Positions 1 to 64,000 of a stretch of DNA of 64,000 nucleotides are shown here, piece after piece. Within the stretch, counting starts at the first letter, position 1, and each line of letters opens with the position of its first letter. Under the pieces are notes generated by a model. It was not told where the DNA came from. It ran no database searches and worked only from the letters and a program-made list of their open reading frames with translations. The stretch is from Moorella thermoacetica (GTDB lineage Bacteria > Bacillota > DSM-521 > Neomoorellales > Neomoorellaceae): NCBI RefSeq assembly GCF_001267405.1, contig NZ_CP012369.1, positions 1,018,001-1,082,000 of the forward strand, in the 5' to 3' direction. A program made the position numbers and the translations under genes.

Positions 1-2
1 AA

Positions 3-605
3 GACCTGGCCGCGCTGCTGGGAACCGGGAAGATAGAAGCCGTTATTGATGCTACCCACCCCTACGCCACTACCATTACGTCCCGGGCCCGGGAGATCTG
101 CCGGGTTACCGGGATACCGTACTTTCGCTACCAGCGGCCGGCAGTAGAACTCCCGGCGCACCCAAATCTCTTAATAGCCGCCGACTGGACCCAGGCAGTA
201 GAACTGGCCTCGCGCTATGGGACCATAATGCTTACCATCGGCACCAGGCACCTGGAACTATTTACGGCGGCCCCGGCAATGGCCGGCAAAAGGATTATTG
301 CCAGGGTATTGCCGGAAGTAACTTCCCTGGAAAAATGTCGCCAGCTGGGCCTCTGGCCGGGGGATATCATAGCTATCCAGGGGCCGTGCAGCTATGAACT
401 GAATCGGGCCCTTTATCGCCAGTTTGGCGTCGAGGCGGTGGTTACCAAGGATAGCGGCAGCACCGGCGGGGTAGAAAGTAAAATCCAGGCAGCTCTTGAT
501 CTTGGCCTGCAGGTAATCGTCCTTCGTCGTCCGCCGGAGCCCGACAGCCTTCCCATGGAAGAGATCATCGGACAGTTGCAGAGGGATATACCAACTGGGG
601 ACTAA
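3..605 (+). CDS. cbiJ: Cobalt-precorrin-6A reductase CbiJ/CobK (5' partial)
   Basis: The frame is open from the first bases of the window, so the N-terminus (roughly 50 residues) lies outside. The visible 200 codons carry the DATHPYA motif near visible residue 16, the GTRHLELF segment, GPCSYELN and a C-terminal KDSGSTGGVESKI stretch, all characteristic of the CobK/CbiJ family. The enzyme reduces (cobalt-)precorrin-6A with a nicotinamide cofactor during corrin ring synthesis in the cytoplasm. The first ATG visible (228) is internal. It is the first visible gene of the cobalamin operon and is followed 51 nt later by cbiX. Confidence 0.9.
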   Translation, partial: DLAALLGTGKIEAVIDATHPYATTITSRAREICRVTGIPYFRYQRPAVELPAHPNLLIAADWTQAVELASRYGTIMLTIGTRHLELFTAAPAMAGKRIIARVLPEVTSLEKCRQLGLWPGDIIAIQGPCSYELNRALYRQFGVEAVVTKDSGSTGGVESKIQAALDLGLQVIVLRRPPEPDSLPMEEIIGQLQRDIPTGD

Positions 606-656
606 TTACTAATAGTAACCATTTGTGGTAGAACTCTATTTCGAAGGAGGGCAACA

Positions 657-1040
657 ATGGCCACAGGGATAATTTTGCTGGGCCACGGCAGCCGGATACC
701 GGAGGCCAATGAACACTTAAAGGTCCTCGCAGACCAGGTGCGGGAAATCCTCGGTGGCGTCCGGGTCGAACCCTGTTATATGATGCGCACCCATCCGAAC
801 CTGGCTGAAGGGATTGCTACTCTGGTCAAAGAAGGGCGGCGGAAGATTGTGGTTGTGCCTATGTTCTTTAGCAACGGCCTCCACGTCCAGAGGGATATTC
901 CCGAGCAACTGGCCGCCGCCAGGGAACGCTACCCGGATGTTGAATTTATCTATGGTGCCAACCTCGGCGCCGACCGGCGTATCGCTGAAGTGATTGTCGA
1001 GCGCATTCAGGAGGTGGCCCCGGGTGGGTTTTCTGTCTGA
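657..1040 (+). CDS. cbiX: Sirohydrochlorin cobaltochelatase, short CbiX type
   Basis: This 127-residue protein begins with ILLGHGSR, whose His is the expected chelatase catalytic residue; a second conserved His follows in SNGLHVQRDIP around residue 77. The length matches the small single-domain CbiX that acts as a homodimer; the double-length form is about twice this. It inserts cobalt into sirohydrochlorin, the committed step of the anaerobic (cobalt-early) B12 pathway. AAGGAGG sits about 6 nt before the ATG. Its last 17 bases overlap the start of cbiC, indicating translational coupling. A short CbiX could alternatively serve a siroheme or F430 route, but the operon argues for B12. Confidence 0.93.
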   Translation: MATGIILLGHGSRIPEANEHLKVLADQVREILGGVRVEPCYMMRTHPNLAEGIATLVKEGRRKIVVVPMFFSNGLHVQRDIPEQLAAARERYPDVEFIYGANLGADRRIAEVIVERIQEVAPGGFSV

Positions 1041-1656
1041 CCCGCGGGCCATCGAGGCCCGCAGCCGGGAAATAATAGCCGCCAGGGTGGGAGACTTGGG
1101 CCTGGAACCGGGGGCCAGGGCCATAGTCACCCGTATCATCCATGCTACCGGCGATTTGAGCTACGCCAGCCTGGTCGCCGTCCACCCCGGGGTGGTCGCA
1201 GCTGCCACTGCTGCCCTGCGCCAGGGGGCAGATATCATTACCGATGTCGAAATGGTACGTAACGGTGTCAGCAGCCATCTGGTTTCCCGGGGCGGGGGCC
1301 GGGTATTGTGCGCCATCAGGGAGGCCGAAGTTATTAAAACGGCTACTGCCAGGGGGGAAACCCGGGCCATGGTAGCCATGGAATATCTCGCTCCCAGGAT
1401 GGATGGTGCGATAGTTGCCATTGGTAACGCGCCGACAGCCCTTTTCCACCTCCTGGAGCTGGTGGCCGGAGGCCGGGCGGCACCGGCTGCAATTGTCGGC
1501 ACACCGGTAGGCTTTGTTGGGGCGGCGGAAGCCAAAGCAGCTCTAGAAACTACCGGTATACCCTATGTGACGGTGCGGGGGCCCAAGGGTGGTAGTACCG
1601 TGGCCGTTGCTGCTGTTAATGCCCTGCTGCATCTGGCCTGGGATGAGGAGGAGTAG
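1024..1656 (+). CDS. cbiC: Cobalt-precorrin-8 methylmutase CbiC
   Basis: It moves the C-11 methyl group of cobalt-precorrin-8 to C-12, giving cobyrinate. IIHATGD close to the N-terminus is the family signature, and the Gly/Ala-rich C-terminal half (VGTPVGFVGAAEAK, GPKGGS) is typical. I place the start at GTG 1024, about 8 nt after the strong CAGGAGGTGG, giving 210 residues, the usual family length. A longer frame from TTG 994 exists but adds residues unlike the family and leaves the ribosome site inside the gene. It overlaps cbiX by 17 nt and is followed 2 nt after its stop by cobyric acid synthase. Confidence 0.92.
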   Translation: MGFLSDPRAIEARSREIIAARVGDLGLEPGARAIVTRIIHATGDLSYASLVAVHPGVVAAATAALRQGADIITDVEMVRNGVSSHLVSRGGGRVLCAIREAEVIKTATARGETRAMVAMEYLAPRMDGAIVAIGNAPTALFHLLELVAGGRAAPAAIVGTPVGFVGAAEAKAALETTGIPYVTVRGPKGGSTVAVAAVNALLHLAWDEEE

Positions 1657-1658
1657 CT

Positions 1659-3212
1659 GTGGCCAAAGCTATTATGCTCCAGGGAACCAGTTCCAATGTC
1701 GGCAAGAGTGTCCTGGCAGCGGCCCTCTGCCGGATTTTCCACCGGAACGGCTATCGGGTGAGCCCCTTTAAATCTCAGAATATGGCGCTTAACTCCGGAG
1801 CCACCCCCGATGGAGGCGAGATGGGCCGGGCCCAGATCGTCCAGGCCATGGCGGCCGGGGTGGTACCCCGCGTAGAGATGAACCCGATCCTACTTAAACC
1901 GACGGCCCATGCCAGCTCCCAGGTAATCGTCCTCGGGCGACCGGTGGGCAACCTGGGCGCCCGGGAGTACCACGGCCATTTCAACCAGAAGCTCTGGTCC
2001 CGGGTAGAAGAGGCTTATGCCTTCCTGGAGCGGGAGTTTGAGATTATTGTAATCGAGGGGGCCGGCAGTCCGGCGGAAATCAACCTCAAGGCCGGGGAGA
2101 TCGCCAATATGCGGGTGGCCAGGATGGCCGGAGCCCCGGTGCTCCTGGTAGCTGATATTGACAGAGGTGGCGCCCTGGCAGCTGTAGTGGGCACCCTGGA
2201 GCTCCTGGAACCGGAAGAGAGGGTAATGGTGGCCGGCATCATCATTAACAAGTTCCGGGGTGATCTCGACCTTCTAAAACCGGCTCTGGACTTTCTGGAA
2301 AGCCGCACCGGTAAACCGGTACTCGGCGTGATCCCCTTTTTACCCGACCACGGGCTGCCGGAGGAGGATTCCGTTGTCCTGGAAGGGGTCACCGGTCGCT
2401 CGACGGGTGCCGGTGAAGTGGAGATAGCGGTTATCAAGCTGCCCTGCATCTCCAATTTTACCGACTTTGACGCCCTGGAAAGGGAGAAGGGGGTCAATCT
2501 CCGTTATGTAGAAGCAGCGAGCGACCTGGGCAATCCAGATCTGGTCATCCTGCCCGGCAGCAAAAACACCATCGGCGATTTATTATGGCTGCGGTGCCAG
2601 GGGCTGGAGACAGCCATTAAAGAGCTGGCCGGCCGGGGAACGCCGATTATCGGGATTTGCGGTGGTTATCAGATGCTGGGAAAGGAGATCAGGGACCCCG
2701 AGCATGTGGAAACCGATGTGGAGATGATAAAAGGCTTGGACCTTTTACCAATCAAAACCGTCTTTCAAACCTCCAAGGCCACCAACCAGGTCCGGGGCGT
2801 GGTTACGGGTTCAGGACCCTTCCTGGGGCCATTGCAGGGCCAGGAGGTTCAAGGATATGAGATCCATATGGGTGCCAGCTTTTTGCTGGACGGCAGGCCG
2901 GCCTTTAAGATCACCTCACGGGGCGGCCGACTGGTGACCCTCGACGATGGGGCCCTGGCCGGGGAGGGACGCATCTGGGGTACCTACATCCACGGCATTC
3001 TGGATAACGATTCTCTGCGCCACCAGGTTATCTCAGTCTTAAGGGCCAGGCGCGGCCTACCGGCCAGGCCGGGGATGCTGAACTTTATGGCCGAGCAGGA
3101 AAGACGCCTTGATATTCTGGCCGGTGAGGTGGCCCGGCACCTGGATCTGGGCCGCCTGGCGGCAATCATGGGGTTGGAACGCCCCCTGGTATGGACCGGC
3201 CATGACAACTGA
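1659..3212 (+). CDS. cbiP: Cobyric acid synthase CbiP/CobQ
   Basis: This 517-residue glutamine-dependent ligase amidates four peripheral carboxylates of (adenosyl)cobyrinic acid a,c-diamide. Domain order is as expected. An N-terminal dethiobiotin-synthetase-like P-loop domain (QGTSSNVGKS near residues 6-15) is followed by a class I glutamine amidotransferase domain. The nucleophile is Cys334 in GICGGYQMLG and the probable catalytic His is His445 in YIHGILD. GTG 1659 lies 2 nt after the cbiC stop with GAGGAGG upstream. Its last 11 bases overlap cbiB. Nothing looks broken. Confidence 0.95.
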   Translation: MAKAIMLQGTSSNVGKSVLAAALCRIFHRNGYRVSPFKSQNMALNSGATPDGGEMGRAQIVQAMAAGVVPRVEMNPILLKPTAHASSQVIVLGRPVGNLGAREYHGHFNQKLWSRVEEAYAFLEREFEIIVIEGAGSPAEINLKAGEIANMRVARMAGAPVLLVADIDRGGALAAVVGTLELLEPEERVMVAGIIINKFRGDLDLLKPALDFLESRTGKPVLGVIPFLPDHGLPEEDSVVLEGVTGRSTGAGEVEIAVIKLPCISNFTDFDALEREKGVNLRYVEAASDLGNPDLVILPGSKNTIGDLLWLRCQGLETAIKELAGRGTPIIGICGGYQMLGKEIRDPEHVETDVEMIKGLDLLPIKTVFQTSKATNQVRGVVTGSGPFLGPLQGQEVQGYEIHMGASFLLDGRPAFKITSRGGRLVTLDDGALAGEGRIWGTYIHGILDNDSLRHQVISVLRARRGLPARPGMLNFMAEQERRLDILAGEVARHLDLGRLAAIMGLERPLVWTGHDN

Positions 3213-4164
3213 CCTGTTGCTCCTAGTTACAGCCCTAATCCTGGACCTGCTGGTGAGAGACCCGTCCTGGCTTTTGCACCCTACCCAGGTCATGGGTGCC
3301 GGTATCAACCTCCTGGAAAGACTCCTGTGGCGGCCGGGAGCAAGACCGGCTTATTTAATCAGTACCGGCGGCATCCTGGTAGTCATTATTATGGGCACTA
3401 CCTGGACCGTGACCAGGGCATTGTTATGGTTGGCCGGCAACATTAGCCACTGGCTGGAGTTTGTCCTGGCCGCATGGTTGCTGGCGACCACCATCGCTCC
3501 CCGGGGCCTGGCTACAGCCGGCAGGGCCATCGCCCGGGCCCTGAAGGCCGGCGATCTTGGGGCAGCCCGCCGGCAGGTGGGTTTAATTGTCGGCCGGGAT
3601 ACGGATAGCCTTACCGCTATAGGTGTGACCAGGGCAACGGTGGAAACCATAGCCGAAAATACCAGCGATGGAGTTGTGGCCCCACTCTTTTACTTTTTCC
3701 TGGGAGGAGTACCCCTGGCCATGGTCTATCGGGCGATCAACACCCTGGATTCCATGCTGGGTTATAAAAACGAACGCTATCTCTTCTTTGGCCGTATGGC
3801 GGCCAGGTTGGACGACCTGGCCAATTACGTGCCGGCACGGATAACCGGGCTGGCTATCTGCGTGGCAGCCTTCCTCCTGGGCCAGGGGCGCCGCGCCTGG
3901 ATCACCATGTTAAGGGACGCCAGGAAACATCCCAGCCCCAATAGCGGTTACCCGGAGGCGGCCATGGCCGGAGCCCTGGGGGTCCAGCTGGGGGGGCTGA
4001 ATTACTACCAGGGTATACCTTCCCACCGGCCCCTCATGGGGCAGGCCCTCAGGGAACTGGAACCGGGGGATATTGACCGGGCCATTACCCTCATGGCTGG
4101 AGCCACGGCCATCATAACCATGGCCGGGTGTATCTACCTAGCCTTCAGGATTTACTGGCATTGA
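3202..4164 (+). CDS. cbiB: Adenosylcobinamide-phosphate synthase CbiB
   Basis: This is a 320-residue polytopic membrane protein that attaches (R)-1-amino-2-propanol or its phosphate to adenosylcobyric acid. Family signatures visible are the N-terminal LDLLVRDPSWLLHPTQVMG region (about residues 12-30), ETIAENTSDGVVAPLFY, the YRAINTLDSMLGY motif and HPSPNSGYPEAAMAGALGV. I start at ATG 3202, 11 nt inside the end of cbiP. The frame extends upstream to 3109, but that part reads as an out-of-frame shadow of cbiP. The aminopropanol phosphate donor fits the pduX-like and cobD genes further along this operon. Confidence 0.94.
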   Translation: MTTDLLLLVTALILDLLVRDPSWLLHPTQVMGAGINLLERLLWRPGARPAYLISTGGILVVIIMGTTWTVTRALLWLAGNISHWLEFVLAAWLLATTIAPRGLATAGRAIARALKAGDLGAARRQVGLIVGRDTDSLTAIGVTRATVETIAENTSDGVVAPLFYFFLGGVPLAMVYRAINTLDSMLGYKNERYLFFGRMAARLDDLANYVPARITGLAICVAAFLLGQGRRAWITMLRDARKHPSPNSGYPEAAMAGALGVQLGGLNYYQGIPSHRPLMGQALRELEPGDIDRAITLMAGATAIITMAGCIYLAFRIYWH

Positions 4165-4177
4165 GGGGAAGAAGAAT

Positions 4178-5578
4178 ATGACATACAAGCGGATTGTTAT
4201 TGCCGGTACCAGGAGCGGCGTCGGCAAGACAAGTATTGCCACCGGTTTAATGGCCGCCCTGGCCGCCAGGGGGTTAAAGGTCCAAGGGTTTAAGGTCGGT
4301 CCCGACTACATCGACCCCGGTTACCACACCCTGGCTACGGGCAGGCCTTCCCGCAATCTGGATACCTACTTAATGACCCCGGCGGCCGTCCTGGAGGCCT
4401 TTGAGCGCGCCGCTGCCACCAGCGATATAGCCGTTATTGAAGGAGTTATGGGGCTTTATGACGGTCACCGTGACACCGGCAGCGGGAGTACGGCGACCAT
4501 TGCCCGCCTGCTGGCCGCCCCTGTCCTGCTGGTGGTGGACGCTACTTCCCTGGGGCAGAGTGTGGCCGCCGAGGTCCTGGGTTACCGCTCCCTGGACCCG
4601 GGGGTAAACCTGGCCGGGGTCATCCTGAACCGGGTCAGTAGTGAGGGTCACCTGGAGGTGCTCCGCCAGGCTATAGAAGAATATACCGGCATACCGGTAG
4701 TTGGCTGGTTGCGACGGGGCTCCCTGCCTCCCCTCCCTTCCCGGCACCTGGGGTTGATCCCGGCCGGGGAACAGGAGGACCTGAGGCCCGTCCTGGCGGA
4801 ACTGGCCGCTACCATAGCCACCGGCCTGGACCTGGAGAGGGTACTCGACCTGGCAACACAGGCCGGCCCCCTGCCGGCAGGGGGAAGCCGCCTTTTTGCT
4901 ACCGCCGGTGCTGGGGTGAGGGAGAAAATCCCGGTTGCTGTGGCCCTGGATAAAGCCTTTAACTTTTACTACCAGGATTCTCTAGATTACCTGGCGGTTC
5001 TCGGAGCCGAATTGCTACCATTCAGCCCCCTAGAGGACGACAGGTTGCCCGCTGGAGCCGCCGGGATAATTATTGGCGGTGGGTTCCCGGAGATTTTCCT
5101 CGCTCCCCTGACGGATAACAGGCCCCTCCTCGCTGACCTCCGTCGGCAGGTCGCCCGGGGGATACCCCTTTATGCTGAGTGTGGCGGCCTCATGTACCTG
5201 GCCCGGGAGATCATTGACCTGGAAGGCAGCAAGTGGCCCATGGCGGGCATTGTACCCGCCGCCTGCCGTATGCAAAAGAGCCTGGCCGGCCTCGGTTACA
5301 GGGAGGCCCGCCTCTGCCGGGAAACCCTCGTGGGCCACCGGGATGATTGCCTTCGGGGGCATGAATTTCATTATTCCACCATGACAAGTAAGGATACAGA
5401 CTTCCCGCCGGCTTACACCTGGAAACACCGGGGGTCAATCTGGTACGATGGCTACGGGACACGGCAGATAGTAGCCTCTTATTTGCACTTGCATTTCCTG
5501 GGCAATGTAGGAGCCGCTCAAAATTTCCTGGCCGCCTGCCGGGCATACAAAGGAGGAAGAAACCTTGAAACTGCTTGA
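4178..5578 (+). CDS. cbiA: Cobyrinate a,c-diamide synthase CbiA
   Basis: This glutamine-dependent enzyme amidates the a and c side chains of cobyrinate. It has 466 residues. The N-terminal P-loop GTRSGVGKTSIATG lies at about residues 10-23, and a KVGPDYIDPGYH signature follows near residue 40. The C-terminal class I amidotransferase domain carries Cys335 in AECGGLMYL and ends with SYLHLHFLGN, which supplies the catalytic His. It starts 13 nt after cbiB and overlaps cobT by 14 nt. In the anaerobic pathway this step precedes CbiP, so the gene order does not follow reaction order. Confidence 0.95.
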   Translation: MTYKRIVIAGTRSGVGKTSIATGLMAALAARGLKVQGFKVGPDYIDPGYHTLATGRPSRNLDTYLMTPAAVLEAFERAAATSDIAVIEGVMGLYDGHRDTGSGSTATIARLLAAPVLLVVDATSLGQSVAAEVLGYRSLDPGVNLAGVILNRVSSEGHLEVLRQAIEEYTGIPVVGWLRRGSLPPLPSRHLGLIPAGEQEDLRPVLAELAATIATGLDLERVLDLATQAGPLPAGGSRLFATAGAGVREKIPVAVALDKAFNFYYQDSLDYLAVLGAELLPFSPLEDDRLPAGAAGIIIGGGFPEIFLAPLTDNRPLLADLRRQVARGIPLYAECGGLMYLAREIIDLEGSKWPMAGIVPAACRMQKSLAGLGYREARLCRETLVGHRDDCLRGHEFHYSTMTSKDTDFPPAYTWKHRGSIWYDGYGTRQIVASYLHLHFLGNVGAAQNFLAACRAYKGGRNLETA

Positions 5579-6626
5579 CCAGACCCTGCAAAGGATTAAG
5601 CCCTTGGACGCAAGGGCCATGGCGAAGGCCCAGGCCCACCTTGATGAACTCACCAAACCCCCGGGAAGCCTGGGAGCCCTGGAGGATATTGCCAGACGTT
5701 TGGCGGGGATCAGGGGGGAAGTCCCCCGCCGATTGTCCCGTAAAGCCCATATCCTCATGGCCGGGGATCACGGCGTGGTCGCCGAAGGGGTCAGCGCTTT
5801 TCCCCAGGAAGTAACCCCTCAGATGGTATTTAATTTCAGCCGGGGCGGGGCGGCCATCAACGTCCTGGCCCGCCACGCCAGCGCTGAGCTGGTTCTTGTC
5901 GATATAGGTGTCGCCAGCGATCTCCCTGAACTTCCGGGGTTACTGAAACGTAAAGTGGCACCGGGAACGGCCAACCTGGCCCGGGGTCCGGCCATGACCA
6001 GGGAACAGGCCATTGCCGCCCTGGAGGTGGGCATCGAGGTAGCCAGTGCCAAAATCGAAGCCGGTAATGAGTTGCTGGGAATTGGGGAAATGGGGATCGG
6101 TAATACCACCCCCAGTTCGGCTATCCTGGCGGTCTTTAGCGGCCGGCCGGTGGAGGAGATTACCGGCCGGGGTACGGGGGTGGATGCCAACCGGTTACGG
6201 CTGAAGATCAAAGCCATTCAACAGGGTCTGGCCATAAATAAACCTAATCCTGATGATCCCCTGGATGTCCTGGCCAAGGTTGGGGGCCTGGAGATTGCCG
6301 GCATGGCCGGGGTAATCCTGGCCGGGGCAGCAATGCGGGTGCCGGTAATCATCGATGGCTTTATCTCCGGAGCGGCAGCCCTGGTGGCGACGCGGCTGGC
6401 ACCCCTGGCGGGTGAATTTATCCTGGCTTCCCATCTCTCAGAGGAACCGGGCCATGCGGTGGCCCTGGAACTGATGGGTCTTAAGCCCATGCTGACCATG
6501 CAGATGCGCCTGTGAGAGGGAACCGGCGCCGCCCTGGGTATGACCCTGGTAGACGCTGCCATCATGATTTACCACGAAATGGCTACCTTCAGCCAGGCGG
6601 GTATATCCGGGGCGCTGAAGTCTTGA
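5565..6626 (+). pseudogene. cobT: cobT (nicotinate-nucleotide-DMB phosphoribosyltransferase) with in-frame TGA at codon 317
   Basis: CobT activates the lower-ligand base by forming its alpha-ribotide. TTG 5565 follows AGGAGGA. The frame matches the family from TKPPGSLGALE through ELMGLKPMLTMQMRL and then meets TGA at 6513-6515. Reading on in the same frame gives EGTGAALGM, VDAAIMIYHEMATF and a natural stop at 6626, for a normal length of about 353 residues. The family motif here is RLGEGTGA, so the TGA replaces a Gly codon (GGA to TGA). The missing tail begins with the catalytic Glu, so a 316-residue product should be inactive. The original stop at 6624-6626 still overlaps the cobS start. Recent nonsense mutation, recoding or sequencing error are all possible. 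Confidence 0.88.
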
Positions 6627-7408
6627 CTAAACAGCTAGCGGCTTTCCTGGCGGCCCTCCAATTCCTGACCAGGATACGCCTGAGCAAAAGGGACACCGGG
6701 GCTACTTCTTTCCAGGAGAGTATAGTTTATTTTCCCCTGGTGGGCCTTATCTTGGGCTTAATCCTGGCTGGGGCCGGCCAGATTTTAAGCAGCCTGGTCC
6801 CGGTACCGGCCAGAGCCGGCTTTATCCTGTTCCTTGGTATCTTCCTGAGTGGAGGCCTGCATCTGGATGGCTTTATAGATACCATGGACGGCCTTTTATC
6901 CGGCCGGGAACGGGAGCGGGTCCTGGAGATTATGAAGGACAGCCGCGTGGGTGCCCACGGAGTCACCGCAGTTATCACCCTTTTGCTTTTAAAATTTAGC
7001 CTTATATTTTCCCTGCTTTCCCTGTCGCCTGGGCGCCTCTGGCTGGCGGGTATGCCCTTGTCCCCCTTCCTCCTGCTGATGCCGGTACTGGCTCGCTGGG
7101 CGATGGTGCCGGCCATTACCTGTTTTCCCTATGCCCGGCGGGAGGGCTTGGGCAGCCTCTTTGGAGCCGGGCAGGGGCGAAAGGCCCTGCTCCTGGCCAC
7201 CTTCTCAACCATGATCCTGAGCTGGCTGACCCTGGGTTATAAAGGTTTGATCCTCATGTTCCTGATAGCCCTGGCCGTTTGGAGCTGGTGCAGCCATATT
7301 AAAGGGATCCTGGGAGGTCTGACAGGGGATACCTATGGTGCCCTGGCAGAGATAACGGAGGTTTTAGTCCTGGTGGCAGGTTTATTCTGGCCATGGTTAG
7401 GGGTGTGA
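6623..7408 (+). CDS. cobS: Adenosylcobinamide-GDP ribazoletransferase (cobalamin synthase) CobS
   Basis: This integral membrane enzyme joins adenosylcobinamide-GDP to alpha-ribazole (phosphate). Signatures are AALQFLTRIRL at the N-terminus, GGLHLDGFIDTMDGL around residue 75 and IMKDSRVGAHG around residue 105; hydrophobic segments fill the rest of the 261 residues. I choose TTG 6623, which shares TTGA with the ancestral cobT stop, because the family begins at this point. The frame runs upstream to 6512 but that part is a shadow of cobT. If ribosomes now stop at the premature cobT TGA, reinitiation here would have to occur about 107 nt downstream, so cobS expression may be reduced. Confidence 0.92.
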   Translation: MTKQLAAFLAALQFLTRIRLSKRDTGATSFQESIVYFPLVGLILGLILAGAGQILSSLVPVPARAGFILFLGIFLSGGLHLDGFIDTMDGLLSGRERERVLEIMKDSRVGAHGVTAVITLLLLKFSLIFSLLSLSPGRLWLAGMPLSPFLLLMPVLARWAMVPAITCFPYARREGLGSLFGAGQGRKALLLATFSTMILSWLTLGYKGLILMFLIALAVWSWCSHIKGILGGLTGDTYGALAEITEVLVLVAGLFWPWLGV

Positions 7409-7410
7409 TT

Positions 7411-8322
7411 ATGTACGGGCGGGCTCGGGTACCAGGAGCTTGCGGGGAACTGGTCCAGGGAATGATCGACGGTGATTATTTTCTCATTACCTGCCCCATT
7501 AACCTGGGGTCTGAGGTCAGGGTTTCCCTGCAGCCAGGGGGCCAGGTTACCGGTCCGGGAGAAAAAGGGAAGGCCCTGCGGGCTGTCCGCCTGACCCTGG
7601 ATCACCTGGCCGCCCCCTGGGGTGCGCGGGTGGATATCTACAACCCCCTGCCTCCAGGTAAAGGACTGGCCAGTAGTACGGCTGACGTAGTCGCCGCGGC
7701 GGTGGCCACGGCGGAAGCCCTGGGGACGGGACTCTCCCTGGAAACGATAACCGAGATCGCCCTGGCCGTTGAACCAAGCGACGGGACCTTTTTGCCGGGC
7801 ATTGTCTGTTTCGATCACCTTCAAGGTAAACGATGGGAGTACCTGGGGCAGCCGCCACCCATGGACGTGCTGATCGTCGATCCCGGGGGTATGGTGGACA
7901 CCGTTCTTTTTAACCGGCGCCGGGACCTGGTGGCCCTTAACTTGGCTAAGGAAGAAAAAGTCAGGCAGGCAGTAAAGCTGGTCAAGGAAGGCCTGGCCCG
8001 GGGAAGGGCAGATTTAATAGCCAGGGGGGCTACCATTAGCGCCTTGGCCAATCAGGATATTCTCTCCAAACCGGAACTGGAAACCATTCTGGAACTGGCT
8101 ACCAGCAGGGGAGCCCTGGGGGTAAATACGGCCCATAGTGGTACGGTAATAGGTATCCTTTACCGGCCGGGGGAGGTAGACGTGGACGCCCTGGAGGCAA
8201 GCATACGAACGACCTTTCCCTATGTCGATTTTATCCGGGCCACCATGGTCGGCGGCGGGGTGGAGGGTAGAGACGGCCCATGGTTCATGAAAGGGCAAGC
8301 AACAGCAATGGCCGGGAACTGA
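7411..8322 (+). CDS. pduX: GHMP kinase, probable L-threonine kinase (PduX-like)
   Basis: The protein has about 303 residues with the GHMP-kinase ATP loop PLPPGKGLASSTAD near residue 85, an N-terminal RVPGACGELVQG segment and a C-terminal NTAHSGTVIGILY motif. In this operon position the expected substrate is L-threonine, giving L-threonine O-3-phosphate for CobD. That is family knowledge plus context, not shown directly. ATG 7411 follows AGGGGTG by about 6 nt; ATG 7393 is an in-frame alternative lying within the end of cobS. The 3' end overlaps cobD by 43 nt. Other GHMP kinases cannot be excluded by sequence alone. Confidence 0.85.
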   Translation: MYGRARVPGACGELVQGMIDGDYFLITCPINLGSEVRVSLQPGGQVTGPGEKGKALRAVRLTLDHLAAPWGARVDIYNPLPPGKGLASSTADVVAAAVATAEALGTGLSLETITEIALAVEPSDGTFLPGIVCFDHLQGKRWEYLGQPPPMDVLIVDPGGMVDTVLFNRRRDLVALNLAKEEKVRQAVKLVKEGLARGRADLIARGATISALANQDILSKPELETILELATSRGALGVNTAHSGTVIGILYRPGEVDVDALEASIRTTFPYVDFIRATMVGGGVEGRDGPWFMKGQATAMAGN

Positions 8323-9407
8323 CCGGGGTCATTCACGGCGGAGACTGGCAGGGAGCCGTAGATCGCTACGGCTGGAAGGTGGAAGAGATACTGGACTTCA
8401 GCGCCAACATCAATCCCCTGGGGCCGCCGGTCGGGGTACTGGAAACCTTGAAGGAAAACTTGCCGGCCGTTCAGCGTTACCCTGACCCGGCAAGCCGGCG
8501 TTTGAAAGAAGCACTGGCAGATCAACTGCATGTAGATACCGGCGCTATAATTATTGCTAACGGGGCGGTAGAATTAATTTACCTTATAATGCAGGTTCTA
8601 AAGCCTGATCGGGTGCTGGTAGTCGAACCCACCTTCGGCGAATACCGCCGGGCAGCTACCATCGCCGGGGCCGAAGTGTTGCCTGTCTACCTTGATCCCG
8701 CTACCGGTTTTACCTTTGATTTCGACCGCTGGCGCCCGGAACTGCAGCGGTCGCAGGTAGCCTTTATTTGCAATCCCAATAATCCCACCGGCCGCCTCCT
8801 GAACCCGGATATTTTACATCGGGCAGCAAGCCTATGCCGGGAACAGGGGGTTTTCCTGGTGATGGATGAATCCTTTCTGGACTTTGTCCCCGACGGGGAT
8901 AAGTTTTCTCTGGTACCCCAGGCGGCCGCCGGGCCGGGGATATTTATCCTGCACTCTTTGACGAAGATTTTTGCCCTGCCGGGATTGCGCCTTGGTTACG
9001 GTGTCGGCTGTCCGGATATGGTACGCAGGCTGGAGAACAGCCGGGACCCCTGGAGCGTCAATATCCTGGCCCAGATGGCAGGCGTAGCCGCCCTGGCCGA
9101 TAAGGAGTATTTAAAGAAAACCCGGGAACTAATCAAGCGGGAAAAGGAGTATCTTTTCCATAACCTGTCCAGGCTGGCAGGATTCCGGCCCTATTACCCC
9201 GAAGTTAATTTTATCCTGACTAACATTCAGAACGGCTGCCTGACGGTATCCCGGTTGGCTGAACTCCTGGCCCGGAAGCGCATCTTAATCCGTGACTGTT
9301 CTTCTTTTCCCGGTCTTGGACCGGCCTACTTCCGGGTTGCCGTACGTGACCACCGGGCCAATAAGAGACTGGTGGCTGCCTTAAAGGAGATAATGGAGGA
9401 GAGTTAA
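8280..9407 (+). CDS. cobD: L-threonine-O-3-phosphate decarboxylase CobD (PLP, HisC-like)
   Basis: This 375-residue class I aminotransferase-fold enzyme makes (R)-1-amino-2-propanol O-2-phosphate, the linker of the nucleotide loop. FSANINPLGPP near residue 40 is a CobD/HisC signature. NPNNPTGRLL, DESFLDF and the PLP-lysine motif HSLTKIFALPGLRLGYG follow in the normal order, and RDCSSFPGL with YFRVAVR closes the protein. HisC is the close paralogue, but the neighbours pduX, cobS and cobC make CobD the better call. ATG 8280 is 43 nt inside pduX with GGAGGG upstream. Confidence 0.9.
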   Translation: MVHERASNSNGRELTGVIHGGDWQGAVDRYGWKVEEILDFSANINPLGPPVGVLETLKENLPAVQRYPDPASRRLKEALADQLHVDTGAIIIANGAVELIYLIMQVLKPDRVLVVEPTFGEYRRAATIAGAEVLPVYLDPATGFTFDFDRWRPELQRSQVAFICNPNNPTGRLLNPDILHRAASLCREQGVFLVMDESFLDFVPDGDKFSLVPQAAAGPGIFILHSLTKIFALPGLRLGYGVGCPDMVRRLENSRDPWSVNILAQMAGVAALADKEYLKKTRELIKREKEYLFHNLSRLAGFRPYYPEVNFILTNIQNGCLTVSRLAELLARKRILIRDCSSFPGLGPAYFRVAVRDHRANKRLVAALKEIMEES

Positions 9408-10052
9408 GTGCAGAGTACAAGGGTTTACCTGGTCCGCCACGGTGAGACGGAGTGGAACAATTCGGGACGTTACCAGGGGCATTCTGATATCGCCCTTAGT
9501 CCTAACGGTCGCCGGCAGGCGGAACTCCTGCGGGAGCGTTTTTGCCGGGTACACCTGGATGCAGTCTTTACCAGCGATTTGCGGCGGGCCCGGGAGACGG
9601 CAGCGATTATAGCCGCTCCCCATGGTCTGAAGATCAACGAGGTGCCTGCTTTGCGGGAAATAAACTTCGGTGTCTGGGAAGGATTGACTTACCAGGAGAT
9701 TATTGCTAATCACCCCAGAGAATGGGAAGCCTGGCGCCAGGACCCCGGTGCGACTATAATTCCAGGGGGAGAGAGTTTCCAGCAGGTCAAGGAACGGGCC
9801 CTGGCAGCCTTTAACGGAATATTGGACCGGGAAAGGGGCCGCAATCTCCTGGTTGTTGCCCACGGCGGTAGTCTGCGGGCCCTTATTTGTGGTATCCTGG
9901 GCCTGGATTTGACGGCCGTCTGGCGTTTCCGCCTGGATAACACCGGCGTCAGCGTGGTCGATTGTTATGGTGTGCACCAGATCCTGGTTTTATTAAACGA
10001 CACCCACCACCTGGAGGACCTGGGCGGCCCCGACGGGAGCGGGATTCTCTAA
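9408..10052 (+). CDS. cobC: Histidine phosphatase, probable alpha-ribazole phosphatase CobC
   Basis: This 214-residue phosphoglycerate-mutase-fold phosphatase has the phospho-histidine motif YLVRHGETEWN at residues 6-16, SDLRRARETA near residue 55, and VVAHGGSLRAL carrying the second His. It would remove the 5' phosphate of alpha-ribazole phosphate or adenosylcobalamin phosphate at the end of the pathway. GTG 9408 directly follows the cobD stop, with GGAGGAG about 7 nt before it. A general sugar-phosphate phosphatase is possible; the operon position supports CobC. Confidence 0.85.
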   Translation: MQSTRVYLVRHGETEWNNSGRYQGHSDIALSPNGRRQAELLRERFCRVHLDAVFTSDLRRARETAAIIAAPHGLKINEVPALREINFGVWEGLTYQEIIANHPREWEAWRQDPGATIIPGGESFQQVKERALAAFNGILDRERGRNLLVVAHGGSLRALICGILGLDLTAVWRFRLDNTGVSVVDCYGVHQILVLLNDTHHLEDLGGPDGSGIL

Positions 10053-10107
10053 GGTGGGGTAAAAGTAGGTCGTTCAAGGCAAACTACCTACCAGGAGGTG
10101 GTTAGCT

Positions 10108-10335
10108 TTGGAGCCTACTTTCCGGCCCTCACGGGCACCCTGGAGCACCCAGCCCAGTTTAAAGGAAATGGCTGCCGAAGTTGGTGTCGATTTTGACCGC
10201 TTGATTGCTGGCCTGGCAGCCAATCGTTCCGATACCGAACTGGCGGCGGAATTCGGGGTCGATTGCCGGGTGATCTATCATCTGCGGGATCACTTTGAAC
10301 GCTACGGGATTCACTCCATCATGGGGCAGGACTAG
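10108..10335 (+). CDS. Small helix-turn-helix-like protein of unknown function
   Basis: This is a 75-residue protein I do not recognise by name. Residues 30-65 (LIAGLAANRSDTELAAEFG followed by VDCRVIYHLRDHF) look like a helix-turn-helix of the sigma-region-4 or HTH-23 kind. TTG 10108 is preceded by CCAGGAGGTGG with about 9 nt spacing, a strong ribosome site. It follows cobC by 55 nt and its stop codon lies inside the operon terminator, so it is the last cistron. A regulatory role towards the B12 operon is conceivable but is only an inference from position. Confidence 0.75.
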   Translation: MEPTFRPSRAPWSTQPSLKEMAAEVGVDFDRLIAGLAANRSDTELAAEFGVDCRVIYHLRDHFERYGIHSIMGQD

Positions 10336-10356
10336 CCGGGTATCCCGGCTTTTTTT
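10334..10356 (+). terminator. Rho-independent terminator of the cobalamin operon
   Basis: AGCCGGG and CCCGGCT form a perfect 7-bp stem around a TAT loop, followed by seven T residues. The stem overlaps the stop codon of the small HTH-like gene. Confidence 0.9.
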
Positions 10357-10395
10357 ATCGAGGGATGGTTGATGGGAATAAACCGGGAGGGATAT

Positions 10396-11322
10396 ATGAA
10401 AAAAGCGAAAGATAGTTCAGGGGAAGGACGGGGTCTTTTCCTGGCGGTCCTGGCGGCCGCCGCCCTGGGCCTGGAAGGAATATCTGCCAAGCTGGCCTAC
10501 GCCGGTGGCGCCAATATCTTGAGTATCCTGGCCATACGATTCTTAGCAGCAGGCATTCTTTTCTGGGGCAGCCTGATAGTTTTTCCCCTCGATTGGAAAC
10601 TGAACCTGGGTACCATGGTACGTTTAACCGTCCTGGCCCTGGGAGGCCAGGCGACCACTATTTTATTGCTATTCTATGCCTTTGAGCGCATTCCGGCAAC
10701 GGTAGCCATGTTATTCTTCTACCTTTACCCGGTGATTGTTAGCCTCCTAGCTACCGTTTTTCTAAAAGAAACCCTCACCCGGGCCAAAATCGGCGCCCTG
10801 GTCCTCGCCTTTACAGGGCTTGCAATCATCCTTGGTGTCCCTACCGGCAATCTGGAAATATGGGGTATTGTCACAGCCCTTCTGGCCGCTTGCACCAATG
10901 GTATATATATGGTCGGCCAGACGGGCTTATTGAAAACGATAGAACCACGGGTTTTTAACGCCTATGCAACCCTGACTATAGGCGTGGCCTACTTTATTCT
11001 GGCCATAGTTACCGGTACCTTCAGTCTTGCTTTTAATAGCCAGGCTATCCTGGCTATTGCCACCTTGAGCTTGATTTGTACTCTACTGGCATATACGGCC
11101 GTGGCCTGGAGCCTGAAATATATCGGCGCCTCCCGGGCGGCCATTATTTCCACCCTGGAGCCGGTGGTTACCGCTGTGCTGGGCTTCCTGATCTTGGGGG
11201 AGAGACTGCATCCTATCCAGCTTCTGGGAGGGGCCTTGATCCTGGCTGGAGTAACGGTGCAACAGGTGCTAACGTCGAAGGATAGCGGTGAAGGTCATGG
11301 TTATGGTATAATTAAGCAATAA
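10396..11322 (+). CDS. EamA/DMT-superfamily transporter
   Basis: This 308-residue membrane protein shows about ten hydrophobic segments in two EamA repeats; GLEGISAKLAYAGG opens the first, and the second contains SRAAIISTLEPVVTAVLGF, the usual EamA signature. It probably exports a small metabolite, but the substrate cannot be read from sequence. I place the start at ATG 10396, five bases after GGGAGG; the frame itself opens at TTG 10369. A second, distinct DMT protein lies at 30344-31231. It is the first gene after the cobalamin terminator, so it is probably transcribed separately. Confidence 0.85.
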   Translation: MKKAKDSSGEGRGLFLAVLAAAALGLEGISAKLAYAGGANILSILAIRFLAAGILFWGSLIVFPLDWKLNLGTMVRLTVLALGGQATTILLLFYAFERIPATVAMLFFYLYPVIVSLLATVFLKETLTRAKIGALVLAFTGLAIILGVPTGNLEIWGIVTALLAACTNGIYMVGQTGLLKTIEPRVFNAYATLTIGVAYFILAIVTGTFSLAFNSQAILAIATLSLICTLLAYTAVAWSLKYIGASRAAIISTLEPVVTAVLGFLILGERLHPIQLLGGALILAGVTVQQVLTSKDSGEGHGYGIIKQ

Positions 11323-11338
11323 TTAAATCCTGCTCTAA

Positions 11339-12808
<1,470 letters not shown>

Positions 12809-12846
12809 GTACAAATCTAAATTAACTATACGGGAGAGGTGTTAAA

Positions 12847-13944
12847 ATGGCTGCCGAAGTTTTTTGGACCAATATGCGTACCAAAAAGGGGAAGAGCCTG
12901 GTTGACAAGGTGGCTACCCTGTGGCACCGGGCCGGTTTCAAGGACGCCGTCGACCCCGGCGACCTGGTCGCCATTAAAATTCACTTCGGGGAAAAGGGCA
13001 ACACGGCCTATATCAACCCCGTCTTTGCCCGCCGGGTGGTGGAGTTAATCAAGGCCGCTAAAGGAAAGCCTTTCCTGACGGATTCCAATACCCTGTACGT
13101 AGGTTCCCGTTCCAATGCCGTCGATCACCTGCAGACGGCCATTGAAAACGGCTTTGCTTATGCTGTAGCCGGGGCGCCCCTGGTTATCGCCGATGGCTTG
13201 AAGGGAAAAGATTATTACGAGGTGCCGGTAAGCGGCAAACATTTTCAAAAGGTAAAAATCAGCAGCGCCATCTACCATGCCGATAGTATGGTCGTCATGA
13301 GTCACTTTAAAGGCCACGAGCTTGTTGGTTTCGGTGGGACCCTCAAAAACCTGGGCATGGGTTGTGCCAGCCCTTCCGGCAAGCAGATGATGCATAGCGA
13401 CGTTCTGCCCCGGGTTGAAGAAGAGGAGTGTATTGGTTGCGGCAAGTGCCGGCGCTGGTGTCCAGCCGGGGCCATTACCGTCACCGAAAAGGCGACGATT
13501 AATGGCGAGCTGTGTATCGGTTGCGGGGAGTGTACCGTCACCTGTCCCCGCAGGGCCATCAAGGCCAGCTTTAAGAGTGATCCAGTGGTCCTGCAAGAAA
13601 AGATCGTCGAGTTTGCTTACGGTTCCCTTAAGGGCAAGGAGAACAAGTGTGTCTTTTTTAACTTTGTCACCCACGTAGCCCCGGAATGCGATTGTAATTC
13701 CTGGGACGACGCGGCCATCATCCCTGATGTTGGTATCCTGGCTTCCCTGGACCCGGTAGCCCTGGATCAGGCCAGTTTTGACCTGGCCAATGCCCAGCCG
13801 GCCCTGCCGGGGACCCGCCTGGACGGTCACGAGGACGCCAGGGACAAGTTCCAGGCCGTCAGCGGTTATGACGGGACACCCCTTTTAAGATATGCCGAGG
13901 AAATAGGCATGGGGACACGGGAGTATAACCTGATAAAGGTTTAA
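12847..13944 (+). CDS. DUF362 protein with two 4Fe-4S motifs
   Basis: This 365-residue protein has an N-terminal DUF362 domain (IKIHFGEKGNTAYINP near residue 40, MSHFKGHELVGFGGTLKNLG near residue 155). Two ferredoxin-type motifs follow, CIGCGKCRRWCPAG and CIGCGECTVTCPRR, around residues 195-235. The remaining C-terminal part continues the DUF362 fold. A cytoplasmic iron-sulfur protein of unknown function is the safe call, with electron transfer or cofactor maturation as possibilities. ATG 12847 is preceded by GGGAGAGGTG. It lies 38 nt after guaB and may be co-transcribed. Confidence 0.88.
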   Translation: MAAEVFWTNMRTKKGKSLVDKVATLWHRAGFKDAVDPGDLVAIKIHFGEKGNTAYINPVFARRVVELIKAAKGKPFLTDSNTLYVGSRSNAVDHLQTAIENGFAYAVAGAPLVIADGLKGKDYYEVPVSGKHFQKVKISSAIYHADSMVVMSHFKGHELVGFGGTLKNLGMGCASPSGKQMMHSDVLPRVEEEECIGCGKCRRWCPAGAITVTEKATINGELCIGCGECTVTCPRRAIKASFKSDPVVLQEKIVEFAYGSLKGKENKCVFFNFVTHVAPECDCNSWDDAAIIPDVGILASLDPVALDQASFDLANAQPALPGTRLDGHEDARDKFQAVSGYDGTPLLRYAEEIGMGTREYNLIKV

Positions 13945-14056
13945 AAAAGCCGGAAGCTACCATTAAGCATATATAGTTCCCCGGCAGCAACCGGTATGCT
14001 AAGAAAAAATAACAGGTGCAAGATGGAGTATAATTGTAGCAGGAGGTTCTAAAAGA

Positions 14057-14500
14057 ATGGCGAATCTATACGTTAAAAAGATGGAAGGGCATTCCGGTAG
14101 GCGCCTGGCCTTTCGCCTGGCCTACGGCTGCGATCTCCTGGAAGCCCTCCAGGGTATTGTCGAAGAAGCAGATGTACTTTTTGGCTCCATCAATTTCCTG
14201 GGAGCTGTCCAGAAGGCCAGGGTGGGTTACTACCTGCAGGATGAAAAACGTTTTATAACCCTGGATTTAGATGAGCCCATGGAGATCCTGAGCGGTCTGG
14301 GCAATGTATCCTTAAAAGACGGCAAGCCCTTTGTTCATGCCCATGTTACCTTTCTGGATCGCACGGGAACCATCAGGGGCGGTCACTTATTACCCGGAAC
14401 CATTGTCTTTGCCGGGGAGGTTTTTATTGAAGAACTTGAACTTCCGGCACCGCCGGAGCGGGTTGATGACCCGGTGACAGGCTTGAGCCTCTGGGAATAA
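14057..14500 (+). CDS. PPC/DUF296 domain protein
   Basis: This 147-residue single-domain protein matches the plant-and-prokaryote-conserved (PPC, DUF296) fold: a FRLAYGCDLLEAL segment near residue 22 and the metal-binding-like VHAHVTFLDRTG...GGHLLPG pattern near residues 96-118. In bacteria such proteins are often called predicted DNA-binding because of the plant AT-hook relatives, but no AT-hook is present here. AGGAGG lies about 11 nt before the ATG. It has about 110 nt of leader, so it may be its own transcription unit. Confidence 0.82.
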   Translation: MANLYVKKMEGHSGRRLAFRLAYGCDLLEALQGIVEEADVLFGSINFLGAVQKARVGYYLQDEKRFITLDLDEPMEILSGLGNVSLKDGKPFVHAHVTFLDRTGTIRGGHLLPGTIVFAGEVFIEELELPAPPERVDDPVTGLSLWE

Positions 14501-14547
14501 AATTATTTAATAACCGGGGTAGAAATATTTTAATGGGGGTGGGGTAA

Positions 14548-15030
14548 ATGCTCATACTGGTAAAGGTGAAACAAATAGTCCTGGATCAAACCCTAAATCC
14601 GGTAGTGTTACTGGGTGAACCGGAGGGGAATCAGGTATTGCCTATCTGGGTAGGTCCCTTCGAAGCCCAGGCCATTGCCCTGGCAATGCAGGGTATCTTA
14701 ACACCGCGTCCCCTGACCCATGACCTGTTACGTTCCCTTTGTGAAAACCTGGGGGTAGAAGTGAATAAAGTCCTGGTCCAGGATATCAGGGATGGTACCT
14801 ACTATGCCGAACTTTACCTCCGCCAGGGAGATAGAGAGGTGGTCGTAGACGCCCGGCCCAGCGACGCCATAGCCCTGGCCCTCAGGACCAACGCCCCCCT
14901 TTATATCACCGAGAAGGTGGCCGCTTACACCCTCAATGTCGAAGACCTGGTCAGCGAGGACCAGGCCGAGGAGTTGCAACAAATGCTGACGGATATCAAA
15001 CCCGAAGTAGATAAAAAACACCTGCATTAG
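14548..15030 (+). CDS. Bifunctional nuclease family protein (DUF151)
   Basis: This 160-residue protein carries the DUF151 signature: VVLLGEPEGNQVLPIWVGPFEA at residues 18-39, AIALAMQG, RPLTHDLL and RPSDAIALALR near residue 105, with a short UvrB/UvrC-like C-terminal tail. The family is annotated as a bifunctional DNase/RNase on the basis of a plant homologue; its bacterial role is unsettled. GGGGTGGGG precedes the ATG. It is the last gene before a terminator-like hairpin. Confidence 0.85.
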   Translation: MLILVKVKQIVLDQTLNPVVLLGEPEGNQVLPIWVGPFEAQAIALAMQGILTPRPLTHDLLRSLCENLGVEVNKVLVQDIRDGTYYAELYLRQGDREVVVDARPSDAIALALRTNAPLYITEKVAAYTLNVEDLVSEDQAEELQQMLTDIKPEVDKKHLH

Positions 15031-15038
15031 AGCCTTGC

Positions 15039-15068
15039 ATCCCGGTCACGTAGCGGCCGGGATTGTTT
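15039..15068 (+). terminator. Terminator-like hairpin after the DUF151 gene
   Basis: ATCCCGG and CCGGGAT form a 7-bp stem around an 11-nt loop, followed by TGTTTGT. The U-run is imperfect, so efficiency is uncertain. The miaB promoter follows immediately. Confidence 0.6.
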
Positions 15069-15095
15069 GTATTTAAAGTCGAGAAACGATATAAT
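15067..15095 (+). promoter_or_regulatory. SigA-type promoter for miaB-mutS-mutL-miaA
   Basis: TTGTAT and TATAAT are separated by exactly 17 nt. They lie 34 nt before the miaB GTG, just after the upstream terminator. Confidence 0.7.
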
Positions 15096-15128
15096 GGAAA
15101 GAAAAGCAGAAACCACAGGAGGCAGGTC

Positions 15129-16463
15129 GTGGTAAAAGCAAGAAAAACCTTCAAGATTATAACCTATGGCTGTCAGATGAACCAGAGGGACAGCGAAATG
15201 ATGGCCGATCTCCTTCAAGATGCTGGCTATGAACCGGTGGCCCGGGAAGAAGAAGCCGGCGTAATCATCCTCGATACCTGTTGCGTCCGGGAGAAGGCTG
15301 AAAATAAGGTTTACGGCAAACTGGGCCAGATCGAGAAGTTAAAGAGTGCCAACCCGGACCTGGTAATTGCTGTGGCCGGGTGTATGGTCCAGCAGCCGGG
15401 GGTCGCCGAGAAAATCCGCCAGCAGGCACCTTATGTCGATCTCCTCCTGGGGACCGGTAACCTCCAGGAGCTGCCGCAACTGATCGAGGAAATCAAGGCC
15501 ATGCACCGGCCCAGGATAGTTGTCGGCGAGCAGGAAGGACCGGTAGTGGAGGATCTCCCCCGGCGGCGGGCCAGGGGGGCCCAGGCCTTTGTAACCATAA
15601 CCTACGGTTGCAATAACTTTTGCACCTATTGTATTGTCCCCTATGTCCGCGGGCGGGAGAGAAGCCGCCGGCCGGAGAATATAATCAAAGAAGTAAAAGA
15701 ACTGGTTGACCAGGGAGTAATTGAAGTTACCCTCCTGGGCCAGAATGTCAACTCTTATGGCCGCGACTTGAGAGACGGGATCAATTTTGCCGGCCTGCTG
15801 GAGCGTGTTAATGCTGTTGAAGGTTTAAAGCGTATACGTTATGTAACTTCCCACCCCAGGGATTTTACCCCCGAACTGGTAACTACTATTAGCCGGTTGG
15901 ATAAAGTCTGTGAACATGTTCATCTGCCTGTGCAGGCCGGCAGTAACCGGATCCTGGAACTCATGCACCGGGGTTATACCAGGGAACACTACCTGGAACT
16001 GGTTGCCGACCTGCGGCGCCATATCCCGGGGATCAGCCTGACGACGGATCTCATTGTTGGTTTTCCCGGGGAGACAGAAGCCGACTTTGAGGATACCCTG
16101 GACCTGGTTGCCAGGGTGCAGTTCGATAATGCCTTTACCTTTATGTACTCGCCGCGACGGGGCACGGAGGCTGCCACCATGCCGGGTCAGCTGCCCACGG
16201 CCATCAAGAAGGAGCGCCTGAAGCGGTTGATGGAACTCCAGAACAGCATCAGCCTGGCGAAGAATGAAGCCCTGGTAGGCCAGGAAGTGGAAGTTCTCGT
16301 GGAAGGCCCCAGTAAAACCGATCCCGACCAGTTGAGCGGCCGTACCCGGACCAATAAGCTAATTATTTTCCCCGGGGATCAATCCCTGACCGGCCGGCTG
16401 GTAAGGGTGCGGTTAACCCGAGCCCAGACTTGGTTATTAAAAGGAGAAATGGTTGATGGCTAG
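15129..16463 (+). CDS. miaB: tRNA-2-methylthio-N6-dimethylallyladenosine synthase MiaB
   Basis: This radical-SAM methylthiotransferase acts on i6A37 of tRNA, downstream of MiaA encoded in the same operon. The three N-terminal cluster cysteines are visible in YGCQMN (Cys15), [10 protein letters not shown] and VAGCMVQ. The radical-SAM motif is CNNFCTYC near residue 160, and the C-terminus is a TRAM domain. I choose GTG 15129 behind CAGGAGGCAGG (444 residues); an upstream open extension to 15063 would read through the promoter. The stop overlaps mutS by 8 nt. Confidence 0.94.
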
Positions 16464-19047
16464 GGAACAGGCCTTAACCCCCATGATGGCGCAATACCGC
16501 CAGATCAAGTCCCAGTACCCGGATTGCATCCTCTTCTTCCGCCTGGGAGATTTTTATGAGATGTTTTATGAAGACGCCGAGGTGGCAGCCCGGGAATTGG
16601 ACCTGGTTTTGACGACCCGGGGCGGTAAAGAGGCAGCCCCCATGTGCGGGGTACCCTTTCACGCCGCCGACAGTTACCTGGCCCGCCTGGTAGGTAAGGG
16701 CTACAAGGTGGCTATTTGCGAACAGATGGAGGACCCCCGCCAGGCCAAGGGCCTGGTACGCCGGGAGGTTATCCGGGTGGTTACCCCGGGTACGATAACC
16801 GATGAGAAGGCCCTGACCCCCGGCGGAAATAACTACCTGGCGGCGATAGTGCGCTATAACGGCTGCTGGGGGTTGGCCTGGGCCGATGCCTCCACGGGGG
16901 AATTCTTGTTTACCACCTGCCCGGACCAGGAAACCCTGGTGGACGAGCTGGTACGCCTCATGCCGTCGGAATATTTGCTGCCCGGGGAACTGGCCCGGGA
17001 TACGGCCCTAAAAAGGCTCCTGCAGATTTACACCCGGGGCGTGATTACCGGCTGGCAAGTAGCCAGTAATCCGGAGGCAGCCCGGCAGTCCCTGGAGGAC
17101 CATTTTGGCCACGAGGCCCTGGCCGGGGTCGAATTACCGGCAGCTGCGGGCCTGGCAGCGGCCATGATTCTTTCTTTCCTGGTTGCTACCCAGCACAACT
17201 CCCTGGCCCACCTGGAGGCCCCGGCTGCCGCAGCCACAACCAGCCGGATGTTCCTGGATCAGGCTACCAGGCGCAACCTGGAGCTGGTGACTGCCGGCCG
17301 GGAGCAAAAACGGGAGGGTTCCCTCCTCTGGGTCCTGGATAAGACCCTCACAGCCATGGGTGCCCGGACCCTGAGGCGCTGGCTGGACCAGCCCTTGGTA
17401 GATGCCGGGGCCATCAAGGAACGCCAGGAAGCCGTCGCCGAACTGGTTGAGGGCTTCATCCTGCGCCAGGAATTGCGGGAGAGGCTGCAGGTGGTGCGGG
17501 ACCTGGAACGCCTGGCCGGCAGGGTGGCCTATGGGACGGCAGGCGGGCGGGAACTCCAGGCCCTGCGGGGTTCCCTGGCCGTAATCCCCGGTATCCTGGA
17601 GCTGATGGGCGAAGTACATTCCAGGCTCCTGGCGCAGGTGAGGGCCCAACTGGACCCCCTTGACGACCTGGTCGATCTCCTGGGCCGGACCCTGGTGGAC
17701 GATCCCCCGGCCAGCATCACCGAGGGCGGCATTATCCGTACCGGCTATAATGGAGAGGTCGATAAGCTGCGCGAGGCGGCCACCCACGGCCGGGATTGGA
17801 TTGCCAGCCTGGAAGCCGAGGAGCGGGAACGCACAGGGATTAAATCCCTCAAGGTCGGTTACAACCGTGTCTTCGGTTACTACATAGAGGTCACCCGTCC
17901 CAACCTCCCCCAGGTGCCGGCCGACTACGAGCGCAAACAGACCCTGGCCAATGCCGAGCGTTTTGTTACCCGGCGCCTGCAGGAACTGGAACGTCAGGTC
18001 CTGGGGGCAGAGGAGAGACTGGTCCAACTGGAGTATGAACTCTTTCAGGGCCTGCGGGAAGAGGTGCTGGGCGTCCTGCCCCGTATCTAGGCCACGGCCC
18101 GGGCCCTGGGAGTACTGGACGCCCTTATTTCCCTGGCTACGGTGGCCGTAGATAACAACTATACCTGTCCACGGGTCGATGACGGTACGGTGATTGAAAT
18201 CGAGCAGGGGCGCCACCCGGTGGTGGAACTGGTCGGTTCTCCGGGGACCTTTGTCCCCAACGACACCTACCTGGACCAGGAACAGTATATCCAGATCATT
18301 ACCGGGCCCAATATGGCCGGTAAATCCACCTATATCCGCCAGGTAGCTCTGATTGTACTGCTGGCCCAGATTGGCAGCTTTGTACCGGCCCGGCGAGCCC
18401 ATATCGGCCTGGTGGACAGGATTTTTACCCGGGTCGGTGCTGCCGATGATATCTTTGCCGGCCAGAGCACCTTTATGGTTGAGATGCAGGAAGTGGCCGG
18501 TATCTTGAAACACGCCACCAGGCGGAGCCTGGTTATCCTTGATGAAGTGGGCCGGGGTACAAGCACTGCTGACGGTCTGAGTATTGCCCGGGCAGTAACG
18601 GAGTATATTCACAATGTCATTGGTGCCCGCTGCCTCTTTGCCACCCACTACCACGAATTGGTTAGCCTGGCGGAGGAATTGTCCAGGGTCCGCAATTACT
18701 GCGTTGCCGTCCTGGAAGAGGGAGAGGACATTACCTTCCTCCGGACGATAGTGCCAGGTAGCACCGACAAGAGCTACGGAATCCATGTGGCCCGCCTGGC
18801 GGGCCTGCCGGAGCAGGTCCTGGAACGGGCGCGAGAAATTCTGGAACAGCAACCCAGGGCCCAGGTGCGGGTTTTAACGAAACCGGTAAAAAAGCCGACC
18901 CTTACTCCCGGCGAGGTACAGGTACTGGAGGAACTGGCCGGTTATAACCTGATGGCGGCCACGCCCCTGGAAGCCATGGAGCAGATCTTCCGCTGGCAGA
19001 AGATGCTTCACAAAGAGCTGGATATTGTTAAAAGGAGCAGGGGATGA
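16456..19047 (+). pseudogene. mutS: mutS (DNA mismatch recognition ATPase) with in-frame TAG at codon 545
   Basis: ATG 16456 follows AAGGAG by 9 nt and overlaps miaB. The first 544 codons are normal MutS, including the mismatch-wedge motif [11 protein letters not shown] near residue 25 and PMCGVPFHA. The reading frame then meets TAG (18088-18090) in [17 protein letters not shown], where CAG (Gln) would be expected. The next 318 codons in the same frame are undamaged and hold the ATPase domain: Walker [26 protein letters not shown] and THYHEL. A 544-residue product would lack the ATPase and dimerisation region. GTG 18142 could restart translation but has no convincing ribosome site. Recent nonsense mutation, suppression or a base-call error all remain possible. 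Confidence 0.9.
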
Positions 19048-19051
19048 TTCC

Positions 19052-20914
19052 TTGACAGGGAGCCAGGAGACCAGAATTACGATCCTGGATGCTATGACTG
19101 CCAACCAGATAGCCGCCGGGGAAGTGGTAGAGAGGCCGGCTTCAGTGGTGAAGGAGCTGGTAGAAAACTCCCTGGACGCAGCGGCCCGGCACATTACCGT
19201 GGAGATTGAGGGCGGCGGCCTACAGCTCATCCGCGTCCGGGATGACGGCAGGGGGATAGAGCCTGAAGATGCCCCCCTGGCCTTTGCCCGCCACGCCACT
19301 AGTAAAATTCGCCGGGCCGCGGACCTGGCGCGGATTACCACCCTCGGTTTCCGGGGGGAGGCCCTGGCTAGCATCGCCGCCGTAGCCAGGGTGGAGATGG
19401 CCACCCGCCCCCCGGGAAGACCGGGCGGCACCCTGGTACGGGTGGCCGGAGGCAAGCCTCCGGAGGTCACGGAAACCGGCTGCCCCCCCGGGACCTCAGT
19501 TACAGTAAAGGACCTGTTTTATAATACCCCGGCCCGGCGCCAGTATTTAAAGAAACCTTCTACAGAAGCCAGGGCGATTGTAGCCACGGTAGAAAGGCTG
19601 GCCCTGGGGCACCCCGGCGTGGCCTTCTCTTTGAGCCTCGACGGTAGGCGTTCCCTGGCTACCCCGGGTAACGGCGACCTGCAGGCCGTCCTGGCAGCCC
19701 TTTATGGCCTGGAGATTGGTCGTGAGTTGCTGCCCTTTAACGGCTCCGGCGCCGGCTGGAGTTTGCACGGTTTTACCTCGCCGCCATGGCTCCACCGTTC
19801 CAACCGGGATCAGCAGGTGCTGCTAATTAATGGCCGCTATATTACCAACCGGCTCCTCACCTGGGCGATCGAGAGCTGTTATCGGAATGTAATTCCAGCC
19901 GGCCGCCACCCCCTTTTTGTCCTTCATCTGGCAGTAGACCCGGGTGAGGTGGATGTCAATGTTCACCCGGCTAAACTGGAGGTCCGCCTGCAGAGGGAGC
20001 AGGACCTGGCCCGGCAGGTGACAAACCTTGTTAAAGGGGCTCTTTTTACTCCCAGGGCTGTCGCCCCGGCAACCATTTCCCGTTCCGGGGATAGGAAAGG
20101 CGCTGGGTCCGCACCACCGGTGCAGCAGGGTTTTACCTTCCGGGAACCGGACAAGCAGGCCCGCTATTGGGGTGAGTATGTACTAAGGGAAAGAGCCCGG
20201 GAAAACCGGGAACCGGAATGGCCGGAAAAAACAGGGGAGAATACCGGGGCAATCAAGACGCGGGAGGTACCAGAAGGAAACGGCCCGGTAGAGAGGGATA
20301 AACCCGACCCTATCGGGCCAGAAACGCCGGCAGAAGAAACGGGCAAGCAGGTCCTACCACCTTTGCGGGCCCTGGGCCAGGTTTTTAATACCTATATCCT
20401 GGCGGGGGGCGAAGACGGCCTGTATATAATTGACCAACATGCGGCCCATGAGCGCTGCCGTTATGAAGCCCTGGTAAAAGAGGGGACGCCTGGAAGTCAC
20501 CCGGCCCAGATGCTGGAACCGCCCTTACCCCTGCATCTGGCCCCGGATATGCAAGTCAAGCTTATTGATCAGATAATAACCCTGCGGGAACTGGGTTTTA
20601 TCATCGAGGAATTCGGAACCGGCGTCTTTTTATTACGCTCGGTTCCCCTGGGAATTCCTCCAGGTAAAGAAAGGGAGGTCTTAGAGGATTTCCTGGCGGA
20701 AAGCACCCTCCCGGCGCCGGAAAGGCTCTTGAAGTTAATTGCCTGTCACGGGGCAATCAAAGCCGGGCAATCCCTGGCAGGGGCCGAGATGCAAAAACTC
20801 CTCGATGACCTGCGGGGGGTTGACCATCCCTATACCTGCCCCCACGGCAGGCCGGCGGTAGTACGCCTGGATGAGGCCCAGCTAGCGCGGTATTTTCACC
20901 GACACTTAAAGTGA
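19052..20914 (+). CDS. mutL: DNA mismatch repair protein MutL (endonuclease type)
   Basis: The N-terminal GHKL ATPase shows ENSLDA, DDGRGI, FARHATSKI and GFRGEAL. The C-terminal dimerisation domain has the nuclease signature DQHAAHERCRYE around residue 462, plus ACHGAIKAG and CPHGRP, the set known from MutL proteins that nick DNA themselves in bacteria lacking MutH. A Pro/Glu-rich linker of about 110 residues joins the domains. I choose TTG 19052, about 8 nt after AGGGGAT, for 620 residues. MutL is intact although the mutS upstream is interrupted; it could still serve other pathways, but without MutS it should not support normal mismatch repair. Confidence 0.93.
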   Translation: MTGSQETRITILDAMTANQIAAGEVVERPASVVKELVENSLDAAARHITVEIEGGGLQLIRVRDDGRGIEPEDAPLAFARHATSKIRRAADLARITTLGFRGEALASIAAVARVEMATRPPGRPGGTLVRVAGGKPPEVTETGCPPGTSVTVKDLFYNTPARRQYLKKPSTEARAIVATVERLALGHPGVAFSLSLDGRRSLATPGNGDLQAVLAALYGLEIGRELLPFNGSGAGWSLHGFTSPPWLHRSNRDQQVLLINGRYITNRLLTWAIESCYRNVIPAGRHPLFVLHLAVDPGEVDVNVHPAKLEVRLQREQDLARQVTNLVKGALFTPRAVAPATISRSGDRKGAGSAPPVQQGFTFREPDKQARYWGEYVLRERARENREPEWPEKTGENTGAIKTREVPEGNGPVERDKPDPIGPETPAEETGKQVLPPLRALGQVFNTYILAGGEDGLYIIDQHAAHERCRYEALVKEGTPGSHPAQMLEPPLPLHLAPDMQVKLIDQIITLRELGFIIEEFGTGVFLLRSVPLGIPPGKEREVLEDFLAESTLPAPERLLKLIACHGAIKAGQSLAGAEMQKLLDDLRGVDHPYTCPHGRPAVVRLDEAQLARYFHRHLK

Positions 20915-20915
20915 G

Positions 20916-21908
20916 ATGGAGGCCAGGCTCAATTTGAGTACCTTGAGTACCAAGGAACCCCTGGCGGCTATTGTCGGCCCCACGGCTACCGGTAAATCGA
21001 CCATTGCCCTCAAGGTTGCCGCCCGGCTGGGGGCGGAGATAATCTCTGTGGATTCCGCCCAGGTTTACCGCGGTATGGATATTGGTACAGCAAAACTGCT
21101 CCCGGAGGAAAGGGTGGGGCCCGACGGCCGACCCATCCCCCACCACCTGATAGATATCGTCGATCCCGACGAGCCTTTCAGTGTAGCCGATTACCAGAAA
21201 CTAGCCCGACAAACGATAACAGCCATCATCAGGAGGGGTCACCTGCCCCTTCTGGTCGGCGGTACAGGCCTGTATTATCAAGCGGTAGTCGATCCCTACC
21301 GCTTCACCCCGGAGGGGGGGGATCCCCGGGTCCGGCAGGAGCTCGAGGAGCTGGCGGCCAAGTTTGGTGACGCATATCTCCATGAACAATTGAAAAGGGT
21401 CGACCCGGAAGCGGCCAAACGGATACATCCCCATGACCGGCGCCGCCTGGTAAGGGCCCTGGAGGTTTTTAAAACAACCGGGCAACCCATATCGGCTGCC
21501 CTGGCCTGGCGCCGGCAACAGGAATCGCCCTATCATCTGGCGGCAGTAGCTCTCAGCATGCCCCGACCCCTCCTTTACCGACGCATCGAAGCCCGGGTCG
21601 ATGCCATGATCGCAGCGGGCCTCATTGAAGAAGTTTCCCGCCTGCTGGCCCGGTACGATTACCGCCTACCGGCCCTCCAGGCCCTGGGTTATAAAGAAAT
21701 CGGCGCTTATTTGCGTAAAGAAATAGAACTGGAGGAAGCAATAGCCATTTTAAAACGCAATACCAGACGTCTAGCTAAAAGGCAATTAACATGGTTCCGG
21801 CGCGACCGTCGCCTGCACTGGTGGGAAGTAGATCCGGATAAAATTGAGGAAATTTCAGCCGCTATTGCCGATTTTATTAGCAGGACAATTGATATTAATG
21901 TAGAATAG
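20916..21908 (+). CDS. miaA: tRNA dimethylallyltransferase MiaA
   Basis: It transfers the dimethylallyl group to A37 of tRNAs reading UNN codons; MiaB in the same operon then thiomethylates the product. P-loop GPTATGKS lies near residue 21, followed by [39 protein letters not shown] and the C-terminal [12 protein letters not shown] plus [10 protein letters not shown]. The length of 330 residues is typical. The ATG lies directly after the mutL TGA, so the two are probably coupled. Confidence 0.95.
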
Positions 21909-21917
21909 GGTTATACT
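21889..21917 (+). promoter_or_regulatory. SigA-type promoter for hfq inside the end of miaA
   Basis: TTGATA and TATACT are separated by 17 nt, 32 nt before the hfq ATG. This suggests that hfq has its own promoter in addition to any operon read-through. Confidence 0.65.
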
Positions 21918-21948
21918 AAACAAAAAATACCAACCTGGAGGGGAAAAG

Positions 21949-22203
21949 ATGAATAAAACCCAAGGAAACCTGCAGGATTTGTTTTTAAACGTCTTGCGTA
22001 GGGACAATACCCCCGTAACCATTTACCTGGTCAATGGCTTTCAGTTAAAAGGTGTGGTACGGGGCTTCGACAATTTTACCGTCGTCCTGGACGCCGACGG
22101 CAAACAGCAGATGATTTACAAACATGCCATATCAACCATCATGCCCTTTCGGCCGGTCAACCTCATGGCTGAAAGCCGGGCCCAGGCCGAGGCCAAGCAG
22201 TAA
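21949..22203 (+). CDS. hfq: RNA chaperone Hfq
   Basis: This 84-residue Sm-like protein has the Sm1 region [19 protein letters not shown] with [20 protein letters not shown] and the Sm2 motif [10 protein letters not shown], the diagnostic KH-containing element of Hfq. It would form a hexamer binding small RNAs and mRNAs. The miaA-hfq order is the classic one shared with many bacteria. The ribosome site is CTGGAGGGG. A good intrinsic terminator follows the stop. Confidence 0.96.
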
Positions 22204-22215
22204 TTACCATTCCCC

Positions 22216-22244
22216 GCTCCCTGGTTACAACCGGGGAGCTTTTT
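22216..22244 (+). terminator. Terminator after hfq
   Basis: GCTCCCTGG and CCGGGGAGC pair over 9 bp (one G-T) around a 6-nt loop, followed by TTTTT. Confidence 0.88.
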
Positions 22245-22273
22245 AATTAAAATTACAACCCCAGGCATGGTAT

Positions 22274-22298
22274 CCAGGGTATAATTCTCATACCCTGG
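22274..22298 (+). promoter_or_regulatory. Palindrome containing a -10-like TATAAT upstream of the DUF1540 gene
   Basis: CCAGGGTAT and ATACCCTGG form a perfect 9-bp inverted repeat with a 7-nt centre. The sequence GTATAATTC, a good -10 element, lies across the left arm and centre. This is the arrangement of an operator that would block RNA polymerase, but no -35 at normal spacing is clear and no regulator is identified. Confidence 0.45.
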
Positions 22299-22342
22299 TA
22301 AAAAATAAGAGTGGCCAATCTGGCCGCGAAGGAGGAACTACC

Positions 22343-22729
22343 ATGCCCGGACCCAAGGTTAAGTGTAAAGTGAATACCTGCAACCACTGGATGAATGGCG
22401 ACCTCTGCGCGGCGGGTAATATAGATATCATGCACGAAGAGGAAGGGAAGATGGCCCAGAACCCCGAGCAGACCCAATGCAAGACCTTCAGTGCCCGCCG
22501 GGGGCTAGCCAATATGATCGGTACCCTGGATAATGTCAACTGGGGCGGTGTCCTCAGTAATACCTTCCTCCCTGGCGGTGAGCTTTATCCTTCCGTGACC
22601 TGCATCGTTAATAGCTGCTCTTACTGGGCGGAGGGAAACCATTGTAAGGCGGAAAAGATTGACGTGGTAGGAGTCAACGCCGACGAGTGCCAGGACACCA
22701 ACTGTTATACTTACCAGCGCAAGGGTTAG
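22343..22729 (+). CDS. DUF1540 protein with two Cys-rich repeats
   Basis: This 128-residue protein contains two copies of the DUF1540 motif: VKCKVNTCNHWMNGDLCAAG at residues 6-25 and VTCIVNSCSYWAEGNHCKA at about residues 91-109. Each is followed by a short segment ending in a conserved Cys (QCKTF and DTNCYTY). The regular Cys spacing suggests metal binding, but the function is unknown. The ribosome site is GAAGGAGG. It sits alone between the hfq terminator and its own terminator, so it is monocistronic. Confidence 0.85.
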   Translation: MPGPKVKCKVNTCNHWMNGDLCAAGNIDIMHEEEGKMAQNPEQTQCKTFSARRGLANMIGTLDNVNWGGVLSNTFLPGGELYPSVTCIVNSCSYWAEGNHCKAEKIDVVGVNADECQDTNCYTYQRKG

Positions 22730-22743
22730 AGGAAAGAAATAGC

Positions 22744-22767
22744 AGGCCGGATAGAACGGCCTTTTTT
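22744..22767 (+). terminator. Terminator after the DUF1540 gene
   Basis: AGGCCG and CGGCCT pair over 6 bp around a 7-nt loop, followed by TTTTTTCTT. Confidence 0.85.
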
Positions 22768-22827
22768 CTTACCTGGCTGTCAGGGCGCGTATAAATAAAA
22801 AGAGAAAAGCGGGGGAGGGGGTTAGAT

Positions 22828-23823
22828 ATGCTGCGGGTGAAATTTGGTCCCCAAAATAATAAGAATAATTCCTGGTCCCCGGTTCGTCCCCTCCAGAACA
22901 ACAGGGCTGGCGGGGAACCGGAGCAGGCCGGTAGGCGGCGGGTAGAGGCGGTTATGGCCGAGCTGGATAAGATGGTGGGATTGGAGGCAGTAAAGAATTT
23001 GATTAAAGAGTTGCGGGCTTTTGTTGAGATCCAGCAAAGGCGCCGGGGTGAAGGTCTGGCTGCTTCTTCCACAGTAATGCATATGATTTTTAAGGGAAAT
23101 CCCGGTACCGGCAAGAGTACTGTTGCCAGGCTCATGGGCCGCCTCTTCAAAGAACTGGGTGTTTTAACCCAGGGCCAGCTCATAGAAGTCGAGCGGGCTG
23201 ACCTGGTGGGGGAGTATATTGGTCATACGGCCCATAAAGCCCGCGAACAGCTTAAGAAAGCCATAGGAGGTATTCTTTTTATCGACGAGGCTTATTCCCT
23301 GGCCCGGGGTGGTGAAAAGGACTTTGGTCGGGAGGCCATCGACGTCCTGGTCAAGGGAATGGAGGATTACCGGGATAACCTGATTCTCATCCTGGCCGGG
23401 TACCGGGAAGAGATGGAGTACTTCCTGGAAATTAATCCCGGTCTGCGTTCCCGTTTCCCCATTCAATTGGAATTTCCCGATTATACCGTTCCGGAATTAC
23501 TGGCCATTGCCCGGGTGATGCTGGCGGAAAGGCAGTACGTCCTCGCACCGGAGGCTGCCGCCGAGCTGGAGAAGATTCTCCGGCGGGAGGTTCTCTTTGG
23601 ACACCGCTATAACGGCAATGCCCGGATGGTACGTAATATCATTGAAAGGGCCATCCGGCGCCAGGCCCTGCGCCTAGTTAATAAAAATAGAAACCTCAGC
23701 CGCCGGGAATTGATGTATATCGAAAAGGAGGACCTTTTACGGCCGGATCTGCCTGCGGGGGTTAAAGATGAGGGGAGTGAGCTTCCGGGAGGCCCATCAG
23801 TCTGCTATAATAACACCCGGTAA
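22828..23823 (+). CDS. spoVK: Stage V sporulation protein K-like AAA+ ATPase
   Basis: This 331-residue protein is a CbbX/SpoVK-type AAA+ ATPase. Walker A is GNPGTGKSTVA near residue 90, the pore-type motif is YIGHTA, Walker B is GGILFIDEAYSL near residue 150, and the arginine-finger region is NPGLRSRF. In sporulating Firmicutes this family supports spore maturation. A basic, poorly conserved N-terminus of about 45 residues precedes the LDKMVGLEAVK segment where the family begins. The ribosome site GGGGGAGGGGG lies about 7 nt before the ATG. Confidence 0.87.
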   Translation: MLRVKFGPQNNKNNSWSPVRPLQNNRAGGEPEQAGRRRVEAVMAELDKMVGLEAVKNLIKELRAFVEIQQRRRGEGLAASSTVMHMIFKGNPGTGKSTVARLMGRLFKELGVLTQGQLIEVERADLVGEYIGHTAHKAREQLKKAIGGILFIDEAYSLARGGEKDFGREAIDVLVKGMEDYRDNLILILAGYREEMEYFLEINPGLRSRFPIQLEFPDYTVPELLAIARVMLAERQYVLAPEAAAELEKILRREVLFGHRYNGNARMVRNIIERAIRRQALRLVNKNRNLSRRELMYIEKEDLLRPDLPAGVKDEGSELPGGPSVCYNNTR

Positions 23824-23846
23824 CTTTATTCATGGGGGGTTAAAGT

Positions 23847-25142
23847 TTGGCGTACCTGGATAGCATTAGCAAGCTTTTTCCTGTTGATTCCTGGTTGGTA
23901 GAAAGGCTCCGGCAGGCGGAACATGCCAGCCGGGAAGCCCTAACCGCAGTTGAGGAGGTTTGTGCCTTTAACCACCTGAAGGTTCTTCGGGCCTTTCAGG
24001 ATGCGGGGGTAACCGAATTTCATTTTCAGGATTCTACTGGTTATGGTTACAGCGATCTGGGTCGGGACGTTCTGGAACGGATTTATGCCAGGATTTTTGG
24101 GGGCGCAGCCGGCCTGGTACGGTCCCAAATTGTTTCCGGTACCCATGCCCTTACCCTGACCCTCAGGGCTATTCTACGCCCCGGGGATACCCTGCTGGCA
24201 GCCTGCGGCCGGCCCTATGATACCCTGGCGACAGTTATCGGCCTGGGTCCCCGGGTGCCAGGTACCCTCAGGGAGTGGGGGATAGAATACCGGGAAGTGA
24301 AACTCGACCCTGCCGGGCGTCCCGATCTGGCGGGACTGGGGGCAGCGGTAGCCGAGATAAAACCGCGCCTGTGCCTGATCCAGCGTTCCCGTGGTTATGC
24401 CCTGCGGCCTGCCCTGGGGGTAGACGAACTGGCGCGAATAATTGGTGCCGTCAAAGCAGCCAGCAGGGAAACCATCTGCCTGGTAGACAACTGTTACGGC
24501 GAATTGGTCGAGGAAAGGGAACCAGGCGAGGTAGGGGCTGATCTGGTGGTTGGTTCTTTAATTAAAAATCCTGGTGGTGGGCTGGCACCGGGTGGAGGTT
24601 ATATAGTTGGCCGGGAGGAGCTGGTAGAAGAAGTAGCTGCTGCCCTCACTGCCCCGGGCCTGGGGAGTGAGCTGGGAGCCTTTGAAAATAAGCGCCTTTA
24701 TTACCAGGGGCTCTACCTGGCACCTATAGTGGTAAGGGAGGCCCTGCGGGGGGCGATTGTCGCCGCCTCCTTTTTCCGGGATTTAGGGTTTAAGGTAGAT
24801 CCCCTGCCGGATGCCCCCCGGCGGGATATTGTCCAGTGCCTTATCATGGGGAAAGAGGAAGTATTGCTGGCTTTCTGCCAGGGGCTCCAGAAGGGGTGCC
24901 CGGTAGAAGCCACGACCCGGCCAGAACCGGCTAACCTGCCCGGTTATGCCGACCCTGTGATCATGGCCGGGGGAACCTTCATCCAGGGTTCTTCCATCGA
25001 ACTCAGCGCCGACGGCCCCTTACGCCCGCCTTATGCAGTATTTTTACAGGGGGGGCTCTCCTACCCTTATACCAGGGTGGCCCTCCTTATGGCAGCCCAG
25101 GAGATGGTAAACAGGGGGTTAATTCAAGAGAAATGGCGGTAG
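23847..25142 (+). CDS. Methionine gamma-lyase family (aluminum resistance/YnbB-like) PLP protein
   Basis: This 431-residue fold-type-I PLP protein is of the family usually annotated as aluminum-resistance protein or methionine gamma-lyase-like. QDSTGYGYSDLGRD, QIVSGTHALTLTLRAILRPGD, the Asp of LVDNCYGELVE and the PLP-lysine region GSLIKNPGGGLAPGGGYI are visible. The real substrate is not established. TTG 23847 follows GGGGGGT by 6 nt. Its 3' end overlaps the convergent lexA gene by 19 bp, so both termini encode protein on opposite strands. In Firmicutes this gene often neighbours hfq/lexA, as here. Confidence 0.88.
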   Translation: MAYLDSISKLFPVDSWLVERLRQAEHASREALTAVEEVCAFNHLKVLRAFQDAGVTEFHFQDSTGYGYSDLGRDVLERIYARIFGGAAGLVRSQIVSGTHALTLTLRAILRPGDTLLAACGRPYDTLATVIGLGPRVPGTLREWGIEYREVKLDPAGRPDLAGLGAAVAEIKPRLCLIQRSRGYALRPALGVDELARIIGAVKAASRETICLVDNCYGELVEEREPGEVGADLVVGSLIKNPGGGLAPGGGYIVGREELVEEVAAALTAPGLGSELGAFENKRLYYQGLYLAPIVVREALRGAIVAASFFRDLGFKVDPLPDAPRRDIVQCLIMGKEEVLLAFCQGLQKGCPVEATTRPEPANLPGYADPVIMAGGTFIQGSSIELSADGPLRPPYAVFLQGGLSYPYTRVALLMAAQEMVNRGLIQEKWR

Positions 25143-25741
25143 AGGCCTACCACCTTTCCAAGGATTGTTACTTTGTGAACGATAAGGGGCTGCATACTGC
25201 TGTTAGCCGGAACCAGTTCAATATGGTCGGGATAGCGGTAAAAGTACTTTACAGTCGCTTCATCCTCCAGAAGGGCAACAACAATATCGCCGTTTTCAGC
25301 CGTATCCTGGGGCCGGACGATCAGGTAGTCGCCATCTAGGATACCGGCCTCGATCATACTATCCCCGCTGACGTGAAGCATAAAGGCGTTTTCCGCTCCT
25401 GCCAGGTCAGCAGGTAGGGGGAAAACATCCTCGATATTTTCAAAGGCCAGGATGGGCTGGCCGGCGGTTATTTTTCCCAGCAAGGGTACGGAGACCATAT
25501 TCTTGGCTCTGGTGAGGGCGGGATAGGGGGTGAGGATTTCAATAGCCCGGGAGCGTGAGGGGTCGCGACGGATATAACCTTTTTCTTCCAGCTTGTTTAA
25601 GTAATTATAGACGGTAGAACTGGAACGCAAGCCGGTGGCCTTACATATGTCCCGGATGGAGGGAGGGTAGCCATTTATATCAATAAAGTGCCGGATGTAA
25701 TTGAGGACCATGGCCAGTTGAGGTGATAAATCAGGTTGCAA
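25124..25741 (-). CDS. lexA: LexA repressor
   Basis: This SOS repressor of 205 residues starts at TTG 25741 behind AAGGGGAT; an upstream open extension to 25783 runs through the probable operator region and is not credible. The N-terminal winged helix (about residues 5-70) has the GYPPSIRDICKATGLRSSS recognition segment. The self-cleavage bond is Ala93-Gly94 in ITAGQP, with Ser128 in SGDSMIEAG and Lys165 in EATVKYFY as the catalytic dyad. All three elements are intact. A LexA-box-like palindrome lies 55 nt upstream, consistent with autoregulation. Confidence 0.95.
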   Translation of the reverse strand: MQPDLSPQLAMVLNYIRHFIDINGYPPSIRDICKATGLRSSSTVYNYLNKLEEKGYIRRDPSRSRAIEILTPYPALTRAKNMVSVPLLGKITAGQPILAFENIEDVFPLPADLAGAENAFMLHVSGDSMIEAGILDGDYLIVRPQDTAENGDIVVALLEDEATVKYFYRYPDHIELVPANSSMQPLIVHKVTILGKVVGLYRHFS

Positions 25742-25795
25742 GGAGATCCCCTTCCCGATTAAAATCACCATCCATACTACCATACTTTAAACCGG

Positions 25796-25809
25796 CAAAC
25801 AACAGTTTG
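25796..25809 (-). promoter_or_regulatory. Candidate LexA operator upstream of lexA
   Basis: CAAAC-AACA-GTTTG is a perfect inverted repeat with a 4-nt centre. It has the size and symmetry of the Gram-positive SOS box (CGAAC-N4-GTTCG type) and differs by one symmetric base pair per arm. It lies 55 nt before the lexA start. No second copy was noted near the other repair genes in the window. Confidence 0.55.
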
Positions 25810-25993
25810 TAAGCATCAAGGAAAAACCTCTGATTATTACCCCCGGCGAGGGTGATTTTCTACAGGGTAAGGTGTGACCGCTGATGATCGGTTGGATTTG
25901 CGAGGCGGGGAATCTTTGCCCTTAGCCTGTGCAAGGCGAGGAATAACTTCCCATAATAAGTATTATGTTAAGTAATCGAGGGGAGACAAAAAT
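25810..25993. other. Non-coding stretch with a 16-bp palindrome
   Basis: No credible gene is seen between the lexA operator and the terminator at 25994. The only clear structure is the palindrome CATAATA-AG-TATTATG at 25952-25967, which could be an operator or a protein-binding site. Its flank TTATGTTAAG resembles the TTATGTTAAC of another near-palindrome at 28151-28169. No function is assigned. Confidence 0.4.
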
Positions 25994-26018
25994 ACCGGTG
26001 CCCTAGCACCGGTTTTTA
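25994..26018. terminator. Bidirectional-looking terminator after the CopZ-like gene
   Basis: ACCGGTGC and GCACCGGT form a perfect 8-bp stem around CCTA, with TTTTT on the right and AAAAA on the left. It would end the leftward citrate synthase/CopZ-like transcript; no rightward gene ends here. Confidence 0.8.
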
Positions 26019-26068
26019 TCGCGCATGGCCAACCCCTGGGCAATCACCGATTGCACCGCCGGGCTACA

Positions 26069-26479
26069 TCAGCTGCCAGCCGGGTTTTTAGTTAGACATT
26101 CATGGCCGGTATTAGCTCGCGTATGCTTCCGGATATCCTGGAGGCTGTTGCAGCACTGCCGGGTGACAACATGCTCTAAAATATCGCTGTCGGTAACATT
26201 TTTACAGTAGCAGATAATTCGCGGCGACGCCTGTTCTTTAAACCAGACTGGTACCCGGACCTGGTCTTTAGTAAACAGGCTGCCGTCATCACCATAGTAA
26301 ACTACCTTACACGACGGTGACAGGCATAAATTATATTGGGTATCAGATATTTTCTCCCGCACCGCCGTATTAAGTAAACTAGCGACGGTTATACCGGCGA
26401 CCCTTTTCCCAACTGTCCCACATTCAGGACAGGGTTTAGCAGACGAACCGTGTTCGCTCCCGCAGATTTCTAAGCCCAA
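26069..26479 (-). CDS. CopZ N-domain-like [2Fe-2S]/zinc protein
   Basis: This 136-residue Cys-rich protein resembles the N-terminal domain of Archaeoglobus CopZ, which binds zinc and a [2Fe-2S] cluster. CPECG lies near residue 17, a YNLCLSPSCKVVYY segment near residue 48, then CYCKNVTDSDILEHV, TRQCC and a GHECLTKNP tail. No C-terminal heavy-metal-associated (MxCxxC) domain is present, so copper chaperoning cannot be assumed. It also resembles BFD-type [2Fe-2S] domains. TTG 26479 follows AAGGGAG. It lies 60 nt after citrate synthase with no terminator between, so the two are probably co-transcribed. Confidence 0.78.
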   Translation of the reverse strand: MGLEICGSEHGSSAKPCPECGTVGKRVAGITVASLLNTAVREKISDTQYNLCLSPSCKVVYYGDDGSLFTKDQVRVPVWFKEQASPRIICYCKNVTDSDILEHVVTRQCCNSLQDIRKHTRANTGHECLTKNPAGS

Positions 26480-26539
26480 TATTTTGCCTTCTCCCTTATC
26501 TATTTTCTACTACCTTTATCCGTAAAACGGGTTTTTGTT

Positions 26540-27901
26540 CTACCTCTGTTCCAGGGGTATATAACTCTTCTTGCCAAGGACATTTTTATAAGCCGGCCTG
26601 AAGATTTTACCGCCACTTACCAGCTCTTCAATCCGGTGGGCGCACCAGCCGGCTATTCTGGATATGGCAAAAATGGGAGTATATAACTCTATGGGAATAT
26701 TTAACATTTTATAAACAAAACCGGAATAAAAGTCAACATTAGGAGCGACCACCTTATCGACCTTCTTTTCGGCAACAAAGAGTTCCGGTGCCATTTTTTC
26801 TATAGCCAGGTAAAGGCCAAATTCATCTTCCATGTCCTTTTCCCGGGCAAGTTCGGCTGCCTTTTGTTTTAATAAAACAGCCCTGGGATCTGAAAGAGTA
26901 TAAACGGCATGGCCGATACCATAGATTAAGCCGCTCCGGTCAAAGGCCTCCTTGCGTAAGATTTTAATAAGGTAATTCCTTAATTCTTCCTCGTCATGCC
27001 AGTCCTTAACGTTGTTCTTTATATCTTCGATCATTTTCATGACCTTAATATTGGCCCCGCCGTGCTTGGGCCCTTTTAAAGACCCGGTTGCGGCGGCTAT
27101 TACGGAATAAGTATCAGTGCCTGTTGAAGATACAACGTGGACGGTGAAGGCCGAGTTATTACCGCCGCCATGCTCGGCGTGGAGCACCAGGGCCAGGTCC
27201 AGCAACTCTGCTTCGAGGGATGTGTACTGGTTGTCTGGACGGATCATGTACAGGAAGTTCTCGGCCGTACTTAGCTCTGTCTGGGGCAGATGGATATAGA
27301 GACTTTTATTCTCATAGTAGTGAGCCTTCGCCTGATACCCATAGGCTACCATAATGGGAAACCGGGCGATAAGCTCGATGCATTGCCTGAGAACATTGCG
27401 GATGCTTATATCATCTGGATTGGGGTCGTAGGAGTAAGCCGCCAGGACACTACGGGCTAATTTATTCATAATATCGTTACTGGGGGCCTTAAGAATCATG
27501 TCTTCTACAAAACCATCGGGAAGGGACCTGTGTTCAGCAAGGAGATGAGTGAATTCCTCCAGCCTTTTCTTGTCAGGCAATTCCCCAAAGAGTAACAGGT
27601 AACAGACTTCCTCAAAACCGAAGCGCCCTTCTTGCTGAAAGCCCCTTACAATATCCCAGATATCAATTCCCCGGTAGAGCAAGCGACCGTGATCGGGGGT
27701 TCTTTCCCCTTCATCAAGGATATAGCCATGGACTTCCCCGATCTCTGTTAAACCGACTAGGACACCGGTGCCGTCTTTATTTCTTAGCCCGCGCTTGACG
27801 TTATATTTTTCATATAAATCCGGATCAATCGTATTATTTTTTTCCGCCAGCTGGCAGTAATAATCAAGACAGGCCTGGAGATCCATCTTTAAGGTCAACA
27901 C
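26540..27901 (-). CDS. Citrate synthase (si-type family)
   Basis: It condenses acetyl-CoA and oxaloacetate to citrate; 2-methylcitrate synthase is a close alternative. The 453 residues carry the catalytic set: His in LHAEHGGGNNSAF, His in GPKHGGANIKVM and Asp in VAPNVDFYSGFVYKML. The N-terminal extension of about 60 residues is longer than in the short bacterial forms and resembles the larger clostridial type. The start is TTG 27901 directly after GGGAGAGGTG; ATG 27886 is possible. The CopZ-like gene follows downstream. In an acetogen this enzyme would feed 2-oxoglutarate synthesis through the oxidative half of the cycle. Confidence 0.92.
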   Translation of the reverse strand: MLTLKMDLQACLDYYCQLAEKNNTIDPDLYEKYNVKRGLRNKDGTGVLVGLTEIGEVHGYILDEGERTPDHGRLLYRGIDIWDIVRGFQQEGRFGFEEVCYLLLFGELPDKKRLEEFTHLLAEHRSLPDGFVEDMILKAPSNDIMNKLARSVLAAYSYDPNPDDISIRNVLRQCIELIARFPIMVAYGYQAKAHYYENKSLYIHLPQTELSTAENFLYMIRPDNQYTSLEAELLDLALVLHAEHGGGNNSAFTVHVVSSTGTDTYSVIAAATGSLKGPKHGGANIKVMKMIEDIKNNVKDWHDEEELRNYLIKILRKEAFDRSGLIYGIGHAVYTLSDPRAVLLKQKAAELAREKDMEDEFGLYLAIEKMAPELFVAEKKVDKVVAPNVDFYSGFVYKMLNIPIELYTPIFAISRIAGWCAHRIEELVSGGKIFRPAYKNVLGKKSYIPLEQR

Positions 27902-27920
27902 CTCTCCCTATGAACTTTTT

Positions 27921-28055
27921 TTATTTATTTTCCGGTCCCCGTTCGGGATCGATGATTATCTGGTTGCCCCGGATACGGTGAAGTTCCCGTGCCCGCACTT
28001 TGGAACGCCGGTCCTGGTTGGAGCCGTTGCGGCTGAGCCGGAAGCGTCTGGGCAT
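27921..28055 (-). CDS. Small basic protein of unknown function (44 aa)
   Basis: ATG 28055 sits about 6 nt after a near-perfect AAAGGAGG, and the frame stays open for 44 codons to TAA. The product begins MPRRFRLSRNG, is rich in Arg and ends IIIDPERGPENK. It lies just upstream of citrate synthase on the same strand, 19 nt away, and is probably co-transcribed. The strong ribosome site and sensible codon use argue for a real gene. I recognise no family. Confidence 0.6.
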   Translation of the reverse strand: MPRRFRLSRNGSNQDRRSKVRARELHRIRGNQIIIDPERGPENK

Positions 28056-28150
28056 GCTTATCCTCCTTTGCTGTTAATTGAATTAATATAATCTCTGGGT
28101 GCAAAAATAGTTTGTGTAGCTGTTGTCTCCTCTACCCAGGTAATCTCTAA

Positions 28151-28169
28151 CATTATGTTAACAATAATG
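28151..28169. promoter_or_regulatory. Near-palindrome CATTAT-N7-ATAATG between divergent small genes
   Basis: CATTAT and ATAATG flank GTTAACA. It lies in the 165-nt gap between the leftward 44-aa gene and the rightward 50-aa gene, next to a TATAGT -10-like element, as an operator might. No regulator is identified. Confidence 0.35.
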
Positions 28170-28220
28170 GTATAGTCCTTACCCTAGAGTAAGATAATAA
28201 ATTCAAAGGGGGGATTCCAG

Positions 28221-28373
28221 GTGCTACGAGCTCGCCTGAATATGAGGTCACGCCGTCAGCGACGCGGCTGGCCCTGGTGGCTCACCCTGCTGGCTTACCC
28301 TATGGGCTTGCTGGATGGTTATTTGTTAAGCTGGTGGCTGAGGCGTCGCCAACAACAAGAACCTGCAGGCTAA
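28221..28373 (+). CDS. Small Arg/Trp-rich probable membrane peptide (50 aa)
   Basis: GTG 28221 follows AAAGGGGGG by about 9 nt, and the frame is open for 50 codons. The peptide has a very basic N-terminus (RSRRQRRG), one hydrophobic segment (WPWWLTLLAYPMGLLDGYLL, about residues 17-36) and a basic tail (RRRQQQ), the layout of a single-span membrane peptide. A GGGGC-TAA-GCCCC hairpin follows the stop. No family is recognised. Its own leader and terminator suggest a monocistronic gene. Confidence 0.6.
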   Translation: MLRARLNMRSRRQRRGWPWWLTLLAYPMGLLDGYLLSWWLRRRQQQEPAG

Positions 28374-28376
28374 CCA

Positions 28377-28397
28377 GGGGCTAAGCCCCCTCCTTTT
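28377..28397 (+). terminator. Weak terminator after the 50-aa gene
   Basis: GGGGC and GCCCC pair around TAA, followed by CTCCTTTTCT. The stem is short and the T-run interrupted. Confidence 0.45.
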
Positions 28398-28536
28398 CTA
28401 GGTTTTACCGCTCCTTTTCGACGCCACTCCCAGTTTCTTGCGACTATTATACACTGGGGCGGGACGGTCGACAATAGGCAAGCCGTGGTTACTTCAGGCC
28501 GGTTATAGACCTCTCTATTATGCAGGGCCTATAGAT

Positions 28537-28575
28537 AAAGAGAGCCGGGTTTCATTTTGAATCCTGGCTCTCTTT
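28537..28575. terminator. Long hairpin with T-tract
   Basis: AAAGAGAGCCGGG pairs with CCTGGCTCTCTTT over 13 bp (one G-T) around a 13-nt loop and continues into TTTATTTA. It could end read-through from the left or mark the edge of the low-GC segment that follows. Confidence 0.65.
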
Positions 28576-28613
28576 ATTTATGGTAGCCCTACTGGGTTAC
28601 TGGGTGGCTTATC

Positions 28614-29024
28614 ATGCAACCATTTCCAGGTAAATCCAATATTATATTGGCAAAGATTAAAAAAGGAGTAGTGTCTCAACATGATTTGAACGCCGTTTTT
28701 GACAAGATTAAAGAGGGTTCATCCGACAAGAAAAATCCAGCATTAGAAGGACTGGAGTCCGCCCTCAATGAGATGCAAAACGACGGAGAGAAAGAAATTG
28801 GCATTGAGTTCGAGTGTGGAGATTGCTGCAAAAAGGTTATCAACGGATCTAAATTGTTTTTCATCATGAATTTCGCTGTTCTGCTCCCGGCGCGTGGCGA
28901 TTGCCTCTTCATGAAGGTATTCAGTGGCGGTAAGCTCGTTGATAAACAGATCATGAGGGCAATCATAATTCCAGTAGAACGTATTTGTGCCATTGAAATT
29001 CAACCCGTGCAAGTGGACCCCTAA
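28614..29024 (+). CDS. Orphan hypothetical protein, low-GC segment
   Basis: This 136-residue frame codes for a protein I do not recognise. It has a Lys/Asp/Glu-rich first half, a Cys cluster ECGDCCKK near residue 67 and a hydrophobic stretch LFFIMNFAVLLPA. Base composition and codon use are visibly more AT-rich than the neighbours. No good ribosome site precedes ATG 28614 (only GGGTGG). Large inverted repeats lie on both sides (28537-28575 and 29055-29096). It may be a recently acquired gene or a remnant; an equally long antisense frame exists, so the coding strand is not fully certain. Confidence 0.45.
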   Translation: MQPFPGKSNIILAKIKKGVVSQHDLNAVFDKIKEGSSDKKNPALEGLESALNEMQNDGEKEIGIEFECGDCCKKVINGSKLFFIMNFAVLLPARGDCLFMKVFSGGKLVDKQIMRAIIIPVERICAIEIQPVQVDP

Positions 29025-29054
29025 CCTGTAGACCAGCACCTAGAATTACGCGAC

Positions 29055-29096
29055 AACAAAGGCTGTTGACACGCGCAGTAGTCAACAGCCTTTGTT
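29055..29096. repeat. Perfect 16-bp inverted repeat
   Basis: AACAAAGGCTGTTGAC and GTCAACAGCCTTTGTT are exact reverse complements separated by 10 nt. It may be a terminator for the orphan gene (TTTGTTATAG after the stem) or the end of an inserted segment. Confidence 0.7.
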
Positions 29097-29179
29097 ATAG
29101 TAGTCCTACCATGCGCTTTCATCCAACAAAAAAATGACCGGAAGTACGGCCACGTTTTACCTGAGAAAGGTTTTTAGTA

Positions 29180-29217
29180 AAATTGGCGCGGGTCAAATCT
29201 ACAAATCCCGCGCCTTT
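29180..29217 (-). terminator. Terminator of tRNA-Glu
   Basis: On the minus strand GGCGCGGG and CCCGCGCC pair over 8 bp around a 14-nt loop, followed by AATTTTAC, a few bases after the tRNA 3' end. Confidence 0.7.
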
Positions 29218-29225
29218 ACTCCATC

Positions 29226-29301
29226 TGGTAGCCCTACGGGGATTCGAACCCCGGTTACCGCCGTGAGAGGGCGGCGTCCTAGGCCACTAGACGATAGGGC
29301 C
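29226..29301 (-). tRNA. tRNA-Glu (anticodon CTC)
   Basis: The minus strand folds as a complete cloverleaf. The acceptor arm GGCCCTA/TAGGGCT ends in A-CCA encoded in the DNA. The anticodon arm is CCGCC/GGCGG with loop CTCTCAC, giving anticodon CTC, and the T arm is CCGGGGTTCGAATCCCCG. It has 76 nt including CCA. Confidence 0.95.
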
Positions 29302-29314
29302 TCAACCGAAGCCT

Positions 29315-29344
29315 ATTATATCATAGACATCCAGACATCGTCAA
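29315..29344 (-). promoter_or_regulatory. SigA-type promoter of tRNA-Glu
   Basis: On the minus strand TTGACG and TATAAT are 18 nt apart, 14 nt before the tRNA 5' end. Confidence 0.75.
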
Positions 29345-29391
29345 TACCCCGCGATCCCTCAGTTTGAAATATAGCTGCAGGGAGAAGCAAG

Positions 29392-30231
29392 CTAAACGGA
29401 TTTTAGTTTTTGGATCAGGGCAATTTCCTCACCATATTCTTCGTAATTGGCAACTGGAGTTTCTAAAAATAAGGGCAGCTCCCCCAGAAAAGGATCATTA
29501 ACTACCGCCGCTATGCCTTCCCTTCCCAGCTCGCCCTTGCCGATTCCGGCATGGCGGTCCCGGTGGCTACCAAGGGGTGCGGCGGAATCATTGAGGTGCA
29601 TGGCCTTAACCCGGTCCAGGCCAATTTTTGCGGCCAATTCTTGTACCAGTTGCTGGCAACCTGCCGGGGTACGCAGGTCCCAGCCGGCGGCAAACAGATG
29701 GGCCGAGTCCAGGCATACTCCTACTCTATCCGGCCATCCTAGGCCCTCGAGAATATAGCACAGATCATCAATGGTACCCACTTCTTTTCCCTGGCCGGCC
29801 ATAGTTTCCAGTAAAAGCATGGGACCCGGAGGGGTAATGCTCAAATAGGCTTCCTCGATCAACTGGATGATTCTGTCTAGGCCGGCCTGGCGTTCTCCCT
29901 CATAGTGGCCGGGATGGCTGATCAGGTATTCGCCGTCTATGGCTGCCACCCGCAGGGTATCATCATGAAGAACCATACGGGTAAATTCCTGTTGTCTTTC
30001 AGCGGCGGCGCCCAGGTTTACGGTATAAGGCAAATGGCCGGCGATGGGATAAAGATCGGCCCGGCGTCTTGCCTCCCTCCAGGCCTGGATCTCTTTGCCG
30101 GGAATCTGCCTGGCGGCCCCGCCGCGGGGGTTGCGCATAAAATACTGGAAGGTGTTGGCTCCTATGCTAGTGGCCATGGCTGCAGTCCTTGGTAGGCCTT
30201 TAGCTATGGATAGATGGGCTCCAAGACGCAT
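29392..30231 (-). CDS. nfo: Deoxyribonuclease IV (AP endonuclease Nfo)
   Basis: This 279-residue TIM-barrel enzyme cleaves abasic sites in base excision repair. Metal-binding signatures are visible in order: GAHLSIAKG, HLPYTVN, LISHPGHYEG, LLLETMAGQG, CLDSAHLFAAG, MHLNDSAAPLGSHRDRH and GIGKGELG. The ribosome site GGAGGG lies about 7 nt before the ATG. The DMT transporter gene lies 112 nt upstream on the same strand, possibly in one transcript. Confidence 0.95.
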   Translation of the reverse strand: MRLGAHLSIAKGLPRTAAMATSIGANTFQYFMRNPRGGAARQIPGKEIQAWREARRRADLYPIAGHLPYTVNLGAAAERQQEFTRMVLHDDTLRVAAIDGEYLISHPGHYEGERQAGLDRIIQLIEEAYLSITPPGPMLLLETMAGQGKEVGTIDDLCYILEGLGWPDRVGVCLDSAHLFAAGWDLRTPAGCQQLVQELAAKIGLDRVKAMHLNDSAAPLGSHRDRHAGIGKGELGREGIAAVVNDPFLGELPLFLETPVANYEEYGEEIALIQKLKSV

Positions 30232-30343
30232 GTTTTTCCCTCCGCAAATAACTCTGATTATGCACGCTTAGTTTTCTTCCAGACCAAGTCGCTTGCTTCA
30301 ATAAGTGCCAATCCCGTGGTTTCGTCGGCTGATGCCGTCCCGG

Positions 30344-31231
30344 TTATTTATCCAGGGTTCTATTGGCTGGGGAGCCGGTACCAACCTTTAACTCAGCCAG
30401 GAACATCCCGACCAGGATTAAAAAGCAACCGATTCCCTGCTGCCAGGTTAAGGCCTCTTGGCCCCAGAAGTAGGCCACCAGGGCGGCAAATACAGGCTCC
30501 ATAGTGAAGATGATGGCGGTATGGGTAGCAGTGGTAAACTGCTGGACCTTGTTTTGAATCAGGTAGGCCAGGGAAGTTGCCGGCAGGGCCGTTAGCAGGA
30601 AGGCCTGCCAGACGGCGGGAGTAAGGGTGACCGGTAGAGTTTCCAGAGGAATAGCAAGCAAAAAGGACACCAGGGTTACTGTTCCCAGCTGGACCGTAGT
30701 GAATAACAGGGAGTCATGGTCACTGGTATAACGTTCTACCAGGATGATTTGTCCAGCAAAGGACAGGGCGCACAGGAAGACTAAAAAATCCCCGGGATTT
30801 AAGGCCAGTCTGCCCTTTAGAGTTAGCAGGGCCAGGCCAGTAGTAGCAGAAAGAGCCCCCAGCAGGGGGAAGATACCCGGCAGGGTACGGGCAAAAAACG
30901 CCTCCAGTATGGGGACCAGGATGACCGATAGACCGCTAATAAAACCAGCATTAGCCGCAGAAGTATATTGCAATCCCAGGGTCTGGAAGATGCATCCCGC
31001 GCTTAAGAATAAGCCTACCACACCCCCATGCAGGGCGGTCAACCTGTCCAGGGAGGGCAATTGCCGCCAGGCCATGAGGGCCAAAAAAATAAAGGCCAGC
31101 AAAAACCGCAGGGCGACGAAATAGTAAGGGCCGATTCCACCCAAAGCCCTTTTTACTACCAGAAAAGTAGTCCCCCAGATGAAGGTTACCAGCAAAAGGG
31201 CGGCATCAGCTGCTAGTTGTTTATTCAACAA
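30344..31231 (-). CDS. EamA/DMT-superfamily transporter (second copy)
   Basis: This 295-residue protein has about ten hydrophobic segments and two EamA domains. TFIWGTTFLVVKRAL near residue 17 is the typical DMT N-terminal motif, and TAIIFTMEPVFAALVAYF near residue 245 closes the second repeat. It is only distantly similar to the DMT protein at 10396-11322. The substrate is unknown; drug, amino-acid or metabolite export are all possible in this family. Confidence 0.85.
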   Translation of the reverse strand: MLNKQLAADAALLLVTFIWGTTFLVVKRALGGIGPYYFVALRFLLAFIFLALMAWRQLPSLDRLTALHGGVVGLFLSAGCIFQTLGLQYTSAANAGFISGLSVILVPILEAFFARTLPGIFPLLGALSATTGLALLTLKGRLALNPGDFLVFLCALSFAGQIILVERYTSDHDSLLFTTVQLGTVTLVSFLLAIPLETLPVTLTPAVWQAFLLTALPATSLAYLIQNKVQQFTTATHTAIIFTMEPVFAALVAYFWGQEALTWQQGIGCFLILVGMFLAELKVGTGSPANRTLDK

Positions 31232-31368
31232 GCTTCACCAAGGGATATTTTCTCATTACCAAGGATGCCCTGTCAAGAAATATCCCTCCAGAGGCAGGAT
31301 TTTTATTAAACAGGGCGAATAATTATTAGGTTGTCTGCCCTTAACAAATCTAAAAGGAGGAAACAGCG

Positions 31369-32223
31369 ATGCGGGGTTGGCAAAAAATAGGCGGCGTGTT
31401 GCTACTGATGCTTTTACTGGCCGGCCTTACAGGGTGCGGTGGTAGTAATCCCCAGGGTAACGGTGCTGGAGCAGGAACCCAGGCAAACAGTTCCAACACC
31501 TCTACCGGCAAGCCCAGGTATTCTGTAGCCCTGGAAGCCACTTTTGCGCCCTTTGAGTTCCGGGATATGAAAACTGGCGAGTTTACCGGTTTTGATATTG
31601 ACTTGATTAAGGCCATTGGCCAGGTGGAAGGTTTTGATGTTGATATTAAAGAAATGGGTTTCGACGGCATTATTACAGCCCTCCAGACCAACAACGTTGA
31701 CCTGGCTATCTCGGGGATAAGCATTGACGATGAACGTAAAAAGGCAGTCGACTTTTCCCTACCCTACTACCAATCGGGTTTAGTGGTCGCGGTTAAAGCT
31801 GATAATAATACTATCAAGGGGTTCGACGATTTAAAAGGTAAAAAAATAGCCGTTCAGATTAATACCACCAGTGCCAAGGAAGCGAAAAAAATCCCCGGCG
31901 CCATGGTTACCGAACTGGACAAAGTGCCTGATATGTTCCTGGAACTGAAAAACGGTGGCGTCGATGCCGTGGTTAACGACCTTCCGGTGACGGCCTATTA
32001 TATTAAACAGGGTAATAATGACGTTAAGATTGTCGGTAATATCCGCTCGGCCGAATACTACGGCATCGCCGTTCCTAAAGGTAAAACCGAGATCCTGCAA
32101 AAGATTAATGATGGTCTAAAGGCCATCAAGGCTAATGGCCAGTATGAGGAACTCTATAAGAAATGGTTCGGCCAGGAACCGCCCGCTTTCTTGCCGGGGG
32201 AACCACCCCAGCAAAAGTCCTGA
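31369..32223 (+). CDS. Amino-acid ABC transporter substrate-binding lipoprotein
   Basis: The 284-residue protein has a lipoprotein signal peptide ending in the lipobox LTGC (Cys at about residue 23) and a Gly/Asn/Ser-rich linker. The SBP_bac_3 fold follows: VALEATFAPFEF, FTGFDIDLIKAIG, MGFDGIITALQTNNVDLAISG and the hinge FDDLKGKKIAVQ. The residues resemble basic or polar amino-acid binders. It opens a three-gene operon with permease and ATPase. AAAGGAGG precedes the ATG. A perfect hairpin separates it from the permease gene. Confidence 0.92.
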   Translation: MRGWQKIGGVLLLMLLLAGLTGCGGSNPQGNGAGAGTQANSSNTSTGKPRYSVALEATFAPFEFRDMKTGEFTGFDIDLIKAIGQVEGFDVDIKEMGFDGIITALQTNNVDLAISGISIDDERKKAVDFSLPYYQSGLVVAVKADNNTIKGFDDLKGKKIAVQINTTSAKEAKKIPGAMVTELDKVPDMFLELKNGGVDAVVNDLPVTAYYIKQGNNDVKIVGNIRSAEYYGIAVPKGKTEILQKINDGLKAIKANGQYEELYKKWFGQEPPAFLPGEPPQQKS

Positions 32224-32241
32224 GGGAACAGAGCTTCTCAT

Positions 32242-32272
32242 GTATGCGTAACACTTAAGGTGTTACGCATAC
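32242..32272 (+). promoter_or_regulatory. Intra-operon hairpin between binding-protein and permease genes
   Basis: GTATGCGTAACAC and GTGTTACGCATAC are perfect 13-bp complements around TTAAG, followed only by TTCTAT. It fits an mRNA-stabilising or partially terminating hairpin that would keep the binding-protein message in excess over the membrane components. Confidence 0.7.
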
Positions 32273-32302
32273 TTCTATGCAGATACGGGTGAGGTGAAAC
32301 TT

Positions 32303-33016
32303 TTGGGATTAGTTATCCAATCCCTGCCTTATTTACTGCTGGGTGCCGTTCAAACTTTAAAAATAACCCTTGTGGCCGTATCCCTGGGCTGTATTCTGGG
32401 CCTGGTTGCTGGTATGGGCCGCCTTTCCCGCCGGCGGCTGACCAGCTTTCTGGCCACCTGCTATGTTGATTTTTTTCGGGGTACTCCCCTGCTGGTCCAG
32501 ATCTTTATCGTTTATTACGGTTTTCCCCAGCTCCTGGACGAGGGGCAGAAATTCTTAATGGCCTCGCTGGGTATGCCACAGCTATTACAGACAACCCATA
32601 TCCCCGTCTTTGTGGCTGCCACCCTTGCCACCAGTCTGAATAGCGGCGCCTATGTGGCCGAGATTTTCCGGGCCGGTATCCAATCCATCGAAAGGGGTCA
32701 GGTAGAGGCCGCGCGTTCCCTGGGTATGACCGAAGGGCAAACCATGCGCTATATTGTTCTTCCCCAGGCCTTCAAACGGGTTATCCCTCCCCTGGGAAAT
32801 GAGTTTATTGCTATGCTCAAGGATACCTCTCTCCTATCGGTTATCGGTTATGTCGAGCTAACCCGCCAGGGACAGCTAATCAGCGGTGCCACCTTTAAGC
32901 CCTTGCAAATCTATTTCGGTGTTGCCCTGATTTATCTAATCATGACCTTTACCATTTCCCGCCTGGTGGATTACCTGGAAAGGAGGTTGAAGACCGGTGA
33001 CCTTGATCGAAGTTAA
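32303..33016 (+). CDS. Amino-acid ABC transporter permease
   Basis: This His/Glu/Gln/Arg/opine-family permease of about 237 residues spans the membrane and pairs with the following ATPase. [20 protein letters not shown] and the EAA loop [20 protein letters not shown] with [16 protein letters not shown] are the family signatures. Several starts are possible. TTG 32303 lies 5 nt after GAGGTGA, while GTG 32294 lies within that ribosome site. The 3' end overlaps the ATPase gene by 20 nt. Confidence 0.91.
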
Positions 33017-33725
33017 AGACCTGCATAAGAGTTTTGGTTCCCTGGAAGTTCTCCGGGGAATTAACTGTAACATTGACGAAAAGGAAGTTGTCGTGGTCAT
33101 CGGTCCCAGCGGGTCCGGTAAAAGCACCTTCCTGCGTTGCCTGAACCTGCTGGAGGTCCCTACCCGGGGCGAGGTAATTATTGATGGCACTTCCTTAACT
33201 GACCCCAGGACGAATATTAATGCTGTCCGCCAGGAAGTAGGCATGGTTTTCCAGCGTTTTAACCTCTTTCCTCACAAGACGGTACTGGAAAATATTACCC
33301 TGGCCCCCATCAAGGTCCGCCACTTGCCGGAAACGGAGGCTGAAAAGCTAGCGCGGGAATTGCTGGCCCGGGTGGGATTAAGTGATAAGGCAGGAGCCTA
33401 CCCTGAGCAGTTATCCGGCGGCCAGCAGCAGCGGGTGGCCATTGCCCGTGCCCTGGCCATGCGGCCCAAAATCATGCTTTTCGACGAGCCCACTTCAGCC
33501 CTGGACCCGGAGATGGTGGGCGAAGTGCTGGCTGTCATGAAAGACCTGGCCCGGGATGGCATGACTATGGTAGTTGTTACCCACGAGATGGGTTTTGCCC
33601 GTGAAGTTGGCGACCGGGTACTGTTTATGGATGAAGGGCTAATTCTCGAAGAAGGAACGCCGGACCAGTTGTTTAATAATTGCCAGAATCCCCGGACCAG
33701 AGCTTTCTTAAGCAAGATACTTTAA
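32997..33725 (+). CDS. Polar amino-acid ABC transporter ATP-binding protein (GlnQ-like)
   Basis: This 242-residue ATPase powers the preceding permease. Walker A is [13 protein letters not shown] near residue 34. Then come the Q-loop in [16 protein letters not shown], the ABC signature [15 protein letters not shown], Walker B with [17 protein letters not shown], and the switch His in [11 protein letters not shown] 32997 follows AAAGGAGG. Convergent genes then meet at a shared terminator. Confidence 0.94.
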
Positions 33726-33746
33726 AGTCCCTTTGACGGATAGAAA

Positions 33747-33775
33747 AAAGGCCACCCGCACCAGAGGGTGGCTTT
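33747..33775. terminator. Bidirectional terminator between convergent genes
   Basis: GCCACCC and GGGTGGC pair over 7 bp around an 8-nt loop, flanked by AAAAAAG on the left and CTTTAAAAA on the right. The T-run is longer in the leftward direction, so it should serve the leftward DUF2680-like gene best. Confidence 0.8.
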
Positions 33776-33818
33776 AAAAATATTTTATGGCTAGAGGAGG
33801 TATGAGGGGAGGTACTAC

Positions 33819-34412
33819 TTATTTGCTTCGCGGCTGCAGGAATTTACTTAAATCTAGTTGCTCCAGGCGATTTAGAATTTGATCGGCCTTATCCTGGGTT
33901 AGTTTACCCCCGGCCACGGCCTGTTCCAATTGACTTTTGACGCTATTAACCACCTGGCTTTTGAGTTGTTCCAGGGTCAGGCCCCTGGCGGTAGCCAGCT
34001 GTTCCATGGTTTTACCGTTTTTAATTTCCTGATGTAACTGTTGGGGAGTCAGACCAAGGGCACTGGCGATGGCCTTAGCCCAATCCTTGTGCCACAGTTC
34101 AAACTTTCCTACTGGCCAGGGCCAGCGACCGGAATCCAGAGCCTTTTTTAGATTGGCGGCCCGGGTACTATCAATTAAACCCTGGGCCACAGCGGTATCC
34201 AGAGCTTGCTGGCCGGCGCTTTTCATAGCGGTCTGGAGTTGGGCCTGGTCGATTCCCAGGACCCCGGCCAGTTTTTCCAGGTAGAGCTGTTGCAGGCTGG
34301 TACGGGACTGGTTAGCAGACTTATCCTGGGCCATGGCCACGCTGGCTGATATCATGATTAAAACCAGTGCCAGGGCTAAAACCAGGCTCAGGTGCTTCTT
34401 GATCCTGGCCAA
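33819..34412 (-). CDS. Secreted DUF2680-like helical protein
   Basis: This 197-residue protein begins with a clear signal peptide (KKHLSLVLALALVLIMISA, predicted cleavage after VAMA-Q near residue 28). The mature part is mostly amphipathic helices with two related repeats: LAGVLGIDQAQLQTAMK followed by ASALGLTPQQLHQEIKNGK, with ATARGLTLEQLKSQV after it, the pattern of DUF2680-type exported proteins. The function is unknown. It lies directly downstream of the sensor kinase on the same strand, so it could belong to that regulon. Confidence 0.75.
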   Translation of the reverse strand: MARIKKHLSLVLALALVLIMISASVAMAQDKSANQSRTSLQQLYLEKLAGVLGIDQAQLQTAMKSAGQQALDTAVAQGLIDSTRAANLKKALDSGRWPWPVGKFELWHKDWAKAIASALGLTPQQLHQEIKNGKTMEQLATARGLTLEQLKSQVVNSVKSQLEQAVAGGKLTQDKADQILNRLEQLDLSKFLQPRSK

Positions 34413-34493
34413 GATCTCACCTCCCTTCTGGGAATTATACTAACCCATAATGGTTAAAACTTGATGAAATTAACCTGAGAAAAAGATAAGAAA

Positions 34494-35903
34494 TCAACCT
34501 TTCAACAGGGGGATGGTAATGGTGAAGGTGGTGCCCTTCCCCACCGTACTTTCAACCCCGATATGACCCTGGTGCTGTTCAACTATCCACCGAGCTATGG
34601 CCAGGCCCAGTCCGGTTCCTTCACTGCTGCGGGTAGCATCGGCGCGATAGAACCGTTCAAAAATATGCTCCAGATCCCGGGGAGGGATACCCGGGCCGGT
34701 ATCCCTGACTTTAATGATCAACCGCTGCTGGGGTTCAACGTTAACTATTAAATCGATTTTACCTTCGGAAGGGGTATATTTAAAGGCGTTATCCAGAAGG
34801 ATAAAGAATAGCTGTTTGAGGTAATCCCGGTTTCCCATGATGTGGACTCCGGCCAGGTTTTCCAATCCGATGGCTGTGAAGGTGGCCGTTCCCAATAAAG
34901 GTGCTTGGCGGGCCACCTCCTGTAAGAGAGGAAGTATTTCCAGTGGTTCACGTTTTATCTCCTGACCGGCGTCAGCCCGGGCAAGGGTCAAGAGGTCATT
35001 GACCAGCCGGCTCATTCGCTCGGCCTCACTGGCAATATCGGCCAGGGCTTCATCCTGCCATGCTTCCCCTTGACCCTGTACTTTCCGTAATAGGTCGACA
35101 TTACCGCGGATGGTAGTCAGGGGGGTGCGCAGTTCATGGGAAGCGTCGGCTACGAAGCGCCGCTGGGCGCTATAGGCTTCCTCCAGGCGGGTGTAGGCTC
35201 GCTGAAGCCGGGCCAGCATAGCATTAAAGGTAGCAGCCAGCCGGCCGACTTCATCCATAGGGCCCTGGTAGGGAACCCGCTGATCCAGATCCTTGCCCTC
35301 CCCTATTTGTTCAGCCACCTGGGTTAGACGATCAATGGGCCGCAGGGCAGTACGGGCTAAGATATAACCAAGGGTGGCAGCCAGGAAGATTAATAAAAGC
35401 CCCAGGAAGAGCAGTACCCGGCGCAGGTTGCCCAGGGTCTGCTGGACGGGACTGAGAAGGCGGGCTACCTGGAGAAGCCCTACCGGCTGGTTTTGCAATA
35501 AAAGGGGTACATTATAAAGTCGCAGGGGATGGTTACCGACTATCTCGGTTTCAAAAAAGGCGATGCCTTCCCCGGCTTGAATGAGGGTTTGCGGTCCAAG
35601 GGGTAAAGATTGTTGACCCAGATTATCAGAACGGGTGACTACGAAACCATTTATATCAACTATCTGGATAAAGGTATCCGGAGCCGAGAAAACATTCACA
35701 TTGGGCAGCGTAATGCGCTGCAAGCGCAAGTTTCCCTCTACTCGAAAAGAACGGACAACCTCCTGGGCCCGGGCGACCAGGGAACGATCAATTTCATTGG
35801 TCAGGTAATGTCCCATCAGGAAATAGACCAGTCCACCCAGGACAATGAAGGTTAAACCAAGGGTAATGGTAACCAGCAGGGTGAGGCGTAGACGCAGGGT
35901 CAT
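34494..35903 (-). CDS. Sensor histidine kinase, HAMP-containing
   Basis: This 469-residue membrane kinase has a first membrane span at about residues 8-30, an extracytoplasmic sensor region of about 130 residues, a second span at about 160-180 and a HAMP linker. HisKA follows with the phospho-acceptor in [15 protein letters not shown], then HATPase_c with [26 protein letters not shown] and [16 protein letters not shown]. Its start overlaps the end of the response-regulator gene by 4 nt (ATGA), so the pair is co-translated. The signal is unknown. Confidence 0.92.
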
Positions 35904-36580
35904 GGCTGCTGCTCCTTGAGGACATAACCCACACCCCGGACTGTCTGGATAAGGCGAGGCTCGCCCCCGGCTTCTAGTTTAGCCCGCAGGTAACCGATAT
36001 AAACCTCCAGGACATTGGATTCACCACTGAAGTCATAACCCCAGATCCGGGTCATGAGTTCATCCCTGGTGAGGACCCGGTGCGGGTTCTGGAGGAAATA
36101 AAGCAGTAGTTCATATTCCTTGGCCGTCAGGGAAAAGCTGCGCTGGCCCCGAAAGCCCTCCCTGGTGGACGTATTCAGGGTCAGATCACTGAATTGGAGC
36201 ACCTCTGCCTCTGTTTCCCGGGATCGGCGTCTTAAAAGGGCGCGGATCCGGGCCAGTAATTCTTCCAGCGCAAAGGGTTTGACCAGATAGTCATCAGCCC
36301 CGGTATCCAAACCGAGGACCCGGTCGGCGGTATCGTCCCGGGCGGTCAACATCAAGATGGGGATATCGCTGTTGGACCGTATCTGGCGGCAGACAGCCAG
36401 GCCGTCAATGCCGGGTAACATGATATCCAGGATAATTAAATCTGGATTATTGGCCGCCAGGGCCAGGGCCTGGTGGCCATTGGCAGCTATTTCTACATCA
36501 TAGCCCTCGTAGGTCAGAGCGCGTTTGAGCATAGAAGTAATCTTGGCATCGTCATCGACAACCAGGATACGGGCTCGCAA
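35900..36580 (-). CDS. OmpR/PhoB-family response regulator
   Basis: This 226-residue regulator has a receiver domain with acidic pocket VVDDD, phospho-acceptor Asp in [11 protein letters not shown] near residue 52, Thr in MLTARDD and Lys in [13 protein letters not shown]. It also has a C-terminal winged helix ([44 protein letters not shown]). It is the partner of the downstream kinase. The promoter should lie in the 220-nt gap before tRNA-Gln, but I see no convincing element on this strand. Confidence 0.94.
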
Positions 36581-36754
36581 TAGTTACACCCCCTTCAGGT
36601 TGTTCTAAATATAACGCGGCTGCTATTTCCCTGTCAAGGGTGGCAGGTAGGCAAGGTTGCGTCCCATTACCACCAAGTTTCCTGCCGGATCCTGGGGGCA
36701 GCTTTTAGGAAGGGGAACGCCAGGGATTTGAAGGGTGGGCTTAAGAAATCAGGC

Positions 36755-36783
36755 TTGACTTCTGTCTGTTTTTGTGCTAATAT
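36755..36783 (+). promoter_or_regulatory. SigA-type promoter of tRNA-Gln
   Basis: TTGACT and TAATAT are 17 nt apart (an overlapping TATAAT gives 20 nt), 20 nt before the tRNA. Confidence 0.7.
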
Positions 36784-36803
36784 AATCCCTGCGCGAAAAA
36801 TGA

Positions 36804-36877
36804 TGCGGGATGGTGTAGCGGTAGCACCCATGACTCTGGATCATGTTGCCCAGGTTCGAATCCTGGTCCCGCAGCCA
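36804..36877 (+). tRNA. tRNA-Gln (anticodon CTG)
   Basis: The cloverleaf is complete: acceptor TGCGGGA/TCCCGCA with G-CCA encoded, anticodon arm CATGA/TCATG with loop CTCTGGA giving anticodon CTG, and T arm CCAGGTTCGAATCCTGG. It begins with U1, as tRNA-Gln normally does. It has 74 nt. Confidence 0.95.
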
Positions 36878-36883
36878 TAAGCG

Positions 36884-36914
36884 TAGAAAAACCCTGCTTA
36901 GCAGGGTTTTTCTA
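36884..36914 (+). terminator. Terminator of tRNA-Gln
   Basis: TAGAAAAACCCTGC and GCAGGGTTTTTCTA are perfect 14-bp complements around TTA; the T-run lies inside the right arm. Confidence 0.9.
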
Positions 36915-36918
36915 TTAA

Positions 36919-36958
36919 AATTAAAGGGCTGGCAGCTAATGCTGTCAGCCCTTTAATT
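36919..36958. terminator. Terminator of gltX
   Basis: AATTAAAGGGCTG and CAGCCCTTTAATT pair over 13 bp, extended by CAGC/GCTG after a G-T pair, around TAAT. It ends 10 nt before the gltX stop, so it acts on the leftward transcript. The right arm also follows tRNA-Gln. Confidence 0.8.
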
Positions 36959-36968
36959 ATCTGGTTTT

Positions 36969-38441
36969 TTAAGCCAGGTTTTCCCGGATCCACCTGGCGG
37001 CCCGGTCCAGGCGGGCGAGCACAGTTTCCCGGCCCAGGAGCTCCATAATCTCGAAGAGTCCTGGTCCCATGGTACGGCCGGAGATTGCCAGACGAGTGGG
37101 ATGGAATAACTGTCCTGTGCTTATCCCCTTACCTTCCGCTAGGGAACGATAGGCCTCCTCGGCTGCCTGGGCATTAAATTCAGGGAGGGTAGCTAGTCGT
37201 TCCCGCGCTTCATCCAGCAAAGCCGCAGCCCCGGGCCTGGTAAAGTGTTTACGAATCCCCTTTTCTTCATAATTGGTTACATCAGTAAAGAAGTAACTGG
37301 CGGCATCGGCAACCTCTGCCAGGGTCTTGACCCGGTCGCGGACGGCCGCGATAACGGAGCGGACATAGTTGTAATCCTTCTCGGGTAACGGGTCTGGTAG
37401 TAAACCTTTAGCCTGCAAAAAGGGTAGAGCCAGCCTGGTTATCCGGTCCAGATTGCCTTCTCGCAGGTAGTGGCCATTGATCCAGGTCAGTTTCTTAGTA
37501 TCATAAATGGCGGCGTTCTTGGATACCCGTTCCAGGGAAAATTGCTCGATTATTTTCTCCAGGGGGATAATCTCTTCCTCGCCTTCCGGCGACCAGCCCA
37601 GCAGGGCCAGGTAATTAATGATGGCTTCGGGTAAATACCCCTCATCCCTGTACTCCTCCACCGAAGTAGCCCCGTGGCGTTTACTCAGTTTGCTGCGATC
37701 AGGGGCCAGGATCATAGGTACATGGGCAAAGGCAGGCAGTTCATATGCCAGGGCCTGGTAAACCAAAATCTGCTTAGGGGTATTGGAGAGGTGCTCTTCA
37801 GCCCGGATGATATGGCTGATTTGCATTAAATGGTCATCGATTACCGTAGCAAAATTATAGGTGGGCATACCGTTGGACTTAAAAATAATAAAGTCGTCAA
37901 TGGTCGCATTTTCAAAGGCGACATCGCCGCGGATAAGATCCTTAACGACGGTTGTCCCAGTTTCCGGCACGGCCAGGCGGATGACAGGTTGCCTTCCTTC
38001 CTGTTCCAGGCGGGTCCTGTCGGCAGGAGTGAGGTAACGGCAGCGGCGGTCATACATGGGCGGTCGGCCTTCGGCCTGGGCCTGCCGGCGCCTTTCGGCC
38101 AGCTCTTCAACGGTACAGTAACACAAGTAGGCTTTACCCTCGTTCAACAAGCGGGCGGCCTCCCGGCGATAGAGTTCCAGGCGCTGGGACTGGAGGTAAG
38201 GCCCGAACTGGCCTCCCTTTTCCGGCCCTTCATCCCAATCCAGGCCCAGCCAGCCCATGGCCGCCAGGATTTCCTTATAAGAAGCTTCTGTGGATCGCTC
38301 GGTATCGGTATCATCGATCCGCAGGACAAAGGTACCGTTGTGGTGCCGGGCAAAAAGCCAGTTAAATAAAGCTGTGCGGGCGCCACCGATATGGAGGCTA
38401 CCAGTGGGACTGGGGGCAAAGCGAACCCGAACCTTATTCAA
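36969..38441 (-). CDS. gltX: Glutamyl-tRNA synthetase GltX
   Basis: This class I synthetase of 490 residues charges tRNA-Glu and, in many bacteria lacking GlnRS, also tRNA-Gln. The HIGH-type motif is in [19 protein letters not shown] near residue 9, KMSKS is [10 protein letters not shown] near residue 240, and Cys residues of a zinc-type site appear in YLCYC and DRRCRY. I choose TTG 38441, 10 nt after TAGGAG. A longer open frame to 38570 overlaps the glycosyltransferase gene and has no similarity to the family. It lies 13 nt downstream of the glycosyltransferase gene, next to tRNA-Gln. Confidence 0.93.
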
Positions 38442-38454
38442 GGTATCAACACTC

Positions 38455-39588
38455 CTATCCAAGTAACTCCTGGTATTGGTCTGCCAGGCGGCGGGCCATA
38501 GTCGCCGCCGCAAGGGAACTAGCATTAAGGCGTCCCTGCCGACCCATTTCCTTACGGAGGCCGGCATCAAGGACCAGTTGTCTTATACGGGCACTGAAGG
38601 TCTCAATATCTAAAGGGACTAAGAAACCATCCCGGCCGTCTTCTACCATTTCCTGCACTCCCCGGGCCCGTACGGCAACTACCGGTAAACCGGCAGCTTT
38701 AGCCTCCCCCACTACCAGGCCCTGGGTCTCGGTAACGGAGGCAAAGACAAATAAATCAGCGCCGGCATAGACGGCTGGCATTTGTTCAAAAGAAAAGGAA
38801 CCGGCAAAGGTAACCGCTTGGGCTATTCCCAGGGAATGGGCCTGGTGCTCTAACTCCCCCTTTAAGGGGCCACTACCTACCAGGACCAGACGGGTCGCCG
38901 GTACCTCGCCATGGATTTTAGCAAAGGCCTGGAGGACAAAAGAGATATTTTTTTCTTTGCCCAAACGGCCTACATGGAGAAGGATGATCTCTTCCCTTGG
39001 AAGCTGCAGGTGACGGCGCAACCAGCCAGTGTCAACATCCTGAAAACGTTCCAGCTCTATTCCTGTGGGAATGCTAACAACTGGTACTTTGAGCCCATTT
39101 TCCTGCAGGTAACGTGCTATAGTATCGGTAGGGGTAATTACCAGCCGGCAGCCGTTGTAAAAGGATAGAGTATAATTCCGGACAACCCGGCGCAGGAGCC
39201 CGGGAGCCAGGGGAAAGTAATGGATATATTCCTCATAAAGGGTGTGATAAGTAGCTACCAGGGGCAGACCCAAGCGGCGGGCCATTCTGACCCCCAACTG
39301 GCCCATCAAAAAGGGGGAATGTACGTGGATCAAATCGATTCCCAGCTGTCGTAAGGTATTGGTAAGGCCCGGCGCTACCGGGATGGCTAGGGCAAACTCT
39401 TTAAAGGTCGGCGCCCTGAAGGAACGAAAACGGTAGATATCCCTTTCAGGATCATGGTGACCATAAGCTGGGGCAAAGATTACCACCCTGTGTCCCAGGG
39501 CCCGGAGTTCCCTGCTGAAGGTAACTACCGATCTGACGACACCACTCGTATAGGGCAGGTAGCTATCGGTAAATATACCAATATGCAA
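38455..39588 (-). CDS. Glycosyltransferase family 4
   Basis: This 377-residue GT-B enzyme has the N-terminal [21 protein letters not shown] segment typical of lipid or mannosyl-type GT4 enzymes (PimA/diacylglycerol glucosyltransferase-like). The donor-binding domain carries [20 protein letters not shown] and the E-x7-E-type motif [19 protein letters not shown]. It probably transfers a nucleotide-sugar residue to a lipid at the inner membrane face; donor and acceptor are not determined. It precedes gltX closely and follows the CBS gene on the same strand. Confidence 0.87.
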
Positions 39589-39604
39589 TTAAGGATACCC
39601 CTCT

Positions 39605-40060
39605 CTAAGGGGTATTCCTGGCTACGGCCTGGACAATATCGTGGCGCCGTACCAGGCCCACCAGACGATCCTGACTGGTAATGGGTACCTGCTTTATTCT
39701 GTGGTCGGTCATTAAACCGGCAACTTCGGCGATTGTAGCTTCCTCGTTGGCCGTAATGACCTTACGGGTCATAATCTCCTTCACCGGCCTGGAGGTTAGG
39801 GTTTTAATCTTCGCATTTAGATCGCTGGTGTCTTCCAGGACAAAGACCGAGTTGAAAAGGTCTACGTATACCGGCCGCCGCTGGCGGATGGCAGCCATGA
39901 TATCACCATCGGTGACGATCCCCTGGAGCTTACCCTTTTGATCTACCACAACGGCGCAGGTAATGCCCTTCTCCAAAAAGAGTTTAACAACATCCCCTAC
40001 CGGGTCTTCCGGGTGGACCACTACCACATCGGTGGTCATAATATCCCTGGCCAGGATCAT
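39605..40060 (-). CDS. Tandem CBS-domain protein
   Basis: This protein of 151 residues is almost entirely two CBS motifs (MTTDVVVVHPEDPVGDVVKLF with LQGIVTDGDIMAA, and IMTRKVITANEEATIAEVAG with LVGLVRRHDIVQAVA). Such stand-alone pairs bind adenosine nucleotides and regulate other proteins. The partner is not evident; a HAD protein lies just upstream on the same strand and a CBS-ACT protein lies divergently. GGAGGGAG precedes the ATG. Confidence 0.85.
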   Translation of the reverse strand: MILARDIMTTDVVVVHPEDPVGDVVKLFLEKGITCAVVVDQKGKLQGIVTDGDIMAAIRQRRPVYVDLFNSVFVLEDTSDLNAKIKTLTSRPVKEIMTRKVITANEEATIAEVAGLMTDHRIKQVPITSQDRLVGLVRRHDIVQAVARNTP

Positions 40061-40092
40061 GGGTCTCCCTCCTTACTGAAGTTATTATAGCA

Positions 40093-40560
40093 CTATGGCC
40101 GTAAGGTAGCTACTACCCGCTTTGGTTTTAAGAGGAAATCCAGGGCCGCCAGGATATCGCTGAAAACAACGTCGGCAACCTGGAGGGCCCTGCCCGAGGA
40201 ACCCTCCGGCCCGAGGACAAGTAAACCCAAGGCGGCCCGGGTGAGCATCTGGACGTCGTTATTACCATTGCCAATGGCAGCCGTATGCTCTGCTCCCAGG
40301 CGGACCACCAGGCGCTCCTTGTCCTCTCCCCCTTGCAACTGGTCGACTTTCATTAACTGCACGGGGAGGTCCCGGCAGGCCAAAGCTGCCGTACCAAAGG
40401 TATCGGCCGTGAGGACGTAGAGTTTTACATCAGTGGCCAGGGCTTGCAGGCGCGGGGCTACCCCCGGAAGGAGTTCCCCATCGCAGGCTATGGTGCCGTT
40501 AAAATCCAAGACTACCTGGTTAATAATAATTTTTTGCCCCGGTAGAGCGTAAGCCAGCAT
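40093..40560 (-). CDS. HAD-superfamily protein (soluble P-type ATPase-like)
   Basis: This 155-residue protein of the COG4087 type has motif I as VVLDFNGTIACDG near residue 17, motif II as LTADTFG and the late acidic motif as IGNGNNDVQML. The second residue expected to be Asp in phosphatase motif I (DxD) is Asn here, as in P-type ATPase relatives, so ordinary phosphatase activity is doubtful. No membrane segment is present. It lies between two CBS-domain genes. It may be a regulatory phospho-aspartyl protein; that is inference. Confidence 0.8.
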   Translation of the reverse strand: MLAYALPGQKIIINQVVLDFNGTIACDGELLPGVAPRLQALATDVKLYVLTADTFGTAALACRDLPVQLMKVDQLQGGEDKERLVVRLGAEHTAAIGNGNNDVQMLTRAALGLLVLGPEGSSGRALQVADVVFSDILAALDFLLKPKRVVATLRP

Positions 40561-40670
40561 CTAGTCTCCCCCCCTCCAAAAATATTTATAATCTTCTCCC
40601 CGCGCCGGCAGGATTTATAAAGGGCTAACCGAAATAGATTCTTAGACCATTGACAAGGAGGTTGGTCAGG

Positions 40671-41315
40671 ATGTTTGTCCGGGACCATATGACTCCCGAC
40701 CCTATTACCGTTACCAAAGAGACATCTGTCCTGGATGCTCTGGAGCTAATGAAGAAAAATAAAATCCGGCGCCTCCCGGTGATCCAGGATGGACGCCTTA
40801 TCGGGCTAGTAACCGAACGTGATATCCTGAGGGTTTCACCCTCTCCTGCTTCCACCCTGAGTGTTTTTGAAGTTAACTACCTGGTTGCCAAGATGACCGT
40901 TAAGGACGCCATGATTAAACGCCCGGTTACCGTTCCCCCGGATATGACCATTGAAGAAGCAGCCCTTTTAATGCGGGAGCATAAGATTGATAACCTCCTG
41001 GTAATGGAAAAAGAGAGACTGGTGGGCATCATTACCCAGACTGATCTCTTCGAAGCCCTGATTAAACTCTTCGGCTTGCGACGGCCGGGTATCCGCCTGA
41101 CCCTGAAGGTAGTGGACCGCATCGGAGTCCTGGCTGATATTGCCCGGCTGGTCAAGGAGGCCGGCATCAACATTATCAATGTCGCTAACCGCCATAAAGA
41201 CGATATCTATACCTATGTTGTCCTGCGGCTGGCAACGGATGATGTGAGTAGTCTCCTGCCGGCCCTTGAAGACCGGGGTTACCAGGTTGTACATGTTAGT
41301 TCTTATAACGGCTAA
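40671..41315 (+). CDS. CBS-CBS-ACT protein (AcuB-like)
   Basis: This 214-residue protein has two CBS domains (residues 1-135; FVRDHMTPDPITV and VKDAMIKRPVTVP start them) followed by an ACT domain (about 145-214; IRLTLKVVDRIGVLADIARL). This is the AcuB-type architecture linked in other Firmicutes to acetoin or acetate metabolism; here the ligand is unknown. I choose ATG 40671, 10 nt after AAGGAGG, over TTG 40650, which lies upstream of the ribosome site. It is divergent from the HAD gene, sharing a 110-nt promoter region. Confidence 0.87.
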   Translation: MFVRDHMTPDPITVTKETSVLDALELMKKNKIRRLPVIQDGRLIGLVTERDILRVSPSPASTLSVFEVNYLVAKMTVKDAMIKRPVTVPPDMTIEEAALLMREHKIDNLLVMEKERLVGIITQTDLFEALIKLFGLRRPGIRLTLKVVDRIGVLADIARLVKEAGINIINVANRHKDDIYTYVVLRLATDDVSSLLPALEDRGYQVVHVSSYNG

Positions 41316-41356
41316 AGCCCTTCACTATTTAAATCCCAGTTAGCGGGAACTCTATT

Positions 41357-41379
41357 ACGGCCTTAAGGGGCCGTTTTTT
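41357..41379 (+). terminator. Terminator of the CBS-ACT gene
   Basis: ACGGCC and GGCCGT pair over 6 bp around TTAAGG, followed by six T residues. It overlaps the nrdJ stop codon on the other strand. Confidence 0.85.
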
Positions 41380-43675
41380 AACCGCATTTACTGAAACCGC
41401 AGCTACAGGTAACACAACCTTCCTGGAAATAGAGGGTTGAGCCACATTCGGGGCAGATACCCCTGGCGATAAGCTCGGCCTCCTCGGCGGCGCTCAGGGG
41501 ATTTAGAACCGGAGTCGCAGCATCGGCGGTGGCACTAATTTCGGCCAGGGCTTTATCGCTGAAATCGGGAGGTACCTGATAGGGACCGTGGTCGTGCCAG
41601 TTTTTCAACTCCCGGGCCAGGACGCGGCCGATGATATCCGGGCAAGACTTGCCAATTATACTTTTATCGGTGGCCCGGCGGCGTAAAAAGTTAGGACAAC
41701 TGACGGAAGTAAGCTGGTCGATTATGGCCTCCGGGGCGATGTTGGCCCGCAGGGCCAGGGAAATAAGCCGGCTGACACCTTCGGTAAAACCACTGCAGCC
41801 GCCGGAGGAACCGGTGGTGGCAAAGGTTTCGATTAAACCTTCACGATCATAATTGACGGTAATGTACATTTTACCGCATCCGGTCTTCACCTGCTCGGTG
41901 ACACCACAGGTACGCTTGGGCCGCGGCCGGGGATAGGTTTTCTCCCTGGCCGGTTCCCTATCCCTGACAGGTTTATTTTTAGCCCCTGTAATCAGGACCT
42001 CCTTTTCCCGGCTGCCGGAGCGGTAAACGGTAACGCCTTTGCATCCCAGCTGATAGGCCAGTTCATAGGCTCGGCGCACATCCTCCCTGGTGGCCTCGGA
42101 GGGGAAGTTAACTGTTTTGGAAACGGCGTTATCAGTACTGGCCTGGAAGGCTGCTTGCATACGTATATGCCATTCCGGGCTGATCTCCAGGGCGGTAACA
42201 AACACCCGGCGCATCTCCGGCGGGATATATTCAATTTCACTAACCCTGGCACCGGCGGCGATGCGATTAAAAATCGACCGGGCTTGTTCCGGAGGAAAGT
42301 TTTCTTCGACATAAGCCTGGAAAACAGGATTTACTTCTACCAGGCTGGCCCCGTCCAGTACGTTTTTGGTATAAGCCAGGGCAAAGACAGGTTCAATACC
42401 CGAAGTGGTGCCGGCAATCATACTGATGGTACCGGTCGGGGCAATGGTGGTGCAGGTGGCGTTGCGGAGCTGTTGCCCCCGGTAAATGCTTTTATCAATG
42501 TTCGGGAAGCTGCCTCGCTCGCCCGCCAGATCCCGGGAAGCTCCATGGGCCTCCTTCTGGATAAAGGCCATAACTTTACGGCCCAGTTCCACGGCTTCTT
42601 CGGAATCGTAGGGTAGCCGGAGCTGGAAGAGCATATCGGCCCACCCCATGACCCCCAGGCCGATCTTGCGATTTCCTCGGACCATGACGCTAATCTTTTC
42701 CAGGGGGAACTCATTAATCTCAATGACATTGTCCAGGAAGCGTACCGCCAGGCGGACCGTATCGGCCAGCTTGTCCCAGTTAACTCCCCCATCCCGGACC
42801 ATATTAGCCAGGTTCACGGAGCCAAGGTTACAGGCCTCGTAGGGGAGGAGCGGTTGTTCACCACAGGGGTTGGTAGCCTCGATTTCGCCCAGCTCGGGGG
42901 TGGGATTATCCTCATTGAGGCGGTCCAAAAAGATGATGCCCGGCTCCCCGTTCGCCCAGGCATGGTTGACAATCTCGGCAAATACCTCTTGCGCTTTTAA
43001 CCTTTGATACACCCGGCCTTCGAATTTTAGTTCATAGTAATCGTCCCGGGCCAGGGCGTCCATGAATTCCCTGGTCAGGCCTACAGAGATGTTAAAGTTA
43101 GTCAGTTCATTGTTATTTTCTTTGCAGGAGATAAACTCCAGGATGTCTGGGTGATCAACCCGCAGGATGCCCATGTTGGCCCCCCGTCTGGTCCCTCCCT
43201 GCTTAATGGCTTCGGTGGCAGCATTAAAGACCTTCATAAAGGACACAGGACCAGAGGCGACACCGCCGGTGGAGCGGACAGGACTGTTCTTGGGACGCAG
43301 ACGGCTAAAGGAAAAGCCTGTCCCTCCCCCGCTCTTATGAATCAGGGCCGCATCCTTCACAGCCGTAAAAATGGCATCCATGCTGTCATCCACGGGTAAC
43401 ACAAAACAAGCCGAGAGTTGGCCCAGCTCCCGGCCGGCATTCATCAAGGTCGGGCTGTTGGGGAGAAAGTCCCAACTGGTCATGAGCCGGTAGAAGCGGT
43501 CGGCATATTCTTCCACCTGAGCTTCTGTGAGGGCGGGATTAAAAATCCTTTCGGCCCCTGCCACTGCTGCTGCTACCCGGCGGAACATCTCTTCCGGTGT
43601 TTCCACCGGAACGCCGTTTTCTTTCTTCAGGTAGCGTTTTTCGAGGATAGTCCGGGCATTGTCGGTAATTTTCAT
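41378..43675 (-). CDS. nrdJ: Adenosylcobalamin-dependent ribonucleotide reductase (class II)
   Basis: This 765-residue enzyme makes deoxyribonucleotides using adenosylcobalamin, the product of the operon at the left of the window. Family features are NSPTLMNAGRELGQLSACFVLP near residue 75, the active-site set NPCGEQPLLPYEACNLGSVNL, CTTIAPTGTISMIAGTTSGI and the C-terminal zinc-ribbon-like CPECGSTLYFQEGC with CSCGFSKCG. I place the start at ATG 43675, 4 nt after GGTGGAG; the ATG 15 nt upstream has no ribosome site. Three DnaA-box-like sequences lie 35-64 nt upstream. Confidence 0.94.
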   Translation of the reverse strand: MKITDNARTILEKRYLKKENGVPVETPEEMFRRVAAAVAGAERIFNPALTEAQVEEYADRFYRLMTSWDFLPNSPTLMNAGRELGQLSACFVLPVDDSMDAIFTAVKDAALIHKSGGGTGFSFSRLRPKNSPVRSTGGVASGPVSFMKVFNAATEAIKQGGTRRGANMGILRVDHPDILEFISCKENNNELTNFNISVGLTREFMDALARDDYYELKFEGRVYQRLKAQEVFAEIVNHAWANGEPGIIFLDRLNEDNPTPELGEIEATNPCGEQPLLPYEACNLGSVNLANMVRDGGVNWDKLADTVRLAVRFLDNVIEINEFPLEKISVMVRGNRKIGLGVMGWADMLFQLRLPYDSEEAVELGRKVMAFIQKEAHGASRDLAGERGSFPNIDKSIYRGQQLRNATCTTIAPTGTISMIAGTTSGIEPVFALAYTKNVLDGASLVEVNPVFQAYVEENFPPEQARSIFNRIAAGARVSEIEYIPPEMRRVFVTALEISPEWHIRMQAAFQASTDNAVSKTVNFPSEATREDVRRAYELAYQLGCKGVTVYRSGSREKEVLITGAKNKPVRDREPAREKTYPRPRPKRTCGVTEQVKTGCGKMYITVNYDREGLIETFATTGSSGGCSGFTEGVSRLISLALRANIAPEAIIDQLTSVSCPNFLRRRATDKSIIGKSCPDIIGRVLARELKNWHDHGPYQVPPDFSDKALAEISATADAATPVLNPLSAAEEAELIARGICPECGSTLYFQEGCVTCSCGFSKCG

Positions 43676-43709
43676 TTCTCCACCATCCATAATATGACAT
43701 CAATAGAAG

Positions 43710-43739
43710 TTATCTACAATGTTATCCACTTTATCCACT
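43710..43739. promoter_or_regulatory. Cluster of three DnaA-box-like 9-mers upstream of nrdJ
   Basis: TTATCTACA (43710), TTATCCACT (43722) and TTATCCACT (43731) each differ from TTATCCACA by one base. All have the same orientation, with start spacings of 12 and 9 nt. They occupy the short gap between the kinase stop and the nrdJ start. Confidence 0.6.
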
Positions 43740-43750
43740 GGTTCCAGTTT

Positions 43751-44455
43751 TTAAGATGCAGGTAAATGGATGCTGAAACAACTCCCCTCTCCCACTTTAC
43801 TTTTAACCTTTATTTTACCACCATGGCCCTTGATGATACGGTTGCTTAAGGTTAAACCCAGGCCGGTGCCATTTTCCTTGGTGGTATAAAAGGGCTCAAA
43901 AATTAGCTTGAGCTGATCCGGGAGGATCCCGGGACCAGTATCACTAATGGTGGTAACTACCTCCTTCGCTTTTTTATCTAAATAACAGCAGACGGTTACC
44001 TTGCCCCCCGGACCGGCAGCGTGGAGGGCGTTGGAAGTGAGGTTCAGGATCACCTGTTTAATCTGGGCGGGATCCAGGCATAAAAGGGGCAGATCATGGG
44101 CCAGGTGTTGCTCCAGTTTTACTTCATTCATGATGGCTTCCTGCTCCGCCAGGAGTAAAGCCTCGGTCACCAGCTGGTCGAAGGATACTATCTGCAACTG
44201 GGGTTGAGAGGGTTTGGACAGGGAAAGGAATTCCTTAATAATATTATTTATGCGATCGAGTTCGTCCAGCATGATTTCGAAGTATTCCTGTTCTGGTGCC
44301 CCGGGGTCGTATTTACTCCGGAGTAATTGGAGAAACCCCCTGATAGAAGTCAAGGGATTACGGATTTCATGGGCCATACCAGCGGCCAGTTCACCGATGA
44401 TGGCCAGCTTTTCTGTTAGATATTCCCGATCTTCTTCCGGAAAGGAATAAACCAT
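43751..44455 (-). CDS. Soluble sensor histidine kinase, sporulation/NtrB type
   Basis: This 234-residue kinase consists of HisKA plus HATPase_c only. The phospho-acceptor His lies in GMAHEIRNPLTSIRGF near residue 28. NLTSNALHAAGPGG, DTGPGILPDQLKLIFEPFYTTK and GTGLGLTLSNRIIKGHGG complete the ATP site. No membrane span or PAS domain is present, so the input must come from a partner or the N-terminal 20 residues. The core resembles the KinA-E/NtrB group that feeds Spo0F in spore formers; that role is inference. The ribosome site GAGAGG lies just before the ATG. Confidence 0.85.
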   Translation of the reverse strand: MVYSFPEEDREYLTEKLAIIGELAAGMAHEIRNPLTSIRGFLQLLRSKYDPGAPEQEYFEIMLDELDRINNIIKEFLSLSKPSQPQLQIVSFDQLVTEALLLAEQEAIMNEVKLEQHLAHDLPLLCLDPAQIKQVILNLTSNALHAAGPGGKVTVCCYLDKKAKEVVTTISDTGPGILPDQLKLIFEPFYTTKENGTGLGLTLSNRIIKGHGGKIKVKSKVGEGSCFSIHLPAS

Positions 44456-44532
44456 GATCCTCTCACTCCCTGGAACTCGGCCTGAAAAATATTAGTTCCA
44501 CACCATGTTCAATTTCTCCTTCCCGGTGATTA

Positions 44533-47262
44533 TCATTCAGCTACTTTTTGTCCCATCTCCTGGAGGACCTGCTCCAGCTTTTTCAGGTTTTCCCCGTAAC
44601 CGGCCCAATCACCCTGTTTTAGCCTGTCCTGGGCTTCGCTATAGAGGCGGTTGGCTTCTTTGATGAGTTCCGACAGGTTACCTGGGCTGCCTGTTGCAGC
44701 CTGGGATGGCGGTTGAGGACTGGCGGCGGGTGCAGGTGTCTGGGTACCGAAGATGACCTGCAGGGCCCCGGCCAGGGTGTCGGCCATGGCTATTTTTTCT
44801 TCGTAAGCAACTACCACCTGGCGCAGTTCAGGTAATTTACTTTCCTGGGCCTGGAGGAAGATTGGCTCTACATAAAGCAGGGAGCCTTTAATGGGGATTA
44901 CCAGAAGATTCCCCCGGATGACCTGGGAGCCATGCTGGTCCCAGAGGGTTAGCTGCTGGGAGATACGCGGTTCCTGGTCGATACGGGCTTCGACCTGCAT
45001 AGGGCCATAAATAGAGCGGTTTTTAGGGAACTGGTATAACAAAAGCTGGCCGTAATGGGGACCATCATTGCGGGCTGCTAGCCAGGCTATCATATTGACC
45101 TTACGGGCTGGTGTAAAGGGAAGCATTAAGATATACTCCGCCTGTGTTTCCCCGGGTAAACGCATCAGGGTGTAATAGGGATCCATGGCCTGGCGTTTAT
45201 CGCCGACCATTTCCTCAGCTATACTCCAGGCATCCTCTTTGTTATAAAAAAGCATGGTGTTTTCCATATGGTAGTTAGTCAACATCTGGGCCTGGATGCT
45301 TAAAAGGTCGGGGGGATAACGCAGGTGCTGCTGCAGCCCGGCCGGCATGTCTTCCCGGGGCTTGAATAGCCCGGGGAAAATTCTGGCCAGGGTTTGGGCC
45401 AGGGGGTCTCCCGGGTCAACAAGATAGTAGTCAACACTACCGTTATAAGCATCGATAACCACCTTGACAGAGTTGCGAATATAATTGAAGCCGCCGCTGT
45501 TTGGTTCGGAATAGGGATACATATTAGTAATGGTATAGGCGTCTAGGAACCAGTAAAGGCGGCCCCCGGCAACAACCAGGTAGGGATCAGCGTCATAGCG
45601 CAAATAGGGCATGATCTTCCGCACCCGTTCCTGGATATTGCGGTAATAGAGTATCTTACTCTGGGGAGTTAGCCCGTTGCTCATCAGCAGCCGGTAATCG
45701 TGAAAGCGAAAAGCGAAGACCAGCCGCCGCCAGGGAGTATTAATGGGAACCCCGCCTCTTCCCTGATATCGGGTTTCAACGAAATTATCTTCTCCCGTGA
45801 CAGGGTAATCAAATTCAGCTGCCGTACCGCCGGTAATGACATAATCACCGGTCAGTTCACCGTAATAGATCCGGGGCTCATTAACCTGGAGGCCGGCACT
45901 GCTGTGAAAGGGCAGGTCGCCGGCGATAAACTCCGGCTGGCCGCCGGCAGTAACGGTGTTGGCCGGGTTCATGGCCAGACCGTAGCCGTGGGTATAGCGC
46001 ATTTTTTCGTTGATCCACGTCCGGGCCCGGTCAGGCAATTTGTTCTGGTCCAGTTCCCGGGCCGCCAGCATGACCTGCCGCTCCCTGCCATCCAGGGTGT
46101 AGCGGTCGACATCGATATCCTTAAAACTATAATAAGAACGGATCTCCTGGAGCTGGCTGTAGGTTTGCTCCAGGGGTCGGTAATCCCACAGGCGGATGTT
46201 GTCCAGGGTGGCCCCTTCTTCCCTCAGACTGGCGGGGGTCAAGTTGTCCAGAGCCGGGAATTCCTGGATGGTGATCCTGTCCAGTCCATAGGCCCGGCGG
46301 GTAAAGTTAATATTATAGCGCAGGTAGGGCTCCTCCCGGGCGAACTCGTTGGGCTCGACCTGGAATTTTTGCACTGCCAGGGGTACAGCTATCACCAGCA
46401 GGAAATAGGCGGCCATAAAGGATAGAATACCGGCACTGACTAGCTTTAGGTTACGGCGAAAGGCGTTAAGGACAATAATCAGGCCGCAGGCTACGGCTAC
46501 CCATCCCAGGATGTTATAGCCAGGAAGGAGGGCGTGGATATCGGTATAGCTGGCGCCGAAGGCCACACCCCGGGATGATCGAACCAGATCAAGGGCCTGC
46601 AAGCGGAACCCCCAGGCTTGAATTAGAAAGAGTAGGGCTACCAGGGTGGAAAAATGGACCAGAGGACGGGAAAAATGGCCCCGCCGCAGGCCCAGGAGCT
46701 CCCGCGGGTTAAAGATGAAGTAGAAGAAGCCGGTGACCAGGACGGCCCCAACCACAGCCGTTATCAGCAATTTATAGAGAAAATGGTAAAGGGGCAGTTT
46801 AAAGATATAGAAACTAACATCCCTGCCAAAAAGGGGATCGGCAAGGCCGAAGGGGGTGGCCCTGAGGTACTCCTGGACCACCAGCCACTTACCGGCGGCC
46901 AGGGGGCTGAAGATGAGGGCCCCCGCCAGGCTTAGTAAAAGATACAGGATACCCAAACGCCTGCTGGTAATAAAACGGTCGATGAGGTATTCCTTTAAAG
47001 TCCAATTTTCCCGCCCTTCAGGAGGCGATAGGTGGAGGCTTTTACGGGTAAAAAGGAGGTTTAGATAAAAGAAAAGGAAGAAAAAGGCTATAGTCCCCAG
47101 GCGTATTCCCACTTCCGATAGCAACCGGGTAAGGAAGACCTGGCGGTAGCCCACTTCGGCAAACCAGTACCAGTCGGTCAGGAAGTGGGAGCCCAGGTAG
47201 GCTGCGACCAGGAAGCCCGGGATTATAATTAAAAGACAGAACCATAAACGATTTAATTTCAT
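44533..47262 (-). CDS. UPF0182 family large membrane protein
   Basis: This 909-residue protein belongs to the UPF0182 family. The first 290 residues hold about seven hydrophobic segments, with FGRDVSFYIFKLPLYHFL and YNILGWVAVACGLIIVL among them. The large remainder is presumably extracytoplasmic and includes RYNINFTRRAYGLD, MRYTHGYGLAMNP, NTPWRRLVFAFRF and DPYYTLMRLPGE, well-conserved family blocks. A Pro/Ala/Ser-rich linker precedes a short C-terminal coiled helix. The function is unknown; the gene shares its direction with nrdJ and the kinase. Confidence 0.9.
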   Translation of the reverse strand: MKLNRLWFCLLIIIPGFLVAAYLGSHFLTDWYWFAEVGYRQVFLTRLLSEVGIRLGTIAFFFLFFYLNLLFTRKSLHLSPPEGRENWTLKEYLIDRFITSRRLGILYLLLSLAGALIFSPLAAGKWLVVQEYLRATPFGLADPLFGRDVSFYIFKLPLYHFLYKLLITAVVGAVLVTGFFYFIFNPRELLGLRRGHFSRPLVHFSTLVALLFLIQAWGFRLQALDLVRSSRGVAFGASYTDIHALLPGYNILGWVAVACGLIIVLNAFRRNLKLVSAGILSFMAAYFLLVIAVPLAVQKFQVEPNEFAREEPYLRYNINFTRRAYGLDRITIQEFPALDNLTPASLREEGATLDNIRLWDYRPLEQTYSQLQEIRSYYSFKDIDVDRYTLDGRERQVMLAARELDQNKLPDRARTWINEKMRYTHGYGLAMNPANTVTAGGQPEFIAGDLPFHSSAGLQVNEPRIYYGELTGDYVITGGTAAEFDYPVTGEDNFVETRYQGRGGVPINTPWRRLVFAFRFHDYRLLMSNGLTPQSKILYYRNIQERVRKIMPYLRYDADPYLVVAGGRLYWFLDAYTITNMYPYSEPNSGGFNYIRNSVKVVIDAYNGSVDYYLVDPGDPLAQTLARIFPGLFKPREDMPAGLQQHLRYPPDLLSIQAQMLTNYHMENTMLFYNKEDAWSIAEEMVGDKRQAMDPYYTLMRLPGETQAEYILMLPFTPARKVNMIAWLAARNDGPHYGQLLLYQFPKNRSIYGPMQVEARIDQEPRISQQLTLWDQHGSQVIRGNLLVIPIKGSLLYVEPIFLQAQESKLPELRQVVVAYEEKIAMADTLAGALQVIFGTQTPAPAASPQPPSQAATGSPGNLSELIKEANRLYSEAQDRLKQGDWAGYGENLKKLEQVLQEMGQKVAE

Positions 47263-47335
47263 GCCGAATCCTCCTGCAGGGTTGTCCTCTATATTTCGTC
47301 ATGGAGCAAGGGTATTCCTCCCTCCCCTCCTCATA

Positions 47336-47373
47336 AAAGAAAAACGCCCCGCCATCATTCCCAGGTCCGGGGC
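47336..47373 (-). terminator. Terminator after ddl
   Basis: On the minus strand GCCCCG and CGGGGC pair over 6 bp around a 16-nt loop, followed by GTTTTTCTTTT. Confidence 0.75.
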
Positions 47374-47449
47374 AAATCAGACGTCCATGCAGCCAGGCGG
47401 CATTAGCAGAGGATAAAAATGGTACTGATATACTATTTTCAGGTTGGTT

Positions 47450-48379
47450 TCAAGGCTCCAGGGCCAGGTCGACGATTTTCTGGACCAGATCCGGAAAATC
47501 CAATCCTGCCGCCCGGGCGGCGTCCGGTACCAGGCTGGTGGCGGTCATCCCCGGGACGCTATTGACTTCAATGACCTGGGGCTCCCGGCCCCCCGCCACG
47601 ATAAAATCCACCCGGGCGAAACCGCGGCAACCCAGGAGGGCATAGGTCCGGCCGGCCAGGGAGGTAGCTGCTGCCAGGACGTCATCCGGCAATCGGGGCG
47701 GGATAATATGATCACTCAGGCCGGGGGTGTACTTGGCCTGATAATCATAAAAGCCGGTATGGGAGACGATTTCTATTAAAGGCAAGACCTGGGGTTTCCG
47801 GTTCCCCAGGACGGCAGCCGTGATCTCCGGGCCTGCCAGGTAGGCTTCGGCCATAAAGGAAAGGTCATATTTCAGGGCCCCGGCTATGGCCGGCTCCAGT
47901 TCCCCTTCTTCCCTGACGATAAAGGTGCCAATGGTGGAACCCTGGGTCGGGGCCTTAATGACCACCGGCAAACCTAGTTCCTTTAATATCGCCGCCTTTA
48001 TCTCTTTCTTGCCGGTGGCGTATTCAGCACCGGTCCAGGCTAAAAATTTGGGGGTGGGGATACCGGCCTGGAGCAGGACGCGTTTAGTCATAATTTTATC
48101 CATTGTTATGGCACTGGCCAGGACGCGGCTGCCAGTATAAGGCAGGCCCAGGACCTCCAGCAGGCCCTGGACAGAACCGTCTTCCCCGGGTTTACCGTGG
48201 AGGGCGTTAAAGACAACGTCGGGGGCGAAGTTTTTTAACCTGGCTACTACCTCCCTGTTCAGATCTATAGTTATCACCTGGTGACCCAGGCCGGACAGGG
48301 CGGCGGCAACGGCAGACCCGCTTTTTAAAGAAATCTCCCTTTCGGAAGAGGGGCCACCCATTAGGACGGCAATTTTCAT
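47450..48379 (-). CDS. ddl: D-alanine--D-alanine ligase
   Basis: This 309-residue ATP-grasp enzyme makes D-Ala-D-Ala for peptidoglycan. GGPSSEREISLKSG at residue 8, NALHGKPGEDGSVQG, PVVIKAPTQGSTIG, RVDFIVAGG and EVNSVPGMTATSLVP are all in place. Its ATG overlaps the stop of the PHP gene as ATGA, so the two are co-translated. Confidence 0.95.
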   Translation of the reverse strand: MKIAVLMGGPSSEREISLKSGSAVAAALSGLGHQVITIDLNREVVARLKNFAPDVVFNALHGKPGEDGSVQGLLEVLGLPYTGSRVLASAITMDKIMTKRVLLQAGIPTPKFLAWTGAEYATGKKEIKAAILKELGLPVVIKAPTQGSTIGTFIVREEGELEPAIAGALKYDLSFMAEAYLAGPEITAAVLGNRKPQVLPLIEIVSHTGFYDYQAKYTPGLSDHIIPPRLPDDVLAAATSLAGRTYALLGCRGFARVDFIVAGGREPQVIEVNSVPGMTATSLVPDAARAAGLDFPDLVQKIVDLALEP

Positions 48380-49260
48380 CTTAAAAATGAGACCTCCCCA
48401 GGGGAAATATTGGCGCCCGGCGGTTGGTGCTTACTTAACCCGGCCAGCATGGCAGCAGAAATACCCATGGTCCCAAGTGCCACCGGCGCATATAGGCCAT
48501 GAAAATCAGTACCGCCGGTTATCAGGAGGTGGCGTTCCTTGGCCAGGCGGTAGTAGGAATGGATTAACTCCCGGCGTTTACTCCCTAGATAATAATAGAA
48601 TACTTCCAGGCCGTCAATGCCCTCTTCCAGGATGCAATTGACCAGGGTATCATCATTGATTAGGCCGGGATGGGCCAGCACGCTTATCCCCCCGGCTGCA
48701 TGGATCAGGGCTACAGCTCTGGGTAAGGGATTACCTTCGTAAGGAATGTAGGCCAGACCTCCAGGTCCCAGGTAGCGACGCAGGAATTCAATGGTTTTTT
48801 CCTGGTTGTCGATATAACCGCAATGTCTTAGAACCTGGAGGATATGGTTTTTCCCCAGGACACCCCCGGGGGGAATCAGGGCCTCAACCTGTTCCCAGCT
48901 GATATTAAAACCAAGGTTTTGCAGGCGGCGAATAACCTGGCGGGCAATTATCCGGCGCTCCCGGCGGATTTCCTCCAGGGCGGAGGCCAGTACCGGGGCC
49001 GTGGGGTCGAAATTATAGCCCAGGAGGTGGATTTCCCGCCCCCGGAAGCTGGTGACCATCTCAATACCGGGGAGGAGCTCCAGGCCGAGTTCCCGAGCCT
49101 GGTTGTACACCTGGATATAACCGGAAAGGCTTTCGTGATCGGTAAAACTAAGGGCCTTGAGACCTTTCTGCCTGGCAAGCTCCAGGATTGCTGCCGGCGC
49201 CAGGCTACCGTCCGAGGCCAGGGTGTGGATGTGGAGGTCGGCATAGACCAAAGACAACAC
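48376..49260 (-). CDS. PHP-domain phosphoesterase
   Basis: This 294-residue metal-dependent enzyme of the PHP family resembles YciV/TrpH-type 3',5'-nucleoside bisphosphate phosphatase/5'-3' RNase. Metal ligands appear in YADLHIHTLASDGS, FTDHESLSGY, LLPGIEMVTSFRGREIHLLGY, VLAHPGLI and ITGGTDFHG. The substrate is inferred from family knowledge. It is coupled to ddl downstream. The start is close to the start of the D-L-H-I-H-T motif, as in the family; GTG or TTG codons around 49260-49263 are both possible. Confidence 0.87.
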   Translation of the reverse strand: MLSLVYADLHIHTLASDGSLAPAAILELARQKGLKALSFTDHESLSGYIQVYNQARELGLELLPGIEMVTSFRGREIHLLGYNFDPTAPVLASALEEIRRERRIIARQVIRRLQNLGFNISWEQVEALIPPGGVLGKNHILQVLRHCGYIDNQEKTIEFLRRYLGPGGLAYIPYEGNPLPRAVALIHAAGGISVLAHPGLINDDTLVNCILEEGIDGLEVFYYYLGSKRRELIHSYYRLAKERHLLITGGTDFHGLYAPVALGTMGISAAMLAGLSKHQPPGANISPGEVSFLR

Positions 49261-49357
49261 CTCGAGATACTTGACATTATATCTATATTCGCCTTATGTC
49301 AAAAGAAACCTGCCTGATGATAAATCCGGTTATATTTTACTGAGTGATCGCGATGTC

Positions 49358-49386
49358 TTGACTCTAGGCAGTAAAGGGTTTATAAT
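49358..49386 (+). promoter_or_regulatory. Strong SigA-type promoter of tRNA-Trp
   Basis: TTGACT and TATAAT are 17 nt apart, 11 nt before the tRNA 5' end. Confidence 0.85.
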
Positions 49387-49397
49387 AAAGTTGCTGT

Positions 49398-49473
49398 AGG
49401 GGTGTAGCTCAACTGGTAGAGTAGCGGTCTCCAAAACCGTTGGTTGCGGGTTCGAGCCCTGCCACCCCTGCCA
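49398..49473 (+). tRNA. tRNA-Trp (anticodon CCA)
   Basis: The cloverleaf is complete: acceptor AGGGGTG/CACCCCT with G-CCA encoded, anticodon arm GCGGT/ACCGT with loop CTCCAAA giving anticodon CCA, and T arm GCGGGTTCGAGCCCTGC. It has 76 nt. This is probably the only tRNA for UGG. Confidence 0.95.
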
Positions 49474-49577
49474 TAAAAAATTGGATTTTCAAGTGTTGTA
49501 GGGTTTTGGATGGCGTAGCTTCCACCTACGCCATCCAAACTGCAAACAAACCGCAAACAACTGCATTTTAGAGTTCG
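49474..49577. other. Non-coding stretch with 14-bp hairpin and GCAAACAA direct repeats
   Basis: TTTGGATGGCGTAG (49505-49518) and CTACGCCATCCAAA (49526-49539) are perfect complements around a 7-nt loop. Directly after lie two near-copies of GCAAACAA, 11 nt apart. No gene is visible. The position next to a tRNA 3' end resembles an integration-site scar, but no integrase is present. Confidence 0.45.
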
Positions 49578-49605
49578 CCAGCTTGAGAAAGCTGGTTTTC
49601 TTTTT
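49578..49605 (+). terminator. Terminator downstream of tRNA-Trp
   Basis: CCAGCTT and AAGCTGG form a 7-bp stem around GAGA, followed by TTTTCTTTTTG. Confidence 0.85.
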
Positions 49606-49717
49606 GCCCTAATTTCTCCCTCTCTGCTCCGCTTAAATTTCCCCATTCCATACCCCTGGTTAGCATTGGCCAATTCATACCGATACTGTCGCCTACACTT
49701 TGAGCTTATTGAGTAAA

Positions 49718-49737
49718 GCCCCCTCCGTAGAGGGGGC
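49718..49737 (-). terminator. Terminator of the EF-G-like gene
   Basis: GCCCCCTC and GAGGGGGC form a perfect 8-bp stem around a 4-nt loop; on the minus strand TTTAC follows. It lies 23 nt after the stop codon. Confidence 0.8.
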
Positions 49738-49760
49738 AATGGTACTGGTAGACTTCTTCG

Positions 49761-51803
49761 TTACTCTTCCTTTTTAGCTTTAGCCTGCTGGATGATCTTC
49801 TCAGCAATGCTGGCCGGGACCTCTTCGTACTGGGCAAAATCCATTTTAAAGTGGCCGCGGGCCTGGGTGATGGACTTCAAGTCAATAGCGTAACGGTACA
49901 TTTCTGCCAGGGGAACCTGGGCGCGGATGACCTGGTTTTTACCCTGGGGTTCCATACCCAGGATACGGCCGCGGCGGCTGTTTAAATCGCCCATAATGTC
50001 GCCCATAAACTGTTCAGGTACCGTTATCTCCACGTTCATTATGGGCTCAAGCAACACCGGTTTGGCCTGTTCTACTGCTTTGCGGAAGGCCAGGCCGGCA
50101 GCAACCTTGAAAGCCATTTCAGAGGAGTCAACCGGGTGGTAAGAACCGTCGGCCAGGTTGACCTTGATATTAGTCACCGGGTAGCCGGCCAGGATGCCTT
50201 CCTGCATGGCCTCGCGGATACCCTTCTCAACCGCCGGGATATACTGGCGCGGCACGGCGCCGCCGAAGATGGTCTCGGTGAATTCAAATTCCTTATCCGG
50301 CAGGGGAGCCATGTCGATAAAGACGTGGCCGTACTGGCCGTGGCCGCCCGTTTGTTTTTTATGCTTACCTTCTATATGGTTAACTGCGGCGCGAATGGTT
50401 TCCCGGTAAGGTACTGTGGGGGTGCTCATTTCCACCTCCACGCCAAATTTGCGCTGCAGCCGTTCCAGGGTGATATCCAGGTGGGATTCTCCCATTCCGG
50501 TGAGGATGGTTTCCCTGGTCTCGGTATTTTTGTTCAGGCGCAGGGTGGGGTCTTCCTCCAGCAACCGCGCCAGGGCGTTGCTGAGTTTATCTTCATCGCC
50601 CTTGCTCTTAGGTTTGATGGCCACCGGCAGGGTCGGTTCCGGGAAGTCAATACCTTTCAGGCGGACCGGGTTGGCTTTGGTGGTAAGGGTGTCACCGGTG
50701 GTGGTAACCTGGAGTTTGGCTATAGCTCCTATATCCCCTGGTTTCATCTCCGTGACCGGCAGCTGGTTTTTGCCCTGGAGGGAGAAGAGCTGGCCGATTT
50801 TTTCCTCGCTTTCCCGGTTGACGTTGTAGACCGTGGAGTCGGATTTCAGAACGCCGCTATAGACCCGGAACATGCTTAATTTACCAACATAGGGATCGGC
50901 TATGGTCTTAAATACCAGGGCAGCCAGGTTCTCACCCTCGAGGGCGGCGGCATCCTTGCCGGTAGCTTCAACGGGGGAAGGTAGGTAGTTTATTATATAG
51001 TCCAGGACGGGTTTGACAGCCATATTCTTCCAGGCTGAGCCGCAGAGAACAGGAATGGCCTTGCCTTCGGCAACGGCTTTTTTCAAGCCGGAGCGGATTT
51101 CTTCGCTGGAAAGTTCTTTTCCGTCCAGGTATTTCATCAGCAGTTCATCATCGCCTTCGGCAGCAGCTTCAATCAAGGCTTCCCGCAGGCTGGCAACCTC
51201 ATCGGCATATTCCGCCGGAACTGGTATCTCTTTTTCACTGCCGTTATCGTAGGTATAGGCCTTTTGGTTGAGGATATCGATAATTCCGGTAAAGTTTTCC
51301 GCCTCGCCTATGGGCAACTGGACAGGGACTATATGGCCGCTCAAACGCTCTCGCATCGATTCCACAGCTTTCTGGAAATTGGCGTTCTCCCGGTCCATTT
51401 TATTTACATAGGTGATCCGCGGCAGATGATGATTGTCCGCCGTTTCCCATACAACCTCTGTCTGGACCTCTACCCCGGCCACAGCGCTAACTACTACCAG
51501 CAGACTATCTACCACCCGCAGGGCGCCTACCACCTCGCCAAAGAAGTCACTGTAACCGGGGGTATCCAGTAGATTTATCTTATTATCCTGCCACTCGGCC
51601 ACGGCCAATGCGGAGTTGGTAGTAACCTTGCGCTTAATTTCTTCGGGAAGGTAGTCGGTTACAGTATTACCCTCGTCAACCCGCCCCAGGCGTTTGGTAG
51701 CACCGGCGTTATAAAGGAGCGCTTCCGTCAGGCTGGTCTTACCGGCACCGCCGTGGGCGACTATAGCTACGTTCCTGATGCTGGTACTGGGGTAAACCTT
51801 CAT
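49761..51803 (-). CDS. Elongation factor G paralogue (EF-G-like, type II)
   Basis: This translational GTPase has 680 residues, a little shorter than the main EF-G. G1 is AHGGAGKTSL near residue 15 (canonical EF-G has AHIDAGKTT), G3 is LLDTPGYSDF and G4 is YVNKMDRENANF. Domains III-V are recognisable from ETRETILTGMGESHLDI and GRILGMEPQG. The altered G1 and the lone location outside the str operon point to the second EF-G group, whose role is less clear than that of FusA. The ribosome site is GAGGAGGGC. Confidence 0.9.
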   Translation of the reverse strand: MKVYPSTSIRNVAIVAHGGAGKTSLTEALLYNAGATKRLGRVDEGNTVTDYLPEEIKRKVTTNSALAVAEWQDNKINLLDTPGYSDFFGEVVGALRVVDSLLVVVSAVAGVEVQTEVVWETADNHHLPRITYVNKMDRENANFQKAVESMRERLSGHIVPVQLPIGEAENFTGIIDILNQKAYTYDNGSEKEIPVPAEYADEVASLREALIEAAAEGDDELLMKYLDGKELSSEEIRSGLKKAVAEGKAIPVLCGSAWKNMAVKPVLDYIINYLPSPVEATGKDAAALEGENLAALVFKTIADPYVGKLSMFRVYSGVLKSDSTVYNVNRESEEKIGQLFSLQGKNQLPVTEMKPGDIGAIAKLQVTTTGDTLTTKANPVRLKGIDFPEPTLPVAIKPKSKGDEDKLSNALARLLEEDPTLRLNKNTETRETILTGMGESHLDITLERLQRKFGVEVEMSTPTVPYRETIRAAVNHIEGKHKKQTGGHGQYGHVFIDMAPLPDKEFEFTETIFGGAVPRQYIPAVEKGIREAMQEGILAGYPVTNIKVNLADGSYHPVDSSEMAFKVAAGLAFRKAVEQAKPVLLEPIMNVEITVPEQFMGDIMGDLNSRRGRILGMEPQGKNQVIRAQVPLAEMYRYAIDLKSITQARGHFKMDFAQYEEVPASIAEKIIQQAKAKKEE

Positions 51804-51994
51804 TAAAATTAGCCCTCCTCATCCTTCATCGGTTAACAAAAACTTAATAAGGAATATATTTGCCTTCCCTTTGAAAAAATCCTCTTTTTTCGGCGAAATA
51901 TTTTTTGCTGAGGCAGTTTTTACTTTTCCCTATAAATGGTTCTTCTAAACATTAAGGATCCGGAATAAGCATAATAGGACGAGGGGTGAAAATT

Positions 51995-53539
51995 ATGGCA
52001 GGGGTATCCATCTGGCAAGGGACAGTTATCCTGATGGTGGCCAGCTTATTGAACCGCATCCTGAGCTTTGGCTACCGAATGCTGGTTGTGCGCTACATAG
52101 GGGCCGAAGGTATGGGCCTCTATGAAATGGTTTTCCCTTTTTATAGCCTGGTGCTTATGGTCACTACCGCCGGCATACCCGTTGCCCTGGCTAAACTAAC
52201 AGCCGAAAGGATAGCCCTGGCCCGCTGGGGACAGGTACGCAGCGTCTTTCGCCTATCCCTTATTTTTTTGACCCTTAGCGGCTTACTGGCCGCCTTGGTG
52301 TTGTGGCGGCTGGCTCCCTTTTTAACCGGCAGGATGTTTGCCGATACCCGGGTTTACCAGGCCTTTGTGGTGATGATCCTGGCCCTGCCGGTAGTCTGTA
52401 TTTGTTCGGCCTTTCGGGGCTACTTCCAGGGCTGGCAGTTGATGCGACCGGTGGCTCTGGCCCAGGTTGTTGAACAGGTTGTGCGGGTGAGTGCCGGGTT
52501 TTTCCTGGGCATTTATTTGCTCCCCTACGGCGTGGCCATGGCTGCGGCCGGCCTGGCGGCAGGTATGGTTTTGGGAGAACTGGCAGGCCTGGGGATTAGC
52601 GTCTTTATCTTTAACCTGGCCCGGCCGTATTACGATATCGCTGCCGACCAGACAGGCTCGTTGAAAGCAGATATTCTTCCCCTGGTCCGTTTGGCCATCC
52701 CGGTGATGCTGGCCCGTATGGCCGGAGGTATTATGTTAACTATTGAAGCCTTGTTAATCCCTCGCCAGCTCCAGGCCTGGGGGGTGACCATGCGGGAGGC
52801 CACAACCATTTACGGCCAGTATGCAGGCATTGCCTTTACTTTGATATACCTGCCCATGGTTATCACTGTGGCCCTGGCCATGACCATGGTGCCCGCCATT
52901 TCTGAGGCTAGGGCAGTTGGGGATTGCGATTTATTAAATAAACGCTGCCGGCAGTCTTTAAAGATGACTATTTATAGCAGCCTGCCCTTTGCCATAACCT
53001 TTTACCTCTTTGCCGCCCCCATTTGCGGCCTTATCTTCGCCACTCCTGAGGCCGGTATACCCCTGAAAATCCTCGCCTGGGGGAGTATCTTTATCTACCT
53101 GGAGCAGACTACCGTGGGCATCCTGAATGGCCTGGGGTCCATGTCTACCATCCTCTGGACGACTGTCGCCGGAGGTATTGTCGACCTCCTGGGGATCTAT
53201 TACCTGACGCCGGTGCTGGGTATTGCCGGCGCCGCCCTTGGGGTAAACCTGGGAACTGCCGTTACCGCCATCCTGAACCTTCTGGCCCTGATCCGGCAGA
53301 CCGGTTTTCACCTGGACTTCCGGACCTTTGTTTACTGGCCAGCCGTAGCCGGGGCGGGAATGTTCCTTGGGGCTTCCCTTCTCTGGCGGCTGCTGGTAGC
53401 TACACCGGAACCATGGCGCCTGTTCCAGACCCTGGCCGGTAGCAGTTTGTTTTACCTGCTGATTCTCCTGGTAGCGGGAGAAATATCCCCCGGGCACTTT
53501 TACCTATTCCCCTGGCCGGGCCAGAGGAACGACAAATAA
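51995..53539 (+). CDS. spoVB: Stage V sporulation protein B-like flippase (MOP superfamily)
   Basis: This protein of about 514 residues has some fourteen hydrophobic segments; SLLNRILSFGYRMLVVRYIG near residue 16 and the GAEGMGLYEMVFPFYSLVLM block are typical of SpoVB. It would move a polysaccharide or lipid-linked precursor across the membrane during spore cortex formation. I choose ATG 51995, 8 nt after GAGGGG. The frame begins at GTG 51986, which lies in that ribosome site. The 3' end overlaps the convergent surE gene by 40 bp. Related MOP flippases in capsule or cell-wall export are alternatives. Confidence 0.87.
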   Translation: MAGVSIWQGTVILMVASLLNRILSFGYRMLVVRYIGAEGMGLYEMVFPFYSLVLMVTTAGIPVALAKLTAERIALARWGQVRSVFRLSLIFLTLSGLLAALVLWRLAPFLTGRMFADTRVYQAFVVMILALPVVCICSAFRGYFQGWQLMRPVALAQVVEQVVRVSAGFFLGIYLLPYGVAMAAAGLAAGMVLGELAGLGISVFIFNLARPYYDIAADQTGSLKADILPLVRLAIPVMLARMAGGIMLTIEALLIPRQLQAWGVTMREATTIYGQYAGIAFTLIYLPMVITVALAMTMVPAISEARAVGDCDLLNKRCRQSLKMTIYSSLPFAITFYLFAAPICGLIFATPEAGIPLKILAWGSIFIYLEQTTVGILNGLGSMSTILWTTVAGGIVDLLGIYYLTPVLGIAGAALGVNLGTAVTAILNLLALIRQTGFHLDFRTFVYWPAVAGAGMFLGASLLWRLLVATPEPWRLFQTLAGSSLFYLLILLVAGEISPGHFYLFPWPGQRNDK

Positions 53540-54282
53540 GCTGCCAGCTCCTGCTGATAGGAGTAATTGGTAAGGTCGAGGTGCAGGGGGGTAATGGAGA
53601 TCCTTCCCTGCCCCAGGGCGCCGATATCGGTATCCGGTTCCTGGTCCAGGTCTTCTACCTCCCCTGCCAGCCAGTAGTAAGCCCGCCCCCGGGGGTCCAG
53701 ACGGCGAGTAATGGTATTGCAGTAGCGACGCCGTCCCAGGCGGGTAATGGCCAGGCCCTTTATCTCCCCTGGCGGCAGGCAGGGAATGTTCAGGTTTAAC
53801 AGGGTCCCCGCCGGGAGACCCCGTTTAATTATCACTCCTGCCAGGCGGCTCGTAAAATCAGCGGCAAAGGAAAAATCAACCCCGCCCTCCCCCGCCAGGG
53901 ATACAGCCAGGGAAGGCCGGCCGTTGATACAGCCCTCCAGGGCCCCCGAGACGGTACCGGAATAGAGGACATCCGTACCCAGGTTGGCTCCCATGTTAAT
54001 GCCGGAGACAACCAGGGATGGTTCTTCATCCAAGAGGGCATCCAGGGCCAGTTTAACGCAATCGGCCGGGGTGCCGTTGACGGCCAGGGCCATCTCTACG
54101 GGTCCCTCCCAGGTAACCTCCGTAGCCCGCAGGGGTTTATGCATGGTGATACCGTGGCCAATGGCACTACGCTCCTTTTCCGGAGCTACTACTGCTACCC
54201 TACCTACCCTGGCCAGGGACCTGCTCAGGGCTTTGATACCCGGGGCGTTGATGCCATCGTCGTTAGTAACCAGGATTAGCAA
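53500..54282 (-). CDS. surE: 5'/3'-nucleotidase SurE
   Basis: This survival protein E of 260 residues is a metal-dependent nucleotide phosphatase. The N-terminal LVTNDDGINAPGI holds the DD metal site, with EKERSAIGHGIT, NGTPADCVKLAL and SGINMGANLGTDVLYSGTV following in the normal order. TTG 54282 is 2 nt after the ypmA stop and uses a GAGGTG within that gene's end, so the two are translationally coupled. The C-terminus overlaps convergent spoVB. Confidence 0.94.
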   Translation of the reverse strand: MLILVTNDDGINAPGIKALSRSLARVGRVAVVAPEKERSAIGHGITMHKPLRATEVTWEGPVEMALAVNGTPADCVKLALDALLDEEPSLVVSGINMGANLGTDVLYSGTVSGALEGCINGRPSLAVSLAGEGGVDFSFAADFTSRLAGVIIKRGLPAGTLLNLNIPCLPPGEIKGLAITRLGRRRYCNTITRRLDPRGRAYYWLAGEVEDLDQEPDTDIGALGQGRISITPLHLDLTNYSYQQELAAYLSFLWPGQGNR

Positions 54283-54284
54283 AG

Positions 54285-54440
54285 CTACACCTCGTAAATG
54301 GAAAGGGTCATGGTCTGGCTACCGGCGTCCCGGGACAGGCCGAACATTAAATTATAATCCTTTAGGGTTTTATTCAGCAGGTCGACGACCTTGTAGAGTT
54401 CATCATTAATGGTGAAGCTCCTGGTGGCCAGTAAACGCAT
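54285..54440 (-). CDS. ypmA: YpmA-like small protein (DUF4264)
   Basis: ATG 54440 follows AGAAGGGATG and the frame is open for 51 codons. The sequence around residues 12-36 (NDELYKVVDLLNKTLKDYN, LMFGLS) matches my recollection of the YpmA/DUF4264 family conserved in spore-forming Firmicutes. The function is unknown. It sits between the TPR gene and surE with very short gaps, so it belongs to that leftward transcript. Confidence 0.8.
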   Translation of the reverse strand: MRLLATRSFTINDELYKVVDLLNKTLKDYNLMFGLSRDAGSQTMTLSIYEV

Positions 54441-54458
54441 ACGACATCCCTTCTCTAC

Positions 54459-55358
54459 TTAATTTTCGCCGCCGGAAGTCAGGCCCCAAGCACGGTTATA
54501 GCAACCGGCGGCCGCGCCGGTGTCACCTGTGGCTTCATAGATGGTTCCTAAAAGTTGCCAGGCAGGGCGGTGCTCCGGATAAAGGCGCAACAACCCTTCC
54601 ACTATCTTGCGGGCAGTTGCCAGATCGCCCAGTTTCATTAAACAGGCGGCATAGTTTTGCCGGATCTGTGGCTCCCCTGGCTTCAGGGCCAGGGCCCGGG
54701 CATAGAGGGGCGCCGCCAGGTAGCACTTCCCCAGGGCTTCCAGGCAGGCGGCCGCGTTGTTTATTATGGAGACATCCTCTGGCAGGAGCCGCAGGGCCTT
54801 TTCAAAACAGGTGACGGCCTCCGGCCAGCGGCGGCACCTGGCCAGGGCGGCAGCCAGGTTTCCGATAATCTCTCCTTCAGCGGGGGCCAGGGCCAGGGCC
54901 TGGCGGTAATAATCCAGGGCCTCTTCCGGGCGTTCCAGCTGGACCAGGCAAACGCCCAGGTTATTGAGGAGATCGACATCCCGGGGCTGGTATTTCCAGG
55001 CGCGGTAGAAGCACCGGTAGGCCTCCGCCCACTGCTCCAGGCGCTGGTAGCAGCCACCAGTGTTAATTAAGATGTCGATGTTCCGTGGAGCCAGCTTCAA
55101 GGCTGTTCGATAACAATCCAGGGCTGTCTCTAATTCCCCCAGGCGAAGGTAACAGTAGCCTAGATTGTTCCACCAGCCAGGGATGCGCTTCCTGGTACGG
55201 AGGATTTCTTTGTAAAGCAGGGCTGCTTCTCCATAGCGCCCCTGTTCCATTAGCCGCCAGGCCTGTTCATCAAGCGGCTGGTCGATATGGTGGGCAAGGG
55301 TTACCGTCCCTCGGCTGCGGTTACAGGGTGGATTCTGGACAGGACTGGACATTTCCAT
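54459..55358 (-). CDS. TPR-repeat protein
   Basis: This 299-residue protein is mostly tetratricopeptide repeats, about seven copies from residue 30 to the end. Examples are GWWNNLGYCYLRLGELETAL, LLNNLGVCLVQLERPEEALD and IGNLAAALARCRRWPEAV. No signal peptide or catalytic domain is visible. It probably acts as a protein-binding scaffold; the partner is unknown. AGGGAGCG precedes the ATG. It leads into ypmA and surE downstream. Confidence 0.88.
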   Translation of the reverse strand: MEMSSPVQNPPCNRSRGTVTLAHHIDQPLDEQAWRLMEQGRYGEAALLYKEILRTRKRIPGWWNNLGYCYLRLGELETALDCYRTALKLAPRNIDILINTGGCYQRLEQWAEAYRCFYRAWKYQPRDVDLLNNLGVCLVQLERPEEALDYYRQALALAPAEGEIIGNLAAALARCRRWPEAVTCFEKALRLLPEDVSIINNAAACLEALGKCYLAAPLYARALALKPGEPQIRQNYAACLMKLGDLATARKIVEGLLRLYPEHRPAWQLLGTIYEATGDTGAAAGCYNRAWGLTSGGEN

Positions 55359-55439
55359 CGCTCCCTTTCATATCCATCCTGTCCTTATTTTTCGCCCTTG
55401 TCTATGACAATTCCTTCCATATATGCCAATAATCGTACG

Positions 55440-55907
55440 TCAAATATCTCCTGAACCCGACTTATCCTCGCTTTTAGCGGCACATTCCCGACAATAGCCG
55501 TAGAATTTCAACTGGTGGTCGGTGATCTGAAAACCAGTTTTTCTGGTTAACAAGTTTTCCAGGGATTCCAGTAAATCGGCGTCAAATTCCTGAACTCGGC
55601 CGCATCCCAGGCAGATCATATGGTGATGGTGATGGGCCTCGTGCTGGACCATTTCGTAGCGGGTGCGGCCATCACCAAAATTGATCTTGGTTAAAATGTC
55701 GAGTTCGGCCAGGAGGTCCAGGGTACGATAGACGGTAGCCAGGCCGATATCGGGATGCTGGCCTTTAACAATATTGTAGACCTCCTCGGCGCTCAGGTGT
55801 TCAGTGGCATGCTCAAGGAAGGTTTTCAGGATTACCTGACGCTGGGGCGTTACCTTATATTCCGATTGTTGGAGTTTTTGACAGATAGCATTGAGTTTAT
55901 TTTTCAT
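55440..55907 (-). CDS. Fur-family transcriptional regulator
   Basis: This 155-residue protein has an N-terminal winged helix (KVTPQRQVILKTFLEH, SAEEVYNIV, IGLATVYRTLDLL). The metal-sensing half has a His-rich HEAHHHHHMICLGCGRV segment and a CREC motif that completes a structural zinc site with CLGC. Fur, Zur and PerR share this layout, and I cannot decide the metal. Its first 11 bases overlap the end of the lipocalin-like gene, so it is translated from the same mRNA as the activase module. Confidence 0.88.
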   Translation of the reverse strand: MKNKLNAICQKLQQSEYKVTPQRQVILKTFLEHATEHLSAEEVYNIVKGQHPDIGLATVYRTLDLLAELDILTKINFGDGRTRYEMVQHEAHHHHHMICLGCGRVQEFDADLLESLENLLTRKTGFQITDHQLKFYGYCRECAAKSEDKSGSGDI

Positions 55908-56883
55908 GATACACCTGGTCGTTAATTACTGCCAGGGCTTCGGTAAACCCCTGGCCCGCCAGGGCCAGCTCCGGTTGAGTGGCAATTTTTAATTCACCCT
56001 GGTGACGGCAATAGAGGTTCCGGGCCCCCAGCCGGGAAATTGAGCCGGTTGCGACGACGGTAGGATTTTTGATTATCACCCTTAAGGGCGGCTGGCTGCC
56101 CCCTTGCAGGTCTATTTCCACCGGGTAATTGATTCCGTCCCGGTTTTCTTGTTCGTAAACCTGGACAACCAGGTTACCGCTGGACAGTACCTGCTGCCGG
56201 TCCTTAGCGAGGTACATGGCGGTTATTTCCTGGCCGCTATACAGCCGGTTGCCCCGAAAAGCGGCCCACAGGAAGGTGTAATCATTGGCGTAAAACCGCC
56301 CCAGGTAAGCTCCGCTCAGAGCCTGGGCCAGGGGAAAATTGTAGCGGCGGTGGTCGTGATAACCGTAACCTTTGAAGTTCTTTTTGTCGCCCGCCACCTT
56401 GAGGGTACCGCTGACCTCGGCCCGTGGCACGGGTACACTCCAGATAAAATATTTATTTCCCTTCTCGCCGTAGTTAATCCGGCCGTCTCCGGGTTGCCAC
56501 CCCGGTAGGAGGGGCTGGTACTTCAGGTCCAGATCCATCTCCCCCTCCTTCCACTGCACTTCGAAGCAATCTCCTGCCTGGCGAATATGGGTGGAGCCTA
56601 TCTGTAAATCCAGGTGGGTACTGGCAGCTGTAAAGGGGGCTGTTATATCCCGGGTTAACACTTCCTGGCCGGTCCTGGCTAGGGTAAGGCGGGCCCGTCC
56701 CTCACCGTCATAAACTGCCAGGAGGAGGTTCAGATAGGTGCCGTCTTCGGCTGCGGCTTCATAGAACCAGCTCTCCTCTTCACCAGCCTGCCCCTGGTAG
56801 GCATTGCCGGCAGCACTCAAGGGCTGGTCGGGCAGGGCATTGAAATTGGTATCCTGCCAGAAGGAAAAGGTGCTCTCGCGCAT
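55897..56883 (-). CDS. Lipocalin-like (CrtC/AttH-type) protein
   Basis: This 328-residue protein has two beta-rich halves. GYGYHDHRRYNF near residue 172 resembles the histidine motif of the CrtC/AttH (carotenoid hydratase-like) lipocalin fold, and WFYEAAAEDGTYLNLLLAVY near residue 38 fits the first half. No signal peptide is seen. No carotenoid gene is nearby, so a lipid- or isoprenoid-binding or modifying role is only an inference. It lies between the acyl-CoA-dehydratase-activase module and fur on one strand, 15 nt after the activase stop. Confidence 0.65.
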   Translation of the reverse strand: MRESTFSFWQDTNFNALPDQPLSAAGNAYQGQAGEEESWFYEAAAEDGTYLNLLLAVYDGEGRARLTLARTGQEVLTRDITAPFTAASTHLDLQIGSTHIRQAGDCFEVQWKEGEMDLDLKYQPLLPGWQPGDGRINYGEKGNKYFIWSVPVPRAEVSGTLKVAGDKKNFKGYGYHDHRRYNFPLAQALSGAYLGRFYANDYTFLWAAFRGNRLYSGQEITAMYLAKDRQQVLSSGNLVVQVYEQENRDGINYPVEIDLQGGSQPPLRVIIKNPTVVATGSISRLGARNLYCRHQGELKIATQPELALAGQGFTEALAVINDQVYHEK

Positions 56884-56898
56884 ACAGCATTACTCCTT

Positions 56899-57861
56899 TC
56901 ATTCACCCAGGGTATCCCATTTGCCACAGCGACTGCCCCAGCGGGCAATTAACTGCCCGTCGGCTTCGATGTTGACAATTTCACACAGGTTGGAACATCC
57001 CTGGCAGATAAAACTCCGGGCCTGGTAGTCCTCCTCGGAAACCTCAAAGCCCTTGAATCTTGTTCCCGGGTGTTTGGCTACATAATCCCGGGCCAGGAGG
57101 GCTGCCCCCAGGGCGCCCATAACGGCAAAGTGACGGGGAACGATGATCTCCTGCCCCAAGGCCTTGGCGAAGGCAGCCCGGATTCCGGCATTGGCAGCCA
57201 CCCCGCCCTGGAAGACAATGGGCGGCAGGATCTCCTTACCTTTGGCGACATTGTTCAGGTAGTTGCGAACCAGGGCCTCACACAGCCCGCCAATGATATC
57301 TTCTGTATTGTGCCCCATCTGCTGTTTATGAATCATATCGGACTCGGCAAAGACCGTACACCTGCCGGCAATACGCACCGGGTTGCGGGATTTTAGAGCC
57401 AGGTCGCCGAAGTGTTCAATGGGAATCCCCAGCCGGGCCGCCTGTTGATCCAGAAAGGACCCTGTACCGGCGGCACAGACGGTATTCATGGCAAAATCGG
57501 TAACTACTCCCTGGCGTAGGATGATAATCTTCGAGTCCTGGCCCCCAATCTCCAGGATGGTCTGGACATCCGGGACCTCCTGGCGGGAAGCGACGGCATG
57601 GGCGGTAATTTCGTTTTTGATAATATCTGCGCCGATAATTGCTCCCGCCAGGGTGCGGCCGCTGCCGGTAGTACCGGCTCCGGCTATCTCGACATCCCCG
57701 GGGAGGGCTGCCATCGTCTGGCGCAGGCCCTCCTTGATGGCCTGGATAGGCTGGCCGTGGGTCCTTAAATACAGGCTGCTTAAAATCTCTCCTGTGGCGC
57801 TAATGACTACCACGTTGGTGCTGACGGAACCGACATCAATACCCAGGTAACAGGGCTGCAT
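56899..57861 (-). CDS. BadF/HgdC-type ATPase (2-hydroxyacyl-CoA dehydratase activator family)
   Basis: This ASKHA-fold ATPase of 320 residues resembles the iron-sulfur activator of 2-hydroxyacyl-CoA dehydratases. GIDVGSVSTNVVVI near residue 7 is the phosphate-1 loop and EIGGQDSKIIIL follows. The two cluster cysteines are visible in CAAGTGSFLDQQA and GRCTVFAESDM. A C-terminal FICQGCSNLCEI adds three more Cys. ATG 57861 follows AAGGAG; a longer open frame to 57957 has no ribosome site and overlaps the next gene. Two dehydratase-related proteins lie just upstream on the same strand. Confidence 0.88.
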   Translation of the reverse strand: MQPCYLGIDVGSVSTNVVVISATGEILSSLYLRTHGQPIQAIKEGLRQTMAALPGDVEIAGAGTTGSGRTLAGAIIGADIIKNEITAHAVASRQEVPDVQTILEIGGQDSKIIILRQGVVTDFAMNTVCAAGTGSFLDQQAARLGIPIEHFGDLALKSRNPVRIAGRCTVFAESDMIHKQQMGHNTEDIIGGLCEALVRNYLNNVAKGKEILPPIVFQGGVAANAGIRAAFAKALGQEIIVPRHFAVMGALGAALLARDYVAKHPGTRFKGFEVSEEDYQARSFICQGCSNLCEIVNIEADGQLIARWGSRCGKWDTLGE

Positions 57862-58948
57862 TACTCCTTGCCTCCATTTGCTCGCGACGCTGGCGTAAAA
57901 GATCGACAAAGGCTTCCAGCCGGGTCTCCACCCCGGCCCGGCCGGTTTGCTCATCAATGGTCAGGCTTAGGACAGGTATATTAAAATCACGGCTCACCCG
58001 GGGCAGGATGCTCTTGGCCACTATTTCCGGAATGCAGGTGAAGGGGGCCAGCTGGATGACGCCGTCGAAACCGTTTCTGGCGTAGAGAATAGTTTCGCCT
58101 ACACTGCTCTGGCCGTGGCCGCCGACAAACTGGTTGAGATAGGGGTGGGCTATCTGGCGAATGTCCTCGGTGCCATGGGCCAGGACGTCGGTGGTGGTAT
58201 AGTTGGTCAGGTAAATGGAGCGCTTGGTGATAACCCCCATTTCTCCCAGGGTTTTTTCAATATCAAGGTTCATGAAGGGTTCGAGCAGGACATAAATCTC
58301 GCCTACGATGCCGATCCTTAAAGGGCGGCGCTCTTCATCCCGGGGCACGGATTGGAGCAATTGCCGGCATTCTTCCCTGGCAGCGGCTATCTCCTTGCTG
58401 CTTCGGGCCCGGTCGATGATTTCCAGACACTGGTTAAAGGCACGGGTGGTAGCCCCCCGTTTGATCTCATAGGGACGGGTGACGGTGGCCATTTGCTCCA
58501 GTTCGTCCAGGAGCTTTAGCTTGGCCCAGGCTCGGCGGACGACATCGATAAAGGCCAACCACGAGAGGCGGGCTTCCTTGAGTACTCGCCGCAATTTCCA
58601 AAAGAAGGGCCCCAGGCCCGTCAGGGGTGGATCGAAGATAAAAAGCTCAAAGTTATAGCCCAGGTTGCGGAGGATCTTCTCGTGGAGGAGGCCATAGAGG
58701 CCGGCCCGGCACGGTCCTACCCCTCCCGAGGTTATAATCATCTCAGCCCCCCGGTTCAACACCTCCAGGTAGGTGCCCAGGACGGTTTTAAAGGGGATAC
58801 AGGCAAACTCGGGTGCGTACTGGACCCCCAGGTCCAGGGTGGCCGGACTTGGGTTGGCCGGGACGATGGCTTCGAAGCCCATGTCCTCCACCAGCTGTTT
58901 AAAACCCAGGTAGGAATATCCCATGTGGGCAAAGGATACCTTTTTCAC
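57836..58948 (-). CDS. 2-Hydroxyacyl-CoA dehydratase-related protein (COG3581-like)
   Basis: This 370-residue protein shows FACIPFKTVLGTYLEV, GGVGPCRAGLYGLLHEK and FTCIPEIVAKSILPR, each with a conserved Cys that could hold an iron-sulfur cluster. It ends with DEQTGRAGVETRLEAFVD, nearly identical to the end of the next gene, so the two are distant paralogues. In many Clostridia equivalent domains are fused into one very long protein with the activase; here they are separate and translationally coupled (4-nt ATGA overlap upstream, 26-nt overlap downstream). The substrate is unknown. Confidence 0.83.
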   Translation of the reverse strand: MKKVSFAHMGYSYLGFKQLVEDMGFEAIVPANPSPATLDLGVQYAPEFACIPFKTVLGTYLEVLNRGAEMIITSGGVGPCRAGLYGLLHEKILRNLGYNFELFIFDPPLTGLGPFFWKLRRVLKEARLSWLAFIDVVRRAWAKLKLLDELEQMATVTRPYEIKRGATTRAFNQCLEIIDRARSSKEIAAAREECRQLLQSVPRDEERRPLRIGIVGEIYVLLEPFMNLDIEKTLGEMGVITKRSIYLTNYTTTDVLAHGTEDIRQIAHPYLNQFVGGHGQSSVGETILYARNGFDGVIQLAPFTCIPEIVAKSILPRVSRDFNIPVLSLTIDEQTGRAGVETRLEAFVDLLRQRREQMEARSNAALLPGY

Positions 58949-59931
58949 CGGGCGGCCCTCCTTTGCAGCAGCATATCGACGAAGGCTTCTAGGCGGGTGC
59001 TTACGCCGGCATCCCCTGTTTGTTCATCGATACAAATAGACATAAAGGGCATTTTCCCCTGACTATAGTTGCGGATGTCCAGTTCCATGATTTTGTCCAC
59101 CATGGCATCAGGGCCACAGCCGAAGGCAGTGACATGGATGATCCCATCTAAATCGCCCTGCTGGAGGTAGTTATAGGTAGCCCCTACGACCAGGCTGGAA
59201 AAATGCCAGAAGAGGCGTCGCGGGAGACGCCTGCTCAACCGGTAAAGGCGGGCCTGGGGGACCATCTCCAGGGTCAGGATATTAACCCCCATCTTTCTGA
59301 GCTTGGCAATGATATTCAGGCTGATGTAGCCGTCATAAACCTGGTAGGGGTAACCCAGGACCGCCAGATTCAGGGATCCCGGTCGCAGGGGAGCTGGTTC
59401 AATGGGTTCGCCCCGCAGTTTAGCCATGGCCTCCAGGGGCAGGTAACCCTTGAGGAGTAAGCCCTCAAAGGCCTGCTGGTGGTGACTGCCTTCCAGGTAG
59501 GCGGTCCAGGCTAGGCGGCGGCTGAACCCCAGAAGTTCGGCCACCCCCCGGCAGGTCGGCCATAAACCCCAAAGGTTGCGGCCAGCATCGACCTGAAGGT
59601 CGATAATCGGGGGCAACTTATCCAGTGTAGCCCTTACCATATCGGGTAACCCTAAAAACTTGGGACAAAAGGTAGTGCGCCGGTTAAGCCTGACCATACG
59701 GGGAATAAAAAGGGCATCGACTTTATCCTTCAGGGCCAGGACATGGCCGTGGTAAAGTTTTATGGGAATACAAGCGTCGGCTACCGCTTCCCGGGCCCCG
59801 TCGTCCAGGATAGCCTTGGTAGTCGTGGGCGAGGTGACGACCTCCACCCCCAGGCGATTGAAATAAGCTTGCCAGAAGGGAAAATGGCTGTAATATATTA
59901 AGGCGGTGGGAAAGCCGATATGTAAGGACAA
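58945..59931 (-). CDS. Acyl-CoA dehydratase activase-related protein (DUF2229/COG3580-like)
   Basis: I choose TTG 59931, 8 nt after AGGAGGG, for 328 residues beginning SLHIGFPTALIYYSHFPFWQ, the usual DUF2229 start. The open frame to 60036 has no similarity to the family. Conserved Cys residues lie in ADACIPIKLYHGH, TFCPKFLG and FGCGPDAM, and the end has DEQTGDAGVSTRLEAFVD, shared with the downstream gene. It is the first gene of the leftward module (this gene, the COG3581-like gene, the ATPase, the lipocalin-like gene, fur). Confidence 0.82.
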   Translation of the reverse strand: MSLHIGFPTALIYYSHFPFWQAYFNRLGVEVVTSPTTTKAILDDGAREAVADACIPIKLYHGHVLALKDKVDALFIPRMVRLNRRTTFCPKFLGLPDMVRATLDKLPPIIDLQVDAGRNLWGLWPTCRGVAELLGFSRRLAWTAYLEGSHHQQAFEGLLLKGYLPLEAMAKLRGEPIEPAPLRPGSLNLAVLGYPYQVYDGYISLNIIAKLRKMGVNILTLEMVPQARLYRLSRRLPRRLFWHFSSLVVGATYNYLQQGDLDGIIHVTAFGCGPDAMVDKIMELDIRNYSQGKMPFMSICIDEQTGDAGVSTRLEAFVDMLLQRRAAR

Positions 59932-60071
59932 AGATCTACCCTCCTGCTCAACTCTCCTGCCTAAATTTCGACGTCCATTAAAAAAAACCTGCCGGGTTAC
60001 TTCAAGAGACAGGTATTTTCTCCAATGGTCAGGCATAGGGATAAGTTGAAGAAGGAGAGGGAGGTGTCAGC

Positions 60072-60422
60072 TTGCCGCGAGCAATCCTAACGGGCCTGTT
60101 ATTTTCCCTATTAACCGGGATCTTTCTGGCACTTGTAGCAGGGGTACTCCTTATATTTACCCCCCTTTCCGAGGGCCTGTTGCCCCTGATGGCCAGCGTT
60201 ATCCTGGCCCTGGCCGTCTTTAGCGGTGGTCTGCAGGCAGCCAGGATAGCTTCAGCCCGGGGTTTCATCCAGGGAATGGGGGTCGGTCTTTCCTTCTTCC
60301 TGGTAACCTTGGCCCTGGGCTGGACGGCGTCCCCCCTCATTCTGGCGGCCGCTGGCAAAAAGCTGGGACTATGTCTGCTGGCCGGGGCCATGGGGGGTAT
60401 GGCCGGGATGGCTGGGAGGTAG
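60072..60422 (+). CDS. TIGR04086-type small membrane protein
   Basis: This protein of 116 residues has four hydrophobic segments (about residues 5-28, 35-58, 68-88 and 95-115) with small-residue-rich loops (FSGGLQAARIASARGF), matching the TIGR04086/YrzE family of spore formers. The function is unknown. TTG 60072 follows GGGAGGTG by 6 nt. It is divergent from the activase module, and a terminator follows about 105 nt after the stop. Confidence 0.8.
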   Translation: MPRAILTGLLFSLLTGIFLALVAGVLLIFTPLSEGLLPLMASVILALAVFSGGLQAARIASARGFIQGMGVGLSFFLVTLALGWTASPLILAAAGKKLGLCLLAGAMGGMAGMAGR

Positions 60423-60423
60423 G

Positions 60424-60570
60424 CTAGTGCCCGTAGATTATAAAAAGCCAGTAAAGTAGCCCTCCGGCCAGGAGGCCCAGTCCAAAAATAAGGCGAAAAC
60501 GGGGACTCCCGGGCGGAGTGAACCCGTCAGGCCAGAGGGCCTGCTTTTTTTTATGGTTACAGGAATGCAT
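60424..60570 (-). CDS. Possible small membrane peptide (48 aa)
   Basis: ATG 60570 lies 3 nt after the stop of the NTF2-like gene, within TAAAGGATG, so translational coupling is possible. The 48 residues have a basic N-terminus and one clear membrane segment (FRLIFGLGLLAGGLLYWLFI). Against it, its N-terminal codons lie on the complement of a good terminator for the opposite gene (60528-60552), and no family is recognised. Confidence 0.45.
   Translation of the reverse strand: MHSCNHKKKQALWPDGFTPPGSPRFRLIFGLGLLAGGLLYWLFIIYGH
60528..60552 (+). terminator. Terminator of the TIGR04086-type gene
   Basis: CAGGCC and GGCCTG form a 6-bp stem around AGAG, followed by C and eight T residues. Confidence 0.85.
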
Positions 60571-60573
60571 CCT

Positions 60574-61044
60574 TTATCCCTGCTCTTCGATGGCCTGGAT
60601 TTTCCACTGGCCCTGCTGGTTTAAAAGAAAGATCTTCTGGCGGATAGAGAAGGTGCCTTTGCTGGTAGAAACCCATTCAGCGCTGCCCCGGGCCCAGGCT
60701 GTACCGGCCTTGAGATCCACCTCCTGTTCATTTATTAAGAAAAAGACGAATTTCAGGGAGGGATCCTGCTGCCGGAGTCTTTGCAATTGCTGGATAAAGG
60801 GCCTACCGGCCAGGGCGGCCTGGAATTCGGGGACTACCAGGGAACGACAGGTTTCTTCCCGCCCCTCTTCCAGGGCATGGTAGAAATTATAGATTACGGC
60901 AAATGGTTGGGCCTGTTCCTGGACCCCGGCGGTAGCCGGCAGAGCGGATTCCATGACCCGGTCGCTGGGAAAAAGGGCAAACCACCCCCAGGTCAGGCCG
61001 ATACCCAGGAATAAGCCCAGGCTGAAATACTTGCAAGCACGCAT
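60574..61044 (-). CDS. Exported or membrane-anchored NTF2-like protein
   Basis: This 156-residue protein has an N-terminal hydrophobic segment (YFSLGLFLGIGLTWGWFALF, about residues 5-24) that is a signal anchor or uncleaved signal. It is followed by an NTF2/SnoaL-like pattern: VIYNFYHALEEGREETCRSL, WARGSAEWVST and a C-terminal WKIQAIEE, typical of exported DUF4829- or NTF2-type proteins. The function is unknown. ATG 61044 follows GGTGGGGAGG closely. It is downstream of spoVM on the same strand. Confidence 0.75.
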   Translation of the reverse strand: MRACKYFSLGLFLGIGLTWGWFALFPSDRVMESALPATAGVQEQAQPFAVIYNFYHALEEGREETCRSLVVPEFQAALAGRPFIQQLQRLRQQDPSLKFVFFLINEQEVDLKAGTAWARGSAEWVSTSKGTFSIRQKIFLLNQQGQWKIQAIEEQG

Positions 61045-61118
61045 CCTCCCCACCTCCATGGTTAATTTTAGTGGCGGGAAGGTTCTTTTATGCTAAAAAA
61101 GAAGAGAGGTTACCCCCC

Positions 61119-61190
61119 TCATTCCTGGTGCAAAACTTTTTTCAGCAAGCGTTTAAGAAAAGACGGCAGGGGAATAAAATAAACCTTCAT
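61119..61190 (-). CDS. spoVM: Stage V sporulation protein SpoVM (23 aa)
   Basis: ATG 61190 follows GAGGTGACCAGG and the frame is open for 23 codons. The peptide MKVYFIPLPSFLKRLLKKVL plus HQE has the same start, proline and Phe-Leu positions as Bacillus SpoVM (MKFYTIKLPKFLGGIVRAML, from memory): M-K-x-Y-x-I-x-L-P-x-F-L. In Bacillus SpoVM is an amphipathic helix that recognises the convex forespore membrane and anchors the spore coat ATPase SpoIVA. It lies 78 nt after the dinG stop. A TAATACTAT element about 50 nt upstream could be a sporulation -10, but this is weak. Confidence 0.85.
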   Translation of the reverse strand: MKVYFIPLPSFLKRLLKKVLHQE

Positions 61191-61268
61191 CCTGGTCACC
61201 TCACTTTTCAACTTCCTCCTTAACTATAGTATTAAGGCGGCAGGTAAAAAGTGAATGGCGCCAGGCCA

Positions 61269-64000
61269 TCAACCCTGAAACCATGTTTTTATCCGGGAGG
61301 GAGCCCCGGCGGGGTCAACCTCCTCAAGGGTTACTGGCGGCAGGGACTGGATAAAAAGGCGGCCGTACCGCTGGGAGAGGAGGCGCTGGTCAAGGATTAC
61401 CAGTACTCCTCTGTCGCTGGCCCGCCGGATCAGGCGACCAAACCCCTGGCGGAAACGAATAATCGCCTGGGGTAGACTCAGGGTGGCAAAGGCATTCTGT
61501 CCCCGGGCGGCCAGGTGTTCCATCCGCGCCGCCAGGGTCGGTATGCCCGGGGAGGGGAATGGTAAACGCGGGATGATGACGCAGCGAAGCAGATCCCCGG
61601 GCAGGTCGATACCTTCCCAGTAGCTGTTGGCCCCCAGAAGGACAGCCCGGGGAGTCTGGATGAATTCTTCCAGCAGGCGGGAACGGCTGCCGTCTATTCC
61701 CTGGGCCAGGACCCGGTAACCGCTGCCGTTGAGGTCGGCGCTTAAAAGTTCGTAGACTTCCCGTAAAAAACGGTGGGAGGTACAGAGAACCAGGGAACGG
61801 CCGCCGACGGCCGGGCAGATGGCTGTCAGGACCGGGGTAATAGCCCGGGCATAGTCGGCATCCTTTAACTGGCCCGGGTTGGGCAGCCCTCTAATAGAAC
61901 AAACCAGGGCCTGCGACCGGTAGTCAAAGGGTGAGGATACCTGGCAGCTGACGACCCTGTCGGCTGGCAGTTCCTGGAGGCCGGTCTGCTGGTGGTAATA
62001 ATCAAAGCTATTGTTGACTGTCAGGGTGGCCGAGGTCAGGATCACAGCCTGCTTGCGGGAAAAGAGAAGTTCTGCCAGCAGGGGACCAATATCCAGGGGG
62101 GCGGAGCGTAAGATATACTGGCCATGGTTATTCTTTTCCAGCCAGCTGACGCTGGTGGCCGGGTCGGCATCAAGGATCTGCCCCAGATCATAGCTGTACT
62201 GGGCAACAACGGCGGCGAAATTACCGGCATCGGCAGCAAACTCGCCGGCCCCGGCAGCGCTCAATAACTCCGAGAGGCGCTCCAGGCGACTGGCCAGGCC
62301 GCTGAGGTTTTCCTCCAGGCTCCCGAAGACTGACAGCAGGTTGTCCCAAGCAGGGGTTTCCTTTAAACGGCTGGTGAAACGCAGGGTATAACCCGCCTCT
62401 TCCCAGCGGGCGGCATCACTTAACCTGCCCAAGCTCTCCCAGAACTCCTGCCAACCGGCCAGGGTTGCTGTTACTGTTAGTTCCATATCCTCCAGGAAGT
62501 CTGCCAATTCAAGGTTCCCTTCCGGAGGTAAACGGCGGGCGAGATTGCGGACCCGACCCAGGAAGCTATAGGCCTGCTCACCCCGGCCCAGGCGGCGAAA
62601 GAAAAGCTCACAGCTGGCCTGGCTGACACTGCTCCCCAGGTGTTCGGTAGCCGCCTCCTCCAGGTGATGGGCTTCATCGATAATCAGGTAGGGGTAGTCA
62701 GGCAGGACCTGGTTGTTTAAGCGGATATCGCTCAGTAAAAGGGAATGGTTCAAGATCAGGATATTGGCAGCCTCAGCCTCCCGGCGGGCGGCATTGACAA
62801 AACATTCATCGTTGAAGGGGCAGGCGCTACCGGTGCAGGTCTCGGTATCGGCCGCCAGGGCAAATTTGAAGCCTTCTTCTTCCGGGGTAAGTTTCATTTC
62901 GCTCCAGTCGCCGCTGGTTGTTACCTCCAGCCAGCGTAAAACCCGCATGGCGAAGAGACGCTCTGCCTCCCCGGCCGGCGGGTTGGCCAGGTAGTCCCGC
63001 AACTTCCGCCTGCAGATATAGTTGCTCCGTCCTTTAACCAGGGCCGCCTTAAAGGAAAAGGGCAGGAGTTCCCGTAGCTGGGGCAGGTCCTTCTGCCAGA
63101 GTTGTTCCTGCAGGCTGATGGTATGGGTGGCAATGGCTACCCTCTTTCTCTGGCTACAGGCCCAGTAAATCGCCGGCAAAAGGTAGGCCAGAGATTTGCC
63201 GGTCCCTGTGCCGGCTTCTACTGTCAGGTAGTGATTGCCGGCCAGGGCCGAGGCTACAGCCCTGAGCATTTCCACCTGCTGGGGACGGTATTCATAACCT
63301 GGTATCTGCTCGGCCAGCAGACCCCTGTGGTCCAGCATGGCTACCAGGTCGTCGACATTAAAGGCCGGCAAGGTTCCAGACTGCGGGGAGGGTACCCTGG
63401 TCGGGGCAAATAACCCGGTAGCGGCCACTTCAAAATGGCTGGCTGGCGTTCCCTGAACCAGAGCAGCCCGGAACCAGGACTGGAGGCCGACCGGGGCTAG
63501 GTTCAGGAGTTTTGTCAGCAGGTTTTTGTCCAGTTCCAGGGTGGCCTGCCAGAGGTTCTCCAGGAGGCGGGCGGTAGTTAACACATCATCCAGGGCGCGA
63601 TGATGGCCGGTAGCTTCGAGGGTCAGGTACTTGCTCATATAATCCAGGCGGTGAGAAGCCAGGCAGGGAAAGAGAATCCGGCTCAGGGCAAGGGTATCCA
63701 GCAGCGGGGAATGCCAGCCGTGGCCCAGGGCTTGGTTTAGGAAGGCCAGGTCAAAGGTGCCGTTATGGCCTACTGGGATGGCATCCCTGAATAAATCCAG
63801 CAACCCGGGCAAAACTTCAGGAAGGGGGGGCGCCTCGCGGACCATGGCGTCACTAATACCCGTCAACCTCTCGATGGCCGGGGGTATAGGCCGGCCCGGG
63901 TTCACCAGGGTTTGAAACTGGCGGGTAATGTTGCCTCCTTCCAGGCGGACGGCAGCAATCTCAATTATTCTGTCCCGGGCTGGATCCAGGCCGGTGGTTT
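61269..64000 (-). CDS. dinG: DEDD exonuclease-DinG-type helicase (5' partial)
   Basis: The gene runs off the right edge; 910 codons are visible. The N-terminal DnaQ-like exonuclease has its first motif cut off (TTGLDPARDRIIEIAAV remains), then HNGTFDLAFL and HRALDDVLTTARL. The XPD/DinG-type helicase follows with Walker A VEAGTGTGKSLAYLLP, DEAHHLEE, GANSYWEGIDLPG and QGFGRLIRR. Cys residues in NYICRRK and ETCTGSACPFNDECF could form the 4Fe-4S site of this helicase group. It unwinds DNA with 5'-3' polarity in family members and probably acts in repair or RNA-DNA hybrid removal. spoVM follows. Confidence 0.93.
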   Translation of the reverse strand, partial: TTGLDPARDRIIEIAAVRLEGGNITRQFQTLVNPGRPIPPAIERLTGISDAMVREAPPLPEVLPGLLDLFRDAIPVGHNGTFDLAFLNQALGHGWHSPLLDTLALSRILFPCLASHRLDYMSKYLTLEATGHHRALDDVLTTARLLENLWQATLELDKNLLTKLLNLAPVGLQSWFRAALVQGTPASHFEVAATGLFAPTRVPSPQSGTLPAFNVDDLVAMLDHRGLLAEQIPGYEYRPQQVEMLRAVASALAGNHYLTVEAGTGTGKSLAYLLPAIYWACSQRKRVAIATHTISLQEQLWQKDLPQLRELLPFSFKAALVKGRSNYICRRKLRDYLANPPAGEAERLFAMRVLRWLEVTTSGDWSEMKLTPEEEGFKFALAADTETCTGSACPFNDECFVNAARREAEAANILILNHSLLLSDIRLNNQVLPDYPYLIIDEAHHLEEAATEHLGSSVSQASCELFFRRLGRGEQAYSFLGRVRNLARRLPPEGNLELADFLEDMELTVTATLAGWQEFWESLGRLSDAARWEEAGYTLRFTSRLKETPAWDNLLSVFGSLEENLSGLASRLERLSELLSAAGAGEFAADAGNFAAVVAQYSYDLGQILDADPATSVSWLEKNNHGQYILRSAPLDIGPLLAELLFSRKQAVILTSATLTVNNSFDYYHQQTGLQELPADRVVSCQVSSPFDYRSQALVCSIRGLPNPGQLKDADYARAITPVLTAICPAVGGRSLVLCTSHRFLREVYELLSADLNGSGYRVLAQGIDGSRSRLLEEFIQTPRAVLLGANSYWEGIDLPGDLLRCVIIPRLPFPSPGIPTLAARMEHLAARGQNAFATLSLPQAIIRFRQGFGRLIRRASDRGVLVILDQRLLSQRYGRLFIQSLPPVTLEEVDPAGAPSRIKTWFQG

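Follow-up and report, generated by a model that had tools for sequence, protein, structure and literature searches.

Sequence comparison suggests that in Moorella thermoacetica and some relatives the supply of DNA precursors is coupled to DnaA, which starts chromosome replication. Three DnaA-box-like nonamers of one orientation upstream of nrdJ, the gene of a class II ribonucleotide reductase, probably form a cooperative DnaA operator controlling this gene, a reading to which we give a probability of roughly 0.65. From the comparisons below we infer DnaA binding, an effect on nrdJ, its sign and its cell-cycle logic. The triad lies in a 64,000-nucleotide stretch of the M. thermoacetica genome, referred to as the window; the genome (G000) is a single contig of 2,527,564 bases, and its NrdJ is 98% identical in Moorella thermoacetica DSM 21394.

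The triad and the gap before nrdJ

Consistently with an earlier note on this DNA, which had described three DnaA-box-like nonamers in one orientation, all three were found on the plus strand (Table 1), antisense to nrdJ; across families the starts are 0, 12 and 20–21 nt apart. The note had also named the gene as a B12-dependent ribonucleotide reductase, in agreement with the scores of its product, 1146.9 bits to NF006417 (cut-off 961) and 713.2 bits to TIGR02504 (cut-off 399.95), and with its Pfam domains PF02867, PF00317 and PF12637. Its description of the boxes as filling the gap before nrdJ had to be corrected: the likely start of nrdJ is 43675 (ATGAAAATTACC), preferred over the first ATG at 43690 because loci L007 and L008 have the 43675 start only, without the 43690 ATG, and the gap from the histidine kinase gene to this start (43676–43750) measures 75 nt, of which the boxes occupy 30. 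At Rfam gathering scores, no known RNA or riboswitch was found before nrdJ, and this explanation was discarded, the only match within 38000–50000 being a tRNA (49398–49470).

Table 1 Features of the nrdJ region in the window
Feature	Position	Strand	Remarks
DnaA box 1 of the triad	43710..43718	+	TTATCTACA; nearest nrdJ; one mismatch to TTWTNCACA
DnaA box 2	43722..43730	+	TTATCCACT; one mismatch (T at position 9); 12 nt from box 1
DnaA box 3	43731..43739	+	TTATCCACT; one mismatch; 21 nt from box 1
Whole triad	43710..43739	-	AGTGGATAAAGTGGATAACATTGTAGATAA on the nrdJ strand; proposed DnaA operator
nrdJ, B12-dependent class II ribonucleotide reductase	41378..43675	-	Alternative start 43690
Histidine kinase gene (HisKA + HATPase_c)	43751..44455	-	Direct upstream neighbour; membership of the element not implied
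UPF0182 gene	44533..47262	-	Immediately upstream of nrdJ in G023 and G058

Perfect TTWTNCACA sites are absent from the window (shuffle mean 2.5), and its only two exact TTATCCACW sites both lie within the triad. Sites with at most one mismatch to TTATCCACW number 26, against a shuffle mean of 20.4, and 26 was reached by 9 of 100 shuffles, so that single one-mismatch boxes are not clearly enriched. The non-random feature is clustering at fixed spacing: the spaced-triad pattern has a single match in the 2.53-Mb genome, the one at nrdJ, and across the phylum it has 56 sites in 55 of 398 genomes, at least 14 of them at nrdJ, compared with none for the reversed control pattern. A chance cluster of box-like words would fit the unremarkable number of one-mismatch boxes in the window; it is contradicted by the 56 matches against 0, by shuffles of the nrdJ upstream regions and by the poor conservation of the flanks (both below). 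We consider it extremely improbable and rejected it on the reversed pattern and the shuffled-region scores.

Conservation upstream of nrdJ

The layout was scored as three TTWTNCACA boxes at offsets 0, 12 and 20 or 21 (24 informative positions) in 110 nrdJ upstream regions of up to 800 nt each, from 106 genomes and 56 families. These regions were drawn partly from the 238 genomes with a match and took in part of those 238; one of them (G028, 26 nt) was too short for a triad score, and the score is not blind for the genomes that had been seen before the layout was defined. The scores fell into two separate groups, with 1–3 mismatches in 20 of the 110 regions, 4–6 in none and at least 7 in 89. 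On the sense strand the layout never scored below 7 mismatches, and none of 2180 shuffles had 4 or fewer, the lowest value, 5, occurring 3 times. Conservation of the boxes in relatives, which the earlier note had proposed as a check, was thus found as the same spaced triad in 20 regions from five families. It precedes 14 of the 16 main nrdJ genes of the window's family (f1; not found at those of G011 and G015) and all three of f3, the sister family in the window's order. The remaining families contribute one genome each (G023 of f5, G058 of f40 and G129 of f35), and the triad was not found at nrdJ of G053, the other f35 genome scored; the orders of G058, G129 and G023 hold 3, 3 and 1 genomes, and the divergent nrdJ genes L323 and L324 lie outside the scan. 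A spacing-free scan, asking for three same-orientation boxes with at most one mismatch each within 36 nt, recovered the same spacing in f3 and G129. Several DnaA boxes conserved upstream of the gene, as expected of a DnaA-regulated ribonucleotide reductase of the nrdAB type, are therefore present at nrdJ.

In genomes of the same genus the triad recurs as AGTGGATAAAGTGGATAANNNTGTAGATAA (nrdJ strand) with constant inner spacing, and in other genera its variation stays within the DnaA-box consensus: box 1 reads TTATCCACA in G019, G023 and G058 and CTATACACA in G012, and box 2 is a perfect TTATCCACA in G012, G014, G016 and G017. Box 3 starts 21 nt from box 1 in the window and 20 nt from it in the other four triad families. 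Across eight aligned f1 genomes, 20 of the 30 columns of the triad do not vary, versus 1 of 45 non-coding flank columns (0 of 11 upstream, 1 of 34 between triad and start codon), and all 20 triad genomes have GTGGA at the triad end on the nrdJ strand. From the triad end to the start codon there are 14 nt in G014 and G017, 26 in G016, 34 in most Moorella and 44 in G009; outside f1 the interval is 91 nt in G023, 103 in G058, 343 in G129 and about 440–705 in f3. Among named loci, 7 of the 79 scored (of 80) carry the triad (five Moorella, one Thermanaeromonas and one unclassified Clostridia bacterium), with NrdJ proteins 78–98% identical, and the next-best locus has 6 mismatches; since several named loci are the same assemblies as genomes of our set, they are extra names and not independent cases.

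Four further observations concern the nrdJ genes themselves and their surroundings. Diverged second nrdJ-like genes, present in two genomes of the genus (G001:C2:468412-471405 and G005:C7:73393-76383, about 60% identical), are without the triad. In G011, whose nrdJ lacks it, a near-perfect triad (G011:C67:6508-6535, L133; 1 mismatch) sits beside a HAD-like gene, a relative of which (40093–40560) sits close to nrdJ in the window. Several nrdJ frames of 1145–1178 residues have their homology broken near residue 270 (L137 of G019, G001, G003, G004, G006, G008 and G009). That of G019 (1150 residues) has an intein-like insert beginning CVTGDTW and ending HN before C, and the window's nrdJ is without it.

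The conserved stretch might instead be mainly the nrdJ core promoter, with a −35 element in box 3, a −10 element in box 1 and the DnaA-box likeness as a by-product. Sigma-70-like pairs matching at 9–10 of 12 positions with a 16-nt spacer do lie inside the triad in G019, G023 and G058, and in G014 a pair matching at 10 of 12 (TTAACA-18-TAAAAT) runs into it. However, box 2, the would-be spacer, is as conserved as boxes 1 and 3, the triad stands 343–705 nt upstream of nrdJ in f3 and G129, and matches of at least 9 of 12 near the triad (spacers 16–19 nt) are present in only 8 of the 20 genomes, which makes this explanation improbable. One conserved promoter overlapping the triad was rejected on the 12 genomes without a match and because the match in G000 and G005 leaves almost no leader.

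The triad stays with nrdJ while the neighbouring genes change. The window and G012 both have UPF0182, histidine kinase, triad and nrdJ in this order, and G023 and G058 have UPF0182, triad and nrdJ. UPF0182 lies upstream of nrdJ in f1, f5 and f40 and had no match in G019, G020 and G021 (f3) or in G129; in G019 and G129 the larger upstream gene reads as an FAD oxidoreductase, and a small gene separates the triad from nrdJ. Conversely, in each of the five genomes checked (G105, G067, G062, G136 and G130) UPF0182 stands beside nrdJ and the triad is missing. A link of the triad to UPF0182 rather than to nrdJ was therefore rejected, since the two dissociate in both directions.

The same layout at other loci

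Among the matches listed for the triad pattern there are 30 loci, 11 at nrdJ and 19 elsewhere. Seven of the latter lie just after tsaD, 3 near comF/hpf, 3 at other places, and the remaining 6, all in family f100, upstream of an oligopeptidase-like gene. Gene names at the other triads (tsaD, comF, hpf, oligopeptidase, FAD oxidoreductase, cold-shock gene, cyclo-ligase) come from reading the translations. With a looser score, the window genome has two more triads of the 0/12/21 layout, one between comF and a cold-shock gene with 2 mismatches (G000:C1:223081-223110; L072:1582-1611) and one beside a 5-formyl-THF cyclo-ligase gene with 1 mismatch (G000:C1:2139532-2139561; L076:1533-1562); other families of the phylum also have triads at matching gene neighbours.

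Downstream of gcp (tsaD) B. subtilis has one of its strongest DnaA-binding regions, and the gcp/ydiF cluster binds DnaA strongly with a 16-fold preference for ATP, which is probably set by spacing and orientation, the regions being too few to define the features (PMC4447404). The position of this cluster is orthologous to that of the seven triads after tsaD, and nothing speaks more strongly for taking the layout as a set of DnaA binding sites than this match to a DnaA-bound position. The nrdJ triad differs from gcp/ydiF in lying on the 5' side of a gene and near the terminus.

The recurrence of the layout brings in the main alternative, in which the triad is a DnaA-titration cluster like the DnaA-box clusters of B. 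subtilis or E. coli datA, placed beside nrdJ by history, that influences when initiation occurs by way of free DnaA and hardly affects nrdJ. Such a role deserves weight: non-nrd loci carry this triad as well, after tsaD, close to comF/hpf and at other places, including the two additional sites in the window genome, and removal of six clusters in B. subtilis leads to early initiation (PMC5295017). The nrdJ triad is indeed a DnaA-box cluster outside oriC. The clusters of that study are oriC-proximal according to its title (PMC5295017), whereas nrdJ, at 1.06 Mb of a 2.53-Mb genome, is remote from dnaA (position 128), unlike the other two triads, which makes it a poor fit to titration near the origin; the triad also keeps to the 5' side of nrdJ despite changes of the upstream gene. 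We regard titration as unlikely, although well ahead of a chance origin.

Other DnaA-box-like sites were noticed in the course of the comparison. Pairs between yabQ-like and divIC-like genes (G000:C1:89258, L073:1559-1577; L135:1547-1566 of G016) may mark a further conserved DnaA-box site. In Moorella, the region preceding dnaA (L070, L071; L078–L081) contains TTATCCCCA-type words and not the perfect TTATCCACA, which G016 and G017 have, so that canonical origin boxes are not obvious there. Two sites directly follow nrdG of the class III reductase (G000:C1:1385983-1386022; L074:1584-1623), and no triad was found at this nrdG, the best score being at least 7.

NrdR boxes and a model of DnaA control

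NrdR is the usual dATP-sensing repressor of ribonucleotide reductase genes. A search for nrdR (TIGR00244) found none in the 22 genomes of the window's order, G000 included (G007 is 58% and G006 84% complete); it was present in 30 of 39 genomes outside this order, including G023 and G058, and in 12 of 15 further genomes, including G129. The scan for NrdR boxes covered 108 regions longer than 100 nt, with an NrdR-box consensus and a 15–16 bp gap, the latter from PMC12176259, and a box pair was called at 24/32 or above (shuffle maximum 21). Such pairs stand at the same place as the triad, upstream of nrdJ, in 24 of the 108 regions, namely in 0 of 20 regions with the triad versus 24 of 88 others (Fisher p = 0.006, kinship uncorrected); the best score among the 20 triad genes was 19. 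The pair differs from the triad in motif and regulator, and the 5 triad families and 15 NrdR-box families do not overlap among the families sampled. The triad and NrdR boxes thus look like alternatives at nrdJ. NrdR boxes in the window's nrdJ gap were rejected: the best pair in G000 scores 17/32, below the threshold of 24, and the genome, with neither a box pair upstream of nrdJ nor a TIGR00244 match, falls outside an NrdR regulon. With no NrdR found in the window's order, the triad is the one operator-like element that could be recognised at nrdJ there.

The triad did not arise simply through loss of nrdR. A strict link was rejected, since G023, G058 and G129 have both and three f49 genomes (G067, G105 and G170) have neither. 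More tentatively, and with the odds somewhat against it, DnaA may have replaced NrdR as the operator-bound regulator of nrdJ in the window's order, by way of a portable three-box module that doubles as a standard DnaA-box cluster of the phylum.

The DnaA of the window species scores 596.8 bits to TIGR00362, and its DNA-binding domain IV aligns with the solved DnaA structures 8BTG, 1J1V and 3PVP and keeps the RQ and GRDHTTV segments, the residues of which we take to contact the box. In the DnaA-operator reading, DnaA, most likely in its ATP form, would assemble as a short oligomer on the three same-orientation boxes and control nrdJ transcription, with repression the likelier sign. Transcription of nrdJ would be kept low while free DnaA is high and released when free DnaA drops after initiation. 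Repression is favoured because in f1 the triad ends 14–44 nt before the start codon, covering or abutting the room for a promoter, and overlap with RNA polymerase would point to DnaA as a repressor; given regulation, we judge this sign somewhat more probable than activation.

Several features weigh against a DnaA operator. None of the window's three boxes matches the consensus perfectly. Boxes 2 and 3 abut, and in the other four triad families they overlap by one base, so that occupying both at once may be difficult. The distance from triad to nrdJ ranges from 14 to about 705 nt, no more than 8 of the 20 genomes show a promoter-like match (9 of 12 or better) close to the triad, and nrdJ is without the triad in 2 of 16 f1 genomes (G011 and G015) and 1 of 2 of f35 (G053). 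It coexists with nrdR in G023, G058 and G129, and the layout also occurs at loci without evident gene control.

The DnaA-linked ribonucleotide reductase genes of B. subtilis are presumably class Ib, and the primary papers on the proposed DnaA regulation are said to be Goranov 2005 and Breier 2009 (DnaA association). Control by DnaA is established for E. coli nrdAB, which is repressed at high DnaA-ATP and activated by DnaA-ADP or low DnaA-ATP, and a regulatory role of DnaA has also been proposed for the ribonucleotide reductase genes of B. subtilis and Caulobacter (C. crescentus) (PMC8203912). Like nrdJ here, E. coli nrdAB (class Ia) has three DnaA boxes in its promoter region (PMC8203912). It differs in being a B12-dependent class II gene at an unrelated position; moreover, NrdR also binds E. 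coli nrdAB (PMC12176259), whereas the window's order yielded no nrdR. Here nrdJ is the gene compared. The Caulobacter case concerns nrdAB, unlike the class II nrdJ. A search of the open-licence literature found no report of DnaA control of a class II reductase or nrdJ.

Fixed-spacing DnaA-box triads such as those collected here would form a set for probing the spacing rules of DnaA binding. If DnaA does control nrdJ, the coupling of DNA-precursor supply to the initiator would have arisen more than once, and a compact regulatory switch would be available in an acetogen; if DnaA has also replaced NrdR, the dNTP supply of these bacteria would be set by free DnaA and not by dATP.
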